Positions 1 through 50,553 of a stretch of DNA of 50,553 bases are shown one piece after another (position 1 is the stretch's first letter; every line of letters starts with the position of its first letter). This stretch comes from Thermoplasmata archaeon (GTDB taxonomy: Archaea; Thermoplasmatota; Thermoplasmata; Lutacidiplasmatales; UBA184). The DNA lies in NCBI GenBank assembly GCA_021826685.1, contig JAKAYT010000007.1, positions 1 through 50,553 on the forward strand, in the 5' to 3' direction. A program made the translations under genes and the position numbers. Under the pieces are notes generated by a model. It saw only the letters and a program-made list of their open reading frames with translations, searched no databases and had not been told where the DNA came from.

Positions 1-123
1 TAGCGCCGATCCTCGAGCGAGCCGGGACGGATCCTCGGGTGCTCTACGACCGTCGCCATCCTCGCTCCAGACCCGGCGAGCCACCGGTCGGGCCTTTAAT
101 AGTCGCGGACTCGCCCGGGGGCG

Positions 124-1263
124 ATGCTCGCGATGGCCTGGGTCGTCGCCCTTCTCCTCGCATCGACCCTCGTGATCCTCTATCAGGGCATCGCGATCGT
201 GTTCGCCTACCAGATGCCCACTCTCGATCCCGTCAGCCCGGGGACCCGACCCTCTCTCCCACGCATCAGCGTCGTCATCGCGGCCCGCAACGAGGTCGAC
301 GACCTACCGGCGACCCTCGATTCGCTGCTCGCCCAGGACGTGCCGGTCGATGAGATCGTCGTGGTCGACGGAGCCTCGACCGACGGCACGCCGGAGGTCG
401 CTCGAGCGCGCGCGCCGAGGGTGCGCCTGATCGAGGAACCTCCCCTACCGGCGGGCTGGGTGGGAAAGAGTTGGGCGTGCGCGGTCGGAGCGGGCGCGAC
501 CCAGGGCGAATGGATCCTCTTCCTGGACGCGGACGTGCACCTCCACCCGGCGGCGGTGGGGACCGCCCTCGCTTGGGCGATCCGAGAGTCCGCGGACTTG
601 GCCTCCCTCGCGACGCGCATCGAGGTCGGTTCGACCTGGGAGCGGATCGTGATGCCGTTCTATGTCCAGATGGTGCTCACCTACCTGCGCGCCCCTCGCG
701 TCAATCGGGACTCCTCCTCTGCCGCGATGGCCAACGGCCAGTTCACGCTCGTCCGTCGCGCGGCTTACGAAATGGTCGGGGGCCATGAGGCGATCCGCGC
801 GCAGCTGGTCGAGGACGTGGCGCTCGCCCAGCGATTCCGAGCCCACGGCCTTCGCTTGAGGGTCGCTTGGGCTCCCGAGCTCGCCCAGACCCGGATGTAC
901 CGCTCCCGTTCCGAGATCTCCGAGGGGATCCTCAAGACGGTGCACGGCACGCGGTATTCGACCGCAGTGCAGATCGGCCGCATCATCGGCCTCGTCGGTC
1001 TCTTCTGGCTCCCCCTCGGGGTCCTCCCACTCGGAATCGCGGTCGGGGATCCGATCCTCATCGGTATGGGCGCCTTCCTCTACGTCGCGTTGTTCGGTAA
1101 GCACATCGCGTTCGCCCGCGCCTCTCGGGCACCGGCGGCCTACGGACTGCTCTATCCGGTCGCGGTCGCCTTCTTCGTCGTCCTGCTCGCGCGCTCGATA
1201 CGGAGAGGAGCGGGGCATCGTCCGGTAGAGTGGAAGGGTCGCGAATACTCCCTGCGCGGCTGA
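124..1263 (+). CDS. Family 2 glycosyltransferase, membrane-associated (carotenoid-glycosyltransferase-like, CruC/CrtQ type)
   Basis: ISVVIAARNEVDDLPATLDSLLAQ, DGASTDGT, LDADVHLHP, QLVEDVALAQRFRAHG motifs; C-terminal TM segments. Confidence 0.85.
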   Translation: MLAMAWVVALLLASTLVILYQGIAIVFAYQMPTLDPVSPGTRPSLPRISVVIAARNEVDDLPATLDSLLAQDVPVDEIVVVDGASTDGTPEVARARAPRVRLIEEPPLPAGWVGKSWACAVGAGATQGEWILFLDADVHLHPAAVGTALAWAIRESADLASLATRIEVGSTWERIVMPFYVQMVLTYLRAPRVNRDSSSAAMANGQFTLVRRAAYEMVGGHEAIRAQLVEDVALAQRFRAHGLRLRVAWAPELAQTRMYRSRSEISEGILKTVHGTRYSTAVQIGRIIGLVGLFWLPLGVLPLGIAVGDPILIGMGAFLYVALFGKHIAFARASRAPAAYGLLYPVAVAFFVVLLARSIRRGAGHRPVEWKGREYSLRG

Positions 1264-1310
1264 CGACGTGAGTAAGGCCTAATGCGCCCGAGAGGTTCGA
1301 GCTGCGCGTC

Positions 1311-2822
1311 ATGAACGCCGCGGAGCCGGCCCGGTTCGACCTCTTCATCGACGGCCAGGAGATTCCCGGCCCGAAGGGGGCGCGCGCGACGCTGAGGGAC
1401 CCCGCGAGCGGGCACGCCATTGCGTCCGTCGCGATTGCCGGACGCGATGAGGCGCTCCACGCGCTGGAGGCGGCGGACCGCGCCTTCCGCGAGAGCCCTT
1501 GGGCCCAGGACGACGGAGCCCTGCGGGCCCGGGTCCTGAGGCGCCTCGCGGATCGGCTCGAAGCGGATGCGGAGTCGTTCGCGCGTCTCGAGACGGTCAA
1601 CATGGGCAAGACCCTGCGCGAAGCGAGGGGCGATGTCGCCTTCGTCGTGCGCACGCTCGAGTATGCGAGCGGGCTCGCCGACAAGATCGAGGGGGAGACG
1701 ATCCCGGTGCCCCCGCCCCGGTTCGACTACACCGTGCGGGAGCCGCTCGGCGTCACGGTGCACATCGCCCCTTGGAACTACCCGTTGCTCCTCGCGATCC
1801 GCTCCGTGGCGCCCGCGCTCGCGTCCGGCAACTCGGTCGTCCTCAAGCCCGCGAGCCTCACCCCGCTGACGGCCGTGTCGTTCGCCCGCCTGGCCCACGC
1901 AGCGGGGGTCCCCCCGGGGATCCTCAACGTCGTGATGGGCCCCGGGCGCGAGGTCGGCGAAGCCTTGGTCGCCGACGAGCGATGCCGCGCCGTATCCTTC
2001 ACGGGAAGCGTCGAGGTGGGGCTCCGCATCGGCGAAATTGCCGGGCGGCGTGCGATCCCCCAGACGCTCGAGCTCGGAGGGAAGAGCCCGGTCCTCGTTC
2101 TCCCGGACGCGGACCTCGACCGCGCCGCGCGCGGAATCGGCTTCGGGATCTTCGGTAACGCGGGGCAGATGTGCTGGGCGGCCTCGCGGCTGATCGTCCA
2201 CGAGAGCGTACGGGCACCGCTCCTGGAGAAGGTCCGCGCCTTGGCGGAGGCGATGAAGCTCGGCCCCGGCATCGAGGACGGGATCGACATGGGACCGTTG
2301 GTCTCCGCCGACCAGGTCGATCGCGTGCTCGGCTACATCGATGCGGCCCGCCAGGACGGGGGCAAGATCCTCACCGGGGGAGGGCGGCCGGACGACCCGA
2401 GGCTCGCCACGGGTAACTTCGTTCGGCCGACGATCGTCGAAGGGGTACCTCCCACGTCGAGGGCGGTCCGCGAAGAGATCTTCGGGCCGGTCCTCTCGGT
2501 TTCCTCCTTCCGGGAGGTCGAGGAGGCGATCCGACTCGCGAACGACACTCGCTTCGGCCTCTTCGCCGCCCTCTGGACCAAGGACGTCGGCGCGGCGCAT
2601 TCGCTCGCGCGACGCCTCCACGCCGGGATGATCGCGATCAACGACCCCCCGAACACGTTCCCGCAGACCCCGTTCGGAGGCGTCAAGGACAGCGGGGTCG
2701 GGTCGGAACAGGGTCGAAAGAGCATCGAGTTCTTCACCCGGACCAAGAACGTCCTCGTCCACCTCGGAACCCCCGGGAAGAGACCGGCGCCCGCGCCGGT
2801 TCGTACGAAACCCCCAAAGTAA
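1311..2822 (+). CDS. NAD(P)-dependent aldehyde dehydrogenase
   Basis: PWNYPLLLAIR, FTGSVEVG, LELGGKSPVLVLPDADLD, GNAGQMCWAASR catalytic Cys, EEIFGPVLSV. Confidence 0.95.
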   Translation: MNAAEPARFDLFIDGQEIPGPKGARATLRDPASGHAIASVAIAGRDEALHALEAADRAFRESPWAQDDGALRARVLRRLADRLEADAESFARLETVNMGKTLREARGDVAFVVRTLEYASGLADKIEGETIPVPPPRFDYTVREPLGVTVHIAPWNYPLLLAIRSVAPALASGNSVVLKPASLTPLTAVSFARLAHAAGVPPGILNVVMGPGREVGEALVADERCRAVSFTGSVEVGLRIGEIAGRRAIPQTLELGGKSPVLVLPDADLDRAARGIGFGIFGNAGQMCWAASRLIVHESVRAPLLEKVRALAEAMKLGPGIEDGIDMGPLVSADQVDRVLGYIDAARQDGGKILTGGGRPDDPRLATGNFVRPTIVEGVPPTSRAVREEIFGPVLSVSSFREVEEAIRLANDTRFGLFAALWTKDVGAAHSLARRLHAGMIAINDPPNTFPQTPFGGVKDSGVGSEQGRKSIEFFTRTKNVLVHLGTPGKRPAPAPVRTKPPK

Positions 2823-2851
2823 CCCCCTCGGGTCTCTCCCTCGAGGTTGCG

Positions 2852-3481
2852 GTGAGCGCTCCGGTCGACCCGCGCGCGTGGGGGAGCTGCCTATACTGCG
2901 GCGACGCGGTCCCGCCGGACTCCAATGCCTGTCCGATCTGCGGGGCGGAGAACCCGATCCGCGCGGGCCAGGCCCCGAAGGAGCCGAAGAGGGTCCGGCG
3001 ACGCATCTGGGCGCTCGGGACCCTGCGGAGCGTGCTCGTCTTCGGCGCGATCGCGCTGCTCGTCTATGCGATCATCGCGGCGGAGCTATCGGGTCCCCCG
3101 GTCATCGCCGACCCGCTGACGCACAGCGGTACCTACTACATTTCGTCCGAGAACTACACGGTCCTCTCGGGCTCGGTGCAGGGAGGGGACTACATCCTCG
3201 GCAACTGGTCGGTGATGGTGCCGTTCGCCGGTGAGATGAGCCTCGTGATCTACAATAGTACTGAATTCACGCAGTTCCAGGCAGGAGACAATGCGGCCAA
3301 TCAGACGTGGGTGGCTCCCACGACGAACGGCCAGATCGACTTCAGCGCGCTCTACACCAACACGTTCTACTTCGTTTTCGAGAACCCCTACCCCGCGTCG
3401 AGCGGCCTCAACGAGAAGGTCTACATCTCGACGGCCTATACGCCGGACGTGAATTCGTTCGACGGCGGGCTGATGAGTTAG
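2852..3481 (+). CDS. Zinc-ribbon protein with one TM helix and an extracytoplasmic domain, unknown function
   Basis: N-terminal CLYCGDAVPPDSNACPICG; one hydrophobic helix; GTG start. Confidence 0.7.
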   Translation: MSAPVDPRAWGSCLYCGDAVPPDSNACPICGAENPIRAGQAPKEPKRVRRRIWALGTLRSVLVFGAIALLVYAIIAAELSGPPVIADPLTHSGTYYISSENYTVLSGSVQGGDYILGNWSVMVPFAGEMSLVIYNSTEFTQFQAGDNAANQTWVAPTTNGQIDFSALYTNTFYFVFENPYPASSGLNEKVYISTAYTPDVNSFDGGLMS

Positions 3482-3499
3482 CCGAGCGAGGGACGAGGT

Positions 3500-4150
3500 C
3501 TACGCGGCCGGTTCGGCCGTCGGAGCGCGCCGGAGGTATTCCGGTGGCACCGAATCGATCAGGAACACCGTCGTTCCGGCCCGCATGATCACGAGCCCCG
3601 CCGCCCGCGCGGCTCGCGTGTCGACCTCGAGGATCACGGGTTGCGGGGTTCGTACGCTGCCCGCCGCCCGCGCGTCCTCCGCGGTCTTCGATAGGTGGAC
3701 CTTCTTCCGGTCGGACGGCCGGAGCCCGACTTCGAGGACGATCGGCGCCTCGTCCTCGGTCACCGGATAGTAGAGCAGGTCCGGCACCCGGTCGGTCGGG
3801 AGATCGAGCTGAACGTCCACCGTGTGGGCGTACGTCGCGCGAATCCGATCGTCCCGGACCTCGTAGCGGCCCTTCGCGTCGGTCTCGGCGATCGCGACCA
3901 GGTGGTGGACCCGCAGCCAATGGTATCCGCGGTGGCGCTGGCTGATCGCGCGCACGATCTGGGGGAGGGAGACCCAGCCGTGTTCGTCCATCGTAAGGCC
4001 ATAGCGCTCGGGAAAGTGACGGAGGATCCCGGTCAGCACTCGACCGATGTGATCGAGCTCCCGGTCGTCCATGAGGAACCGGCCCTCCTGACCGCACTGC
4101 GGGCACTCCGGCCCGCGGAAGTAGCCGTGTTGCTCGCACTCCTTCAGCAT
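3500..4150 (-). CDS. kptA: RNA 2'-phosphotransferase Tpt1/KptA family with N-terminal zinc-binding extension
   Basis: LRHFPERYGLTMDEHGWVSLPQIV, RYEVRDDRIRATYAHT, LYYPVTEDEAPIVLEVGLRPSDRKKVHLSKTAEDARAAG, FLIDSVPPEYL; N-terminal CEQHGYFRGPECPQCG. Confidence 0.88.
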   Translation of the reverse strand: MLKECEQHGYFRGPECPQCGQEGRFLMDDRELDHIGRVLTGILRHFPERYGLTMDEHGWVSLPQIVRAISQRHRGYHWLRVHHLVAIAETDAKGRYEVRDDRIRATYAHTVDVQLDLPTDRVPDLLYYPVTEDEAPIVLEVGLRPSDRKKVHLSKTAEDARAAGSVRTPQPVILEVDTRAARAAGLVIMRAGTTVFLIDSVPPEYLRRAPTAEPAA

Positions 4151-4164
4151 GGAGTCGGGCTTCC

Positions 4165-4491
4165 TTACGCCTTGACCCGGCCCGCCTTCCTGTCGAAATC
4201 GGTGAGCAGGTCCCCGTATCCATCGGCAAGGTCCTTCAGAACCCGTTTCAGGACCTGCTGGGGCTTCTCGCCCTTAGTTCGGAGGTAGAGCGTCGGGCGG
4301 TCGAGGTAGGGGTGGCCCAAGTAGTAGCGGGCCTCCACGACCTTCTCCTCGGCCTGTAGGGCTTCGACGAGCGGGATGAGCAGCGTCTCCTCTCCCTTGG
4401 GGAGCTCGATACGCAACGTATCGTGCTCGTTCTCGGCGACCCGAACGTCCATCGTCGCGACCTGAGTGGCGCCCACCTTCGCTCCGTTCAT
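4165..4491 (-). CDS. rpoL: DNA-directed RNA polymerase subunit L (Rpb11/RpoL-like)
   Basis: Size and pattern: LRIELPKGEETLLIPLVEALQAEEKVVEARYYLGHPYLDRPTLYLRTKGEKPQQVLKRVLKDL. Confidence 0.8.
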   Translation of the reverse strand: MNGAKVGATQVATMDVRVAENEHDTLRIELPKGEETLLIPLVEALQAEEKVVEARYYLGHPYLDRPTLYLRTKGEKPQQVLKRVLKDLADGYGDLLTDFDRKAGRVKA

Positions 4492-4571
4492 AAGGGTGGC
4501 GGGCGCCGAAACGCTCGCCGGCGGTGCGCGCCGACGTCCCTATAACCGCGTGCGCGTCCTCGGGGGCGCAC

Positions 4572-5975
4572 ATGCGCGTCCTGGTCGTGGGAGGAGGGGC
4601 CCGTGAGCACGCGATCGCCGCCACTTTGGCTCGTGCGGGCGCCGAGCTCGTCGTCGCTTCCCCGTACGCGAACCCGGGGCTCGAACGGATCGCGAAGGCG
4701 TCCGTCCGCGTCGACGTCGAGTCGGCGCAACGGATTTCCGACTTCGGAGAGCGCCAGGAAATCGACTACGCGGTCATCGGTCCCGAGGCCGCGCTCGCCG
4801 CGGGGGCTTCCGATGCGCTCCGCGACGCCGAGATCCCCGTTGTGGGCCCTTCCAAGACCGCGGCGCGGATCGAGTCAAGCAAGCTGTTCTGCCGGGAACT
4901 CCTCGCGAAGCACGGGATCGGCGGCCAGCCGATGTGGCGCGCTCCCGAACGGATCGAAAAGGTCGAAGCCACCCTGGCCGAATTCTCTGGCCCGGTCGTG
5001 ATCAAGCCGAGCGGCCTTACGGCAGGAAAGGGCGTGTGGGTGCAGGGTCCGGACTTCCCGGACGTCCGACCCGGTGCCGCATATGCGAGAAGCCTTCTCG
5101 CGCAGGGACAGCGGGTCCTGATCGAGGAGAAGCTCGAAGGCGAGGAGTTCAGCCAGATGGCCTTCGTGACCGACTCGGGGATCTACCCGATGCCCGCGGT
5201 CCAGGACTTCAAACGCGCCCTCGAGGGTGACCGGGGCGGCAACACCGGCGGAATGGGTTCCTACTCGCAACGCGACCACTTGCTGCCGTTCCTGAGCGCG
5301 GCGCAACGCGATCGCGCGATCGAGATCCTGGCCCAATCGGTCGCGGCCCTCCGCTCCGAGGGAATCGAGTACCGCGGCGTGCTCTATGGCGGATTCATGC
5401 TGACGGCCAAGGGGCCGATGCTCCTCGAGTTCAACGCGCGCTTCGGCGACCCCGAAGGCGTCAACGCGATGACGCTCTACGACGAGGGCAACTTCGACGA
5501 GCTCCTCTACGGCGTCGCGTGCGGCCGGGTCGACCCGACGCTCCTCGAGTTTCGCCGGCGCGCGACCGTGCTCAAGTACGTGGTCCCTCCCGGTTACGGG
5601 GATCGCCCACGGCCGGGGGGCGTCCTGGAGATCGATGAGGCCGCGATCGAAGCCGACGGGGTCCACGTGTTCTATGGGAGCGTCGAGCCCGCGGGGCCGG
5701 CCGCGGTACGTCTCGGGTCGAGCCGCGGGATCGCCCTCATCGGTGAGGCGAGCGCGATCCACGAGGCCGGAGCGCGCGTCGAGGCGGCCCTGGCCCACGT
5801 GCAGGGCGAGTTCTACGTACGGCACGATATCGGAACGCTCGAGGACCTCACCCGCCGGCGCGAGCACATGCGCCAGATCTTCAGCCCCGGGGCCAAGCCG
5901 TCCCCGCTCCCGCTCAGCGTCGCGCCACCGGACGCCCCTCCCTCGAGCGCGGCGCCGGACGAGATGCGCGTTTAG
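4572..5975 (+). CDS. purD: Phosphoribosylamine-glycine ligase
   Basis: MRVLVVGGGAREHAI, VVIKPSGLTAGKGVWV, NTGGMGSYS, LLEFNARFGDPE. Confidence 0.93.
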   Translation: MRVLVVGGGAREHAIAATLARAGAELVVASPYANPGLERIAKASVRVDVESAQRISDFGERQEIDYAVIGPEAALAAGASDALRDAEIPVVGPSKTAARIESSKLFCRELLAKHGIGGQPMWRAPERIEKVEATLAEFSGPVVIKPSGLTAGKGVWVQGPDFPDVRPGAAYARSLLAQGQRVLIEEKLEGEEFSQMAFVTDSGIYPMPAVQDFKRALEGDRGGNTGGMGSYSQRDHLLPFLSAAQRDRAIEILAQSVAALRSEGIEYRGVLYGGFMLTAKGPMLLEFNARFGDPEGVNAMTLYDEGNFDELLYGVACGRVDPTLLEFRRRATVLKYVVPPGYGDRPRPGGVLEIDEAAIEADGVHVFYGSVEPAGPAAVRLGSSRGIALIGEASAIHEAGARVEAALAHVQGEFYVRHDIGTLEDLTRRREHMRQIFSPGAKPSPLPLSVAPPDAPPSSAAPDEMRV

Positions 5976-6042
5976 ACGAGGTTCCTCCCGCCCCGGTCGG
6001 CCCGCAAGCCCCTAATATCGGCCGGTCGGTCAAACCGCCCCC

Positions 6043-6354
6043 ATGTTCTGTCCGAAGTGTCACCGCCTGATGCGCCCGGATAAGGGAAAGGGGGTCTGGG
6101 TCTGCACCTCCTGCGGCACGAAGGCCCCGCTCGGTTCCGGAAGGGAGGTCGGTCGCTCCGCTCCCTCCGGGCGGACGGTCGCGGTCGTCGAAGAGTCGAG
6201 GACCGGGACCCTTCCGACGACCAACGAGCAATGCCCGAAGTGCGGGAACGATACGGCCTACTGGGTGCTCCGCCAGACCCGGGGCGCCGACGAACCCGAG
6301 ACCCGCATCTTCGAGTGCACGAAGTGCGGCCACAAGTGGCGCGAGTACCAATGA
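6043..6354 (+). CDS. tfs: Archaeal transcription factor S (TFS/TFIIS-like)
   Basis: MFCPKCHRLMRPDKG...CTSCG; C-terminal CPKCGNDTAYWVLRQTRGADEPETRIFECTKCGHKWREY. Confidence 0.95.
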   Translation: MFCPKCHRLMRPDKGKGVWVCTSCGTKAPLGSGREVGRSAPSGRTVAVVEESRTGTLPTTNEQCPKCGNDTAYWVLRQTRGADEPETRIFECTKCGHKWREYQ

Positions 6355-7655
6355 GCGCTGCCCCCCTCGTGCCGATCGCGGACGCCGGGCGGCCCGAGCG
6401 GATCGGTCAGCGCATCCGCATCCGCGGTTGGGTGCAGGGCACGCGCTCCAGCGGGGGGATCCTGTTCACGAAAGTGCGCGATCGGACCGGCGCGATCCAG
6501 ATCACGGCGCGTCGTGACACGGTTGGCGACGCGGTGTTCGATGCGCTCGAGCACGTCCAGATCGAAGGGACGATTGTCGTCGACGGCACGGTCATCGCCG
6601 ATGCGCGAGCTCCGGGCGGACGCGAGCTGCGCGCGGACGCCGTCGAGATCATCGACGCCGGACTTCCGTTCCCGATCTTCGAAGAGCAGACCGAGGAGTT
6701 CCGTCTCGACAAGCGGCACCTCGCGATCCGATCGCCCGAGATCGTCCGGACGCTCCGGTTGAAGGCCGAGCTGCTGCACGCTCTGCGCGAGTTCCTCGAC
6801 CGGGAGGAAGTGCTCGAAATGACCCCGCCGATCCTTACGGGGAACCCCGCCGAGGGCGGGGCCGAAGCGTTCGCGATCGACTACTTCGGGCGCCCCGGGT
6901 ACCTCTCCCAGACCGCCCAGCTCTACCTCGAAGCGTTGATCGTGCCCCACGAGCGCGTCTACGCGCTCACTCCGTCGTTCCGTGCGGAGAAGATGCGTAC
7001 GCCCCGGCACCTCACCGAGTACCAGCATCTCGAGGTCGAACTCGCGTGGACCGACCTCGATGGCCTCCTCGAATTCATCGAGCGGATGGTCATCCACGTC
7101 TGCCACCATCTCGCCCGAGCCGACCCCGAGGGGCTCCGCGAGCTCGGACGCCCGCCCGAAGAGCTCGCCGCTCTCCGAGCCCCTTTCCCCCGCATCCGGT
7201 ACGCGGACGCGATCCAGGAGCTTCGGGCGAAGGGATACGCCATCGATTGGGGCAGCAGCCTCGGCACCGCCGAAGAGCGCGCCCTGACGCTCGAGCGCTC
7301 GCTCCCGATCTTCGTCACGCACTTTCCCCGGGAGATCACCGCGTTCTACATGCGAAGAAGCCCGAGCGATCCTCGCACGGTGGAGGCGGCCGATCTCCTC
7401 GCGCCGGAAGGGTACGGCGAACTCGTGGGAGCCTCGTGCCGCGAGACGAGTATCGAGAACCTCGTCGGGCGCCTCACCGAGATGGGCGTCGACCCGGCGC
7501 CCTACGAGTGGTACCTCGATCTCCGCCGTCACGGGAACGTCCCGCACGCCGGCTTCGGCCTCGGCGTGGAGCGACTTCTTCGATGGATCGCGCGACGCGA
7601 GCACATCCGAGACACCACTCCGTTTCCCCGTACGCCGAGCCGGCACACGCCTTAG
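6351..7655 (+). CDS. aspS: Aspartyl-tRNA synthetase, archaeal class IIb
   Basis: RIRIRGWVQGTRSSGGILFTKVRDRTGAIQI, FRAEKMRTPRHLTEYQHLEVELAW, GFGLGVERLLRWIA; ATGA overlap with TFS stop. Confidence 0.94.
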   Translation: MSAAPLVPIADAGRPERIGQRIRIRGWVQGTRSSGGILFTKVRDRTGAIQITARRDTVGDAVFDALEHVQIEGTIVVDGTVIADARAPGGRELRADAVEIIDAGLPFPIFEEQTEEFRLDKRHLAIRSPEIVRTLRLKAELLHALREFLDREEVLEMTPPILTGNPAEGGAEAFAIDYFGRPGYLSQTAQLYLEALIVPHERVYALTPSFRAEKMRTPRHLTEYQHLEVELAWTDLDGLLEFIERMVIHVCHHLARADPEGLRELGRPPEELAALRAPFPRIRYADAIQELRAKGYAIDWGSSLGTAEERALTLERSLPIFVTHFPREITAFYMRRSPSDPRTVEAADLLAPEGYGELVGASCRETSIENLVGRLTEMGVDPAPYEWYLDLRRHGNVPHAGFGLGVERLLRWIARREHIRDTTPFPRTPSRHTP

Positions 7656-7730
7656 GGCGAGCGCAAAGGGGCAAGGTTCATACGCAAATGCGCCGATGGC
7701 CCGCAGCGTTCGCCCGTCGGAGTATCTAGC

Positions 7731-8324
7731 GTGGTCAACCAACACAGTCCGGACCGGGCGGAGCGGTCGGCGGATGCCTCGGCCAAGCCCGACGGGGCCG
7801 GTGCTGCGGCGAAGCTCGAAGGCGCGGCGAAACCGGAACCCCCGGCCAAACCCGAGACGCCGCTGGGCGTAGAGCGGCTGACGCATCTCGATGTTAACGA
7901 GGTCTGCGGGCTGTACAAGAAGGTCTGGGAGGCGCAGCGCGGCGAGCTCCCTCCCGAGATGATCAAGGCGTGGGTGCCAACGCCGCTCGAGTTCACGAGC
8001 TGGATGGAGGGCGTCAACTACTTCGCGGCCCGCCGGAACGGTCGCTTGGTCGGCGTCATCGGCCTGGAGATCTCGCAAGGCAGCGGTCGAATCGTTCACC
8101 TCGCGGTCGATCCGGACGCGCGCCGCCAGGGCGTGGCGACCGCCCTCATCAGGGCCGCGATCGAGTGGGCCCGTCGCAGCAACTGCCCTTCGGTATGGGC
8201 CGACGCGCTCTCCCGCTTCACCGCCGCCGCCGATCTTCTGACGCACCTCGGATTCCACGACGCCGGCGTGCTCCGCCGCCACCAGTGGAACGAGGACGTC
8301 CGCTTCTTCGAGCAGTTGCTCTAG
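7731..8324 (+). CDS. GNAT family N-acetyltransferase (RimI-like)
   Basis: RIVHLAVDPDARRQGVATALIRAAIEWARR. Confidence 0.85.
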   Translation: MVNQHSPDRAERSADASAKPDGAGAAAKLEGAAKPEPPAKPETPLGVERLTHLDVNEVCGLYKKVWEAQRGELPPEMIKAWVPTPLEFTSWMEGVNYFAARRNGRLVGVIGLEISQGSGRIVHLAVDPDARRQGVATALIRAAIEWARRSNCPSVWADALSRFTAAADLLTHLGFHDAGVLRRHQWNEDVRFFEQLL

Positions 8325-8403
8325 TCGCAGGCGCGCGCCGAACGCGCGCGGCGCCGCGGTCCGGAACACAGCTCATTCCCGGCCCGGGTGCGTCCGAGCC
8401 GTC

Positions 8404-8860
8404 GTGACCCGCGCGGCTCCCACGAGCGTGCGACGTTCGGTCCTCGGGCGCGACCGGCGGAACAACGACTCCCCGCATCTTCCCGAATCGCCTCAGGTTC
8501 GGGAGATCCTCACGACTCGGTGCGGATTGGCCCCGGGTGCGAAGGTCTTCGAGATCGTGCCGGGACCAGGGAGGCCCCCAAGGAACTTCTCCGCCGGGGC
8601 GCGGATCCGCGGGCGATCATCGAGCCGGATCCGCGGTTCGTTCGGTTCCTCCAACGTTCGCTCGCCCGCGAAGCGGCGGACATCGAGATCGTTTCCCTTC
8701 GGGGGTGCGTGCCCGGCTCCCGAACGGAGGGCTCGATCTCGGGGTGGTCCCCCCCAGCTTCCACCGGATCGCTCCCCGAATAGGACGGAGGGGAGTGGCG
8801 CGCGCTCTCCGACCGGACGTTCGGAGGAACGGTCACGCTACGGATCCTAACCCGGGTCTA
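8404..8860 (+). pseudogene. Frameshifted class I SAM-dependent methyltransferase
   Basis: Three frames in collinear order: VREILTTRCGLAPGAKVFEIVPGPGR; ELLRRGADPRAIIEPDPRFVRFLQRSLAREAADIEIVSL; ARLPNGGLDLGVVPPSFHRIAP...VARALRP. Confidence 0.72.
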
Positions 8861-8907
8861 TACAGCCGGCCCCGTGGGAGTTGCTGCGGCCGCGCATCGC
8901 GGAAAAT

Positions 8908-8991
8908 GCAGGGGGTGAGATTTGAACTCACGAACTCCTACGAGACCAGGACCTCAACCTGGCGCCTTTGACCAAGCTGGGCCACCCCTGC
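8908..8991 (-). tRNA. tRNA-Leu(GAG), intronless, long variable arm
   Basis: Reverse strand GCAGGGG TG..., anticodon arm CCAGG-TTGAGGT-CCTGG, T-arm GTGAG-TTCAAAT-CTCAC, CCCCTGC. Confidence 0.96.
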
Positions 8992-9019
8992 ACTCTCGGT
9001 CCGCCTACCGAACGACCCC

Positions 9020-9028
9020 GATAAATCT
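9020..9028 (-). promoter_or_regulatory. Putative archaeal TATA box for tRNA-Leu
   Basis: Reverse strand AGATTTATC about 30 bp upstream of the tRNA 5' end. Confidence 0.45.
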
Positions 9029-9098
9029 TGCTTTCGCCAAGGGGTCCGTCCGGGACGCCCGGGCAAGGTCTATTAGCCGGCCCTCTTCGCCGGGCACG

Positions 9099-9476
9099 AT
9101 GACGCCCGAAGGACCCTCTCACCGGGCCGCCCGGACGCACGAGGACTCCCCGCACGTCTACATCGGCGCGCGGCCCACGATGACCTACGTTTTCCAAGTG
9201 GTCGCGCAGCTGAACTCCGGTGCCGGGCCGGTGCTGGTGAAGGCGCGGGGCGCGACGATCTCGAAGGCGGTGGACGTGGTCGAGGTGATCCGACGCCGCC
9301 TCCTGCCCGGGGACGTAGCGGTCGGAGCGATCGAGATCGCGACGGAGCGACTGACCAACCGGGACGGACGGGACACGAACGTTTCGTCGATCACAATACC
9401 GTTGACGCGGACGTCGCCCCCTCCACCGGTGCCGCCGAACCCGCCGGTGCCGGAGACGAAGCCGGGGCCGACGTAG
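9099..9476 (+). CDS. albA: DNA/RNA-binding protein Alba
   Basis: VYIGARPTMTYVFQVVAQLNSGAGPVLVKARGATISKAVDVVEVIRRRLLPGDVAVGAIEIATERLTNRDGRDTNVSSITIPLTR; Pro-rich tail. Confidence 0.9.
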   Translation: MTPEGPSHRAARTHEDSPHVYIGARPTMTYVFQVVAQLNSGAGPVLVKARGATISKAVDVVEVIRRRLLPGDVAVGAIEIATERLTNRDGRDTNVSSITIPLTRTSPPPPVPPNPPVPETKPGPT

Positions 9477-11244
9477 GCGCGGCCGACGCGACCCAACGCC
9501 GGAGAACCCAAGTACCGGCCCAAGCGTCACCGACCCGCTGCCGCTCGCTCGATATCGAGATCGCGACTACGGCGACGGCCCCGCTCACTCCTAGCGCGAG
9601 CGCCACGATCCCGACGACGACGAGCTCGAGGAGCGCTCCCGTAATCGCAGCGGGAAGACCGGCGACGGTGACCGAAGCGCCCAAGACGAGCGCGAGACCG
9701 ATCGGCAGCGAGACGCCGAGCGCGCTCAGGGCGATGAGCTTTGGACTCTCCCGGACCGTCGAGCGAAGGAACCCGGGCTTCTGACCCGCGCGATCGCGCA
9801 CCTCGATGCCGCAGATCCACTTCCCGACCGACGTCCCGAGGATCGACGCCAGGAGCGCGAAGTAGAGGAAGGCATAGGCAATGAACCCGTACGACGCCGC
9901 GAGGAGGAAGAGGGATGTCGGTCCCCCTGCGGCCGTGAGCGCATCGGTCACCGACGGGGCGTGGATCAGGATCTCGTACCAAATCAGGATCGCCGGGAGA
10001 ACCACGACGAGCAGGTCGATGGCGTACGCGGCGGCGCGTCGAGGGATCGTGGCAAACCGGAACATCGTGAGCCTCCGGCCGAGCCCCACGAGCGCTCGGG
10101 CCGTCTGAGCCCCGCGTTCGGCCTCGAGCCTCTCGAACGGACCGCGTTGCGATACCTGATCGAGATTGGCCTGGTCGGCTGCGACCCACCCGGGGACCGG
10201 GAGACCCTGCCAGGGTTGGCCTGTCGGGGCGGGGGGGGCCCGGAGGAGGACTCGTGCCTGATCGGCCGCTGCATGGCTCGCCTCTCGAGAGATCGCGAGC
10301 GACGCTTCGGACGCCCCGGAGAACGACGAGCGGACCGCCTCGGCCAAGGCACCGTAGGGGCTGGTCGGGTCGAGCGGGATCCCCTCCGAGGCCGGCACGT
10401 GCGTCGTTTCCATGTACCGTAGGAAGAGATAGGCGACGGCGAGGGCAAGCAGCGGAGAGAGGTAGACGAGGTCGGAATAGTTCCCGCCTCCGATCACGTA
10501 GAGACCCTTCAGGCTCGAAGCGTAGAGCGGAGGCTGGCGCAACAGATCCGCGCCGATGATCACGCCGAAGGTCGTTGCGGCGTAGGCGAGCGGTACCGCG
10601 CGGCCCGTCTCGGATCCGTACAGATACGAACCGAGGATTGCCGCGACCGCGCCGGCTGCGATCGGTCCGACCAGGTACTGCGGGAACTCCACTTCGATCC
10701 CGACCCCGGGAACCGTCGAGCTCACGACGAACGTGAGCACAAGAACTCCCGAGCTCAGGCCGACGAGCGCGGCGACCTCTTTCGTCGGCCCCAGCGACCG
10801 CGGCAGGGCCACGGCGCCAAGGGTCGCGAGCGCGGCGACGGCCACGACGCCGAGGGTTTGGACCAGTGGAGGCGGTACGAGCACGACGACCGCGAACGCC
10901 GCCGCGGCCTCGGCAGCGAAGATGCTCAGGAAGATCGCCAAGCTCCGCGATCGCGGCGGGGCGAAGTAGGCGAACAGTACCGACGATAGGACGAGGGGGA
11001 TCACAGCCCCTCCGATGTTGATCGCGAGGAAGTCGCCGTCGAACGGGAAGAGCGTGGTCTCCGCGTACACGCTCAGCACCACGGCGGCGGTGAGAAGCCA
11101 GAACGTCCAGCGTTCGAATCCGATGCTCTGCGCGTAGGCCCGGTCCTCCCAAAGGAAGAGGAACAGGAACAGCCACAGCAGCGGGACGAGGGTGACCCCC
11201 ACCGTGATCGCAGAGATGTTGAGCAGGTTCGAACCGATGTCCAT
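9391..11244 (-). CDS. Multi-pass membrane protein with C-terminal RDD domain
   Basis: Many TM segments; RRAAAYAIDLLVVVLPAILIWYEI...SVGKWICGIEVRDRAGQKPGFLRSTVRE. Start chosen at internal ATG (MDIGSN). Confidence 0.8.
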   Translation of the reverse strand: MDIGSNLLNISAITVGVTLVPLLWLFLFLFLWEDRAYAQSIGFERWTFWLLTAAVVLSVYAETTLFPFDGDFLAINIGGAVIPLVLSSVLFAYFAPPRSRSLAIFLSIFAAEAAAAFAVVVLVPPPLVQTLGVVAVAALATLGAVALPRSLGPTKEVAALVGLSSGVLVLTFVVSSTVPGVGIEVEFPQYLVGPIAAGAVAAILGSYLYGSETGRAVPLAYAATTFGVIIGADLLRQPPLYASSLKGLYVIGGGNYSDLVYLSPLLALAVAYLFLRYMETTHVPASEGIPLDPTSPYGALAEAVRSSFSGASEASLAISREASHAAADQARVLLRAPPAPTGQPWQGLPVPGWVAADQANLDQVSQRGPFERLEAERGAQTARALVGLGRRLTMFRFATIPRRAAAYAIDLLVVVLPAILIWYEILIHAPSVTDALTAAGGPTSLFLLAASYGFIAYAFLYFALLASILGTSVGKWICGIEVRDRAGQKPGFLRSTVRESPKLIALSALGVSLPIGLALVLGASVTVAGLPAAITGALLELVVVGIVALALGVSGAVAVVAISISSERQRVGDAWAGTWVLRRWVASAAPTSAPASSPAPAGSAAPVEGATSASTVL

Positions 11245-11336
11245 GACGAAAAGCTTCCCCCGCGCGTCGTGCGGAGGAAGAACCGAGGGGGGGACCACGT
11301 AAAATCCCTTGCCGGGTAGCTCCTCCGGGAGGGTCG

Positions 11337-12737
11337 ATGCCCGGGTCTCGCCAGGAGCAGGATTCCCTCGGAACCCGCGAGGTGCCGAGCGACGCCTACT
11401 GGGGGATCCAGACGCTCCGGGCGTGCGAGAACTTTCCCGTGAGCGGCTGGACCGAGTCGGTCCATCTGATCCGGGCGTACGCGTATCTCAAGCTCGCCGC
11501 AGTCCGCGCGAATCTCGAACTCGGCGGGATCGACGAACGGCGCGGCCGTGCGATCCTCCAAGCGGCGGAGGAGATGGCCCAGGGTCGGTTCGATCGCGAG
11601 TTTCCGGTCGACGTATTCCAGAGCGGGGCCGGAACGAGCTTTCACATGAATGTCAACGAGGTCCTTGCCAACCGGGCGCTCGAGATCCTCGGTATCCCCC
11701 GCGGGACGTACTCCGAGATCAGCCCGAACGACCACCCGAATCGGGGGCAGTCGACCAACGATACCTTCCCGGCTGCAGCCCAGGTCGCGACGTTGCTCGC
11801 GCTCCGCGAGATTCGGCCCGCGCTCGCGACGTTGATCGCGAGCTTCCAGCGCAAGGCGGCCGAGTTCGCCGGGCTTCCGAAGGCCGGGCGGACCCACCTC
11901 AAGGACGCGATGCCCGTGACCTTGGGCCAAGAGTTCGGTGCCTGGGCGACTGTCCTCGAGCGCCTCGTCGAGGCGCTGTCTCCCGTGGAGCACGCGCTGT
12001 GCGAGATCCCGCTCGGGGGCAGCGCCGTCGGCACCGGAATCAACTCCGTGAAGGGATTCCGCGAGAAGTCCGTCGCGTACTACGCTTCGCTCGTCCGACT
12101 GCCGCTGCGGGTGGCGCGCGATCCGTTCGAGACGATGCAAAGCCGCTGGCCGCTCGCATCCGCCGCGAGCTGGCTGAAGCTCCTATCGCTCGAACTGGTA
12201 CGGATCGCCAACGACCTTCGCCTCCTCTCGAGCGGCCCGCATACCGGTCTCGATGAGATCCGCATGCCCGAGATCCAGCCCGGCTCGTCGATCATGCCGG
12301 CGAAGGTCAACCCGTCGGCCGCCGAGTGCCTCGATATGATCGCCTTCCATGTGATTGGAGCCGATACGGCGGTGAGCCTCGCCACGCAGGCCGGTCAGCT
12401 CGAGATCAACGTGATGATGCCGCTCGCCGCCTTCGAGGTCCTCCGCTCGATCGAGATCCTGACCCGCTACCTGCCCGTGTTCGCCCGCTCGTGCATCGAC
12501 GGCATCGAGCCGAACCGAGCGAACCTCGAGCGCTACCTCCTCAGCTCCGGGGCGCTCGCCACCGTGCTCACTCCGCGGCTCGGCTACCTCAAGGTCGCCG
12601 AGCTCGTCCACGCCGCGGAGAAGACGGGGCGAACGGTCCGGGCGCTCGCCGTCGAGCAGGGTCTCCTGACCGAGGCCGAAGCGGAGTCGCTGCTCGGGAA
12701 CGCCGCCCTCCTCAAGCTGACGGTCCCGGTGCCTTAA
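11337..12737 (+). CDS. Aspartate ammonia-lyase / class II fumarase superfamily
   Basis: FQSGAGTSFHMNVNEVLANRA, DHPNRGQSTNDTFP, GGSAVGTGIN, GSSIMPAKVNPS. Confidence 0.9.
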   Translation: MPGSRQEQDSLGTREVPSDAYWGIQTLRACENFPVSGWTESVHLIRAYAYLKLAAVRANLELGGIDERRGRAILQAAEEMAQGRFDREFPVDVFQSGAGTSFHMNVNEVLANRALEILGIPRGTYSEISPNDHPNRGQSTNDTFPAAAQVATLLALREIRPALATLIASFQRKAAEFAGLPKAGRTHLKDAMPVTLGQEFGAWATVLERLVEALSPVEHALCEIPLGGSAVGTGINSVKGFREKSVAYYASLVRLPLRVARDPFETMQSRWPLASAASWLKLLSLELVRIANDLRLLSSGPHTGLDEIRMPEIQPGSSIMPAKVNPSAAECLDMIAFHVIGADTAVSLATQAGQLEINVMMPLAAFEVLRSIEILTRYLPVFARSCIDGIEPNRANLERYLLSSGALATVLTPRLGYLKVAELVHAAEKTGRTVRALAVEQGLLTEAEAESLLGNAALLKLTVPVP

Positions 12738-12765
12738 AGGGGAGCGCGCATCCTTCGTCCGTTCC

Positions 12766-13524
12766 ATGGTGACCGCGACCAACTCGGGAGCGATCCTCGC
12801 GAACCAGGCTTCGGAGGAGTTTCGTCACGCCTCCGAGGTCCTCGGTCGCGTGGGACTCACCCAGTACGAGGCGCGCGCCTACATCGCGCTGGTCGGACGC
12901 GGACTCGGCGACGCGTCCGCGATCGCACAGTCGGCGGGGATCCCGCGCACGAGCGCCTACAAGGTCCTCGAGTCGCTCGCGGAGAAGGGCTACGCGAAGG
13001 CGACCGGAGGCAAACCCATCCTCTTCCGTCCGACCCCGCCGCTCGACGTCGCCGAGAACCTCAAGGGGGCGATCCAAGAAGTCTTCGAAGCCCTGGCCGA
13101 GCTCCATCGCGAGGTGGCCGAGCACGGAGAACCGCAGTTGGTCTACCTGTTGAGCGGGCGGGACAAGGTGCTGGCGAAGATCACGGAGCTCCTCGACCAA
13201 TCGACCCGCTCGTTCATCCTGACGACCCCTCGGCTCGCCGAGATCCGCGAGGAGCTCGAGAAGAAGGTCCAGCACGCCCTGAAGCGAGGCGTGGCGGTCA
13301 CGTTCGTCACCGCTCCCCTCCAGCGGACTCCCGAAGGGGTCCAGTACGTGAGTCGCGAGAACCTGATGGCCACGGAGGTCCTCGCCGACGATCAGCATGC
13401 CCTTCTCGCGGCGCCCGGGCTGGAGGCGTGCGGGTACACCGACAACCCGATCCTGACCGCGCATCTCCAGCAGTTCTTGGAGATACTGCTCGACCGCGAG
13501 CCCGAGCGACCCTCGACGCCCTGA
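12766..13524 (+). CDS. TrmB family transcriptional regulator
   Basis: GLTQYEARAYIALVGRGLGDASAIAQSAGIPRTSAYKVLESLAEKGYA plus effector domain. Confidence 0.88.
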   Translation: MVTATNSGAILANQASEEFRHASEVLGRVGLTQYEARAYIALVGRGLGDASAIAQSAGIPRTSAYKVLESLAEKGYAKATGGKPILFRPTPPLDVAENLKGAIQEVFEALAELHREVAEHGEPQLVYLLSGRDKVLAKITELLDQSTRSFILTTPRLAEIREELEKKVQHALKRGVAVTFVTAPLQRTPEGVQYVSRENLMATEVLADDQHALLAAPGLEACGYTDNPILTAHLQQFLEILLDREPERPSTP

Positions 13525-13540
13525 ACGCGGGCGCACGACG

Positions 13541-14407
13541 ATGATCGCTTGCCGCGAGCGGCGCACACCGGCCGATCAGGTTCGAGCCATCGTCGCGCGC
13601 TCGGCGGGCGATGCCGCGGCGTCCCGGCTTCCCGACGGATACCACCGGATGGGGCGCGTGCTCCTCCTGCGCCTTCCGGACGAGCTCGCGGCCTACGACC
13701 GGGAGATCGGGCGCGCATGGCAGCATGTCCTCGGGGTCGAAACGGTCCTCGCCCGGGACGGCCCGATCGACGGGGAGCTCCGCCGCCCCCGGGTGCGGAT
13801 CCTCGCGGGCGCGGCGACCACGACGCAGGTGACCGAGCACGGCGTCCGGTACCGCTTTGACGCGGCCCGAACGATGTTCGCGGCCGGCAATCGTACCGAG
13901 CGCCAGCGGATCGCTCGGCTCGTGCGACCGGGCGAGGCCGTCGCCGACCTCTTCGCCGGCATCGGCTACTTCTCCGTCCCGATCGCGGCCCATGCGGCCC
14001 CGGCCCGATTGGCCGCCGTCGAGAAGAACCCGGAGGCGTTCCCCTTCCTCCAAGAGAACCTCGCCCCGTACGCGTCTCGGACATCGATCACCACCCATCT
14101 GGGCGACAATCGGGAGGTCTCTCTGCCGACGGGAGAGTTCGACCGGATTATCCTAGGGTACCTCCCTTCGTCGGAACCCTGGATACCCCGCGCGCTCGCC
14201 CTCGCCCGCCCGAGCGGAGCTTGGATCCACGTGCATCGGACCGAAGAGACTCGCCACCCTCTCTCCGAAGGGGCGACCGACGTCGCCCAGAAGTTCCGCG
14301 CGGCCGGAGCGACGATCGCGGAACGGGTCCTGTCCCGAGAAGTGAAACCGTACGGCCCGGGCCGGCGCCACGTGGTCGTGGACGTTCACGCCATCCCGGG
14401 GCCCTAG
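13541..14407 (+). CDS. TRM5/TYW2 family methyltransferase, probably Taw2-like
   Basis: RTERQRIARLVRPGEAVADLFAGIGYFSVPIAAHA...VEKNPEAFPFLQENL...RIILGYLPSSEPWIPRAL. Confidence 0.82.
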   Translation: MIACRERRTPADQVRAIVARSAGDAAASRLPDGYHRMGRVLLLRLPDELAAYDREIGRAWQHVLGVETVLARDGPIDGELRRPRVRILAGAATTTQVTEHGVRYRFDAARTMFAAGNRTERQRIARLVRPGEAVADLFAGIGYFSVPIAAHAAPARLAAVEKNPEAFPFLQENLAPYASRTSITTHLGDNREVSLPTGEFDRIILGYLPSSEPWIPRALALARPSGAWIHVHRTEETRHPLSEGATDVAQKFRAAGATIAERVLSREVKPYGPGRRHVVVDVHAIPGP

Positions 14408-15528
14408 GCCGCTCGGGCCGTGGGGGCCCGCAAACGGGCGACGGCCGCCGGGAACGAACGGGCGAACCGCTCGATGTCCGACGGGGGGTTGGAGAACGAC
14501 ACGCGGATGAACCGATGTCCGAACAGCGGGGAGACGTAGCCGCCGGACCGGACGAACACCCCGTCCCGTAGCAGCATCTCCTCCTGGATCGCCTCCGGGC
14601 GGATCCCGGTACCGGCGAGGTCGATCGGGAACATGTTCGCCTGCGACGGGAACACCGGGAGCGATGCGCCCTCGACCGTCGCGACCACTTCCCGGATCCG
14701 GACGGCGTTCTCGCGCGTCTGGCGCCGGACGGCCGGCAGCCACGTGGCCTTGGTGCGGAGCGCGGATCGGGCCGCCCACTGGGCCACGACGTCCACTCCG
14801 AGGTCGTTCGTGTGGAATCGACCGATGGTGCTCGCCAGATCGGGCGAAGCCATCAGACCCCCCAACCGCATGCCGGCAAGACCGCAGTTCTTCGACACCG
14901 ACCAGACGGTGATCGTCTGTTCGGGGGCGAACTCGCGGGCGAGCGTGTGCCGTTCCGGGAAGTCCCGATAGGTGACGTCGTTCAGGAGGTAGATCCGATG
15001 GTCGTGCGCGAGGTCGGCGAACGACCGTACTTCCTCCCGGGAGTAGCCCGATCCGAGAGGATTGAGCGGATCGATCAGCACGAGGATCCGGGTCTTCGGC
15101 CCGATCGCCTCCTTCACCTTCTCGAGGTCGAGCCGATACGGCGGAGCGTAGATGGGGAGAGCCCGGACGTTCGCGCCGGCGAGCTCGGCGAACCGGTGAA
15201 TGATCGGGTAACCGGGATCGGAGCTGATCATCTCGTCCCCGGGGCGGAACAACGCCCGCTCGAGCATGTAGAGCGCCTCGGTGCCGCCCGCCGTGAGGAT
15301 CACCGGGTCGGCGGGCGCGAGCCCGAAGTCCTTTCGAACGAGGTCGAGCAGCTCGGGATCCCCCTTTCCCTGCGGATACATCGTGTAGCGTCGCTCGCGG
15401 ATCGCCTCGAGCATCGCGGGCTCGACCACCTCGCGCGGAACGAGATGGTTGGTGTTCTGGCACATCCAGGCGATTTCGCCGAACCGAGCGTGGGCGTAGG
15501 CGAACGGCTCGAAGGGTGCGTCGGTCAT
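14404..15528 (-). CDS. PLP-dependent aminotransferase class I/II
   Basis: LTAGGTEALYMLERALF, LVLIDPLNPLGSGYSREE, VWSVSKNCGLAGMRLGG. Confidence 0.9.
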   Translation of the reverse strand: MTDAPFEPFAYAHARFGEIAWMCQNTNHLVPREVVEPAMLEAIRERRYTMYPQGKGDPELLDLVRKDFGLAPADPVILTAGGTEALYMLERALFRPGDEMISSDPGYPIIHRFAELAGANVRALPIYAPPYRLDLEKVKEAIGPKTRILVLIDPLNPLGSGYSREEVRSFADLAHDHRIYLLNDVTYRDFPERHTLAREFAPEQTITVWSVSKNCGLAGMRLGGLMASPDLASTIGRFHTNDLGVDVVAQWAARSALRTKATWLPAVRRQTRENAVRIREVVATVEGASLPVFPSQANMFPIDLAGTGIRPEAIQEEMLLRDGVFVRSGGYVSPLFGHRFIRVSFSNPPSDIERFARSFPAAVARLRAPTARAA

Positions 15529-15534
15529 CGCGCT

Positions 15535-16341
15535 CTACCCTTTCCCTAGGGGAGAGTTAACGGCTTGGGTTCCCGTTCCGGTCCGGGTACCAACCCCGGC
15601 GAGGAAGGTCGTCACGATCCCCATCGACTGGAGGTGCGGCTCGACCCGCGAGAATCCGGCCCCCTCCATCGAGGACACCAGCGCGTCGCGCGGAGGCAGC
15701 GCCTTCAGGGACTCGGGGAGGTACCGGTACGGTCCCGCGCTCCCGGCGGCCGCGCCCATCCAGGGGACCACCCGGTCGAAGTAGGCGTGGAACAACTGGC
15801 GGAACGCCGGCGAGGTCGGTTCCGTGATCTCGAGCGTCAGCGCCGTGCCCCCGGGCCGTAGGACCCGTCGCATCTCGGCGAGGGCCCGAGGGAGGTCGGC
15901 GAAGTTCCTCAGGACGAAGGCATTCGTGACCAGATCGAACGAGCCGTCCGCGAACGGTAGGCGAAGGCCGGTGGCCCGTCCGAGCGAGATGCGGCGGAGC
16001 TCGCGGGACCGCGCGTGGCGTTGGCGCATGCGGTCGAGCATCGCGCGGGTGAAGTCGATCGCGATGACCGACGCCTTGGGGAAGTGACGTTGAACGAGGA
16101 CCGCCAGATCTCCGGTGCCGCACCCGAGGTCCAGGGCGCGCTCGACCGGCGCTCCCGCGCGGAAACGGTCGAGGTCCCACAGCGCCCGCGGGCGCCAGAG
16201 GAAGTCGTTGCCCATCGAGGCCAGGTGGTCGAATCCGTCGTACCCCTGGGCGATGTGGGTGAACATCCGACGAACGTCCCGTTCGAATCCCGGTTCGCCC
16301 CGTCGCGGGAACGGGGAGCCATCGGAGCTCGGCCCCGTCAT
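15535..16341 (-). CDS. UbiE/MenG-type class I SAM methyltransferase
   Basis: VERALDLGCGTGDLAVLVQRHFP, LPFADGSFDLVTNAFVLRNFADLPRALAEMRRVLRPGG. Confidence 0.9.
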   Translation of the reverse strand: MTGPSSDGSPFPRRGEPGFERDVRRMFTHIAQGYDGFDHLASMGNDFLWRPRALWDLDRFRAGAPVERALDLGCGTGDLAVLVQRHFPKASVIAIDFTRAMLDRMRQRHARSRELRRISLGRATGLRLPFADGSFDLVTNAFVLRNFADLPRALAEMRRVLRPGGTALTLEITEPTSPAFRQLFHAYFDRVVPWMGAAAGSAGPYRYLPESLKALPPRDALVSSMEGAGFSRVEPHLQSMGIVTTFLAGVGTRTGTGTQAVNSPLGKG

Positions 16342-16474
16342 CGTCCGGTGAGCACGCGAGGGGGTGGGATAACCCTAGGGTCGTCTGCGCCCCGGGGCTC
16401 CCGCGTATCGCCCTCCGCGGGAGCGCGTATCTGGCGCAAGGGTTAAGTCGCGCACACCGGCTCGTCCCGCTCCC

Positions 16475-16741
16475 ATGCAGGCCGATGAAGACCTGGCCGA
16501 GGTCGGACCGACGACGCGGTCGGTCTCCCAGATGTCGCTCCCCCGCCGGGTCGCATTCTGGGGGTTCGCGGCCCTCCTCATCGCCGGGGTCGTCTTCTAC
16601 CTGTGGTGGGGGCTCTCGTTCGGCGTCTGGATCGACAACGGGGTCTACGCGGTCGTGATCACGCTCGCGCTCTTCGGCCTCGCCGGGATGTGGCTCATGA
16701 TGCCCAACCCCCCGCCGCCCGCGGAACTTCCCCCGCACTAG
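16475..16741 (+). CDS. Small membrane protein, two predicted TM helices
   Basis: 88 aa with two hydrophobic stretches; starts just after a plausible promoter region. Confidence 0.55.
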   Translation: MQADEDLAEVGPTTRSVSQMSLPRRVAFWGFAALLIAGVVFYLWWGLSFGVWIDNGVYAVVITLALFGLAGMWLMMPNPPPPAELPPH

Positions 16742-16756
16742 GCGCGCAGCGCCGGG

Positions 16757-18184
16757 CTATAGGGGACGACCCGCGAGCGCCCACCGAAGGCCCTCGCGCG
16801 CGTCGCACGCGAGGCATTTTTCGAGCTTCGGCAGATCGAGGGGCAACTCTCCTTCGGGGGTGCCCAGCAGGGAGCCATCGATTGCCTCTTCCACCGCGTG
16901 GCCGCAGACCTCGGACCCACACCATGCGATGACCCGCACATGGACCGATCCGGCGAGCTCCCGGAGCGTCCGCGCGAGCGCGAACGCGGACCGGAACCGC
17001 GCCCGTGCGGCGTCGTAGAGCGTCGCGTCGTACTGCGCGAGGCGGCGATCGACCTCTTCTTCGAGCCGGTCGAGAGGGAACGATCCCCTGGTGCCCCGGC
17101 GGTCCGTGCAGGAGGCCTCCTTGCGCTCGAGTTCGCGCGCGCCGAGCTCGATCCGTAGCGGCACGCCCGCGAGCTCCCAGCGGTAGTACTTCGCTCCCGG
17201 GCGCTCGTCGCTCGTATCGACATGGACCCGACGTCCGTGCACGCGCAGCCGCCGCGCGGCCTCGTTCGCGAGTCCCACGGTGTCCGTCGTCGGCGAGCGA
17301 CCCGGTATCGGGACGATGACGACCTCGTACGGCGCGATCGACGTGGGGAAGGCCGCACCCTTCTCGTCGCCGTGGACCGCGACCACGGCCCCAATCAAGC
17401 GTTCGGAGAGGCCAAACGTCGTCTGGTGCACGTAGCTTTGGCTCCCGTCGGGAGCCTCGTAGCGGATCTCGTACGGCCGGGAGAAGTTCTCGCGATAGTG
17501 GTGGATGCTCCCGATCTGGAGGGTCCGGGCCTCCCCGACGGGGATGTCGAGCGCGATCGAGTAGTATGCCCCGGCGAACTTGTCCCAATCCGGCCGACGA
17601 ACGGCTACGTACGGCAGGCACAGGGCCTGGGCCATCTGCGCGAACGCCGCGAGGTTGGAGCGGACCCGCTGGGTCGCAAGGTCCTCCGTTGCCTGGCAGG
17701 TATGCTCCTCGAAGAAGTGGATCTCGCGCACGCGCAGGAACGGTCTCGTCGTCTTGGTCTCGTAGCGGAACGTATTGACGATCTGGTAGACGTTCAGCGG
17801 GAGGTCCTTGTGCGATCGGATCCAGATGGCGAAGATCGGGTACATCGCCGTCTCGCTGGTCGGTCGGAGAACGAGCGGGATTTCCAGGGCACTGGAGCCG
17901 CCCTTCGTGACCCAGTAGACCTCCGCCGAGAAGCCCTTGATGTGTTCGGCCTCCTTCTGGAACTCGGTCTCGGGAATCAGGGTCGGGAACTCGACCGGGG
18001 TCGAACCGGTCGCCTCGATCTCGCGGATCATGAGCTCGTCCAGGCGTCGGCGAGCTTGGAATCCGTAGGGAGTCCAGACATTCATGCCCTTGACCGGGTA
18101 GCGCTTGTCGGTGAGGTTCGCTGCCTCGACGACCGCGAGGTACCAGTCCATGAACGCGGCGCGCTTCTCCGGCAGGTCCGCCAT
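16757..18184 (-). CDS. proS: Prolyl-tRNA synthetase (archaeal/eukaryotic type)
   Basis: RYPVKGMNVWTPYGFQARRRLDELM, LRPTSETAMYPIFAIWIRSHKDLPL, FLRVREIHFFEEHT, HQTTFGLSERLIGAVVAVHGDEKG. Confidence 0.96.
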   Translation of the reverse strand: MADLPEKRAAFMDWYLAVVEAANLTDKRYPVKGMNVWTPYGFQARRRLDELMIREIEATGSTPVEFPTLIPETEFQKEAEHIKGFSAEVYWVTKGGSSALEIPLVLRPTSETAMYPIFAIWIRSHKDLPLNVYQIVNTFRYETKTTRPFLRVREIHFFEEHTCQATEDLATQRVRSNLAAFAQMAQALCLPYVAVRRPDWDKFAGAYYSIALDIPVGEARTLQIGSIHHYRENFSRPYEIRYEAPDGSQSYVHQTTFGLSERLIGAVVAVHGDEKGAAFPTSIAPYEVVIVPIPGRSPTTDTVGLANEAARRLRVHGRRVHVDTSDERPGAKYYRWELAGVPLRIELGARELERKEASCTDRRGTRGSFPLDRLEEEVDRRLAQYDATLYDAARARFRSAFALARTLRELAGSVHVRVIAWCGSEVCGHAVEEAIDGSLLGTPEGELPLDLPKLEKCLACDAREGLRWALAGRPL

Positions 18185-18316
18185 CGGTAGCGCCCTCAGG
18201 GGACGGGGGGCTCTATAACGGTGCGCCGGCCCCCGGGAGATCCCCGGAACGGTCGCTCACGGGCGCTTCGGGATCACGCGAGGAATTAAGTCGAACTGCC
18301 GACATTCTAGGGCTCC

Positions 18317-19426
18317 ATGCGGCTGGTGGTCTGCGTCGACCGGGACGACGACCTCGGCCGGAAGGCCGGCATCCAAGGACCCGTGCTCGGCCGCGCGAGC
18401 GTGATCGAAGCGGCGACCCGGCTCGCCGTCGCCGACCCCGAGGACGCGGACCCGAACGCGATGTTCGCGGCGGTTCGGCTCTACGACGAGCTCATGGCCG
18501 CCGGGCAAGCGGCGGAGGTCTGCGTCCTCACGGGATCTCCGAAGGTCGGTCGGCTCTCCGACCAGGTGGTCGCGGAGCAATTCGACCTCGTGCTGCAGCA
18601 GGTGAAGGTCGACGGCGCGCACCTCGTGAGCGACGGAGCCGAGGACGAGTTCCTGTTCCCGATCCTCGCGTCGCGCATCCGCATCGACGGCGTACACCGC
18701 GTGTACATCCGCCAGAGCGCGAACATCGAGGGAACGTACTACATGGTGGTCCGGGCGCTCAAGGACCCGAAGCTCCGCTCGAAGACGATCCTTCCGCTCG
18801 CGCTCGTCCTGCTCGTCCTGGGCATCAGCGCGGGTGCCGGTCTCCTCGCATGGGGCGTGATCATCCTCGCGATCCTGCTCGGCATCTACCTCGTCTTCTG
18901 GACGTTCGATGTCGACGACGCGATCATCGACTCGATCCGCAGCGCTTCGACCGACCTGCGACAAGGGTCCGTGGCGTTCGGCTTCGGTCTCTTGGCGATT
19001 GGGATCGTCGCCGTCGGGTTCGACTCCGGTTACCGCTCGTACGCCCACCTGACCGGGCCGGCGCTCAATCACTTCCTGGCGTTCTTCAACTCCGCCGCCA
19101 TCTGGTGGATCGTCGGAGCTCTCGTCTGGGAGGTGGGCCGCGCCCTGCGGCGCTACCTCGTGCGCGACCGGTTCCCCCGGTCGTTCTTCGTCGCCACGAC
19201 CTCGATCCTCGGGGTGGGTGCGCTGGCCTACGGAGTGATCTCGCTCTTGGAGTACCTCCAAGGGATCGGGGGCATCACCTTCGGAGGGCTCCCGACGCTC
19301 CCGATGAGCGTCCTCGTGATCGCCGGAGGGCTGGGGCTCGGCATCGGTGCCGGGATCCTACAGCAACGCCTGCGTGCGAACGTCGGCACCTCGGTGCCCG
19401 AGCCGAGTTCGAGCCAAGGTGTCTGA
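18317..19426 (+). CDS. DUF373 family membrane protein
   Basis: MRLVVCVDRDDDLGRKAGIQGPVLGRASVIEAATRLAVADPEDADPNAMFAAVRLYDEL. Confidence 0.9.
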   Translation: MRLVVCVDRDDDLGRKAGIQGPVLGRASVIEAATRLAVADPEDADPNAMFAAVRLYDELMAAGQAAEVCVLTGSPKVGRLSDQVVAEQFDLVLQQVKVDGAHLVSDGAEDEFLFPILASRIRIDGVHRVYIRQSANIEGTYYMVVRALKDPKLRSKTILPLALVLLVLGISAGAGLLAWGVIILAILLGIYLVFWTFDVDDAIIDSIRSASTDLRQGSVAFGFGLLAIGIVAVGFDSGYRSYAHLTGPALNHFLAFFNSAAIWWIVGALVWEVGRALRRYLVRDRFPRSFFVATTSILGVGALAYGVISLLEYLQGIGGITFGGLPTLPMSVLVIAGGLGLGIGAGILQQRLRANVGTSVPEPSSSQGV

Positions 19427-20035
19427 CTAGGGACGGGCGTTCCAGCGAGCGAGCTCGTCGAGGTCTTGGGGCGGGACGTCCCACCCGCACCTCTCGCGCA
19501 GCACGGCCCGCACGCGGTCCGGGTCGACTCCCCGAGCGCGCTCGGCGAGGCTGGCGAGGTCCTCCCAATAGTTCCATGGAAACACGACCCACACCCAGGA
19601 CTCTTTCGGGATCTCCTCGCCGAAATAGTCCGGCCGGAATTTGGAGTGCGAGATGTGAAGGAACGCCGCGGTCTCGGCCCGGGCCGGTCGGCCTTCCCGG
19701 ACCCGTGCGAGGGCCAACTCGAGGCTCTCTCCGGTATCGGTGATGTCGTCGACGACGAGCACCTGTTGGCCCTCGACCGGACCTGAGGGCCCCTCCGTCA
19801 CTTCGGCCTTGCCCGAGGGGGTCGCGGTCACCCCCCAGTGCTGGGCCCTCAGGCTGTAGACTCGCTTGACGCCGAGACGATCGGCGAGCAGCCGGGCCGG
19901 GACCCAGCCTCCGCGCGTCAACCCGACGATCGTATCGGGGCGTCGACCCGCGGCGAGGATCTGCTCGCCGACCCGGTCGGCCCAACGGTCCACGTCTTCC
20001 CACGTCGAGACGCGGCAGCGGGGGAAATCGACCAT
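19427..20035 (-). CDS. Phosphoribosyltransferase (xanthine/hypoxanthine type)
   Basis: TIVGLTRGGWVPARLLADRLGVKRVYSL, VLVVDDITDTGESLELA PRPP motif. Confidence 0.88.
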   Translation of the reverse strand: MVDFPRCRVSTWEDVDRWADRVGEQILAAGRRPDTIVGLTRGGWVPARLLADRLGVKRVYSLRAQHWGVTATPSGKAEVTEGPSGPVEGQQVLVVDDITDTGESLELALARVREGRPARAETAAFLHISHSKFRPDYFGEEIPKESWVWVVFPWNYWEDLASLAERARGVDPDRVRAVLRERCGWDVPPQDLDELARWNARP

Positions 20036-20045
20036 CGGTCCGGAT

Positions 20046-21308
20046 CTACGGGTAGATGCCGCGGATCCGGATCGCGTCCACGACGCGCTGGATGGCGAGG
20101 AGGTAGGCTCCCGTCCGGTTGTGGACCGAGTGCGCCTTCGCCTGCTTGCGCATGTCCGCGTACGACCCGACCATCACGCGCTCGAGACGCTGGTTGACCT
20201 CGTCGAGCGTCCAGAAGAACCCTTGCAGGTCCTGGGCCCACTCGAAGTAGCTGACCGTCACCCCGCCCGCGTTCGCGAGGATGTCGGGAAGCACGGTAAC
20301 GCCCTTCTGGAACAGGATCGTATCCGCTTCGGGGAGCGTCGGGCCGTTCGCGGCCTCCGCGACGATCTTCGCCTGTACCTTGTCGGCGTTCTTGGCCGAG
20401 AGCTGGTTCTCGAGCGCCGCCGGGATGAGCACATCGCACTTCATCGTAAGGATCTCCTCGTTGGCGATGGGCTTCGAGCCGGGGAACCCGATCACCGAGC
20501 CCGTCTTCCGCTTGTGCTCATCGACCGCGTGAGGGTTCAGTCCGTCGGGGTTCGTGATCCCACCCTTCGTGTCCGAGACCGCGACGATCTTGGTCCCCTG
20601 CTCGTCGGCGAGGATCTTGGACGCGACGCTACCCGCGTTCCCGAATCCTTGGATCGCGACCGACGCGCCCTTGAGCTTGAGGCCGAGCTCTTTCGCGGCC
20701 TCACGGACCACGTAGGAGCATCCCCGCCCGGTGGCCTCCCCGCGCCCCTCGCTGCCGCCGATGCTAATCGGCTTTCCGGTGACGACGCCGGGGACGCTGT
20801 AGCCCTTCTGCATCGAGAACGTATCCATGATCCAGGCCATCGTCTGCGAGTCGGTGTAGACGTCCGGGGCCGGAATGTCGACCTCGGGCCCGATGATCGG
20901 CGCAATTTCGCTCGCGTAGCGGCGGGTCAGGCGCTCGAGCTCGCCGATGCTCATGTGCTTGGGATCGCAGATGACCCCGCCCTTGGCGCCTCCGTAGGGG
21001 ATGTTGACGACCGCGCACTTCCACGTCATCCAGGCGGCCAGCGCCCGTACCTCGTCCAGCGTGACCTGCGGATGGTAGCGGATCCCACCCTTCGTGGGTC
21101 CCCGGGCCATGTTGTACTGGACGCGGTATCCGGTGTAGACCCGGAACGATCCGTCGTCCATCCGGACCGGGAAGTTCACCGTGAGCTCGCGCTTCGGCAT
21201 CTTGAGCACTTCGCGGACTCCGCCGTTCAGGTGCAGCAGATCGGCGACGATGTCGACTTGACGCTGGGCGGTTTCGAACGGATTCACAGCCGGTGATTGG
21301 TTAGCCAT
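20046..21308 (-). CDS. gdhA: Glu/Leu/Phe/Val dehydrogenase (glutamate dehydrogenase)
   Basis: VQYNMARGPTKGGIRYHPQVTLDEVRALAAWMTWKCAVVNIPYGGAKGGV; GGAGG before ATG (MANQ). Confidence 0.95.
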   Translation of the reverse strand: MANQSPAVNPFETAQRQVDIVADLLHLNGGVREVLKMPKRELTVNFPVRMDDGSFRVYTGYRVQYNMARGPTKGGIRYHPQVTLDEVRALAAWMTWKCAVVNIPYGGAKGGVICDPKHMSIGELERLTRRYASEIAPIIGPEVDIPAPDVYTDSQTMAWIMDTFSMQKGYSVPGVVTGKPISIGGSEGRGEATGRGCSYVVREAAKELGLKLKGASVAIQGFGNAGSVASKILADEQGTKIVAVSDTKGGITNPDGLNPHAVDEHKRKTGSVIGFPGSKPIANEEILTMKCDVLIPAALENQLSAKNADKVQAKIVAEAANGPTLPEADTILFQKGVTVLPDILANAGGVTVSYFEWAQDLQGFFWTLDEVNQRLERVMVGSYADMRKQAKAHSVHNRTGAYLLAIQRVVDAIRIRGIYP

Positions 21309-21373
21309 TCTAGGTTCCTCCAAGGAACGACGCGCGACCCGGCGGGGCGTACATGAGCCTGACGAACGCCGTG

Positions 21374-22387
21374 CTAGTGCTTAGCACCGCGACGGGATCG
21401 CCGCCGTCTCTCCTCAGCCCCGGCCGCAAACGGATCCCATCCGGCACGGGGTAGTCTCACCCTTTGTCCCTCAAGCTCGAGGTACGCTCCCCGCCCGGGT
21501 TCGATCCGTCCGATCCGCGTGGCCCATCGTGCGGCGACCTTCGCGTCGGCCCGGGGGACCGCGGCGAGCAGCTCGTAATCCCCACCGTAGAACGCATCCC
21601 TTCTCCATTCCGGGTTCGTGGCATCGGGCGCTCCCAGCGTTCGGTCCCACGGGAGGCGGTCTGCTTCGAGGACCACCCGCACGTGGCTCGCGCCGGATAG
21701 GAGCCACGCCCCCTCCGCCAGCCCGTCGGAAGTATCGAGCATCGCATGGGCGACCGCGGCAAGCCCGACACCCTCGTCCAGCCGGGGACGGACCTCGAGA
21801 AGCCGCCTCAGTAGCCGATCGGTGGGATGCGCGCGGGAGCGCCACAGATCGCGGAACGCAGCGCCTCCCCGCCCTACCGTACCCGTAGTGAAGAGCCAAT
21901 CTCCGGCGCGCGCAGCGGTACGTGGCGCGAGGTGGCGCCGATCGCCCCAGGAAAGGACGGTGCTGACGACCGCGCGCCGATCCGAGGACTTCGTATCGCC
22001 CCCGACGAGGCGCGCCCCAACCGCGCGGGCCGCCGCCTCTGCCCCTCGGGCGACCTCCTCGGGCCATCGGTGCGGAGTCTCGGGCGGGATCAGCAATGCG
22101 AGCAGGACGGCGGCCGGTCGACTTCCCTTCGCGGCCGCGTCGGAGAGGCTGACCTGAACCGCGGCTCGGCCCACATCGCGCGGAGGACTCCCGCGAAGGA
22201 AGTGCGTCCCTTCCACCAAAGAATCGACCTTGAGGACCGCCACCCGTCCAGGGGGCGGGACGATGGCGGCCGCGTCATCGCCGATCGGGAGCAGCCCCTC
22301 TCGACCCGCGATCAGGTGACGCGCGAGCCAGCGGTGGAAGCCCCGCTCGGAGAACGGGCGGTGGCGTTCCGTAGCCGTCCTCCTCAC
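21374..22387 (-). CDS. thiL: Thiamine-monophosphate kinase
   Basis: IGDDAAAIVPPPGRVAVLKVDSLVEGTHFL, AVQVSLSDAAAKGSRPAAVLLAL, LVGGDTKSSDR, LDTSDGLAEGAWLLS; GTG start assumed. Confidence 0.9.
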   Translation of the reverse strand: MRRTATERHRPFSERGFHRWLARHLIAGREGLLPIGDDAAAIVPPPGRVAVLKVDSLVEGTHFLRGSPPRDVGRAAVQVSLSDAAAKGSRPAAVLLALLIPPETPHRWPEEVARGAEAAARAVGARLVGGDTKSSDRRAVVSTVLSWGDRRHLAPRTAARAGDWLFTTGTVGRGGAAFRDLWRSRAHPTDRLLRRLLEVRPRLDEGVGLAAVAHAMLDTSDGLAEGAWLLSGASHVRVVLEADRLPWDRTLGAPDATNPEWRRDAFYGGDYELLAAVPRADAKVAARWATRIGRIEPGRGAYLELEGQRVRLPRAGWDPFAAGAEERRRRSRRGAKH

Positions 22388-22406
22388 GGACCTTGGTACC
22401 GGGGCC

Positions 22407-23594
22407 TTAGCGATAGGGAACGAAGTCGCGGCCCAGGAGCTCTCTTCCCAGGATGATCCGCATGATGTTGAGCCCGCCTTCGGCACCGACCAAGTAGCTC
22501 ATGATTCCACGGAGCCCGAGCTCGAGACCCACCTCCTTGGTGTAACCGGCAGCGCCGTGCCACATCATCACCCGCTTGACGCACTCGAAGGCGATCTGTG
22601 GAGCGGCGAGCTTCACGCTCGCGACCGCCTTATCGACCTCCGAGCGGTGCGACGCGTCCCCGCGGAGCGTGTAGCGGTCCAGCAACCACGCGGCGCGACG
22701 GCACTGCCACTTCACGGCCTCCACCTGGGTGTACAGGTCCACGAGCTCGAACTGGGGTCCCTCGAACTTCCCGAGCCGCGCGCCGAAGACTTCGCGCTGC
22801 TGGAGATAGGCCGTCCCAATCTCGAGGGCGCGTTCGGCGGCCCCGACGCACGCGGCGCTCACGAACGTGCGCGCGACGCTGAACCCTTCCATTGCGTAGT
22901 CGAACCCCCGGCCCTCGCTCCCGATCAGGAAGCGCTCCGGGACCCGAACGTCGTCGTAGGTGAGGCCTCCCGTGGAGATCCCCATCCGCCCCATGTTGTC
23001 GAACTTCTGCGTGGAGAGGCGGTCGGACCGAGTGGGAACGTAGAGGAAATTGAATCCGTTCGTCGCGCGGGTCAGGGTCAGGTGGCCCCCACCGAGCCGC
23101 TTCGCCTCCTCGACGCCGGAGACGAACGCCTTCTCCCCGCGAACGACGAACTCGCCCGCGTCGCGACGGGACTGCGTGCGCATGTGGGCGAGATCGCTTC
23201 CTCCCGTCGGCTCCGTGGAGGCGATCCCGAGGAACGCCTTCCCCGCGCATACGGGCGGGAGGATCTCCGCCTTCGCCGTTTCGGTGCCGTGACGGTCGAG
23301 GACGTAGCCCCATCCCGCCTCGAGCAGGAAGAACACGGCCGTCGCCATCGAGAAATCCCCGCGGCCGATCTCTTCGGCGGCGAGCTCCGTCAGGCTCGCG
23401 CTCGCGCCCATGCCTCCGTACTCGGTCGACACCGGCATCGCGAGCAGCCCGAGGTGCGCCATTCCGCCGAGGACGTCGTCCGGGATCCTCCCGGTCGTGT
23501 CGATCTCCCGTTCTCGGGCGCGTAGGACGCGATCCCCGAACTGTCGGACCGCGGTCTGGAACGCCTGCTCCTCGTCGCTGAGTTCGAAGTCCAT
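22407..23594 (-). CDS. Acyl-CoA dehydrogenase
   Basis: MDFELSDEEQAFQTAVRQFGDRVL, GIASTEPTGGSDLAHMRTQSRRD, GAAGYTKEVGLELGLRGIMSYLVGAEGGLNIMRIILGRELLG. Confidence 0.94.
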   Translation of the reverse strand: MDFELSDEEQAFQTAVRQFGDRVLRAREREIDTTGRIPDDVLGGMAHLGLLAMPVSTEYGGMGASASLTELAAEEIGRGDFSMATAVFFLLEAGWGYVLDRHGTETAKAEILPPVCAGKAFLGIASTEPTGGSDLAHMRTQSRRDAGEFVVRGEKAFVSGVEEAKRLGGGHLTLTRATNGFNFLYVPTRSDRLSTQKFDNMGRMGISTGGLTYDDVRVPERFLIGSEGRGFDYAMEGFSVARTFVSAACVGAAERALEIGTAYLQQREVFGARLGKFEGPQFELVDLYTQVEAVKWQCRRAAWLLDRYTLRGDASHRSEVDKAVASVKLAAPQIAFECVKRVMMWHGAAGYTKEVGLELGLRGIMSYLVGAEGGLNIMRIILGRELLGRDFVPYR

Positions 23595-23700
23595 GAACGT
23601 TCCGTCGAGGACGGTTGCTCCTTGGAAAAAGGATGCGGTGGCCGAGGGATGGGCCCCTTCGCCCGGATGCGCCCGGCAAGTCCTTTATGCCGATGGGACG

Positions 23701-24765
23701 GTGCGCGGCGACGTGCCGAAGCGGGTGCGGGTCGGGGTCAACGGCTACGGAACGATCGGGAAGCGCGTGGCCGACGCAGTCGTCAAGCAGCCCGACATGG
23801 AACTCGTCGGAGTGGCCAAGACGCGGCCGAGCTTCGAGGCAGAGCGGGCGGTCGCCAAGGGCTACCGGCTGTTCGTGACCGGTGGAGGGGATCCCGGCGC
23901 TTTCGAGAAGGTGGGCCTTCCCGTCGCGGGCACGCTGGACGCGCTGCTAGCGGAGGTCGACGTGATCGTCGACGCCTCGCCGGACAAGATAGGCCGGGAG
24001 AACGCGGCGCGGTACCGTTCCGCCGGAGTGCGCGCGGTGTTCCAAGGAGGCGAGAAGTCCGATGTCGCGGAAGCGTCGTTCAACGCGATGGCGAACTACC
24101 GCGCCGGGGAGGGAAAGCGCTCGCTTCGCGTCGTCAGCTGCAACACCACGGGCCTCGCGCGCGCGGCCGCCGTGATCGACCGGGCCTGGGGCGTAGAGCG
24201 CTGGGAGGCGACGCTCGTCCGACGGGCTGCGGACCCCTCCGAGACGAACCGGGGCCCGATCAACGGGATCCTTCCCACGTTCCAGATGCCGTCCCACCAC
24301 GGACCGGACGTTCGAACGGTGTTGGAGGACCTGCCGATCACTACGCTCGCCGTGGTCGTCCCTACGACCCTAATGCACGTCCATGTGAACCGGGTCCGCC
24401 TGCGACACCCTCCGGCCAGCGCGGCCGACATCGTGGCCCGTCTTCGAGTGACTCCCCGTTTCCGGGTCTTCCGTTCTTGGGAACGCGCGGACGGGACCCC
24501 GCAGGTCATGGAGTTCGGGCGGGACCGGGGGCTCGGGCACAATGACGTCATGGAGAACGTGCTGTGGGAGGCCGGCCTAGGTCTGGACGGCCCGGAGCTC
24601 CACTTTTTCCAAGGGGTCCACCAAGAATCCGTGGTCGTCCCGGAGAACATCGACGCGATCCGCTCGATGTTCGGCCTGGCGGCGGATGCCGAGGAATCGA
24701 TACGGATGACGGACGCGGCGCTGGGCCTCCCTCCGCCGGATACGCGACCCACAAGCATGAAATAA
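23701..24765 (+). CDS. gap: Type II (archaeal) glyceraldehyde-3-phosphate dehydrogenase
   Basis: VRVGVNGYGTIGKRVADAVVKQPDMELVGVAKTRP, VVSCNTTGLARA, LVRRAADPSETNRGPINGILP. Confidence 0.95.
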   Translation: MRGDVPKRVRVGVNGYGTIGKRVADAVVKQPDMELVGVAKTRPSFEAERAVAKGYRLFVTGGGDPGAFEKVGLPVAGTLDALLAEVDVIVDASPDKIGRENAARYRSAGVRAVFQGGEKSDVAEASFNAMANYRAGEGKRSLRVVSCNTTGLARAAAVIDRAWGVERWEATLVRRAADPSETNRGPINGILPTFQMPSHHGPDVRTVLEDLPITTLAVVVPTTLMHVHVNRVRLRHPPASAADIVARLRVTPRFRVFRSWERADGTPQVMEFGRDRGLGHNDVMENVLWEAGLGLDGPELHFFQGVHQESVVVPENIDAIRSMFGLAADAEESIRMTDAALGLPPPDTRPTSMK

Positions 24766-24789
24766 CATGCGCAAGTCGGCACGCTCTGA

Positions 24790-25419
24790 ATGTACTACTT
24801 AGACCGGCGCACCGACGTAGTTCGGGTGCCCCCCGCCCGCCTAGGCTCCGAGATCGAGGGGGTCCTGACCGAACTCGCGCAGCAGCAGTTCGAGGGGAAG
24901 CTCGTGGACGGCTCGAACCTCACCGTCCTGATACGGGACGTCAAACCCGTCGGAGAGGGGCACATCATCCACGGGGACGGCGGTGTCTATCAAGAGGTCG
25001 AGTACACGGCGTTGTTCTTCCGGCCCGAACTCCAGGAGGTCGTTGAGGGGTCCCTCGTCGAGATTCGGAAGTTCGGAGCGTTCGTTCGGTTCGGCCCGCT
25101 GGACGGCCTGCTCCACGTCTCTCAGATCATGGACGACCGGGTGAACATCGACGAGCACAACCAGCGGCTCGTCGGCGTCGAGACCAAGCGTGACCTCAAG
25201 GTCGGCTACAAAGTACGCGCCCGGATCGTGTCGCTCTCCCTTTCCGAGATCTCTCCGCGCGACAGCCGCATCGGCCTCACGATGCGCCAGCCCGGACTGG
25301 GCCGCCTCGAGTGGATCGTCGAGGCCCACAAGAAGGCCGAAGAACGCACGGGCAAGAAAGCCCCGTCCAAGAAGGGGACCCCGACCGCGCCAAAGGCGGC
25401 CGCCAAGGCTGCACAGTGA
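24790..25419 (+). CDS. rpoE1: RNA polymerase subunit E' (Rpb7)
   Basis: MYYLDRRTDVVRVPPARLGSEIEGVLTELAQQQFEGKLV, GDGGVYQEVEYTALFFRPELQEVVEG S1 domain. Confidence 0.95.
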   Translation: MYYLDRRTDVVRVPPARLGSEIEGVLTELAQQQFEGKLVDGSNLTVLIRDVKPVGEGHIIHGDGGVYQEVEYTALFFRPELQEVVEGSLVEIRKFGAFVRFGPLDGLLHVSQIMDDRVNIDEHNQRLVGVETKRDLKVGYKVRARIVSLSLSEISPRDSRIGLTMRQPGLGRLEWIVEAHKKAEERTGKKAPSKKGTPTAPKAAAKAAQ

Positions 25420-25432
25420 AGGTACCACTACT

Positions 25433-25621
25433 ATGATGAACCTACGAGCCTGCAAGACCTGCCACTCGATCACCGATCAAGCGACGAAGTGCCCCCGCTG
25501 CGGAGGCGAGGTCTCCCGCGAGTGGCAAGGGTACCTGGTCGTCATCGACCCGGAAAAGTCGGAGATCGCCCGTAAGATGGGGATCCATGCCGCGGGACGC
25601 TACGCGCTCCGCGTCAAGTGA
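25433..25621 (+). CDS. spt4: Spt4/RpoE'' transcription elongation factor
   Basis: ACKTCHSITDQATKCPRCGGEVSREWQGYLVVIDPEKSEIARKMGIHAAGRYALRV. Confidence 0.94.
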   Translation: MMNLRACKTCHSITDQATKCPRCGGEVSREWQGYLVVIDPEKSEIARKMGIHAAGRYALRVK

Positions 25622-26144
25622 GACGAACGCCTGGTCCGTTCCTGCGGAACTGCGGGACCAGCTCGCGCAACGCTACGGCCCGGTCCTAAGCGGAACGGAG
25701 GCGGAGTACGCGGTCCGAGGGCTGGGCGAGTTCGCGACCTGCGGGGACCGGGTCACGGCGGACGCGATCCGGTGGGGCCACCCCCCCCGGCTCGGGATCG
25801 TCGATTACGTAACGCTCCGTCACGAGCCGATCGACCGGAGGGTCTTCCGGCCCCTGGCCGATCGGCGCGAGGTTCGCGTAGTGAACCCGGCCGGGACCCT
25901 GACCGACCGACTCTACCACGCCGTCAAGGAGACGTGGGACGCGGGTGGAGGGTTGATCGAGGTCGTAGGGGAAGAGGACCTGGGCTCGCTCGCGCTCGTC
26001 GCGCAGCTCCCGCTCGGGACCACCGTTATATACGGTATCCCAAGTGAGGGGGCCTCTTTCGTGAAGGTTGATCGGGCGGCGAAGGATCGCGTGCAACAGC
26101 TATTGGCTCGAATGGAACGGAGGCGGATCGATCTTGGAGATTAG
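25587..26144 (+). CDS. GTP-dependent dephospho-CoA kinase family (DUF359)
   Basis: LGIVDYVTLRHEPIDR, VVNPAGTLTDRL, IEVVGEEDLGSLALVAQLPLGTTVIYGIPSEGASFVKV. Confidence 0.92.
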   Translation: MPRDATRSASSETNAWSVPAELRDQLAQRYGPVLSGTEAEYAVRGLGEFATCGDRVTADAIRWGHPPRLGIVDYVTLRHEPIDRRVFRPLADRREVRVVNPAGTLTDRLYHAVKETWDAGGGLIEVVGEEDLGSLALVAQLPLGTTVIYGIPSEGASFVKVDRAAKDRVQQLLARMERRRIDLGD

Positions 26145-26571
26145 CATCGTAGAGCAGCATCCGAACCCGCTGCTAAAGCGCACCGAGTACCGGTTCGAGA
26201 TCCATCATTCGGCCGCCGCCACTCCGAGCCGCGACGCGGTCCGCGCCGAGCTCGCGAAGAGCGTCCAAGCGCCGAAGGAGCGCATCGTGATCGAGAGGAT
26301 GCACTCGCGATTCGGGACCTCCCGGACGCTCGGCGAGGCCGCGGTCTATCAGACGGTCGATGATGCGAAGACGATCGTACGCGAGCACATCCTCCTCCGC
26401 AACAAGGTGATCGAGAAGGCGACGACGGCGGCCGCGACCCCGGCGGGGGCCCCCGCTGAGGCGCCTGCGAAGGAAGCGCCCAAGGCCGTAGCGCCCCAGG
26501 GGGACGCCGCACCGCCGGCGGTCGCCAAGCCGGAAGCCCCCAAGCAAGGTGGGCCTAAGAAGGAGGCCTAA
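26134..26571 (+). CDS. rps24e: 30S ribosomal protein S24e
   Basis: ISIVEQHPNPLLKRTEYRFEIHH...PSRDAVRAELAK...VIERMHSRFGTSRTLGEAAVYQTVDDAKTIVREHILLRN; TTG start, overlaps previous stop; Ala/Pro-rich tail. Confidence 0.93.
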   Translation: MEISIVEQHPNPLLKRTEYRFEIHHSAAATPSRDAVRAELAKSVQAPKERIVIERMHSRFGTSRTLGEAAVYQTVDDAKTIVREHILLRNKVIEKATTAAATPAGAPAEAPAKEAPKAVAPQGDAAPPAVAKPEAPKQGGPKKEA

Positions 26572-26577
26572 GGTCTC

Positions 26578-26784
26578 GTGGCGAAAGGACGCGTCGGCCT
26601 GTATGCAATCCAGGGCGAAACGTTCACGCGAACCCACACCCCCTGCCCGAAGTGCGGCCCGGGGATCTTCCTCGCCGAGCACAAAGACCGACGTTCGTGC
26701 GGTAAGTGCGGTTATACCGAAGCGAAGGTCGCCTCGGCCCCGGCCGCTCCCAAGGAGAAGGCCGCGAAGACGAAGACGGGCTAG
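26578..26784 (+). CDS. rps27ae: 30S ribosomal protein S27ae
   Basis: [34 protein letters not shown] start. Confidence 0.93.
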
Positions 26785-27060
26785 TTAGTCGGTACGGCCA
26801 CGGCTTCGCTCCGGACAGACCCTATCCCTCTTTCGTTTGAGTAGAGCCCAAGCGCACGGCGCGAGCGGAAACGGTCGGATACGCGTCGCCGACGGGGAGC
26901 GCTTTGTAAGCGTCCGCGCGGTTCTAACCAAAGGAGTGAGACGTCCGCAGGGCCTCAAAGCGCGCGTTGAACGGGTTCCTCCCGATCCTCGTGCGATGGA
27001 GCTAGCGTAGGCGTCCACCACCGCGAGCGCTCGGCTCGTCCTGAACCGCGTCTCGGTGGT

Positions 27061-27555
27061 TCAACGCGGATCCGTGGGGGCCCCGCGGACGGTGCGCTCG
27101 AGCTTGTCGAGACAGTTCTCCCAACCCGGAACGAGTTTCTGATGGACGTCAGGGGCTCCTTTGCGGAGCTCCGCCAATCTCTCATGGACGACATTGACCT
27201 GCGTCTCTCCACTGCCCCATGGGCGGAGCCGGATCGTGACGAGCGTGTCGAAGTATTCCCCCTTCTCCGGCTCCGTACCGACGAACGCCCAATGGTAGAC
27301 GAGTTCCTGCGGCGGATCGATCCTGACAAAGCGGCCCTCGAACTTCCCCGTGCTCGCGCCGTGGCGTGAATGCCACACCTCAATGCGCCCACCGACGCGA
27401 GCGTCGACGGTGATTCGGTCGACGTCCAGGTCGTCCGGGGTCACCCACTGGCGCATCAGATCGGCATCGAGAAACGCGCGGAAGACCCGATCGGGCCGAG
27501 CGTGTAGTATCCTCTCGATTCGGACCGTAGCCTCGGGCTCGTGGGGCCCGCTCAT
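27061..27555 (-). CDS. SRPBCC/AHSA1-type (START-like) protein
   Basis: VRIERILHARPDRVFRAFLDADLMRQWVTPDD...GRFVRIDPPQELVYHW...ERLAELRKGAPDVHQKLVPGWENCLDKLE. Confidence 0.9.
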   Translation of the reverse strand: MSGPHEPEATVRIERILHARPDRVFRAFLDADLMRQWVTPDDLDVDRITVDARVGGRIEVWHSRHGASTGKFEGRFVRIDPPQELVYHWAFVGTEPEKGEYFDTLVTIRLRPWGSGETQVNVVHERLAELRKGAPDVHQKLVPGWENCLDKLERTVRGAPTDPR

Positions 27556-27881
27556 CGCTTCCTCCGCGCCTTCGGTCCCGGCTCGCGCCGGAGGGCCTCG
27601 TCCATCCGGTTCAGGCCCTCTTGCCAGAACCGTTCGTAGTAGGAAAGCCACTCGGACGCTTCCCGCAGCGATCGGCCCTGGATCGAGTAGAGGTGCTGAC
27701 GACCGACCGGGCGAAGGGCTACTACGCCCGAATCCCGGAGGATGCGTAGTTGCTTCGAAACGGAGGGCTGCGACATGTGGGTGCGGGCGACCAGGTCGTT
27801 GACGGATCGCTCGCCATCCCGAAGGGCCTCCAGAAGGTGCCTCCGTGACGGCTCGGCAAGGAGCTGAAAGACGTCGGCCAT
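27552..27881 (-). CDS. ArsR family HTH regulator
   Basis: MADVFQLLAEPSRRHLLEALRDGERSVNDLVARTHMSQPSVSKQLRILRDSGVVALRPVGRQHLYSI; ATGA overlap with downstream SRPBCC gene. Confidence 0.92.
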   Translation of the reverse strand: MADVFQLLAEPSRRHLLEALRDGERSVNDLVARTHMSQPSVSKQLRILRDSGVVALRPVGRQHLYSIQGRSLREASEWLSYYERFWQEGLNRMDEALRREPGPKARRKR

Positions 27882-27984
27882 GGTAACGCATGTCCAAAGG
27901 GATATATGTCTATTAACGTAAGCAATTCCGGGATTCGGGACCTTACGGGTGCCTCGGGTTCCGGAAACATCGAGGGGCAGGAAG

Positions 27985-28563
27985 ATGCGAAAGATCACGG
28001 CGAACGTCTACATGACGTTGGACGGCCGGGGCGCGTTCCCGAAGTATCCGGGGTCCAATCGGCGGTCTACGGGGGTGAGCGCGCTCTTCCGCCACATGTG
28101 GTACGACCGATTCGACGATGTCACAACGATCGTCATGGGTCGACGGTCCTTCCTGGGCCACCAGCGGACGTGGAGCGAAAAGGCTCGAAAGTCGGGAGAG
28201 CCGAAGTGGCTCCTCGACTACCGGCGCTACCTCGACCGCGTGGAGAAGATATGCCTCTCGCATCGCCTTCGGTCCACCGACTGGGAAAACTCAAGGATCT
28301 TGACCGGAGATCTCGCTCGGATACTGGCGAAACTGAGGCGCGAGAAAGGGGGGAACATCATTCTCGAGGGGGGCCCCGCGGTCGTTCGAGAGTGCATTCG
28401 CCGCGACCTCGCCGACGACTACTGGTTCTTCGTCATGCCCGTCGTCTATGGGATGGGCCCGCGATACTGGGGGAAGATGAACGCCCAGTGCACGCTCCGG
28501 CTCATCGAGACAAAGCCCGGAGAGGACGGGGAGACCCTGCTCCACTACGAGGCGGTCCGTTAG
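27985..28563 (+). CDS. RibD/dihydrofolate reductase family protein
   Basis: MRKITANVYMTLDGRG, TTIVMGRRSFLG, ILTGDLARILAKLRREKGGNIILEGGPAVVRECI. Confidence 0.85.
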   Translation: MRKITANVYMTLDGRGAFPKYPGSNRRSTGVSALFRHMWYDRFDDVTTIVMGRRSFLGHQRTWSEKARKSGEPKWLLDYRRYLDRVEKICLSHRLRSTDWENSRILTGDLARILAKLRREKGGNIILEGGPAVVRECIRRDLADDYWFFVMPVVYGMGPRYWGKMNAQCTLRLIETKPGEDGETLLHYEAVR

Positions 28564-28885
28564 GGGAGGTCGGGGCAACCCCACCGCCCGTAGATCCAAG
28601 CCGTAGCCAGAAGCTCGCCCCCCTCCTCTGAGGACGACGGTCCGGCCCCGTTCGATGTCGGTCGAGCCTGGCACGGGCGAGAGGTACGGATCCAACGGCT
28701 TCGCGCACTGCGGAGTCCGAACCCGGGGTTCGCTTCGCTTCGACCCAACGTCGGCTACCGACGCTCGTGCGACAAGGGTTGGCTGCTGCCCACCGAAGGC
28801 GGCGTGGGCCCCTTCGGAGGGGGGGGCCCCGGAGGCCAGCCGAGCCCCGCCGTCGGCCGCGGGGGACTAGAACCGAAGTCTTGGT

Positions 28886-29047
28886 CCGATCCCCTGTCGC
28901 GCCGCGCACCGTGTGACGATCCGAGATGCAGGAGAGTCCCGCGGTCGACCGCACGATCGCATCGTTCGGCCCCGGGAACGGCACCGGCGTGTCGACGACT
29001 CCCATCTCGCCGACCCGTTTCGTGACAAATACGTGCCTAGCTACGTT
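28886..29047 (-). pseudogene. N-terminal remnant of zinc-dependent alcohol dehydrogenase
   Basis: VTKRVGEMGVVDTPVPFPGPNDAIVRSTAGLSCISDRHTVRGATGDR resembles the GroES-like N-terminus of secondary ADHs; similarity then stops abruptly. Confidence 0.65.
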
Positions 29048-29754
29048 CCGGAACACGGCGATGCTATCCCTCCCGCGCAACGGGACTTCCGAGCGAAGAG
29101 GGCTCGGAACTGCTCCCTACCCCGCGGGAACCCGGCGCGTCGAAGTCTCTCGCGTTTTCGCTTCCTCCCGTCACGGCTCACCGTCGAAATCTCTCACTGT
29201 GCGGCTACGGTCGTCCTGCAATCGACAGGGGCACCGAGTGCGTGCTTTGGAGGCCGCGGATCCTCGGCTCGCGAACCTTACCCTCTCTTGAATCAGCCCG
29301 ACCCGCCGGTATCTGAGCCATCAGCCTAGAATCGACTATGAGAGGCGTCCTCCGAGAGTCTCAATTACATTCCGCACGCTTCGTCCGCGACTTCGTGCGA
29401 TCCGCGAGAACGGGCAGAGCCTGACCCGAAACTAGGTTGTCCGTAGAGGGGGCCGGACTCCCTCATAATGCTCCCAGTGATCAGGGTCATCGATAGCCCA
29501 GCCGTCGCTTCAGCCTTCGGCGAACCCGAGTCAAAGACTTGCGCGCCGCTGAGTGGAAGCGGGGAGGGTCTTCCGGCGTAACGGCAGCGCGAGGGTCCAT
29601 CGGAGATCCGAGAAGAGCCTCTCGGATTGGGGCCGACTCCGCGAACGGCGTGGGCCAGTTGGGGGCCGAACCTCGAAGCCTTCCCGACGCGGTAGGCAGT
29701 TCAGTTTGAGTGAGAAACGGCTCCAGCGCGTCACCACGTGCGTCGGAAGCCGCT

Positions 29755-30000
29755 CTACGACGGAGTGAGCTGACGGCGTAGGTTCTCCTGGACGACGTCC
29801 TGCAGCCGCCGAGGGCTCCGTCGGGCGGAGGCGATCAACTCCCTCGGTTCCTTGCCAATGCGCCGGCAGAGTAGCTCGAGCAGATCGAGCTGCATCCGCG
29901 CGGTAGCCAGGGAGGCGTGGTCTTTAAACCACGAGCCCACCTCGCGCGACGCCGGCAGCGATTGACGGTGCGCGATTGCGATCGAAGGAGGGGGAGCCAT
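29755..30000 (-). pseudogene. Truncated tyrosine recombinase/integrase, N-terminal SAM-like core-binding segment only
   Basis: REVGSWFKDHASLATARMQLDLLELLCRRIGKEPRELIASARRSPRRLQDVVQENLRRQL; lies 50 bp from a tRNA gene; no catalytic domain follows. Confidence 0.6.
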
Positions 30001-30049
30001 TACGGTGCCAATTAGCGTCTCGAAACACTAACCTTTGAAAAAATCAAAT

Positions 30050-30123
30050 GGGCCCGTAGTATAGCTTGGACATCACGGGGGCCTCCGGAGCCTCAGACCC
30101 GGGTTCGAATCCCGGCGGGCCCG
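30050..30123 (+). tRNA. tRNA-Arg(CCG)
   Basis: GGGCCCG...anticodon arm GGGGC-CTCCGGA-GCCTC, T-arm CCGGG-TTCGAAT-CCCGG, CGGGCCC; D-stem is weak. Confidence 0.9.
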
Positions 30124-30477
30124 TCCGGAAAGGGGAACTCCCTTCGGAGTGGTGTGAGTGCTGGTCGTCGGGCAGGATATCAAATCCGGCCTTGACGACG
30201 CTGGGGTCCCCGGCGGATGTCCGCTGAATGCGAGTCTACTGCAGGGTGACGAAGCTCGTACCGTCGGCGAGGCTCTACTTCTTGTCGGGCCGTGAGCGCA
30301 TCGGATCGAGATATTCCTCGAAGACCCCCGATGCAGCAAGCTCGTCGGATTGTCGGGACCTATCTCGGAGCTGCCGGACCACCGAGGCGGGGCCTATCCG
30401 CAGGTCTCAGTGACAATCCACGCCATCCTGCCGGGCGCAGCACCGCCGACTTATACCCCCGACCACTCCGAACGGAG

Positions 30478-30882
30478 ATGGCCCCGGCGAACGTCGTACG
30501 GCATCGAGTCACGTTCGGCGAGACGGACGCGGCCGGGGTGGTGTACTACCCGAATTACCTCCGCTGGTTCGACGAGGGGACGCACGAACTGTTTCGATCC
30601 TTGAGCCTCTCCTTCAGGACCGTCCTGAGCACCCTGGGGCTCACGTTCCCGGTCGTGTCGGTGCACGTCGACTTCCGCGCTCCGCTCCACTACGATGACA
30701 CGATCGAGATCCGCTCGACTATCGGGGAGTTGAGCGCGCGGACCATTCAGGTGGTCCACGAGGTCGCACGATCGGACGACGAGACCTGTTCGGGCTGGGA
30801 GGTCCGCGGTTGCGTCGCTGCGAAGAACGGTACGTTCGTGCCGCGAGCGATCCCCGAGGAAATACGTCGGAGGCTCGCATGA
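30478..30882 (+). CDS. 4-hydroxybenzoyl-CoA-type (hotdog) thioesterase
   Basis: RHRVTFGETDAAGVVYYPNYLRWFDEGTHELFRSLSLS...VVSVHVDFRAPLHYDDTIEIRSTI. Confidence 0.9.
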   Translation: MAPANVVRHRVTFGETDAAGVVYYPNYLRWFDEGTHELFRSLSLSFRTVLSTLGLTFPVVSVHVDFRAPLHYDDTIEIRSTIGELSARTIQVVHEVARSDDETCSGWEVRGCVAAKNGTFVPRAIPEEIRRRLA

Positions 30883-31760
30883 CCGAGGTCGGGATCGAAA
30901 CCACGCGGCTCCGGTACATCCTCCGTGGCTTCCCGCCGGAACGTGCCGCAACGTGGCTCCTATCGGACGGACAGGCCTACTACGCGCCGACCGACTCCTC
31001 GGAATTCCCAGTGGATGATCCGCAGGCCATGGTCGCGTTCTGGGGCACGCGCGCGTCGACCCCTCTCGTGCGCGTGGGGGCTCCGACGCGACTTCTCCCG
31101 CCGTTCCCCGTCCACCGAATCTTCTGTCCTGCGGTGAACTTCCGCTCCCACCGGGACGAGTCGGGAATGCCGATCCCGACGGAGCCGTACTTCTTCCTCA
31201 AGTTCGCTAGCTCGGCCGTCGCTGGCGGCAGCACGGTCGTCGCGCCGTACCAGGTCGAACAGCTGGACTACGAGGGCGAGATCGGCTACGTGCTCGGGCG
31301 ATCCGGCCGGCACTGGGACGCGGAAACCGCCCGCGCGGCGATCTTCGGCTTCACGCCGACCAACGACCTCAGCCTGCGCGACTACCAGTTCCGGGAGCAG
31401 CCCCGGTTCGGCAAGAACTGGGTCATGGGTAAGGCGTTCGATGCCTCGCTCCCGATCGGGCCCTGGATCCTGCCCTGCGAAGTCGCCCCCGAAGGAGAGA
31501 TGACCGTGCGGACCCGGGTGAACGGAGAGCTCCGGCAGGATGGGAGCACGCGCGACATGATCTTCCCGCCGGAGCAACTGATCGCTCGACTGAGCGAGGT
31601 GAACACGCTCGGACCCGGCGACCTCGTGCTCTCGGGAACGCCCTCGGGCGTCGCCGCCTACCAGGGCCATCGCTACTTGCGCGACGGCGACACCGTGGAA
31701 GTGGAAATCGGGGGGGTCGGCACCCTCCGGCACAAGATCGCGTTCGAGCCGCGCCCCTAG
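30879..31760 (+). CDS. Fumarylacetoacetate hydrolase family protein (candidate fumarylpyruvate/maleylpyruvate hydrolase)
   Basis: AVNFRSHRDES, YFFLKFASSAVAGGSTV, LDYEGEIGYVLGRSGR, GKNWVMGKAFDASLPIGPWI, DLVLSGTPSGVA. Confidence 0.92.
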   Translation: MTEVGIETTRLRYILRGFPPERAATWLLSDGQAYYAPTDSSEFPVDDPQAMVAFWGTRASTPLVRVGAPTRLLPPFPVHRIFCPAVNFRSHRDESGMPIPTEPYFFLKFASSAVAGGSTVVAPYQVEQLDYEGEIGYVLGRSGRHWDAETARAAIFGFTPTNDLSLRDYQFREQPRFGKNWVMGKAFDASLPIGPWILPCEVAPEGEMTVRTRVNGELRQDGSTRDMIFPPEQLIARLSEVNTLGPGDLVLSGTPSGVAAYQGHRYLRDGDTVEVEIGGVGTLRHKIAFEPRP

Positions 31761-31795
31761 GAGCGCGCGCGACCGTCCCCAGCGACCGCGGCTCC

Positions 31796-32707
31796 TCAGA
31801 AGACGGCGAGCGGGGTGACAGGGGAGGCGGTCCCTCCCTGGATTCGAAGCGGGGCGCAGACGAACAAGAACTCGTAGACGCCCTGGGCGGCGAGCTCGTC
31901 GGTCTTGAGGTTGTCGATGAGACGGATACCACACTTCGTGATCAGGTACTGATGGACGGGGAGTCGCGTGCCGTCCCGCTCCGGTGGGCTCACCTCGCTC
32001 GACGGGGCGTCGGCGCCCGTCAGCGCCACATCGCGCTCGCCGAGCCACTGGGCAAGTCCGTAGCCGATCCCGGGGGACCGCTCGTAGTATTCGTTGTAGC
32101 GGTCCGGCTGGGACCAGAGCTGGGAGACTCCCGTGTGGAACAGCACGGCGTCTCCGGGGCCGACGCTCAGATGGTGATCCGCGAGGAATCGCTCCGTCGC
32201 GGCGACCGTAATGGGCACGCCCGGGGCCATTCGCTCCGCGCCTTCGGTCGCGTCGACGAGGACACCCCGCGTGACGATCGGCGGGCCGGATTCAACCCCG
32301 AGCTTCTGGGAGCCGGTGGGGAACGTGTTCTCGAAAGCGTCGATACCGTTGTAGAGCTTGTTGTCGAACGCGATGTGATTCAACGCGTCGAGGTGCGTAC
32401 CCAGGTGGTCCGACATCTCGAGCCGGCAGAGGGCAGCTCCGAACTTGTTGGAAGTGGCCGAGCGGATCGGAGGGCGGTGGTCGTACACGCGCTGGGACGT
32501 GAGGTAATGGAAGGGGCCGTGCGTCGCGACCCGTCCCGGCATCCCGAGGGAGATCGGGTGGCCCAGGGGCAGCACCCGACCGGTCCGCACGAGTCGCACG
32601 GCGGTGAGGAGCTTCTCCGGAGTCAGGGTTCTCGCGGTGCCCAGAGTGTCGTCGGCCCCCCACTTCGTCGGGAACCAAGGTGCACCGGACTCGTACCACT
32701 CCGCCAT
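31796..32707 (-). CDS. Cyclase-family (kynurenine formamidase-like) metal-dependent hydrolase
   Basis: HLGTHLDALNH (HxGTHxD...H) motif; VGPGDAVLFHTG; PVHQYLITKCGIRLIDNLKTDELAAQGVYEFLFVCAPLRIQGGTASPVTPLAVF. Confidence 0.9.
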   Translation of the reverse strand: MAEWYESGAPWFPTKWGADDTLGTARTLTPEKLLTAVRLVRTGRVLPLGHPISLGMPGRVATHGPFHYLTSQRVYDHRPPIRSATSNKFGAALCRLEMSDHLGTHLDALNHIAFDNKLYNGIDAFENTFPTGSQKLGVESGPPIVTRGVLVDATEGAERMAPGVPITVAATERFLADHHLSVGPGDAVLFHTGVSQLWSQPDRYNEYYERSPGIGYGLAQWLGERDVALTGADAPSSEVSPPERDGTRLPVHQYLITKCGIRLIDNLKTDELAAQGVYEFLFVCAPLRIQGGTASPVTPLAVF

Positions 32708-32717
32708 CGGCAATCCA

Positions 32718-33782
32718 TCAGGCCGGCTCGGGGCTGTCCTCGCGGTAGAGGCTCAAGGCCCGCATCGTCGGTGTGTTCGTGTAGGAAAAGAGGATCGACG
32801 GGGTGGTGCCGGTGGCCCGGTGCGAGTACTGGGCCCACGCGGGCACGACGAGGACGTCGTAGGGCTCCCACGCGAAGTCCTGTCCGTCGACCGTCAGCGT
32901 CCCTCTCCCCTCGACCCCCATGAAGATCGCGCTCGAGCTCCGACGTCGGGGTCGGAGCCTTACGCCGGGGTCGATCCGCTGGAGGTACGCGTCGATCGTG
33001 GGGAGGATCGGACCGCCGGTGAGCGGGTTCACGTACTCGAGGATCCGCCCTTCGCTAGGATGGTGCGCGCTTGCCGGGAGAGCCTCTAGGGCCGCTTTCG
33101 TCGTGGCATACGGGTAATTCAGGATCGGCGAGTACGCGGTCGAGCGGTGCTCGCCCACCGGCCGCAATCCCCGCCCGTAGGTCTTCTGCGAGCTGTTCGA
33201 TGCGTCGCTGACCGGCTGATGCTTCGCCGGGAAGTCCTCGTAAAACATTCCCGAGACGGCGTTGATCAGCGGGATGTCGAGCGCGTCGAGCCAGACCACC
33301 GGTCCGTTGGCATCGTTGCCGTGATCGTGCCAGGTCCACGTCGGGGTGGTCACGACGTCGCCCGGCCCGAGGATCGTCTTCTCGCCCGCGACGTTTGTGA
33401 ACGCCCCCGTTCCCTCCATCACGAACCGGAGCGCGTTGGGGGTGTGACGGTGCGCCGGAGCGATCTCCCCCGGTAGGAGGATCTGGATTCCCGCGTAGAG
33501 GGTCTGCGTGCTCGCGGCCTGCTCGCGCGGGAGACCCGGATTGAGCAGCATCAGGACCCGCCGGGGCGCCTCCTCGATGCTTACGATCTCGGCCGCCTGA
33601 TGCACGAGGGGCCGGATCTCCTTCCACTTCCATTGGAAGGGCTTCTCCTTCGGAACCGGATGGGCGGGCATCAGGTCGTCGATCACCTGCCAGAGCGGGT
33701 GCATCTGTAGGTCCCGCACGCGGTCGAAGTAGTGCTTGTTCTCGTCCCCGCTGGATCCACGCGGCTTCGCCATCGAGCTCAT
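32718..33782 (-). CDS. Gentisate 1,2-dioxygenase-like double-cupin protein
   Basis: GEIAPAHRHTPNALRFVMEGTGAFTNVAGEKTILGPGDVVTTPTWTWHDHGNDANGPVVWLDALDIPLI; second cupin GRGTLTVDGQDFAWEPYDVLVVPAWAQYSH. Confidence 0.9.
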   Translation of the reverse strand: MSSMAKPRGSSGDENKHYFDRVRDLQMHPLWQVIDDLMPAHPVPKEKPFQWKWKEIRPLVHQAAEIVSIEEAPRRVLMLLNPGLPREQAASTQTLYAGIQILLPGEIAPAHRHTPNALRFVMEGTGAFTNVAGEKTILGPGDVVTTPTWTWHDHGNDANGPVVWLDALDIPLINAVSGMFYEDFPAKHQPVSDASNSSQKTYGRGLRPVGEHRSTAYSPILNYPYATTKAALEALPASAHHPSEGRILEYVNPLTGGPILPTIDAYLQRIDPGVRLRPRRRSSSAIFMGVEGRGTLTVDGQDFAWEPYDVLVVPAWAQYSHRATGTTPSILFSYTNTPTMRALSLYREDSPEPA

Positions 33783-34498
33783 AGGGCGATCTCCTTTCGA
33801 TACTTCTCGGGAACCGGGGGCATCGTGAACCCGGTCGAGAGCAGGTACTCCCGTACCTCTCGGAAGTACTCTTGACGCATCGCCTCGTTGGAGCGCTTCT
33901 TCAGGCCCCATCGGACGAACGTCTCATTGTTCTCGGACGAGGCGGAGCCGAAGAAGTCCAGCGTCCGGGGGACCAGTTCGTTGAACGCCGTCTGGAGACG
34001 GGCGCGGTTTGTCGCGTCTTCGATCAGCAGCGTCCGGACGATGTCCCGTCCTAGGCCGACGTGGAACTTCTCATCGGGATACGTGTCCTTGGCCACCTTC
34101 CGCAGCGGAAGGTACGTGGAAGAGATCAGGTCGTCCAGCTCGATCAGCTCGGCGATGTCGACCACCGCCTTGATTGCGCCGAACTCAGCCCAGTCGACCA
34201 TGGGGTAATCGAAGATCGTGAGCGGCTTCTTGTCCTTCCACTCCAGGCCCATCGCTTCGGCCAGCCGCGCGAAGAGGATGTGGTGGTTGAATTCCTCCAT
34301 GGTGTTACGGCTCACCAGCCACTTGAACTTCGGGGTCGGAGCCATGCGGATGGCCGGCTCATCGAACGTGAGCGCGCCCTTGAGCTCGTTGACCGCGTGG
34401 CTGACCACGATCTTTCCGATCGCTTTCTTGTATTCGGGCGGGTAGCGCGCGAGGTCCTCCGGGCCGTAGACCTCGTCGGCGAACCTCTCGGCGGTCAT
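33779..34498 (-). CDS. PaaA-like ferritin-fold di-iron oxygenase (phenylacetyl-CoA epoxidase subunit A homologue)
   Basis: NTMEEFNHHILFARLAEAMG and DEKFHVGLGRDIV (two ExxH half-sites); FDYPMVDWAEFGAIKAVVD, VRWGLKKRSNEAMRQEYF align with PaaA; ATGA overlaps on both sides. Confidence 0.82.
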   Translation of the reverse strand: MTAERFADEVYGPEDLARYPPEYKKAIGKIVVSHAVNELKGALTFDEPAIRMAPTPKFKWLVSRNTMEEFNHHILFARLAEAMGLEWKDKKPLTIFDYPMVDWAEFGAIKAVVDIAELIELDDLISSTYLPLRKVAKDTYPDEKFHVGLGRDIVRTLLIEDATNRARLQTAFNELVPRTLDFFGSASSENNETFVRWGLKKRSNEAMRQEYFREVREYLLSTGFTMPPVPEKYRKEIAL

Positions 34499-35442
34499 CG
34501 TTCTTGGTTTCGGAGGCGTTCGGAGTTACTTAAGTCGCGCGACATCAGCATGAGATCGGTCTCCAGAGGGGCCAGGACCCCGCCCTCCTCCCAGACGTCA
34601 AACGCGCGCTCGAGGAACTCTGCGTCAAGGTGGGCGGCGTCGGGCGCACGGAGGATCCCGACCGGGCGAGGTTGGCTGAATACGAAGAGTTCCCTTCCCC
34701 GGACGCCGAACGTTTGCCCGGTATAGATTCGGGCCCGTTTCGAGCAGAGAAAGAGGACGAGCTCGGCGACGCTCTCTGCCGGCGCCACTCCCTTCACCGT
34801 CGCGAGGTAGTCCACGAGCCACGGCGTCGAACTCGGGATCGTTTCGGTGACCCGTGTGTGGGCGAACGGCGCGATCGCGTTCACCGTCACTCCGTAGCGG
34901 GCAAGATCGAGGGCGGCGATGCGCGAGAGGGAGGTGAGCCCCCCCTTGGCCGATCCGTAACTCGCCTGCCCGCGATTGCCGATGAGTCCCGCGCTCGAGA
35001 CGAGGTTGACGATCCGACCCCACAATCGCTCGCGCATCCCCACGGAAAGAAGCCGCGTCAGGTAGAACGCGGCGCTGAGGTTGTTGGAGATCACTGCGTC
35101 CCACGACGACGGATCGAGGTTGAACACCATCCGGTCCTGCAGGATCGCGGCGTCGTTGACCAGGATCTCTACCGGCCCCATCGCCTCCGCCTCGGCGACG
35201 AGTGCCTTCGCCCCCTCGAGCGTGGCGGCGTTCTGCGTGGACGCGAGCGCCTTCCCTCCGGACTGTCGGATCTCCTCGGCGATCCGCGCCGCCAGCTCTG
35301 GATCCTCCGGCGTTCCGTCGATGGTAACGCCGGTGTCGTTCACCACGACCTTGGCGCCGGCGAGCGCCAGCTTCCGAGAGATCGCGAGCCCAATCCCCCT
35401 CCCTCCCCCGGTCACCAAGGCGACCTTGCCATCGATGCTCAC
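34495..35442 (-). CDS. Short-chain dehydrogenase/reductase
   Basis: KVALVTGGGRGIGLAISRKLALAGAKVVVND, ILVNDAAI, NLVSSAGLIGNRGQASYGSAKGG. Confidence 0.94.
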   Translation of the reverse strand: MSIDGKVALVTGGGRGIGLAISRKLALAGAKVVVNDTGVTIDGTPEDPELAARIAEEIRQSGGKALASTQNAATLEGAKALVAEAEAMGPVEILVNDAAILQDRMVFNLDPSSWDAVISNNLSAAFYLTRLLSVGMRERLWGRIVNLVSSAGLIGNRGQASYGSAKGGLTSLSRIAALDLARYGVTVNAIAPFAHTRVTETIPSSTPWLVDYLATVKGVAPAESVAELVLFLCSKRARIYTGQTFGVRGRELFVFSQPRPVGILRAPDAAHLDAEFLERAFDVWEEGGVLAPLETDLMLMSRDLSNSERLRNQER

Positions 35443-35802
35443 ACCCGCGCTACTCCACCGGGATATTTTGCCCCTGGGGACGATCGAGCACGATGCCGGG
35501 AGCGGAGGGGTGGTCGAACGGACCGCGGACCCCTACCTCGAGCGCGTGCTGCATAAGCAGCGCGACCGGTGCGACTCAGGCACCGCTTCCCTGGTCCGAT
35601 GCGCGGCGACTACGATCCGCGGGTCCCAACACCGGTCTACCCCCGGCTACGGGAACCGCCCTCCGTGCACCGGCGTGCTCAGGCTGCTCCGCTCGAAGCG
35701 GGAAAAAACGGGAAGTGCGAATCCGACGGTACAGCGGTCCCCCGTCCTCGACTGAATTCTGGGAATGGCCGGTGACGAGAGCTTCGGGAACTCGTTCGAG
35801 AG

Positions 35803-36987
35803 CTACACTCCCGCACTCTCTCCTACGTGCGACTCCTGGGTCCACCGACCCCGCCAGAAACGTGACAGTTGAACGAGTCCCAGCAGGACGGGCACTTCCA
35901 CTAGGGGGCCGACCACGCTCGCGAACGCCACTCCGGAGGAGATGCCGAAGACCGCGACGGCGACCGCGATCGCCAGCTCGAAGTTGTTGCTCGCCGCGGT
36001 AAGACTCAGTGCGGCGGTGCGCGGGTAGTCCGCCCCCGCCCGCCGTCCCATTTCGAAGCTGCTCACGAACATGACGGCGTAGTAGAGCACCAACGGTATC
36101 GCGATCAGGAGCACGTCAAGCGGGGCGGCGATGAACGCGGCCCCTTGATAGGAGAACATGACGAGGATCGTGAACAGAAGTGCCCACAGTGCTAGGGGAG
36201 CGACCGCCGGAAGGAACCGCTCGGAGTACCAACGGTCGCCCCGCCAGCGTCGGAGGAGGACGCGCCCGGCGTACCCCGCAAGGAATGGGATGCCAAGGTA
36301 GAGGAGAACGCTCTCCACGACCACCGGCCAGGCGATGGTAATGGCGCCGGTGGAGACCCCGACCAGGGGAAAGAGTACGACGGTGAAGAAGAGGATATAG
36401 ATGGGATAGAAGGCGACCTGAAAGAGGCTGTTGAACGCGACCAGTCCCGCCGCATACTCGCTGTGCCCGCCGGCGAGATCGTTCCATACGAGCACCATGG
36501 CGATGCACCTCGCGCTGCCGATGAGCACGAGACCGATCAGGAACGCGGGCTCCCCGCGCAGGAAGATCACGGCGAACGCGAACATGACGAGAGGCCCGAC
36601 GAGCCAGTTTTGCAGTAGGCTGAGACCGAGGATCTTCGGGTCCCGGAAGACGGAGCCCAACTTTTCGTAACGGACCTTCGCGAGCGGGGGATACATCATC
36701 AACATCAGCCCGAGTCCGATGAACAGTGGCACAGGGGTTCCCGGCACCATCGCAAGCCCGACGACGGCTCGGAATCCCGGCGCCACGTAGCCGAGCAGGA
36801 TGCCAATCCCGATGGCCAGAATGATCCACAGGGTGAGATACCGGTCCCGGAAGGATAGGCGACGGGGCCGAGCGAGCCCAGGAGACGCGTCGCAATCGTC
36901 CGAGGACACGGGCGGACACGCGGGATCCTTCGGGAGTTCCGACCGATTGGGGTCGGACTCCTCCGAACTCCTAGACTGCCCCATCAT
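35803..36987 (-). CDS. acr3: ACR3 family arsenite efflux permease
   Basis: MYPPLAKVRYEKLGSVFRDPKILGLSLLQNWLVGPLVMF, GSARCIAMVLVWNDLAGGHSEYAAGLVAFNSLFQ, AASNNFELAIAVAVAVFG. Confidence 0.95.
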   Translation of the reverse strand: MMGQSRSSEESDPNRSELPKDPACPPVSSDDCDASPGLARPRRLSFRDRYLTLWIILAIGIGILLGYVAPGFRAVVGLAMVPGTPVPLFIGLGLMLMMYPPLAKVRYEKLGSVFRDPKILGLSLLQNWLVGPLVMFAFAVIFLRGEPAFLIGLVLIGSARCIAMVLVWNDLAGGHSEYAAGLVAFNSLFQVAFYPIYILFFTVVLFPLVGVSTGAITIAWPVVVESVLLYLGIPFLAGYAGRVLLRRWRGDRWYSERFLPAVAPLALWALLFTILVMFSYQGAAFIAAPLDVLLIAIPLVLYYAVMFVSSFEMGRRAGADYPRTAALSLTAASNNFELAIAVAVAVFGISSGVAFASVVGPLVEVPVLLGLVQLSRFWRGRWTQESHVGESAGV

Positions 36988-37406
36988 CTGCCTCGCCGTC
37001 GATCGGGGGTGGGCGTGAGTGGCTCGCCGGCTTGTTCACGAGTCCTTCGACCCCTTCCCAAACCCACGAGTCCACCTCCTGAAATCCCGGTTCGGGACGC
37101 TGCGCAGGATCCGAAGGGTGCCCGTCCTTCCAAGGGACGTCCGCTGGCATCGTCCCGCCCGGGGGAAGGCGAGGCACGCCGTCGTCATCACCCGGGCGGC
37201 GGAACGTCCCCACTTCGGAGAAACGAACCGGGGGAAGGCGCATCGGAACCTCGGCGCCGGTCGGTGCGAGGTGCCGGTGCGACCTCGAACGATCGCGGGG
37301 AATGGGCCGAGAAACTCGGTGTCGCGAAGGGCGACCTCTCGCGAGTGCATCCACCGTCCGACGGGTTCGCCGGAGACCGCAGAGTGCGAGGGGGCGGCAC
37401 CCAAGG

Positions 37407-37868
37407 TCATTCTACCGATCCCGCGGCCACATCCTCCGCCACTCCGTTTTGGCGGCGATCGGATAGAACGAGCTCGGCTCGCAAGCTCCTCACGAGCTGC
37501 TGGATGCGATCACGGACCTGTCGGAAGCCTTCGTCGTTGAGGGTCGCGGGGTCGGGAAGCGACCAGTCCCTCAGTTCCATCGTCTTGAGTCGGGCCGGAC
37601 AGCTCGCGTCATCGAGGCATCCCATCGTGATCCGTACCCGAGCGCGATCGATCATCTCCGCGGTCAACAGCTGTGGCGGATGGGGCGGAAGATCCCGCCC
37701 GAGCTCACGAAGCATGGGCCCGGTGCGCGGGTTCGCTTCGCGGGCCGGTCGGGTACCGGCCGAGATCGCCATCCATCCGGGAGGAGGATCGGCGTTGAAG
37801 ATCGCCTCCGCCATCAAGGAGCGACACGCGTTCTCGACGCAAATGAACAGGGCCGTCCTCGGGGTCAT
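37407..37868 (-). CDS. arsC: Arsenate reductase, low-MW phosphatase type
   Basis: LFICVENACRSLMAEAIFN (CX5R), ISAGTRPA, ITMGCLDDASCPA, DWSLPDP. Confidence 0.9.
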   Translation of the reverse strand: MTPRTALFICVENACRSLMAEAIFNADPPPGWMAISAGTRPAREANPRTGPMLRELGRDLPPHPPQLLTAEMIDRARVRITMGCLDDASCPARLKTMELRDWSLPDPATLNDEGFRQVRDRIQQLVRSLRAELVLSDRRQNGVAEDVAAGSVE

Positions 37869-38653
37869 CCCGTTCTCGTCCTCCGTTTCGTGGCGCGGAT
37901 CGCCGCCGCGACCACCCCGAGCGAGGCTTGTTCCCGGAGCGAGTCAACGGGTTGAGTACGGGAGGTGACATCGATGTCTATCTCGGTGAAGCCCACCCTC
38001 CGCAAGAGGGTCGTGAGTCGTGGAATCTCCATGGCCCCGCTCGAACACGAGGTCCAGAGCGCGGGGTCGTCGCGCTCCTTGGCCGCGATCTTCCGGGTCG
38101 CGACCACATCCGAGACCGCGAGTCGGCCACCGGGGCGCAACACCCGATACGCCTCGCGGTACACGGCGTCTTGGTCGGGAGCCAGGTTGATGACGCAGTT
38201 CGACAGCACCACGTCCGCCGATCGGTCGGCCACGGGAAGATGCTCGATCTCCCCCAACCGGAACTCGACGTTGCGATAGCGACTCGAGCGCGCCAAGGCC
38301 CGGGCCTTGGCGAGTATCTCCGGCGTCATGTCCACGCCAATGACGCGGCCGCGGGGGCCCACCCGCTTCGCCGCTAGAAAGCAGTCGATCCCGGCGCCGC
38401 TTCCCAGATCGACTACCACCTCACCGGGGCGAAGCGACACTAGCGAGGTGGGGCTCCCGCATCCTAGACTGAGATTCGCGCCGGCCGGGAGCGTCGCCAG
38501 TTCGTGCGGATCGTAGCCGATCTGGATGGCCGCCGAGGGTTCGCAACAACCGTTGGCGGGAGGCGAGAAAGAGGCGCGGGACGCGATCTCGGCGTAACGG
38601 GCACGGACCTGCGCGCGGAGCCGGTCGGGGTTCTTCACGGCACCGGGCCTCAT
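37865..38653 (-). CDS. arsM: Arsenite S-adenosylmethyltransferase
   Basis: VRARYAEIAS, NLSLGCGSPTSLVSLRPGEVVVDLGSGAGIDCFLAAKRVGPRGRVIGVDMTPEIL, VLSNCVINLAPDQDAVYREAYRVLRPGG, CSSGA. Confidence 0.93.
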   Translation of the reverse strand: MRPGAVKNPDRLRAQVRARYAEIASRASFSPPANGCCEPSAAIQIGYDPHELATLPAGANLSLGCGSPTSLVSLRPGEVVVDLGSGAGIDCFLAAKRVGPRGRVIGVDMTPEILAKARALARSSRYRNVEFRLGEIEHLPVADRSADVVLSNCVINLAPDQDAVYREAYRVLRPGGRLAVSDVVATRKIAAKERDDPALWTSCSSGAMEIPRLTTLLRRVGFTEIDIDVTSRTQPVDSLREQASLGVVAAAIRATKRRTRTG

Positions 38654-39030
38654 GGGATCGTGCTCTCCACTCCCTTCGTGAGCCGGTAGTACATCCACTT
38701 CCCGCGGCGTCGCCCCTCGACCACTCCCGACTCGACAAGGATTCCCATGTGATGGCTGACGGTCGCATGGCTCAGGCCCGTGACGGCTTGGATCTCGCAC
38801 GCGCACAGCTCGCCGCGTCGCTTGAGCAGCGAGACCGCGAGCAACCGATGCTCGTCCGCGAGAGATTTGATGCGACGCAGAGCCTCGTCGAATCCCTTCG
38901 ACCGGAGCATCGTGTCTCCCAGCGCGGCGTATTCGGGCAGGCAACAATCCGCATCCTCGCCGGTCAGTCGTTCCAGGCGCCTTCCGAGGGTGACATCGAC
39001 CTTCGCGGCGGCCATTGGGTCGATGGACAT
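38650..39030 (-). CDS. arsR: ArsR family arsenic-responsive repressor
   Basis: wHTH LLKRRGELCACEIQAVTGLSHATVSHHMGILVESGVVEGRRRGKWMYYRL; ELCAC resembles the ArsR metal-site ELCVC. Confidence 0.92.
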   Translation of the reverse strand: MSIDPMAAAKVDVTLGRRLERLTGEDADCCLPEYAALGDTMLRSKGFDEALRRIKSLADEHRLLAVSLLKRRGELCACEIQAVTGLSHATVSHHMGILVESGVVEGRRRGKWMYYRLTKGVESTIP

Positions 39031-39207
39031 CAACACGAATATATGTAGATGATTATCGACATGATGTTCTCGGTGCGACGTACGGCAGGCGAGTCGGCAA
39101 CGACTCGGTAGGCGGGCCCGGTCCCATCGCACGAAGCGGACGAAGGACGACCGCTTGGTACTCGCCCGGCGGAACGCCCATAACTCTCGAGACCTACGCC
39201 GTGCCGG

Positions 39208-40527
39208 ATGAGCGTCGAGTCGTCCTTGATCGGGATGCTCTTCATCGTCTTCCTCCTCGCGAAGGGCCTCGGATGGCTCTGCGAGAGGTTCCATCTCCCG
39301 AGCTCGGTCGGGGCGATACTCGCGGGCGTGATCATCACGAACCTGGTGATCGGGCCCTTCAGCTTCGCGGACTGGCTGGGAATCAATCTCTTCTCGTCGG
39401 GCGACCAGTTCAACCTGACCGCTCTCGAGGTCTTCTTCTACCTTGGTCTGATCTTCCTCGTTTTCACGATCGGTCTGCGAGTGGGGCCGGCGGCCGTGCG
39501 CGCGGTCGCGCGGAGAGGATTCGAGGTCGCCCTCGTGGGCGTCGCCGTCCCGGTCCTTCTAGGGATCGGCTTCCTCCTGATCTTCATTGGAGATTCGAGA
39601 GTCTACTCGATTCTGTTCCTCAGCTCGGCCCTCGCGGCGAGCTCGCTGGGGATCGTGACTCTGCTCGTACACGAGCAGGGCCTCGTCGGGGAAGCGGAGG
39701 GGCACCTCCTCTTGACCGCGGCCTTCTTCGAGGACGTGATCGCGTTCCTCCTCCTCGCGATCCTGATCGCCCTCGCGGACTACGGTTCGCCCGCCGACCC
39801 GCGCTTTCTCGCCCAGGTCGGGCTCGTCCTGGCCTTCGCGGTCGCCTTCGTTGTGGGGTTCCTCGTGTTCGGCGAACGAATCGGGCGCGCCGGGGGGGCC
39901 GCGGCGCGCCGGTTCGCCGCCGCTCTCCAGCTTAAGAATTGGTCGAAGCCGGACGGATCTCCGACCGACCGCGCGAAAGGCGGGATGTTGGGGGTTGCCC
40001 TCCTGGTCTGTTTGGGAGCCGGATACCTCGCCTCGTCCTTCGAACTCGCGGCGATCCTCGGCACGTTCTTCGCCGGCATGACGATGTCCGGAGTCGCCGT
40101 GCGCTACGGAACGGACCGCGCGTTCGACGCGTTGAACGCGCTCTTCGTCCCCTTCTTCTTCGTGTTCATCGGCCTCTTTTTGAACGGGTCTCTCCTCGCC
40201 CCGGTATGGCTACTGGCGGTCGAGATCACCGTGATCGCGGTCGTCGGTAAGATTCTCGCCGGTCTCGCGCATACACGTTCCCTGGGGCGCTGGGGCGCAC
40301 TGCGCGTCGGGACAGCCTTGACGTCGCGCGGGGAGGTCGGGATCGTCATCGCCATCGCCGCGACCAGCTCGGTGGGCGTAGGCGCGATATCGAACAGCTA
40401 TGCGAGTGCCATCATCGTGATGGCGATCGCCACCACGATCATTGGACCGGCCTTGTTCTTCCGAGTCCATCGTTCTCCCGCCCGCGCGCGCGCCCCAGAG
40501 ATGGCGCCGCCCTCCCCGAACCCGTAG
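39208..40527 (+). CDS. Cation:proton antiporter (CPA2/KefB type)
   Basis: LARGELY hydrophobic; GWLCERFHLPSSVGAILAGVIITNLVIGPF, FELAAILGTFFAGMTMSG, GTALTSRGEVGIVIAIAA. Confidence 0.9.
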   Translation: MSVESSLIGMLFIVFLLAKGLGWLCERFHLPSSVGAILAGVIITNLVIGPFSFADWLGINLFSSGDQFNLTALEVFFYLGLIFLVFTIGLRVGPAAVRAVARRGFEVALVGVAVPVLLGIGFLLIFIGDSRVYSILFLSSALAASSLGIVTLLVHEQGLVGEAEGHLLLTAAFFEDVIAFLLLAILIALADYGSPADPRFLAQVGLVLAFAVAFVVGFLVFGERIGRAGGAAARRFAAALQLKNWSKPDGSPTDRAKGGMLGVALLVCLGAGYLASSFELAAILGTFFAGMTMSGVAVRYGTDRAFDALNALFVPFFFVFIGLFLNGSLLAPVWLLAVEITVIAVVGKILAGLAHTRSLGRWGALRVGTALTSRGEVGIVIAIAATSSVGVGAISNSYASAIIVMAIATTIIGPALFFRVHRSPARARAPEMAPPSPNP

Positions 40528-40612
40528 GGAGCGAAACCTCGCTCCGCCTGCGTCTTCGGGGGTCTCCCGAACCTTGATGTAATCCGATTCGACTAGCGGT
40601 GGAGGCGGAGTT

Positions 40613-41008
40613 ATGGGCGATGCACAGCCGCCAGCGGAGGAATCCGCCGAGAGCCCCCCGACCACCGACGGAACCCGACTCGCCGAGCGCATCGCGAGCG
40701 AGCTCGAACTGCTGTCCCGTAATGTCGACCTCCTCGAGCGGCTCGCGAACAATCCCCCGATGGGGATCATTCGACTCAGCGAAGCGATGCAACTTCCGAT
40801 CCACAAGGTCCGCTATTCGCTCCACCTGCTCGAGCGTGAGGGGGTGATCCAACCGTCGGCCGATGGCGCCGTCGTCACGGACATGACGGCGGAGTACTGG
40901 TCCTCCCTCGACCGGCACCTCGAGAAGATGAGCTCTCAGATCCAGCTGCTCAAGTCGCGGGCGGCCGAACATCGAGCCCAGCCCCCTCCGCGCCGGAAAG
41001 GCTATTAG
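40613..41008 (+). CDS. Predicted winged-helix protein
   Basis: MGIIRLSEAMQLPIHKVRYSLHLLEREGVIQPSADGAVVTDMTAEYW. Confidence 0.65.
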   Translation: MGDAQPPAEESAESPPTTDGTRLAERIASELELLSRNVDLLERLANNPPMGIIRLSEAMQLPIHKVRYSLHLLEREGVIQPSADGAVVTDMTAEYWSSLDRHLEKMSSQIQLLKSRAAEHRAQPPPRRKGY

Positions 41009-41034
41009 TGGGATGCCGGCTCCGCGCCCTCGGT

Positions 41035-41139
41035 GCCGCCGTAGCTCAGTGGTAGAGCGATCGGCTGTTAACCGAAAGGTCAGCGGTTCGAAAGGCGGGC
41101 CCGATCTCGCGAGCCCGCCCCAAATCCCGCTCGGCGGCG
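41035..41139 (+). tRNA. tRNA-Asn(GTT) with putative T-loop intron
   Basis: GCCGCCG TA GCTC AGTGGTA GAGC, anticodon loop CTGTTAA, T-stem AGCGG/CCGCT, acceptor CGGCGGC; 33 extra nt in the T-loop. Confidence 0.88.
41093..41125 (+). other. Putative 33-nt tRNA intron, position 59/60
   Basis: Fold: AGCGG|TTCG|AAA|GGCGGGC...GCCCGCC|CCAA|ATC|CCGCT: 4-nt central helix (3 of 4 pairs) with two 3-nt bulges. Cutting after base 2 of each bulge leaves a 7-nt T-loop TTCGAAC. Confidence 0.72.
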
Positions 41140-41160
41140 CCTTTGGTCGATCCCTTGTAC

Positions 41161-41236
41161 GGGCCCGTAGCTCAGTCCGGTCCAGAGCGACCGGCTCATA
41201 ACCGGTTGGTCGACGGTTCAAATCCGTCCGGGCCCA
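41161..41236 (+). tRNA. tRNA with CAT anticodon (elongator Met, or tRNA-Ile2)
   Basis: GGGCCCG TA GCTC...GAGC, anticodon arm ACCGG-CTCATAA-CCGGT, T-arm GACGG-TTCAAAT-CCGTC, CGGGCCC A. Confidence 0.94.
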
Positions 41237-41404
41237 GTTCGCGGATGTGTCCCGAGATCGTGCGGCGTCGAGCGGCTCCACGCTGGTGGGCTCGACGGAA
41301 TCGAGCGGGCGGCTTCGGGAGGTTCCGCGACGGGGTGGCAACGTTTACCATGATGCAAGGAGTTTTGGTCCGAGCACGTCCGGGTGCGCGAGGGTGAATT
41401 TGCG

Positions 41405-41842
41405 ATGGATCTGCAGACGGTCGAGGTAACGTTGACCCGAAAGGATGGCTATCGATTCGAGGTGGATTGGGGGATCGAAGGGGCGCCGGGGGGTGTCCTG
41501 GACGAGGCGCCGCCGCTCGGGGCCGGCGCCGGACCCAATCCCTCCCGTTTGGTCGCGTCGGCGGTCGCCCACTGCCTCTCCTCGAGTCTGCTTTTCTGCC
41601 TAGCCAAGTCCCACGCCTCGGCCGACTCGGTGCGCGCGGTGGCGCGCGCGGAAATCCAGCGGAACGAACGGGGGCGCTGGCGGCTGAGCCGCATCCGGGT
41701 GGAGTTGGATCCCGGCGTTCCGACGGCCAACTCGCCGGAGCTCGAACGTTGCAAAGGTCTCTTCGAGGACTTCTGCATCGTCACCGAGAGCATTCGTCAC
41801 GGGATCCCAGTAGATGTAAGTTGGAAGGCCTCGCCACCCTGA
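41405..41842 (+). CDS. OsmC family protein
   Basis: PPLGAGAGPNPSRLVASAVAHCLSSSLLFCLAKS, FCIVTESIRHGIPVDVSW. Confidence 0.85.
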   Translation: MDLQTVEVTLTRKDGYRFEVDWGIEGAPGGVLDEAPPLGAGAGPNPSRLVASAVAHCLSSSLLFCLAKSHASADSVRAVARAEIQRNERGRWRLSRIRVELDPGVPTANSPELERCKGLFEDFCIVTESIRHGIPVDVSWKASPP

Positions 41843-42189
41843 TCCTCCTCGCTGCCGGGTCATCAACGCCCTTCGCCGCCCCGGGCACGCAGAGCTTCCA
41901 CGAATCCGGGGGGGCGGCCCAGTGCCCCGTGGACTAGTGCACCGCCATCCGGTCCAGCGAAGACCTCGGCGTCCTGGCGATCTCGTGAGCCTGCTCGGCC
42001 CGGGCGGCCGCTGCTGTGACTACTCGCGCGCGGCGCTCCTCCTCCGCCAGGATCGCGGCGATCGGAACCCCGGTCCGTTCCTCCCGTCGCTCCGCTTCTG
42101 GGAGTCGCCCTCCCTGGGGTTTCGGGCTCCATCCGAAGCCGAGCGAGCGCACCCTGTCCGCGAGGGGAGTGCGGCCGGACAACCCTCGC

Positions 42190-42432
42190 TCAGCGGCGGG
42201 CGACGCTCCGGCTCTGCACCGTTTCCTCGAGCGTGCTCGCTCGGCGGCCCGGCGAGCTACGTCGGGCATGGGTCGCGGGCTGGATCCACAGCGACGAGCC
42301 ATGCGGTATCGTCTCGAGCTCTTGACCGTCCACCCACCCCAGCTCGCGCACCTGGCGGGGTGGGACCGACAGTACCCAACGATAGTACACCGTTCCTTCG
42401 TACACCCGGTTGACGACCTTGCGTAGCCGCAT
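42190..42432 (-). CDS. AbrB/SpoVT-like DNA-binding protein
   Basis: MRLRKVVNRVYEGTVYYRWVLSVPPRQVRELGWVDGQELETIPHGSSLWIQP. Confidence 0.65.
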   Translation of the reverse strand: MRLRKVVNRVYEGTVYYRWVLSVPPRQVRELGWVDGQELETIPHGSSLWIQPATHARRSSPGRRASTLEETVQSRSVARR

Positions 42433-42513
42433 CGGATTTCGGCTCCCCTCCGGGAGATGGAGCCGTGTATATTAGTACTCTAAATCTGGGCGCGGATTAA
42501 TAGCCATCCCCGG

Positions 42514-43647
42514 ATGGGCCGTCCGATGATTCCGAACTACCCGGAATCTACGCGGCGCGCCTTCGCGCGGAACGTCCTCGAGAACACGCTCCGCATGAAT
42601 CGGGGCGAGAACCTCATGATCGAGACGTGGAGCGCCACGCTCCCCTGGGCGGAGAGTTTCGAACTCGAGGCGCGCATTCTCGGGGCGCGGCCGCTCCTCC
42701 TCGTCGAGGACGAAGCCACGTTCTGGTCCGCGGTCGAGAACGCGCCGGCCGCACAGGTGGCCCGCGTCGGGAGTCACGAGTGGGCCGCATTGAAGGCGTC
42801 GGATGCCCACATGTTCTTTTGGGGGCCCTACGACACGGTCCGGGAGCAGTCGCTGCCCGACTCGGTGGTCGCTCAGATCGATGCCGCGGATCACGAGTGG
42901 TTCCGCCTCGTGGCGAAGCACGGTATCCGGTGCGCGCGTTGGGACCTCGGTCGGACCAACGAGGCTACGGCCCGGGAGTACGGGGTGGATGTCGACGCAT
43001 GGCGACGCGAGCTCGTGGACGCGGCGCTGGTCGATCCTCACACCCTCCGGCGGGACGGACGGCGGATCGCGCAGGGGCTCCGCCGCGGGAAGGAGGTACG
43101 GATTACGCATCCCAACGGCACGGACCTCACGCTGCACCTGGCCGGGCGCTCCCCACGGATCGACGACGGAGTGATCGACGCGGACGACCTCCGCACGGGG
43201 AACGTGGTTGCGGTGGTTCCGAGCGGCGTGACGGCGGTTACCGTGGACGAGCACTACGCCGAAGGATCCTATGTGGGGGACTCGACCGGCGTGATGTTCT
43301 ACCGGATGGAGCCAACGGCGCTACCGGCGGGAACGTGGACATTCCGACGCGGAAGGCTCGTCCAGTACGGGTTCCGGACCAAGGCAGAAGCGTTCGAGCG
43401 CGCCTACCCCCGACTCGGTCCGGGAAAGGATCGGCCCGGTCTCCTGTCCGTAGGGTTGAACCCGAAGCTCTCGCTGAGCCCGCTCCTGTTCGATCAGGGC
43501 CGTGGGACGATCGCTTTGACGATCGGGCGCGACGCCCATCAGGGCGGAAAGACCCGGACCCCCCACTTCACCGCGTACCAGCTGCTCCACGGAGCGACGA
43601 TGACGATCGACGGCGAGACTCTTGTCGAGGCCGGAGATATCCGCTGA
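42514..43647 (+). CDS. M29-type (leucyl) aminopeptidase-like protein
   Basis: ARNVLENTLRMNRGENLMIETWSATLPWAESFELEARILGARPLLL; GKEVRITHPNGTDLTLHLAGR; VPSGVTAVTVDEHYAEG. Confidence 0.75.
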   Translation: MGRPMIPNYPESTRRAFARNVLENTLRMNRGENLMIETWSATLPWAESFELEARILGARPLLLVEDEATFWSAVENAPAAQVARVGSHEWAALKASDAHMFFWGPYDTVREQSLPDSVVAQIDAADHEWFRLVAKHGIRCARWDLGRTNEATAREYGVDVDAWRRELVDAALVDPHTLRRDGRRIAQGLRRGKEVRITHPNGTDLTLHLAGRSPRIDDGVIDADDLRTGNVVAVVPSGVTAVTVDEHYAEGSYVGDSTGVMFYRMEPTALPAGTWTFRRGRLVQYGFRTKAEAFERAYPRLGPGKDRPGLLSVGLNPKLSLSPLLFDQGRGTIALTIGRDAHQGGKTRTPHFTAYQLLHGATMTIDGETLVEAGDIR

Positions 43648-44026
43648 TCCGGAGGCCGGCCGGCACCGGCGGTCTACTTCTTCGCGACGAGCGGCCCCCT
43701 CCCGGACCCTGGCCGCCATCCCGAGCGGCGGGTGGCGCGCGATGCGGTTCCGGCGTCTCACCCACTAGTCGCCCCGCTTCCTCTCAAAAGCGAGGATCAT
43801 CCCGTTCTCCCCGCACGGCGTCGCCCAGATCGAGCGCCGGCGCGAGTGCGCGTTCCCATGCGCTTCGGCTCCGATAGAAACGCCCCTACCGTCTCGCCCG
43901 GAGCGTCGAACTCGCTACCGGTATCCTCGATGTGCACGATGGCTCGTCGTTCAAGGTTCGGAAGGAAATCGGCGCATGTGGCCCGGCCGGAGCCGGGAAA
44001 GGGTTGGTCGGGAGCGAATTGCTCGA

Positions 44027-44440
44027 TCAGTGGGCGCCGCAGCCGTCGGCTCCACAGCCGCAACCGTCGGCTCCCTCGTCGGGAGCGGGGGCCCGCAGCG
44101 TGGATAGCTTCGGTGCGTGGATCTTGAACCCGGTCGCGTCGAGGCCTTCCATGAAGTCGATCGACCCTCCCTCGAGGAGCTCGGCGCTGAGGTCATCGAC
44201 CAACAGGGAGAAGCCGTCCACCTTGACCACCTGGTCACCGGGGCGCTGGCGGTCGAACGCCATCCCGAACCGGGGCCCGCTGCCGCTGCCGCAACCGCAG
44301 CCTCCGCCGCCGCTGCCACAGCCGCATCCGCCGCCCGACTCTTCGAGATAGACCCGCACTCCCGTGCCGGGGGTCTGGCTCTGGATCAGCTCCCGAACCT
44401 GGGCTCGCGCTTCCTTCGTTACGTCCACCTGTAAACTCAT
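44027..44440 (-). CDS. HesB/IscA-like protein with Gly/Cys-rich insertion and Cys-rich tail
   Basis: VTKEARAQVRELIQSQ...GVRVYLEESGGGCGCGSGGGGCGCGSGSGPRFGMAFDRQRPGD...TGFKIHAP...DGCGCGADGCGAH. Confidence 0.82.
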   Translation of the reverse strand: MSLQVDVTKEARAQVRELIQSQTPGTGVRVYLEESGGGCGCGSGGGGCGCGSGSGPRFGMAFDRQRPGDQVVKVDGFSLLVDDLSAELLEGGSIDFMEGLDATGFKIHAPKLSTLRAPAPDEGADGCGCGADGCGAH

Positions 44441-44535
44441 GCGTTCGGGGCCCTCCTCGTGTACCCCTCGCAGTACACCCGGTCCGTTCTATTTAAGCCT
44501 CAGGGAGGAAGCGCTCGTCCCGGCGCCCCCCGTCC

Positions 44536-44865
44536 CTAGGCGCTGAACGACTTCCCGCACGAACACGTCTCCTTCGCGTTCGGGTTGTAGATCTTGAACC
44601 CGGACTCTTCGAGACTCATCAGGAAGTCGACCCTAACGCCGTCCAGGAGGGGCGCGCTCGCCTTGTCCACCACGACCTTGACCGTGCCTCCGTCGAAGGC
44701 GACCTCGTCGCCGGTTTCCTGGCGGTCGAAAGTCATACCGTAGCTGAGCCCGGAGCAGCCTCCGCCTTGGACGAACAGCCTGAGCGCGCTCCCGGGCTTG
44801 TTCTGGCGCTGCATCACCTTGAGGACCTGATCCTGCGCGGCCGGAGTCAACTCCACGTGCACCAT
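44536..44865 (-). CDS. IscA/ErpA-type iron-sulfur assembly protein
   Basis: LRLFVQGGGCSGLSYGMTFDRQETGDEV...ESGFKIYNPNAKETCSCGKSF. Confidence 0.94.
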   Translation of the reverse strand: MVHVELTPAAQDQVLKVMQRQNKPGSALRLFVQGGGCSGLSYGMTFDRQETGDEVAFDGGTVKVVVDKASAPLLDGVRVDFLMSLEESGFKIYNPNAKETCSCGKSFSA

Positions 44866-45001
44866 CGTTTCCACCGAGAGAACTAGGCCGGTAGGGGGAT
44901 AAAACGACTACGTTGGGCTCGCGCCATCTTGTTCCTCGGCGACGGCCACGCGGGAGGGTAGGCGCCGGCAGGGGTTTATCGTTCGGAGTCCTGGGGGGGC
45001 C

Positions 45002-45874
45002 ATGTGTCGGCTCTTGGGCCTACTCGGCTCGCCTCACCAGCCTCCGTACCACTGGCTCGTCCGGAGCGACCGGAGCCTTCTCTCGCTCTCCAACGTACGC
45101 GAGGAGGCGCGTCAGGGCGAGGGGTGGGGGATCGCCTGGTATGCGCCGAACCGTCAGGTCGCCCTCGTAAAGGGAATCGGTTGCGCGGCGGATCCCGGTG
45201 AGCGCGAAGCGTTCACGGCTGCCGCAGCGCGGGCCGAGCCGCCGCTCGTGCTGGGCCACCTGAGAAAGGCGTCGAATCCGAAGCGGCTCCCTCGCGAGCA
45301 ATTGTTGGGGCTGGCGAACAGCCAACCGTTCGCCTACGGGAGCACCCTCTTCGCCCACAACGGATCGATTCCGCTTCCCGACGCGACCCGAGCGCTCTGC
45401 GGGCCCTACGAGGCGGAGATCCGCGGCGTGAACGATAGCGAGGTCCTGTTCTACCTATTGCTGAACCACCTCGACTCGACTCCGGATCCGGCGCGCGCGT
45501 TCGCCGACACGGTCGCCGACCTCACGCATGTGTGGGATCGCGAGGGCCACCCAGGGAAGTACCCGTATGCCGGGCTGAACGTCCTGCTCGCCCTCGGCCC
45601 GCACGAGCTTTGGGCGTTCTGCCTCTACACGGGCGATCCGAAGTGCGGTCTACGCGACGAAACGACCCCGTACTATCAGATGACCTACGCCGGGGATTCG
45701 TCGCACGTCGTGATCGCGAGCGAGACCCTCGACACGGTCCGCAAGGACTGGAAGCCGCTGACGAACGGGAATTACCTCGTGGCGCAGGACGACCGAGGCA
45801 CGGTGCGGTTCCGAACGGGCGCCATCCCGCTCGCCCCCGCACTTCGGCCGGCTCTCGCTCTGCCCGCGGCGTAA
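45002..45874 (+). CDS. Class II glutamine amidotransferase (YafJ-like)
   Basis: MCRLLGLLGSP N-terminal Cys, GWGIAWY, LGHLRKAS, LFAHNGSI, NDSEVLFYLLL. Confidence 0.92.
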   Translation: MCRLLGLLGSPHQPPYHWLVRSDRSLLSLSNVREEARQGEGWGIAWYAPNRQVALVKGIGCAADPGEREAFTAAAARAEPPLVLGHLRKASNPKRLPREQLLGLANSQPFAYGSTLFAHNGSIPLPDATRALCGPYEAEIRGVNDSEVLFYLLLNHLDSTPDPARAFADTVADLTHVWDREGHPGKYPYAGLNVLLALGPHELWAFCLYTGDPKCGLRDETTPYYQMTYAGDSSHVVIASETLDTVRKDWKPLTNGNYLVAQDDRGTVRFRTGAIPLAPALRPALALPAA

Positions 45875-45895
45875 CCGGCGGCCGCGGCGGGCACG

Positions 45896-46783
45896 ATGGC
45901 CGCTTCGATGATCAGCGGGCCCGACCTCGGAGGAGGGTACCTCCATCAGCTCACGATGGACGCTCGCCGATCGCCGAACCTGTTCACCTATCACGCCCAG
46001 GCCGGCGGCCAGGACGCGGGAGGCCCGCCCCTGGGCTCTCTCGCGCCGCTCGACTTCCGTCACCCGAAGACCCCGTGCCCGTTCGGCGGACCGCGGTGCT
46101 GGGAACGGGAGTTCGAGCTGCCGAGCACGTTCCAGGCGCGCGTGCGGCAGGCCTACAATCGCTTCCGCTTCGTGCTCTCCGCACAGCTCGAACAGCTCTA
46201 CGCGAACCGGGCGCCGACGATCGAGAGCGCGCTGGTCGAGATCGCCTCCCGGCTCGGTGAGCCGAGCCCGACCGCGGAGAAGTTCTGGTACGTCGGGGGC
46301 TCGACGGCCGTGTGGCTGCAGGGGGTCGATATCGCACCGCGCGATATCGACCTGGGCGCGAACCGGGACGGGGTCGATCGGCTCGCCCAGTCCCTCGTCG
46401 AGTACTTGGTTGAACCGGTCGCCCCGACCCACTGGGGCAGCCGCTCCGTCTACGGGGCCCGAGCCTTCGTCGGAACGATGCAGGACGGCGCACGAGTGGA
46501 GTGGGGGGTCGACCGAAAGCCTCGGCCCGATGGAGGGGAGCCCGAATGGTCCGCGGACCCTCGCCAGGTCCGCCTGGAGACCGTGGACTTTCACGGACAC
46601 CGGTTCTTCGTCACCCGGCCCGAGTACGCGCTCGTCCGCGCGATCCAGCAGGAAGCGACCGAGCGGATCGAGAAGGTCTCGAGCGCAGTCCGCGCGCTCG
46701 GGCCGGACCGCGATCTCCTCGCGCGACTCGCCCAGCGCGCGCGCCTGAACGCGGCGGGACGCGAGGTGCTCGCGCAGCTGTGA
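45896..46783 (+). CDS. Protein with nucleotidyltransferase-like domain
   Basis: KFWYVGGSTAVWLQGVDIAPRDIDLGANRDGVDRLAQSL resembles the GGxAxxxxG...RxTxDID pattern of minimal NTases. Confidence 0.65.
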   Translation: MAASMISGPDLGGGYLHQLTMDARRSPNLFTYHAQAGGQDAGGPPLGSLAPLDFRHPKTPCPFGGPRCWEREFELPSTFQARVRQAYNRFRFVLSAQLEQLYANRAPTIESALVEIASRLGEPSPTAEKFWYVGGSTAVWLQGVDIAPRDIDLGANRDGVDRLAQSLVEYLVEPVAPTHWGSRSVYGARAFVGTMQDGARVEWGVDRKPRPDGGEPEWSADPRQVRLETVDFHGHRFFVTRPEYALVRAIQQEATERIEKVSSAVRALGPDRDLLARLAQRARLNAAGREVLAQL

Positions 46784-46838
46784 AGCGCGCTTCGCTTGGA
46801 AACCAAAGTTCTTTTGCCACCCTGCCGCGCCCTCGGCG

Positions 46839-47663
46839 ATGCTGGCCCAACCCCCGACGCTCGTTCCGGAACACCTGACGCCGCACGATCTGGTCGCCTA
46901 CTATCACTGCCCGCACGAGATGGAGCTCACGCGGGCGGAGCGTGAGGCGCGCCGCACGGGCGGGATCGCTTCCCCCTGCACGCCCGAACGGGTGGTCCCG
47001 CTTCGCCACTCGCCGCTGTTCAGCCCACCCCTCGCCGAGATCGAGGTCGTTCCCGGACGGCTCGACCTCGGTCCGGACGACTATCTCGTCTACGAAGACG
47101 AGGGCGAGGACGACCTTCCGATGCTCTTCCCGCCGGAGCGGGTCCGGCACGACGCACGGTTCGTCGCGGGACCCGGCAACTTGCACGATCCCGAGCTCGG
47201 GTTCGCCGGTCGACCGGATCTGGTGATCGCGCGCCGGGGAGACGTTCTGGTCCCTCTCGAGTACAAGGAGACCCACCTCTTCGTCGGGTACCACGAGGCG
47301 CACGGACGGGTCTTCGACACGGTCCAAGCGATCGCGGAGTGCCGATTGGTCCATGCCGCCTTCGGGCGCCGTCCTCCGTACGCCCTCATCCTCTACGGCG
47401 ATCGCTTGGGGGATGGCGAGCGCGAGGGGTTCGTCCGGATCCCGTACACGGACGCCGGAGAGCACTGGTTGCGCGCGGCATTGATGCAGATCCGCACCGA
47501 CCGAGATCGCGCGCCCGTACCGGCCGAGCGGAACTGCGCCGGATGCACACCGAACGGCGAGGGTCGGTGCCGCTTCGCCGCGGCCCGGTACGACGGGCCG
47601 CACCACCGTGCGAGCTGGCACGCGATGCCGCGCGAACCGACGACGCGTCTGCCCGGCCGCTGA
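46839..47663 (+). CDS. Cas4/RecB-like PD-(D/E)XK nuclease
   Basis: YYHCPHEMEL, GFAGRPDLVIARRGDVLVPLEYKETHLF, QAIAECRLVHAAFG, C-terminal CAGCTPNGEGRCRF. Confidence 0.82.
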   Translation: MLAQPPTLVPEHLTPHDLVAYYHCPHEMELTRAEREARRTGGIASPCTPERVVPLRHSPLFSPPLAEIEVVPGRLDLGPDDYLVYEDEGEDDLPMLFPPERVRHDARFVAGPGNLHDPELGFAGRPDLVIARRGDVLVPLEYKETHLFVGYHEAHGRVFDTVQAIAECRLVHAAFGRRPPYALILYGDRLGDGEREGFVRIPYTDAGEHWLRAALMQIRTDRDRAPVPAERNCAGCTPNGEGRCRFAAARYDGPHHRASWHAMPREPTTRLPGR

Positions 47664-47786
47664 CCGCTCCGCCGGTAGAGCGAAGAGCCCACGCGCGGAG
47701 AGCGGCCGCCGCCCGCCCGGTACGCGGTCGGTCGGACTGTTCGCAACATTCCGCAGCCGGTGCCGAGCCGGTCCCTCGTTGCGCAC

Positions 47787-47798
47787 GGTTAAATAAGG
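47787..47798 (+). promoter_or_regulatory. Candidate rRNA promoter (BRE/TATA-like)
   Basis: GGTTAAATAAGG, AT-rich island in GC-rich leader upstream of the 23S. Confidence 0.45.
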
Positions 47799-47959
47799 AG
47801 CCGAACTCGCATTCGGGCCGCGCTGCGGTTCATCCGTGGACGGCCCGTGCACCCGCAGAGGCCGGAGCCTCTCCGGGGAAGGGCGAAGGGCGACGGTCCC
47901 TGGGGGGGCCGAAGCCGATGACGCCGATCACACGCGTTCTGGACGCTTGTCGAATGCAA

Positions 47960-50553
<2,594 letters not shown>

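Follow-up and report, generated by a model that had tools for sequence, protein, structure and literature searches.

Bulge-helix-bulge introns in the T-loop of tRNA genes from a Lutacidiplasmatales genome and their spread through Thermoplasmata

The tRNA-Asn(GTT) gene at 41035-41139 (+) of a 50,553-nt stretch of DNA (the window) from a soil archaeon of the Lutacidiplasmatales raises the question of whether its 40-nt T-loop contains an intron and, if so, which kind of EndA would remove it. The initial annotation proposed a bulge-helix-bulge (BHB) intron. Inspection of the sequence recovered every structural element it had described, including acceptor (GCCGCCG/CGGCGGC), D (GCTC/GAGC) and T (AGCGG/CCGCT) stems, an anticodon arm reading ATCGG-CTGTTAA-CCGAA with an A27.A43 opposition, and, within the loop, a hairpin, a TTCG/CCAA helix and the bulges AAA and ATC. 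The features of the locus are as follows.

41035..41092 (+): tRNA-Asn(GTT) exon 1, positions 1-59, ending in TTCGAA (sequence; Rfam RF00005; ARAGORN after splicing)
41067..41069 (+): anticodon GTT (sequence; ARAGORN on the spliced form)
41087..41090 (+): 5' strand of the BHB central helix, TTCG, equal to T54-G57 (sequence)
41091..41093 (+): 5' bulge AAA, predicted cut between 41092/41093 (in silico splicing; AA comes first in 140/148 related genes)
41093..41125 (+): 33-nt intron at 59/60 (in silico splicing; homologues)
41094..41119 (+): 7-bp intron hairpin, GGCGGGC (41094-41100) / GCCCGCC (41113-41119) (sequence; covariation)
41120..41123 (+): 3' strand of the central helix, CCAA, with a C.C mismatch opposite C56 (sequence)
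41124..41126 (+): 3' bulge ATC, predicted cut between 41125/41126 (in silico splicing)
41126..41139 (+): tRNA-Asn exon 2, positions 60-73 (sequence; in silico splicing)
41161..41236 (+): elongator tRNA-Met(CAT), an intron-less neighbour (ARAGORN, Rfam, congeners)

The unspliced gene drew no call from ARAGORN, and its Rfam tRNA match was limited to 41035-41088 (37.4 bits). Excision of 41093-41125 (33 nt) left the loop TTCGAAC and an ARAGORN call of tRNA-Asn(gtt), reproducing the cut rule, product and 59/60 site put forward originally. The insert has two 3-nt bulges around a four-position helix, and a cut behind the second base in both bulges fits this arrangement. The helix pairs are T-A, T-A, a C.C mismatch and G-C, so that the intron falls outside the strict BHB subtype (4/4 central pairs) and, because of C56.C, is a relaxed BHB; strict central pairing defines that subtype, not the class of 59/60 introns. 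A split or permuted tRNA arrangement is absent here, as both exons lie in order within 105 nt. The precursor fold had a z of -3.63, with 0/200 shuffles equally stable. The intron is held with high confidence to be real, and it belongs to a known kind, the archaeal BHB intron.

Two observations were named at the outset as grounds for abandoning the proposal: a second, normal tRNA-Asn(GTT), and relatives revealing an assembly artefact. Rfam (E up to 10), BLAST and a custom covariance model detected no second tRNA-Asn in the window genome, and since the assembly is 90% complete some room for another copy is left. The near-complete congener G029 (rated 100% complete) gave a single BLAST match to the gene. 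If the organism makes its tRNA-Asn from the only gene detected, splicing would be obligatory. As to the relatives, BLAST over 61 genomes found a full-length, intron-bearing tRNA-Asn in most congeners, with the site and flanking bulges in common and a different hairpin in each. An artefact of assembly or binning might be suspected in an assembly of 60 contigs, but the insertion site is common to about 60 separately assembled genomes with differing intron sequences, and the relatives thereby refute this scarcely credible reading. A scan of species genomes with the tRNA-Asn intron pattern matched mostly assemblies named "Thermoplasmata archaeon", together with Candidatus Lutacidiplasma silvani AcS3-62, a named Lutacidiplasmatales genome (PMC9287336) whose tRNA-Asn (L182) has a perfect TTCG/CGGA central helix and is identical to that of congener G185 (L297). 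Bacterial matches of the scan were judged to be chance ones, with poor BHB and inner-helix pairing, and 0 passed the tRNA-Asn check. In most congeners displayed, a tRNA starting like tRNA-Met(CAT) follows tRNA-Asn. Congener G022 carries two tRNA-Asn genes (L030, L055) with different T-loop introns.

For 36 related introns that share one length, the major base accounts for 97.6-98.9% in exon columns and 65.6% in intron columns. In the same set, the two halves of each hairpin form on average 8.8/10 pairs with each other versus 6.5 when halves from different species are combined, and 0/10,000 permutations reached the observed pairing, in a test that ignores kinship. Most of the hairpin pairs occur as several types, among them GC, CG, AT, TA and GT. 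These data bear on the idea that the mature RNA retains the insert or that the gene is a pseudogene. With a loop of 40 nt the D-loop/T-loop elbow of a tRNA is unlikely to form, the gene is the sole tRNA-Asn found, and both splice sites are conserved while the intron body drifts, all of which make a retained insert or a pseudogene highly improbable.

This intron is not a lone oddity: 13 of about 35 tRNAs detected in the window genome carry T-loop introns at 59/60, with lengths of 25-38 nt, and a single rule splices each of these tRNAs to TTCRAAY. After in silico splicing, the expected isotype is recovered for Asn, Arg(TCT), Arg(TCG), Ser(GCT), Ser(GGA), Gly(TCC), Ala(GGC), Gln(CTG), Glu(CTC), Asp(GTC), Lys(TTT) and His(GTG); Leu(TAG) does so only if a D-loop insert is also removed. 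Congener G029 shares at least the introns of Asn, Arg(TCT), Glu(CTC), Gln(CTG), Ala(GGC), Gly(TCC), Ser(GCT) and Ser(GGA), and has a further one in Ser(CGA). With regard to intron transposition between isoacceptors, as in Thermoproteales, similarity between intron pairs of the window genome is modest at most (among 55 pairs the highest z was 5.2, for Ser(GCT)/Ala(GGC), and the median 1.5), and GC-rich hairpins common to the introns inflate these values. When left unspliced, three of the genes (L023, L076, L123) were called by ARAGORN as tRNA-Arg(TCT), Gln(CTG) and Asp(GTC) with 3' parts that were partly intron-derived; automatic annotation can thus look normal yet be wrong.

Other insertions are found in the same tRNA set. 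For example, tRNA-Lys(TTT) (L118, contig C14:30441-30582 of the window genome, G000) has a D-loop insertion besides its T-loop intron, and this insertion is also seen in several families of the class (L343 in G039, L333 in G114, L340 in G180). Further D-arm insertions affect tRNA-Arg(GCG) and tRNA-Leu(TAG). A tRNA of 106 nt whose anticodon is CAT, probably initiator Met, has an extra stretch ahead of the anticodon stem; the loci concerned are L078/L121 (C22), L136 (C41:108874-108977) and L017 (C32), the CAT tRNA included. A simple scan did not recover a clean BHB for the D-loop insertions of Lys(TTT) and Arg(GCG) or for the stretch in the 106-nt tRNA, and the intron count given here excludes them. 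At the thresholds used, no tRNA-Pro, Cys or Trp was seen in the window genome; these may lie in the missing 10% of the assembly or be more heavily interrupted.

The occurrence of such introns across the class was estimated with a covariance model of T-loop-intron tRNAs, which replaced an earlier loose pattern (GTTCRAAN{9,39}YGRANNYC) that proved unspecific, with many coding matches and weak contrast to the control. In the window genome, the model scored class-I intron-bearing tRNAs at >=66 bits and canonical tRNAs at <=60 bits. At least one match was present in 111/160 class genomes. At E up to 1e-12, all 24/24 genomes of the window's family had 5-9 matches and 87/136 class genomes outside it had 1-3; because the E filter is strict, with class-II and weak cases lost, these counts are lower bounds. 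Inspection of 50 loci from the class search, mostly the best-scoring ones but drawn from many families, found a T-loop-intron tRNA in 50/50. Those inspected outside the family sat mainly in Arg(TCT), Lys and Met, and in most of them the TTCG/CGAA helix was perfect. A T-loop intron in Thermoplasmata had been considered unexpected, a view that the matches in 111/160 genomes and the genuine cases at 50/50 loci overturn. T-loop introns are spread through Thermoplasmata and are multiplied in the window's family.

Motif statistics were drawn from 148 distinct related genes, a partly redundant and non-independent set of species. The two-bulge cut rule leads to TTCRAAY in 140/148. The intron partner of base 57 goes with whether that base is G or A: G57 faces C in 88/92 genes and A57 faces G (40) or T (12) in 52/56 (Fisher p about 1.7e-31, for non-independent genes). 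The central helix has 4/4 pairs in 70/148 genes and at least one broken pair in 78/148, the commonest defects being a lost pair at 57 (45 genes, mostly A.G) or at 56 (22, mostly C.C). The C.C at 56 is shared by a group of congeners, the window genome among them.

Which EndA would act on these sites? The window genome has one EndA gene with two PF01974 domains (L103:1477-2538, minus strand), which encodes 354 residues if read from the GTG that homologues suggest as its start, and an RtcB gene (E 1.3e-172). A two-repeat EndA gene was found in 29/29 class genomes tested, with a weak second repeat in two and a third weak match elsewhere in one. The protein aligns along its length to the alpha'2 EndA of A. 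fulgidus, and its AlphaFold monomer model (pLDDT 92.7) has as its nearest solved folds those of Methanopyrus kandleri (5x89, TMq 0.87) and A. fulgidus (2gjw). Y292, H300, K331 and R324 are invariant in 28 EndA homologues. Judging from the alignment, the first three would correspond to the catalytic Tyr/His/Lys of A. fulgidus and R324 to the bulge-contacting Arg280. The enzyme is of alpha'2 type in being a tandem-repeat single chain with the catalytic Tyr/His/Lys in its C-terminal repeat. Neither separate alpha and beta EndA genes nor an alphaN-alpha-betaC order was encountered, the catalytic residues being in the second repeat.

Broad-specificity EndAs are either (alpha-beta)2 enzymes with the crenarchaeal loop, CSL, or epsilon2 enzymes with the ARMAN loop, ASL. 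The CSL/ASL insertion, expected immediately ahead of LSLIE in the catalytic repeat, is absent (YGSRVGARLELSLIE in the window genome versus YGSEKGDLVTLSLIE in A. fulgidus). Its site was located by means of the crenarchaeal loop grafted into the chimaera 3p1y; there the window-genome EndA has a short, A. fulgidus-like turn. An alignment of 28 class EndA sequences showed CSL/ASL at the known position in 0/28.

A broad-specificity EndA had been thought necessary for an intron at this site, a supposition at odds with the genome's only EndA gene, which encodes a two-repeat, alpha'2-type enzyme without CSL/ASL. While alpha'2 EndAs are described as narrow and limited to canonical BHBs (PMC6379350, PMC12397907, PMC4033280), one source states that homodimeric EndAs also cut BHL-like motifs and that the Ferroplasma EndA cuts minimal BHBs (PMC8707768). 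Position in the T-loop alone therefore needs no broad enzyme; imperfect central helices, rather than position, might demand one.

The gene and its motif, the single cut rule that yields normal tRNAs, the conservation and covariation, and the genes for EndA and RtcB are all read directly from the DNA. Together they favour, with a probability of about 0.93, a BHB intron at 59/60 in the sole detected tRNA-Asn, cut by the alpha'2-type EndA and joined by RtcB; its transcription, cleavage and ligation are what we infer. In the precursor, T54-G57 would pair with the intron's 3' end, so that two 3-nt bulges flanking the four-position helix are exposed, with the covarying hairpin as a cap. EndA would then cleave between the second and third bases of both bulges, and RtcB would ligate A59 to C60 to give the normal T-loop. 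Counting against this account are the C.C mismatch in the central helix of a substrate for an EndA type described as limited to canonical BHBs, the unconstrained minimum-energy fold of the precursor, which mispairs exon bases outside the hairpin and misfolds the cloverleaf, and the 90% completeness of the assembly, which leaves some room for a second tRNA-Asn.

The first of these points invites a further step. A Crenarchaeota-like intron load at one site, together with an EndA without CSL/ASL, suggests that the enzyme may tolerate mismatched helices by an undescribed route, a proposition rated at slightly below even odds. If true, it would depart from the co-evolution that has been proposed between EndA loops and the variety of introns. 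A more specific version, which is somewhat more doubtful, has the EndA of this clade evolving relaxed specificity through an unrecognised element that allows mismatched central helices. One candidate is the PRGG..KTP..FW segment, conserved at about residues 109-121 of the N-terminal repeat. It exceeds its A. fulgidus counterpart in length, includes R110-G111, which do not vary among 28 sequences, and is possibly an RNA-contacting element. Mismatched helices are frequent (78/148) compared with the mostly perfect TTCG/CGAA helices of other inspected families, and the EndA of M. kandleri, the best structural match, slightly cleaves a relaxed BHB despite having no CSL/ASL (PMC6379350). However, the segment also occurs in class members with few T-loop introns, and so does not track intron number.

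The BHB intron favoured here can be set beside several known systems. Archaeal non-canonical introns at 59/60 are known mainly from Crenarchaeota (PMC4090602). Those introns share the position and the BHB recognition, whereas the present case involves Thermoplasmata, an alpha'2-type EndA and 13 isoacceptors of one genome at one site. Genuine tRNA-Asn T-loop introns were also found in Bathyarchaeota (L146, L155, L159, L190) and Thaumarchaeota (L162, L201). In L146, L155, L159, L162 and L201, gene and site are the same and the central helix is perfect; the introns are shorter (14-28 nt) and different in sequence. The alpha'2 EndAs of A. fulgidus, T. acidophilum and Ferroplasma (2gjw, 2ohc, PMC8707768) likewise have two tandem repeats, C-terminal catalytic residues and no CSL/ASL. 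In contrast, the window EndA is longer (354 versus 288-305 residues), has a longer N-terminal repeat, and presumably acts on T-loop sites with imperfect helices. The fused EndA of M. kandleri (5x89) also lacks specific loops (PMC6379350); it is 27% identical to the window EndA and comes from a different lineage.

According to a review, intron-bearing tRNA genes make up about 8% in Euryarchaeota versus about 48% in Crenarchaeota (PMC4090602), and varied introns have been linked to EndA loops (PMC6379350, PMC12397907). Here, 13 of about 35 tRNAs are T-loop-interrupted under a loop-less alpha'2-type EndA, which makes that link directly testable with one enzyme and two substrates. Since many such genes are overlooked, cut short or wrongly extended by ARAGORN and Rfam, tRNA counts for such genomes may be too low. 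In the open literature, as distinct from subscription papers and tRNA databases, no report of these introns was found for Lutacidiplasmatales, nor any of T-loop introns for Thermoplasmata. Within that searchable literature, what seems new is how abundant they are at a single site in one Thermoplasmata family, together with their class-wide spread under a loop-less EndA.

Why the introns are kept is a question separate from how they would be removed. Randau and Soll suggested that introns disrupt integrase attachment sites in tRNA genes (summarised in PMC4390854, PMC3293823), and tRNA gene termini do serve as attB sites (PMC3293823). Position 59/60, the one site at which the introns are concentrated in many isoacceptors, lies in the 3' part of the gene, as would suit introns retained because they break the site used by archaeal integrases. 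This explanation is compatible with a BHB intron and, on present evidence, unlikely.

Elsewhere in the window, reading frames at 35803-39294 resemble, by eye, an arsenic resistance cluster (ArsB/ACR3-like permease, ArsC-like, ArsM-like methyltransferase, ArsR-like), and an archaeal 23S rRNA gene identified with Rfam occupies 47962-50553 and runs off the window end.
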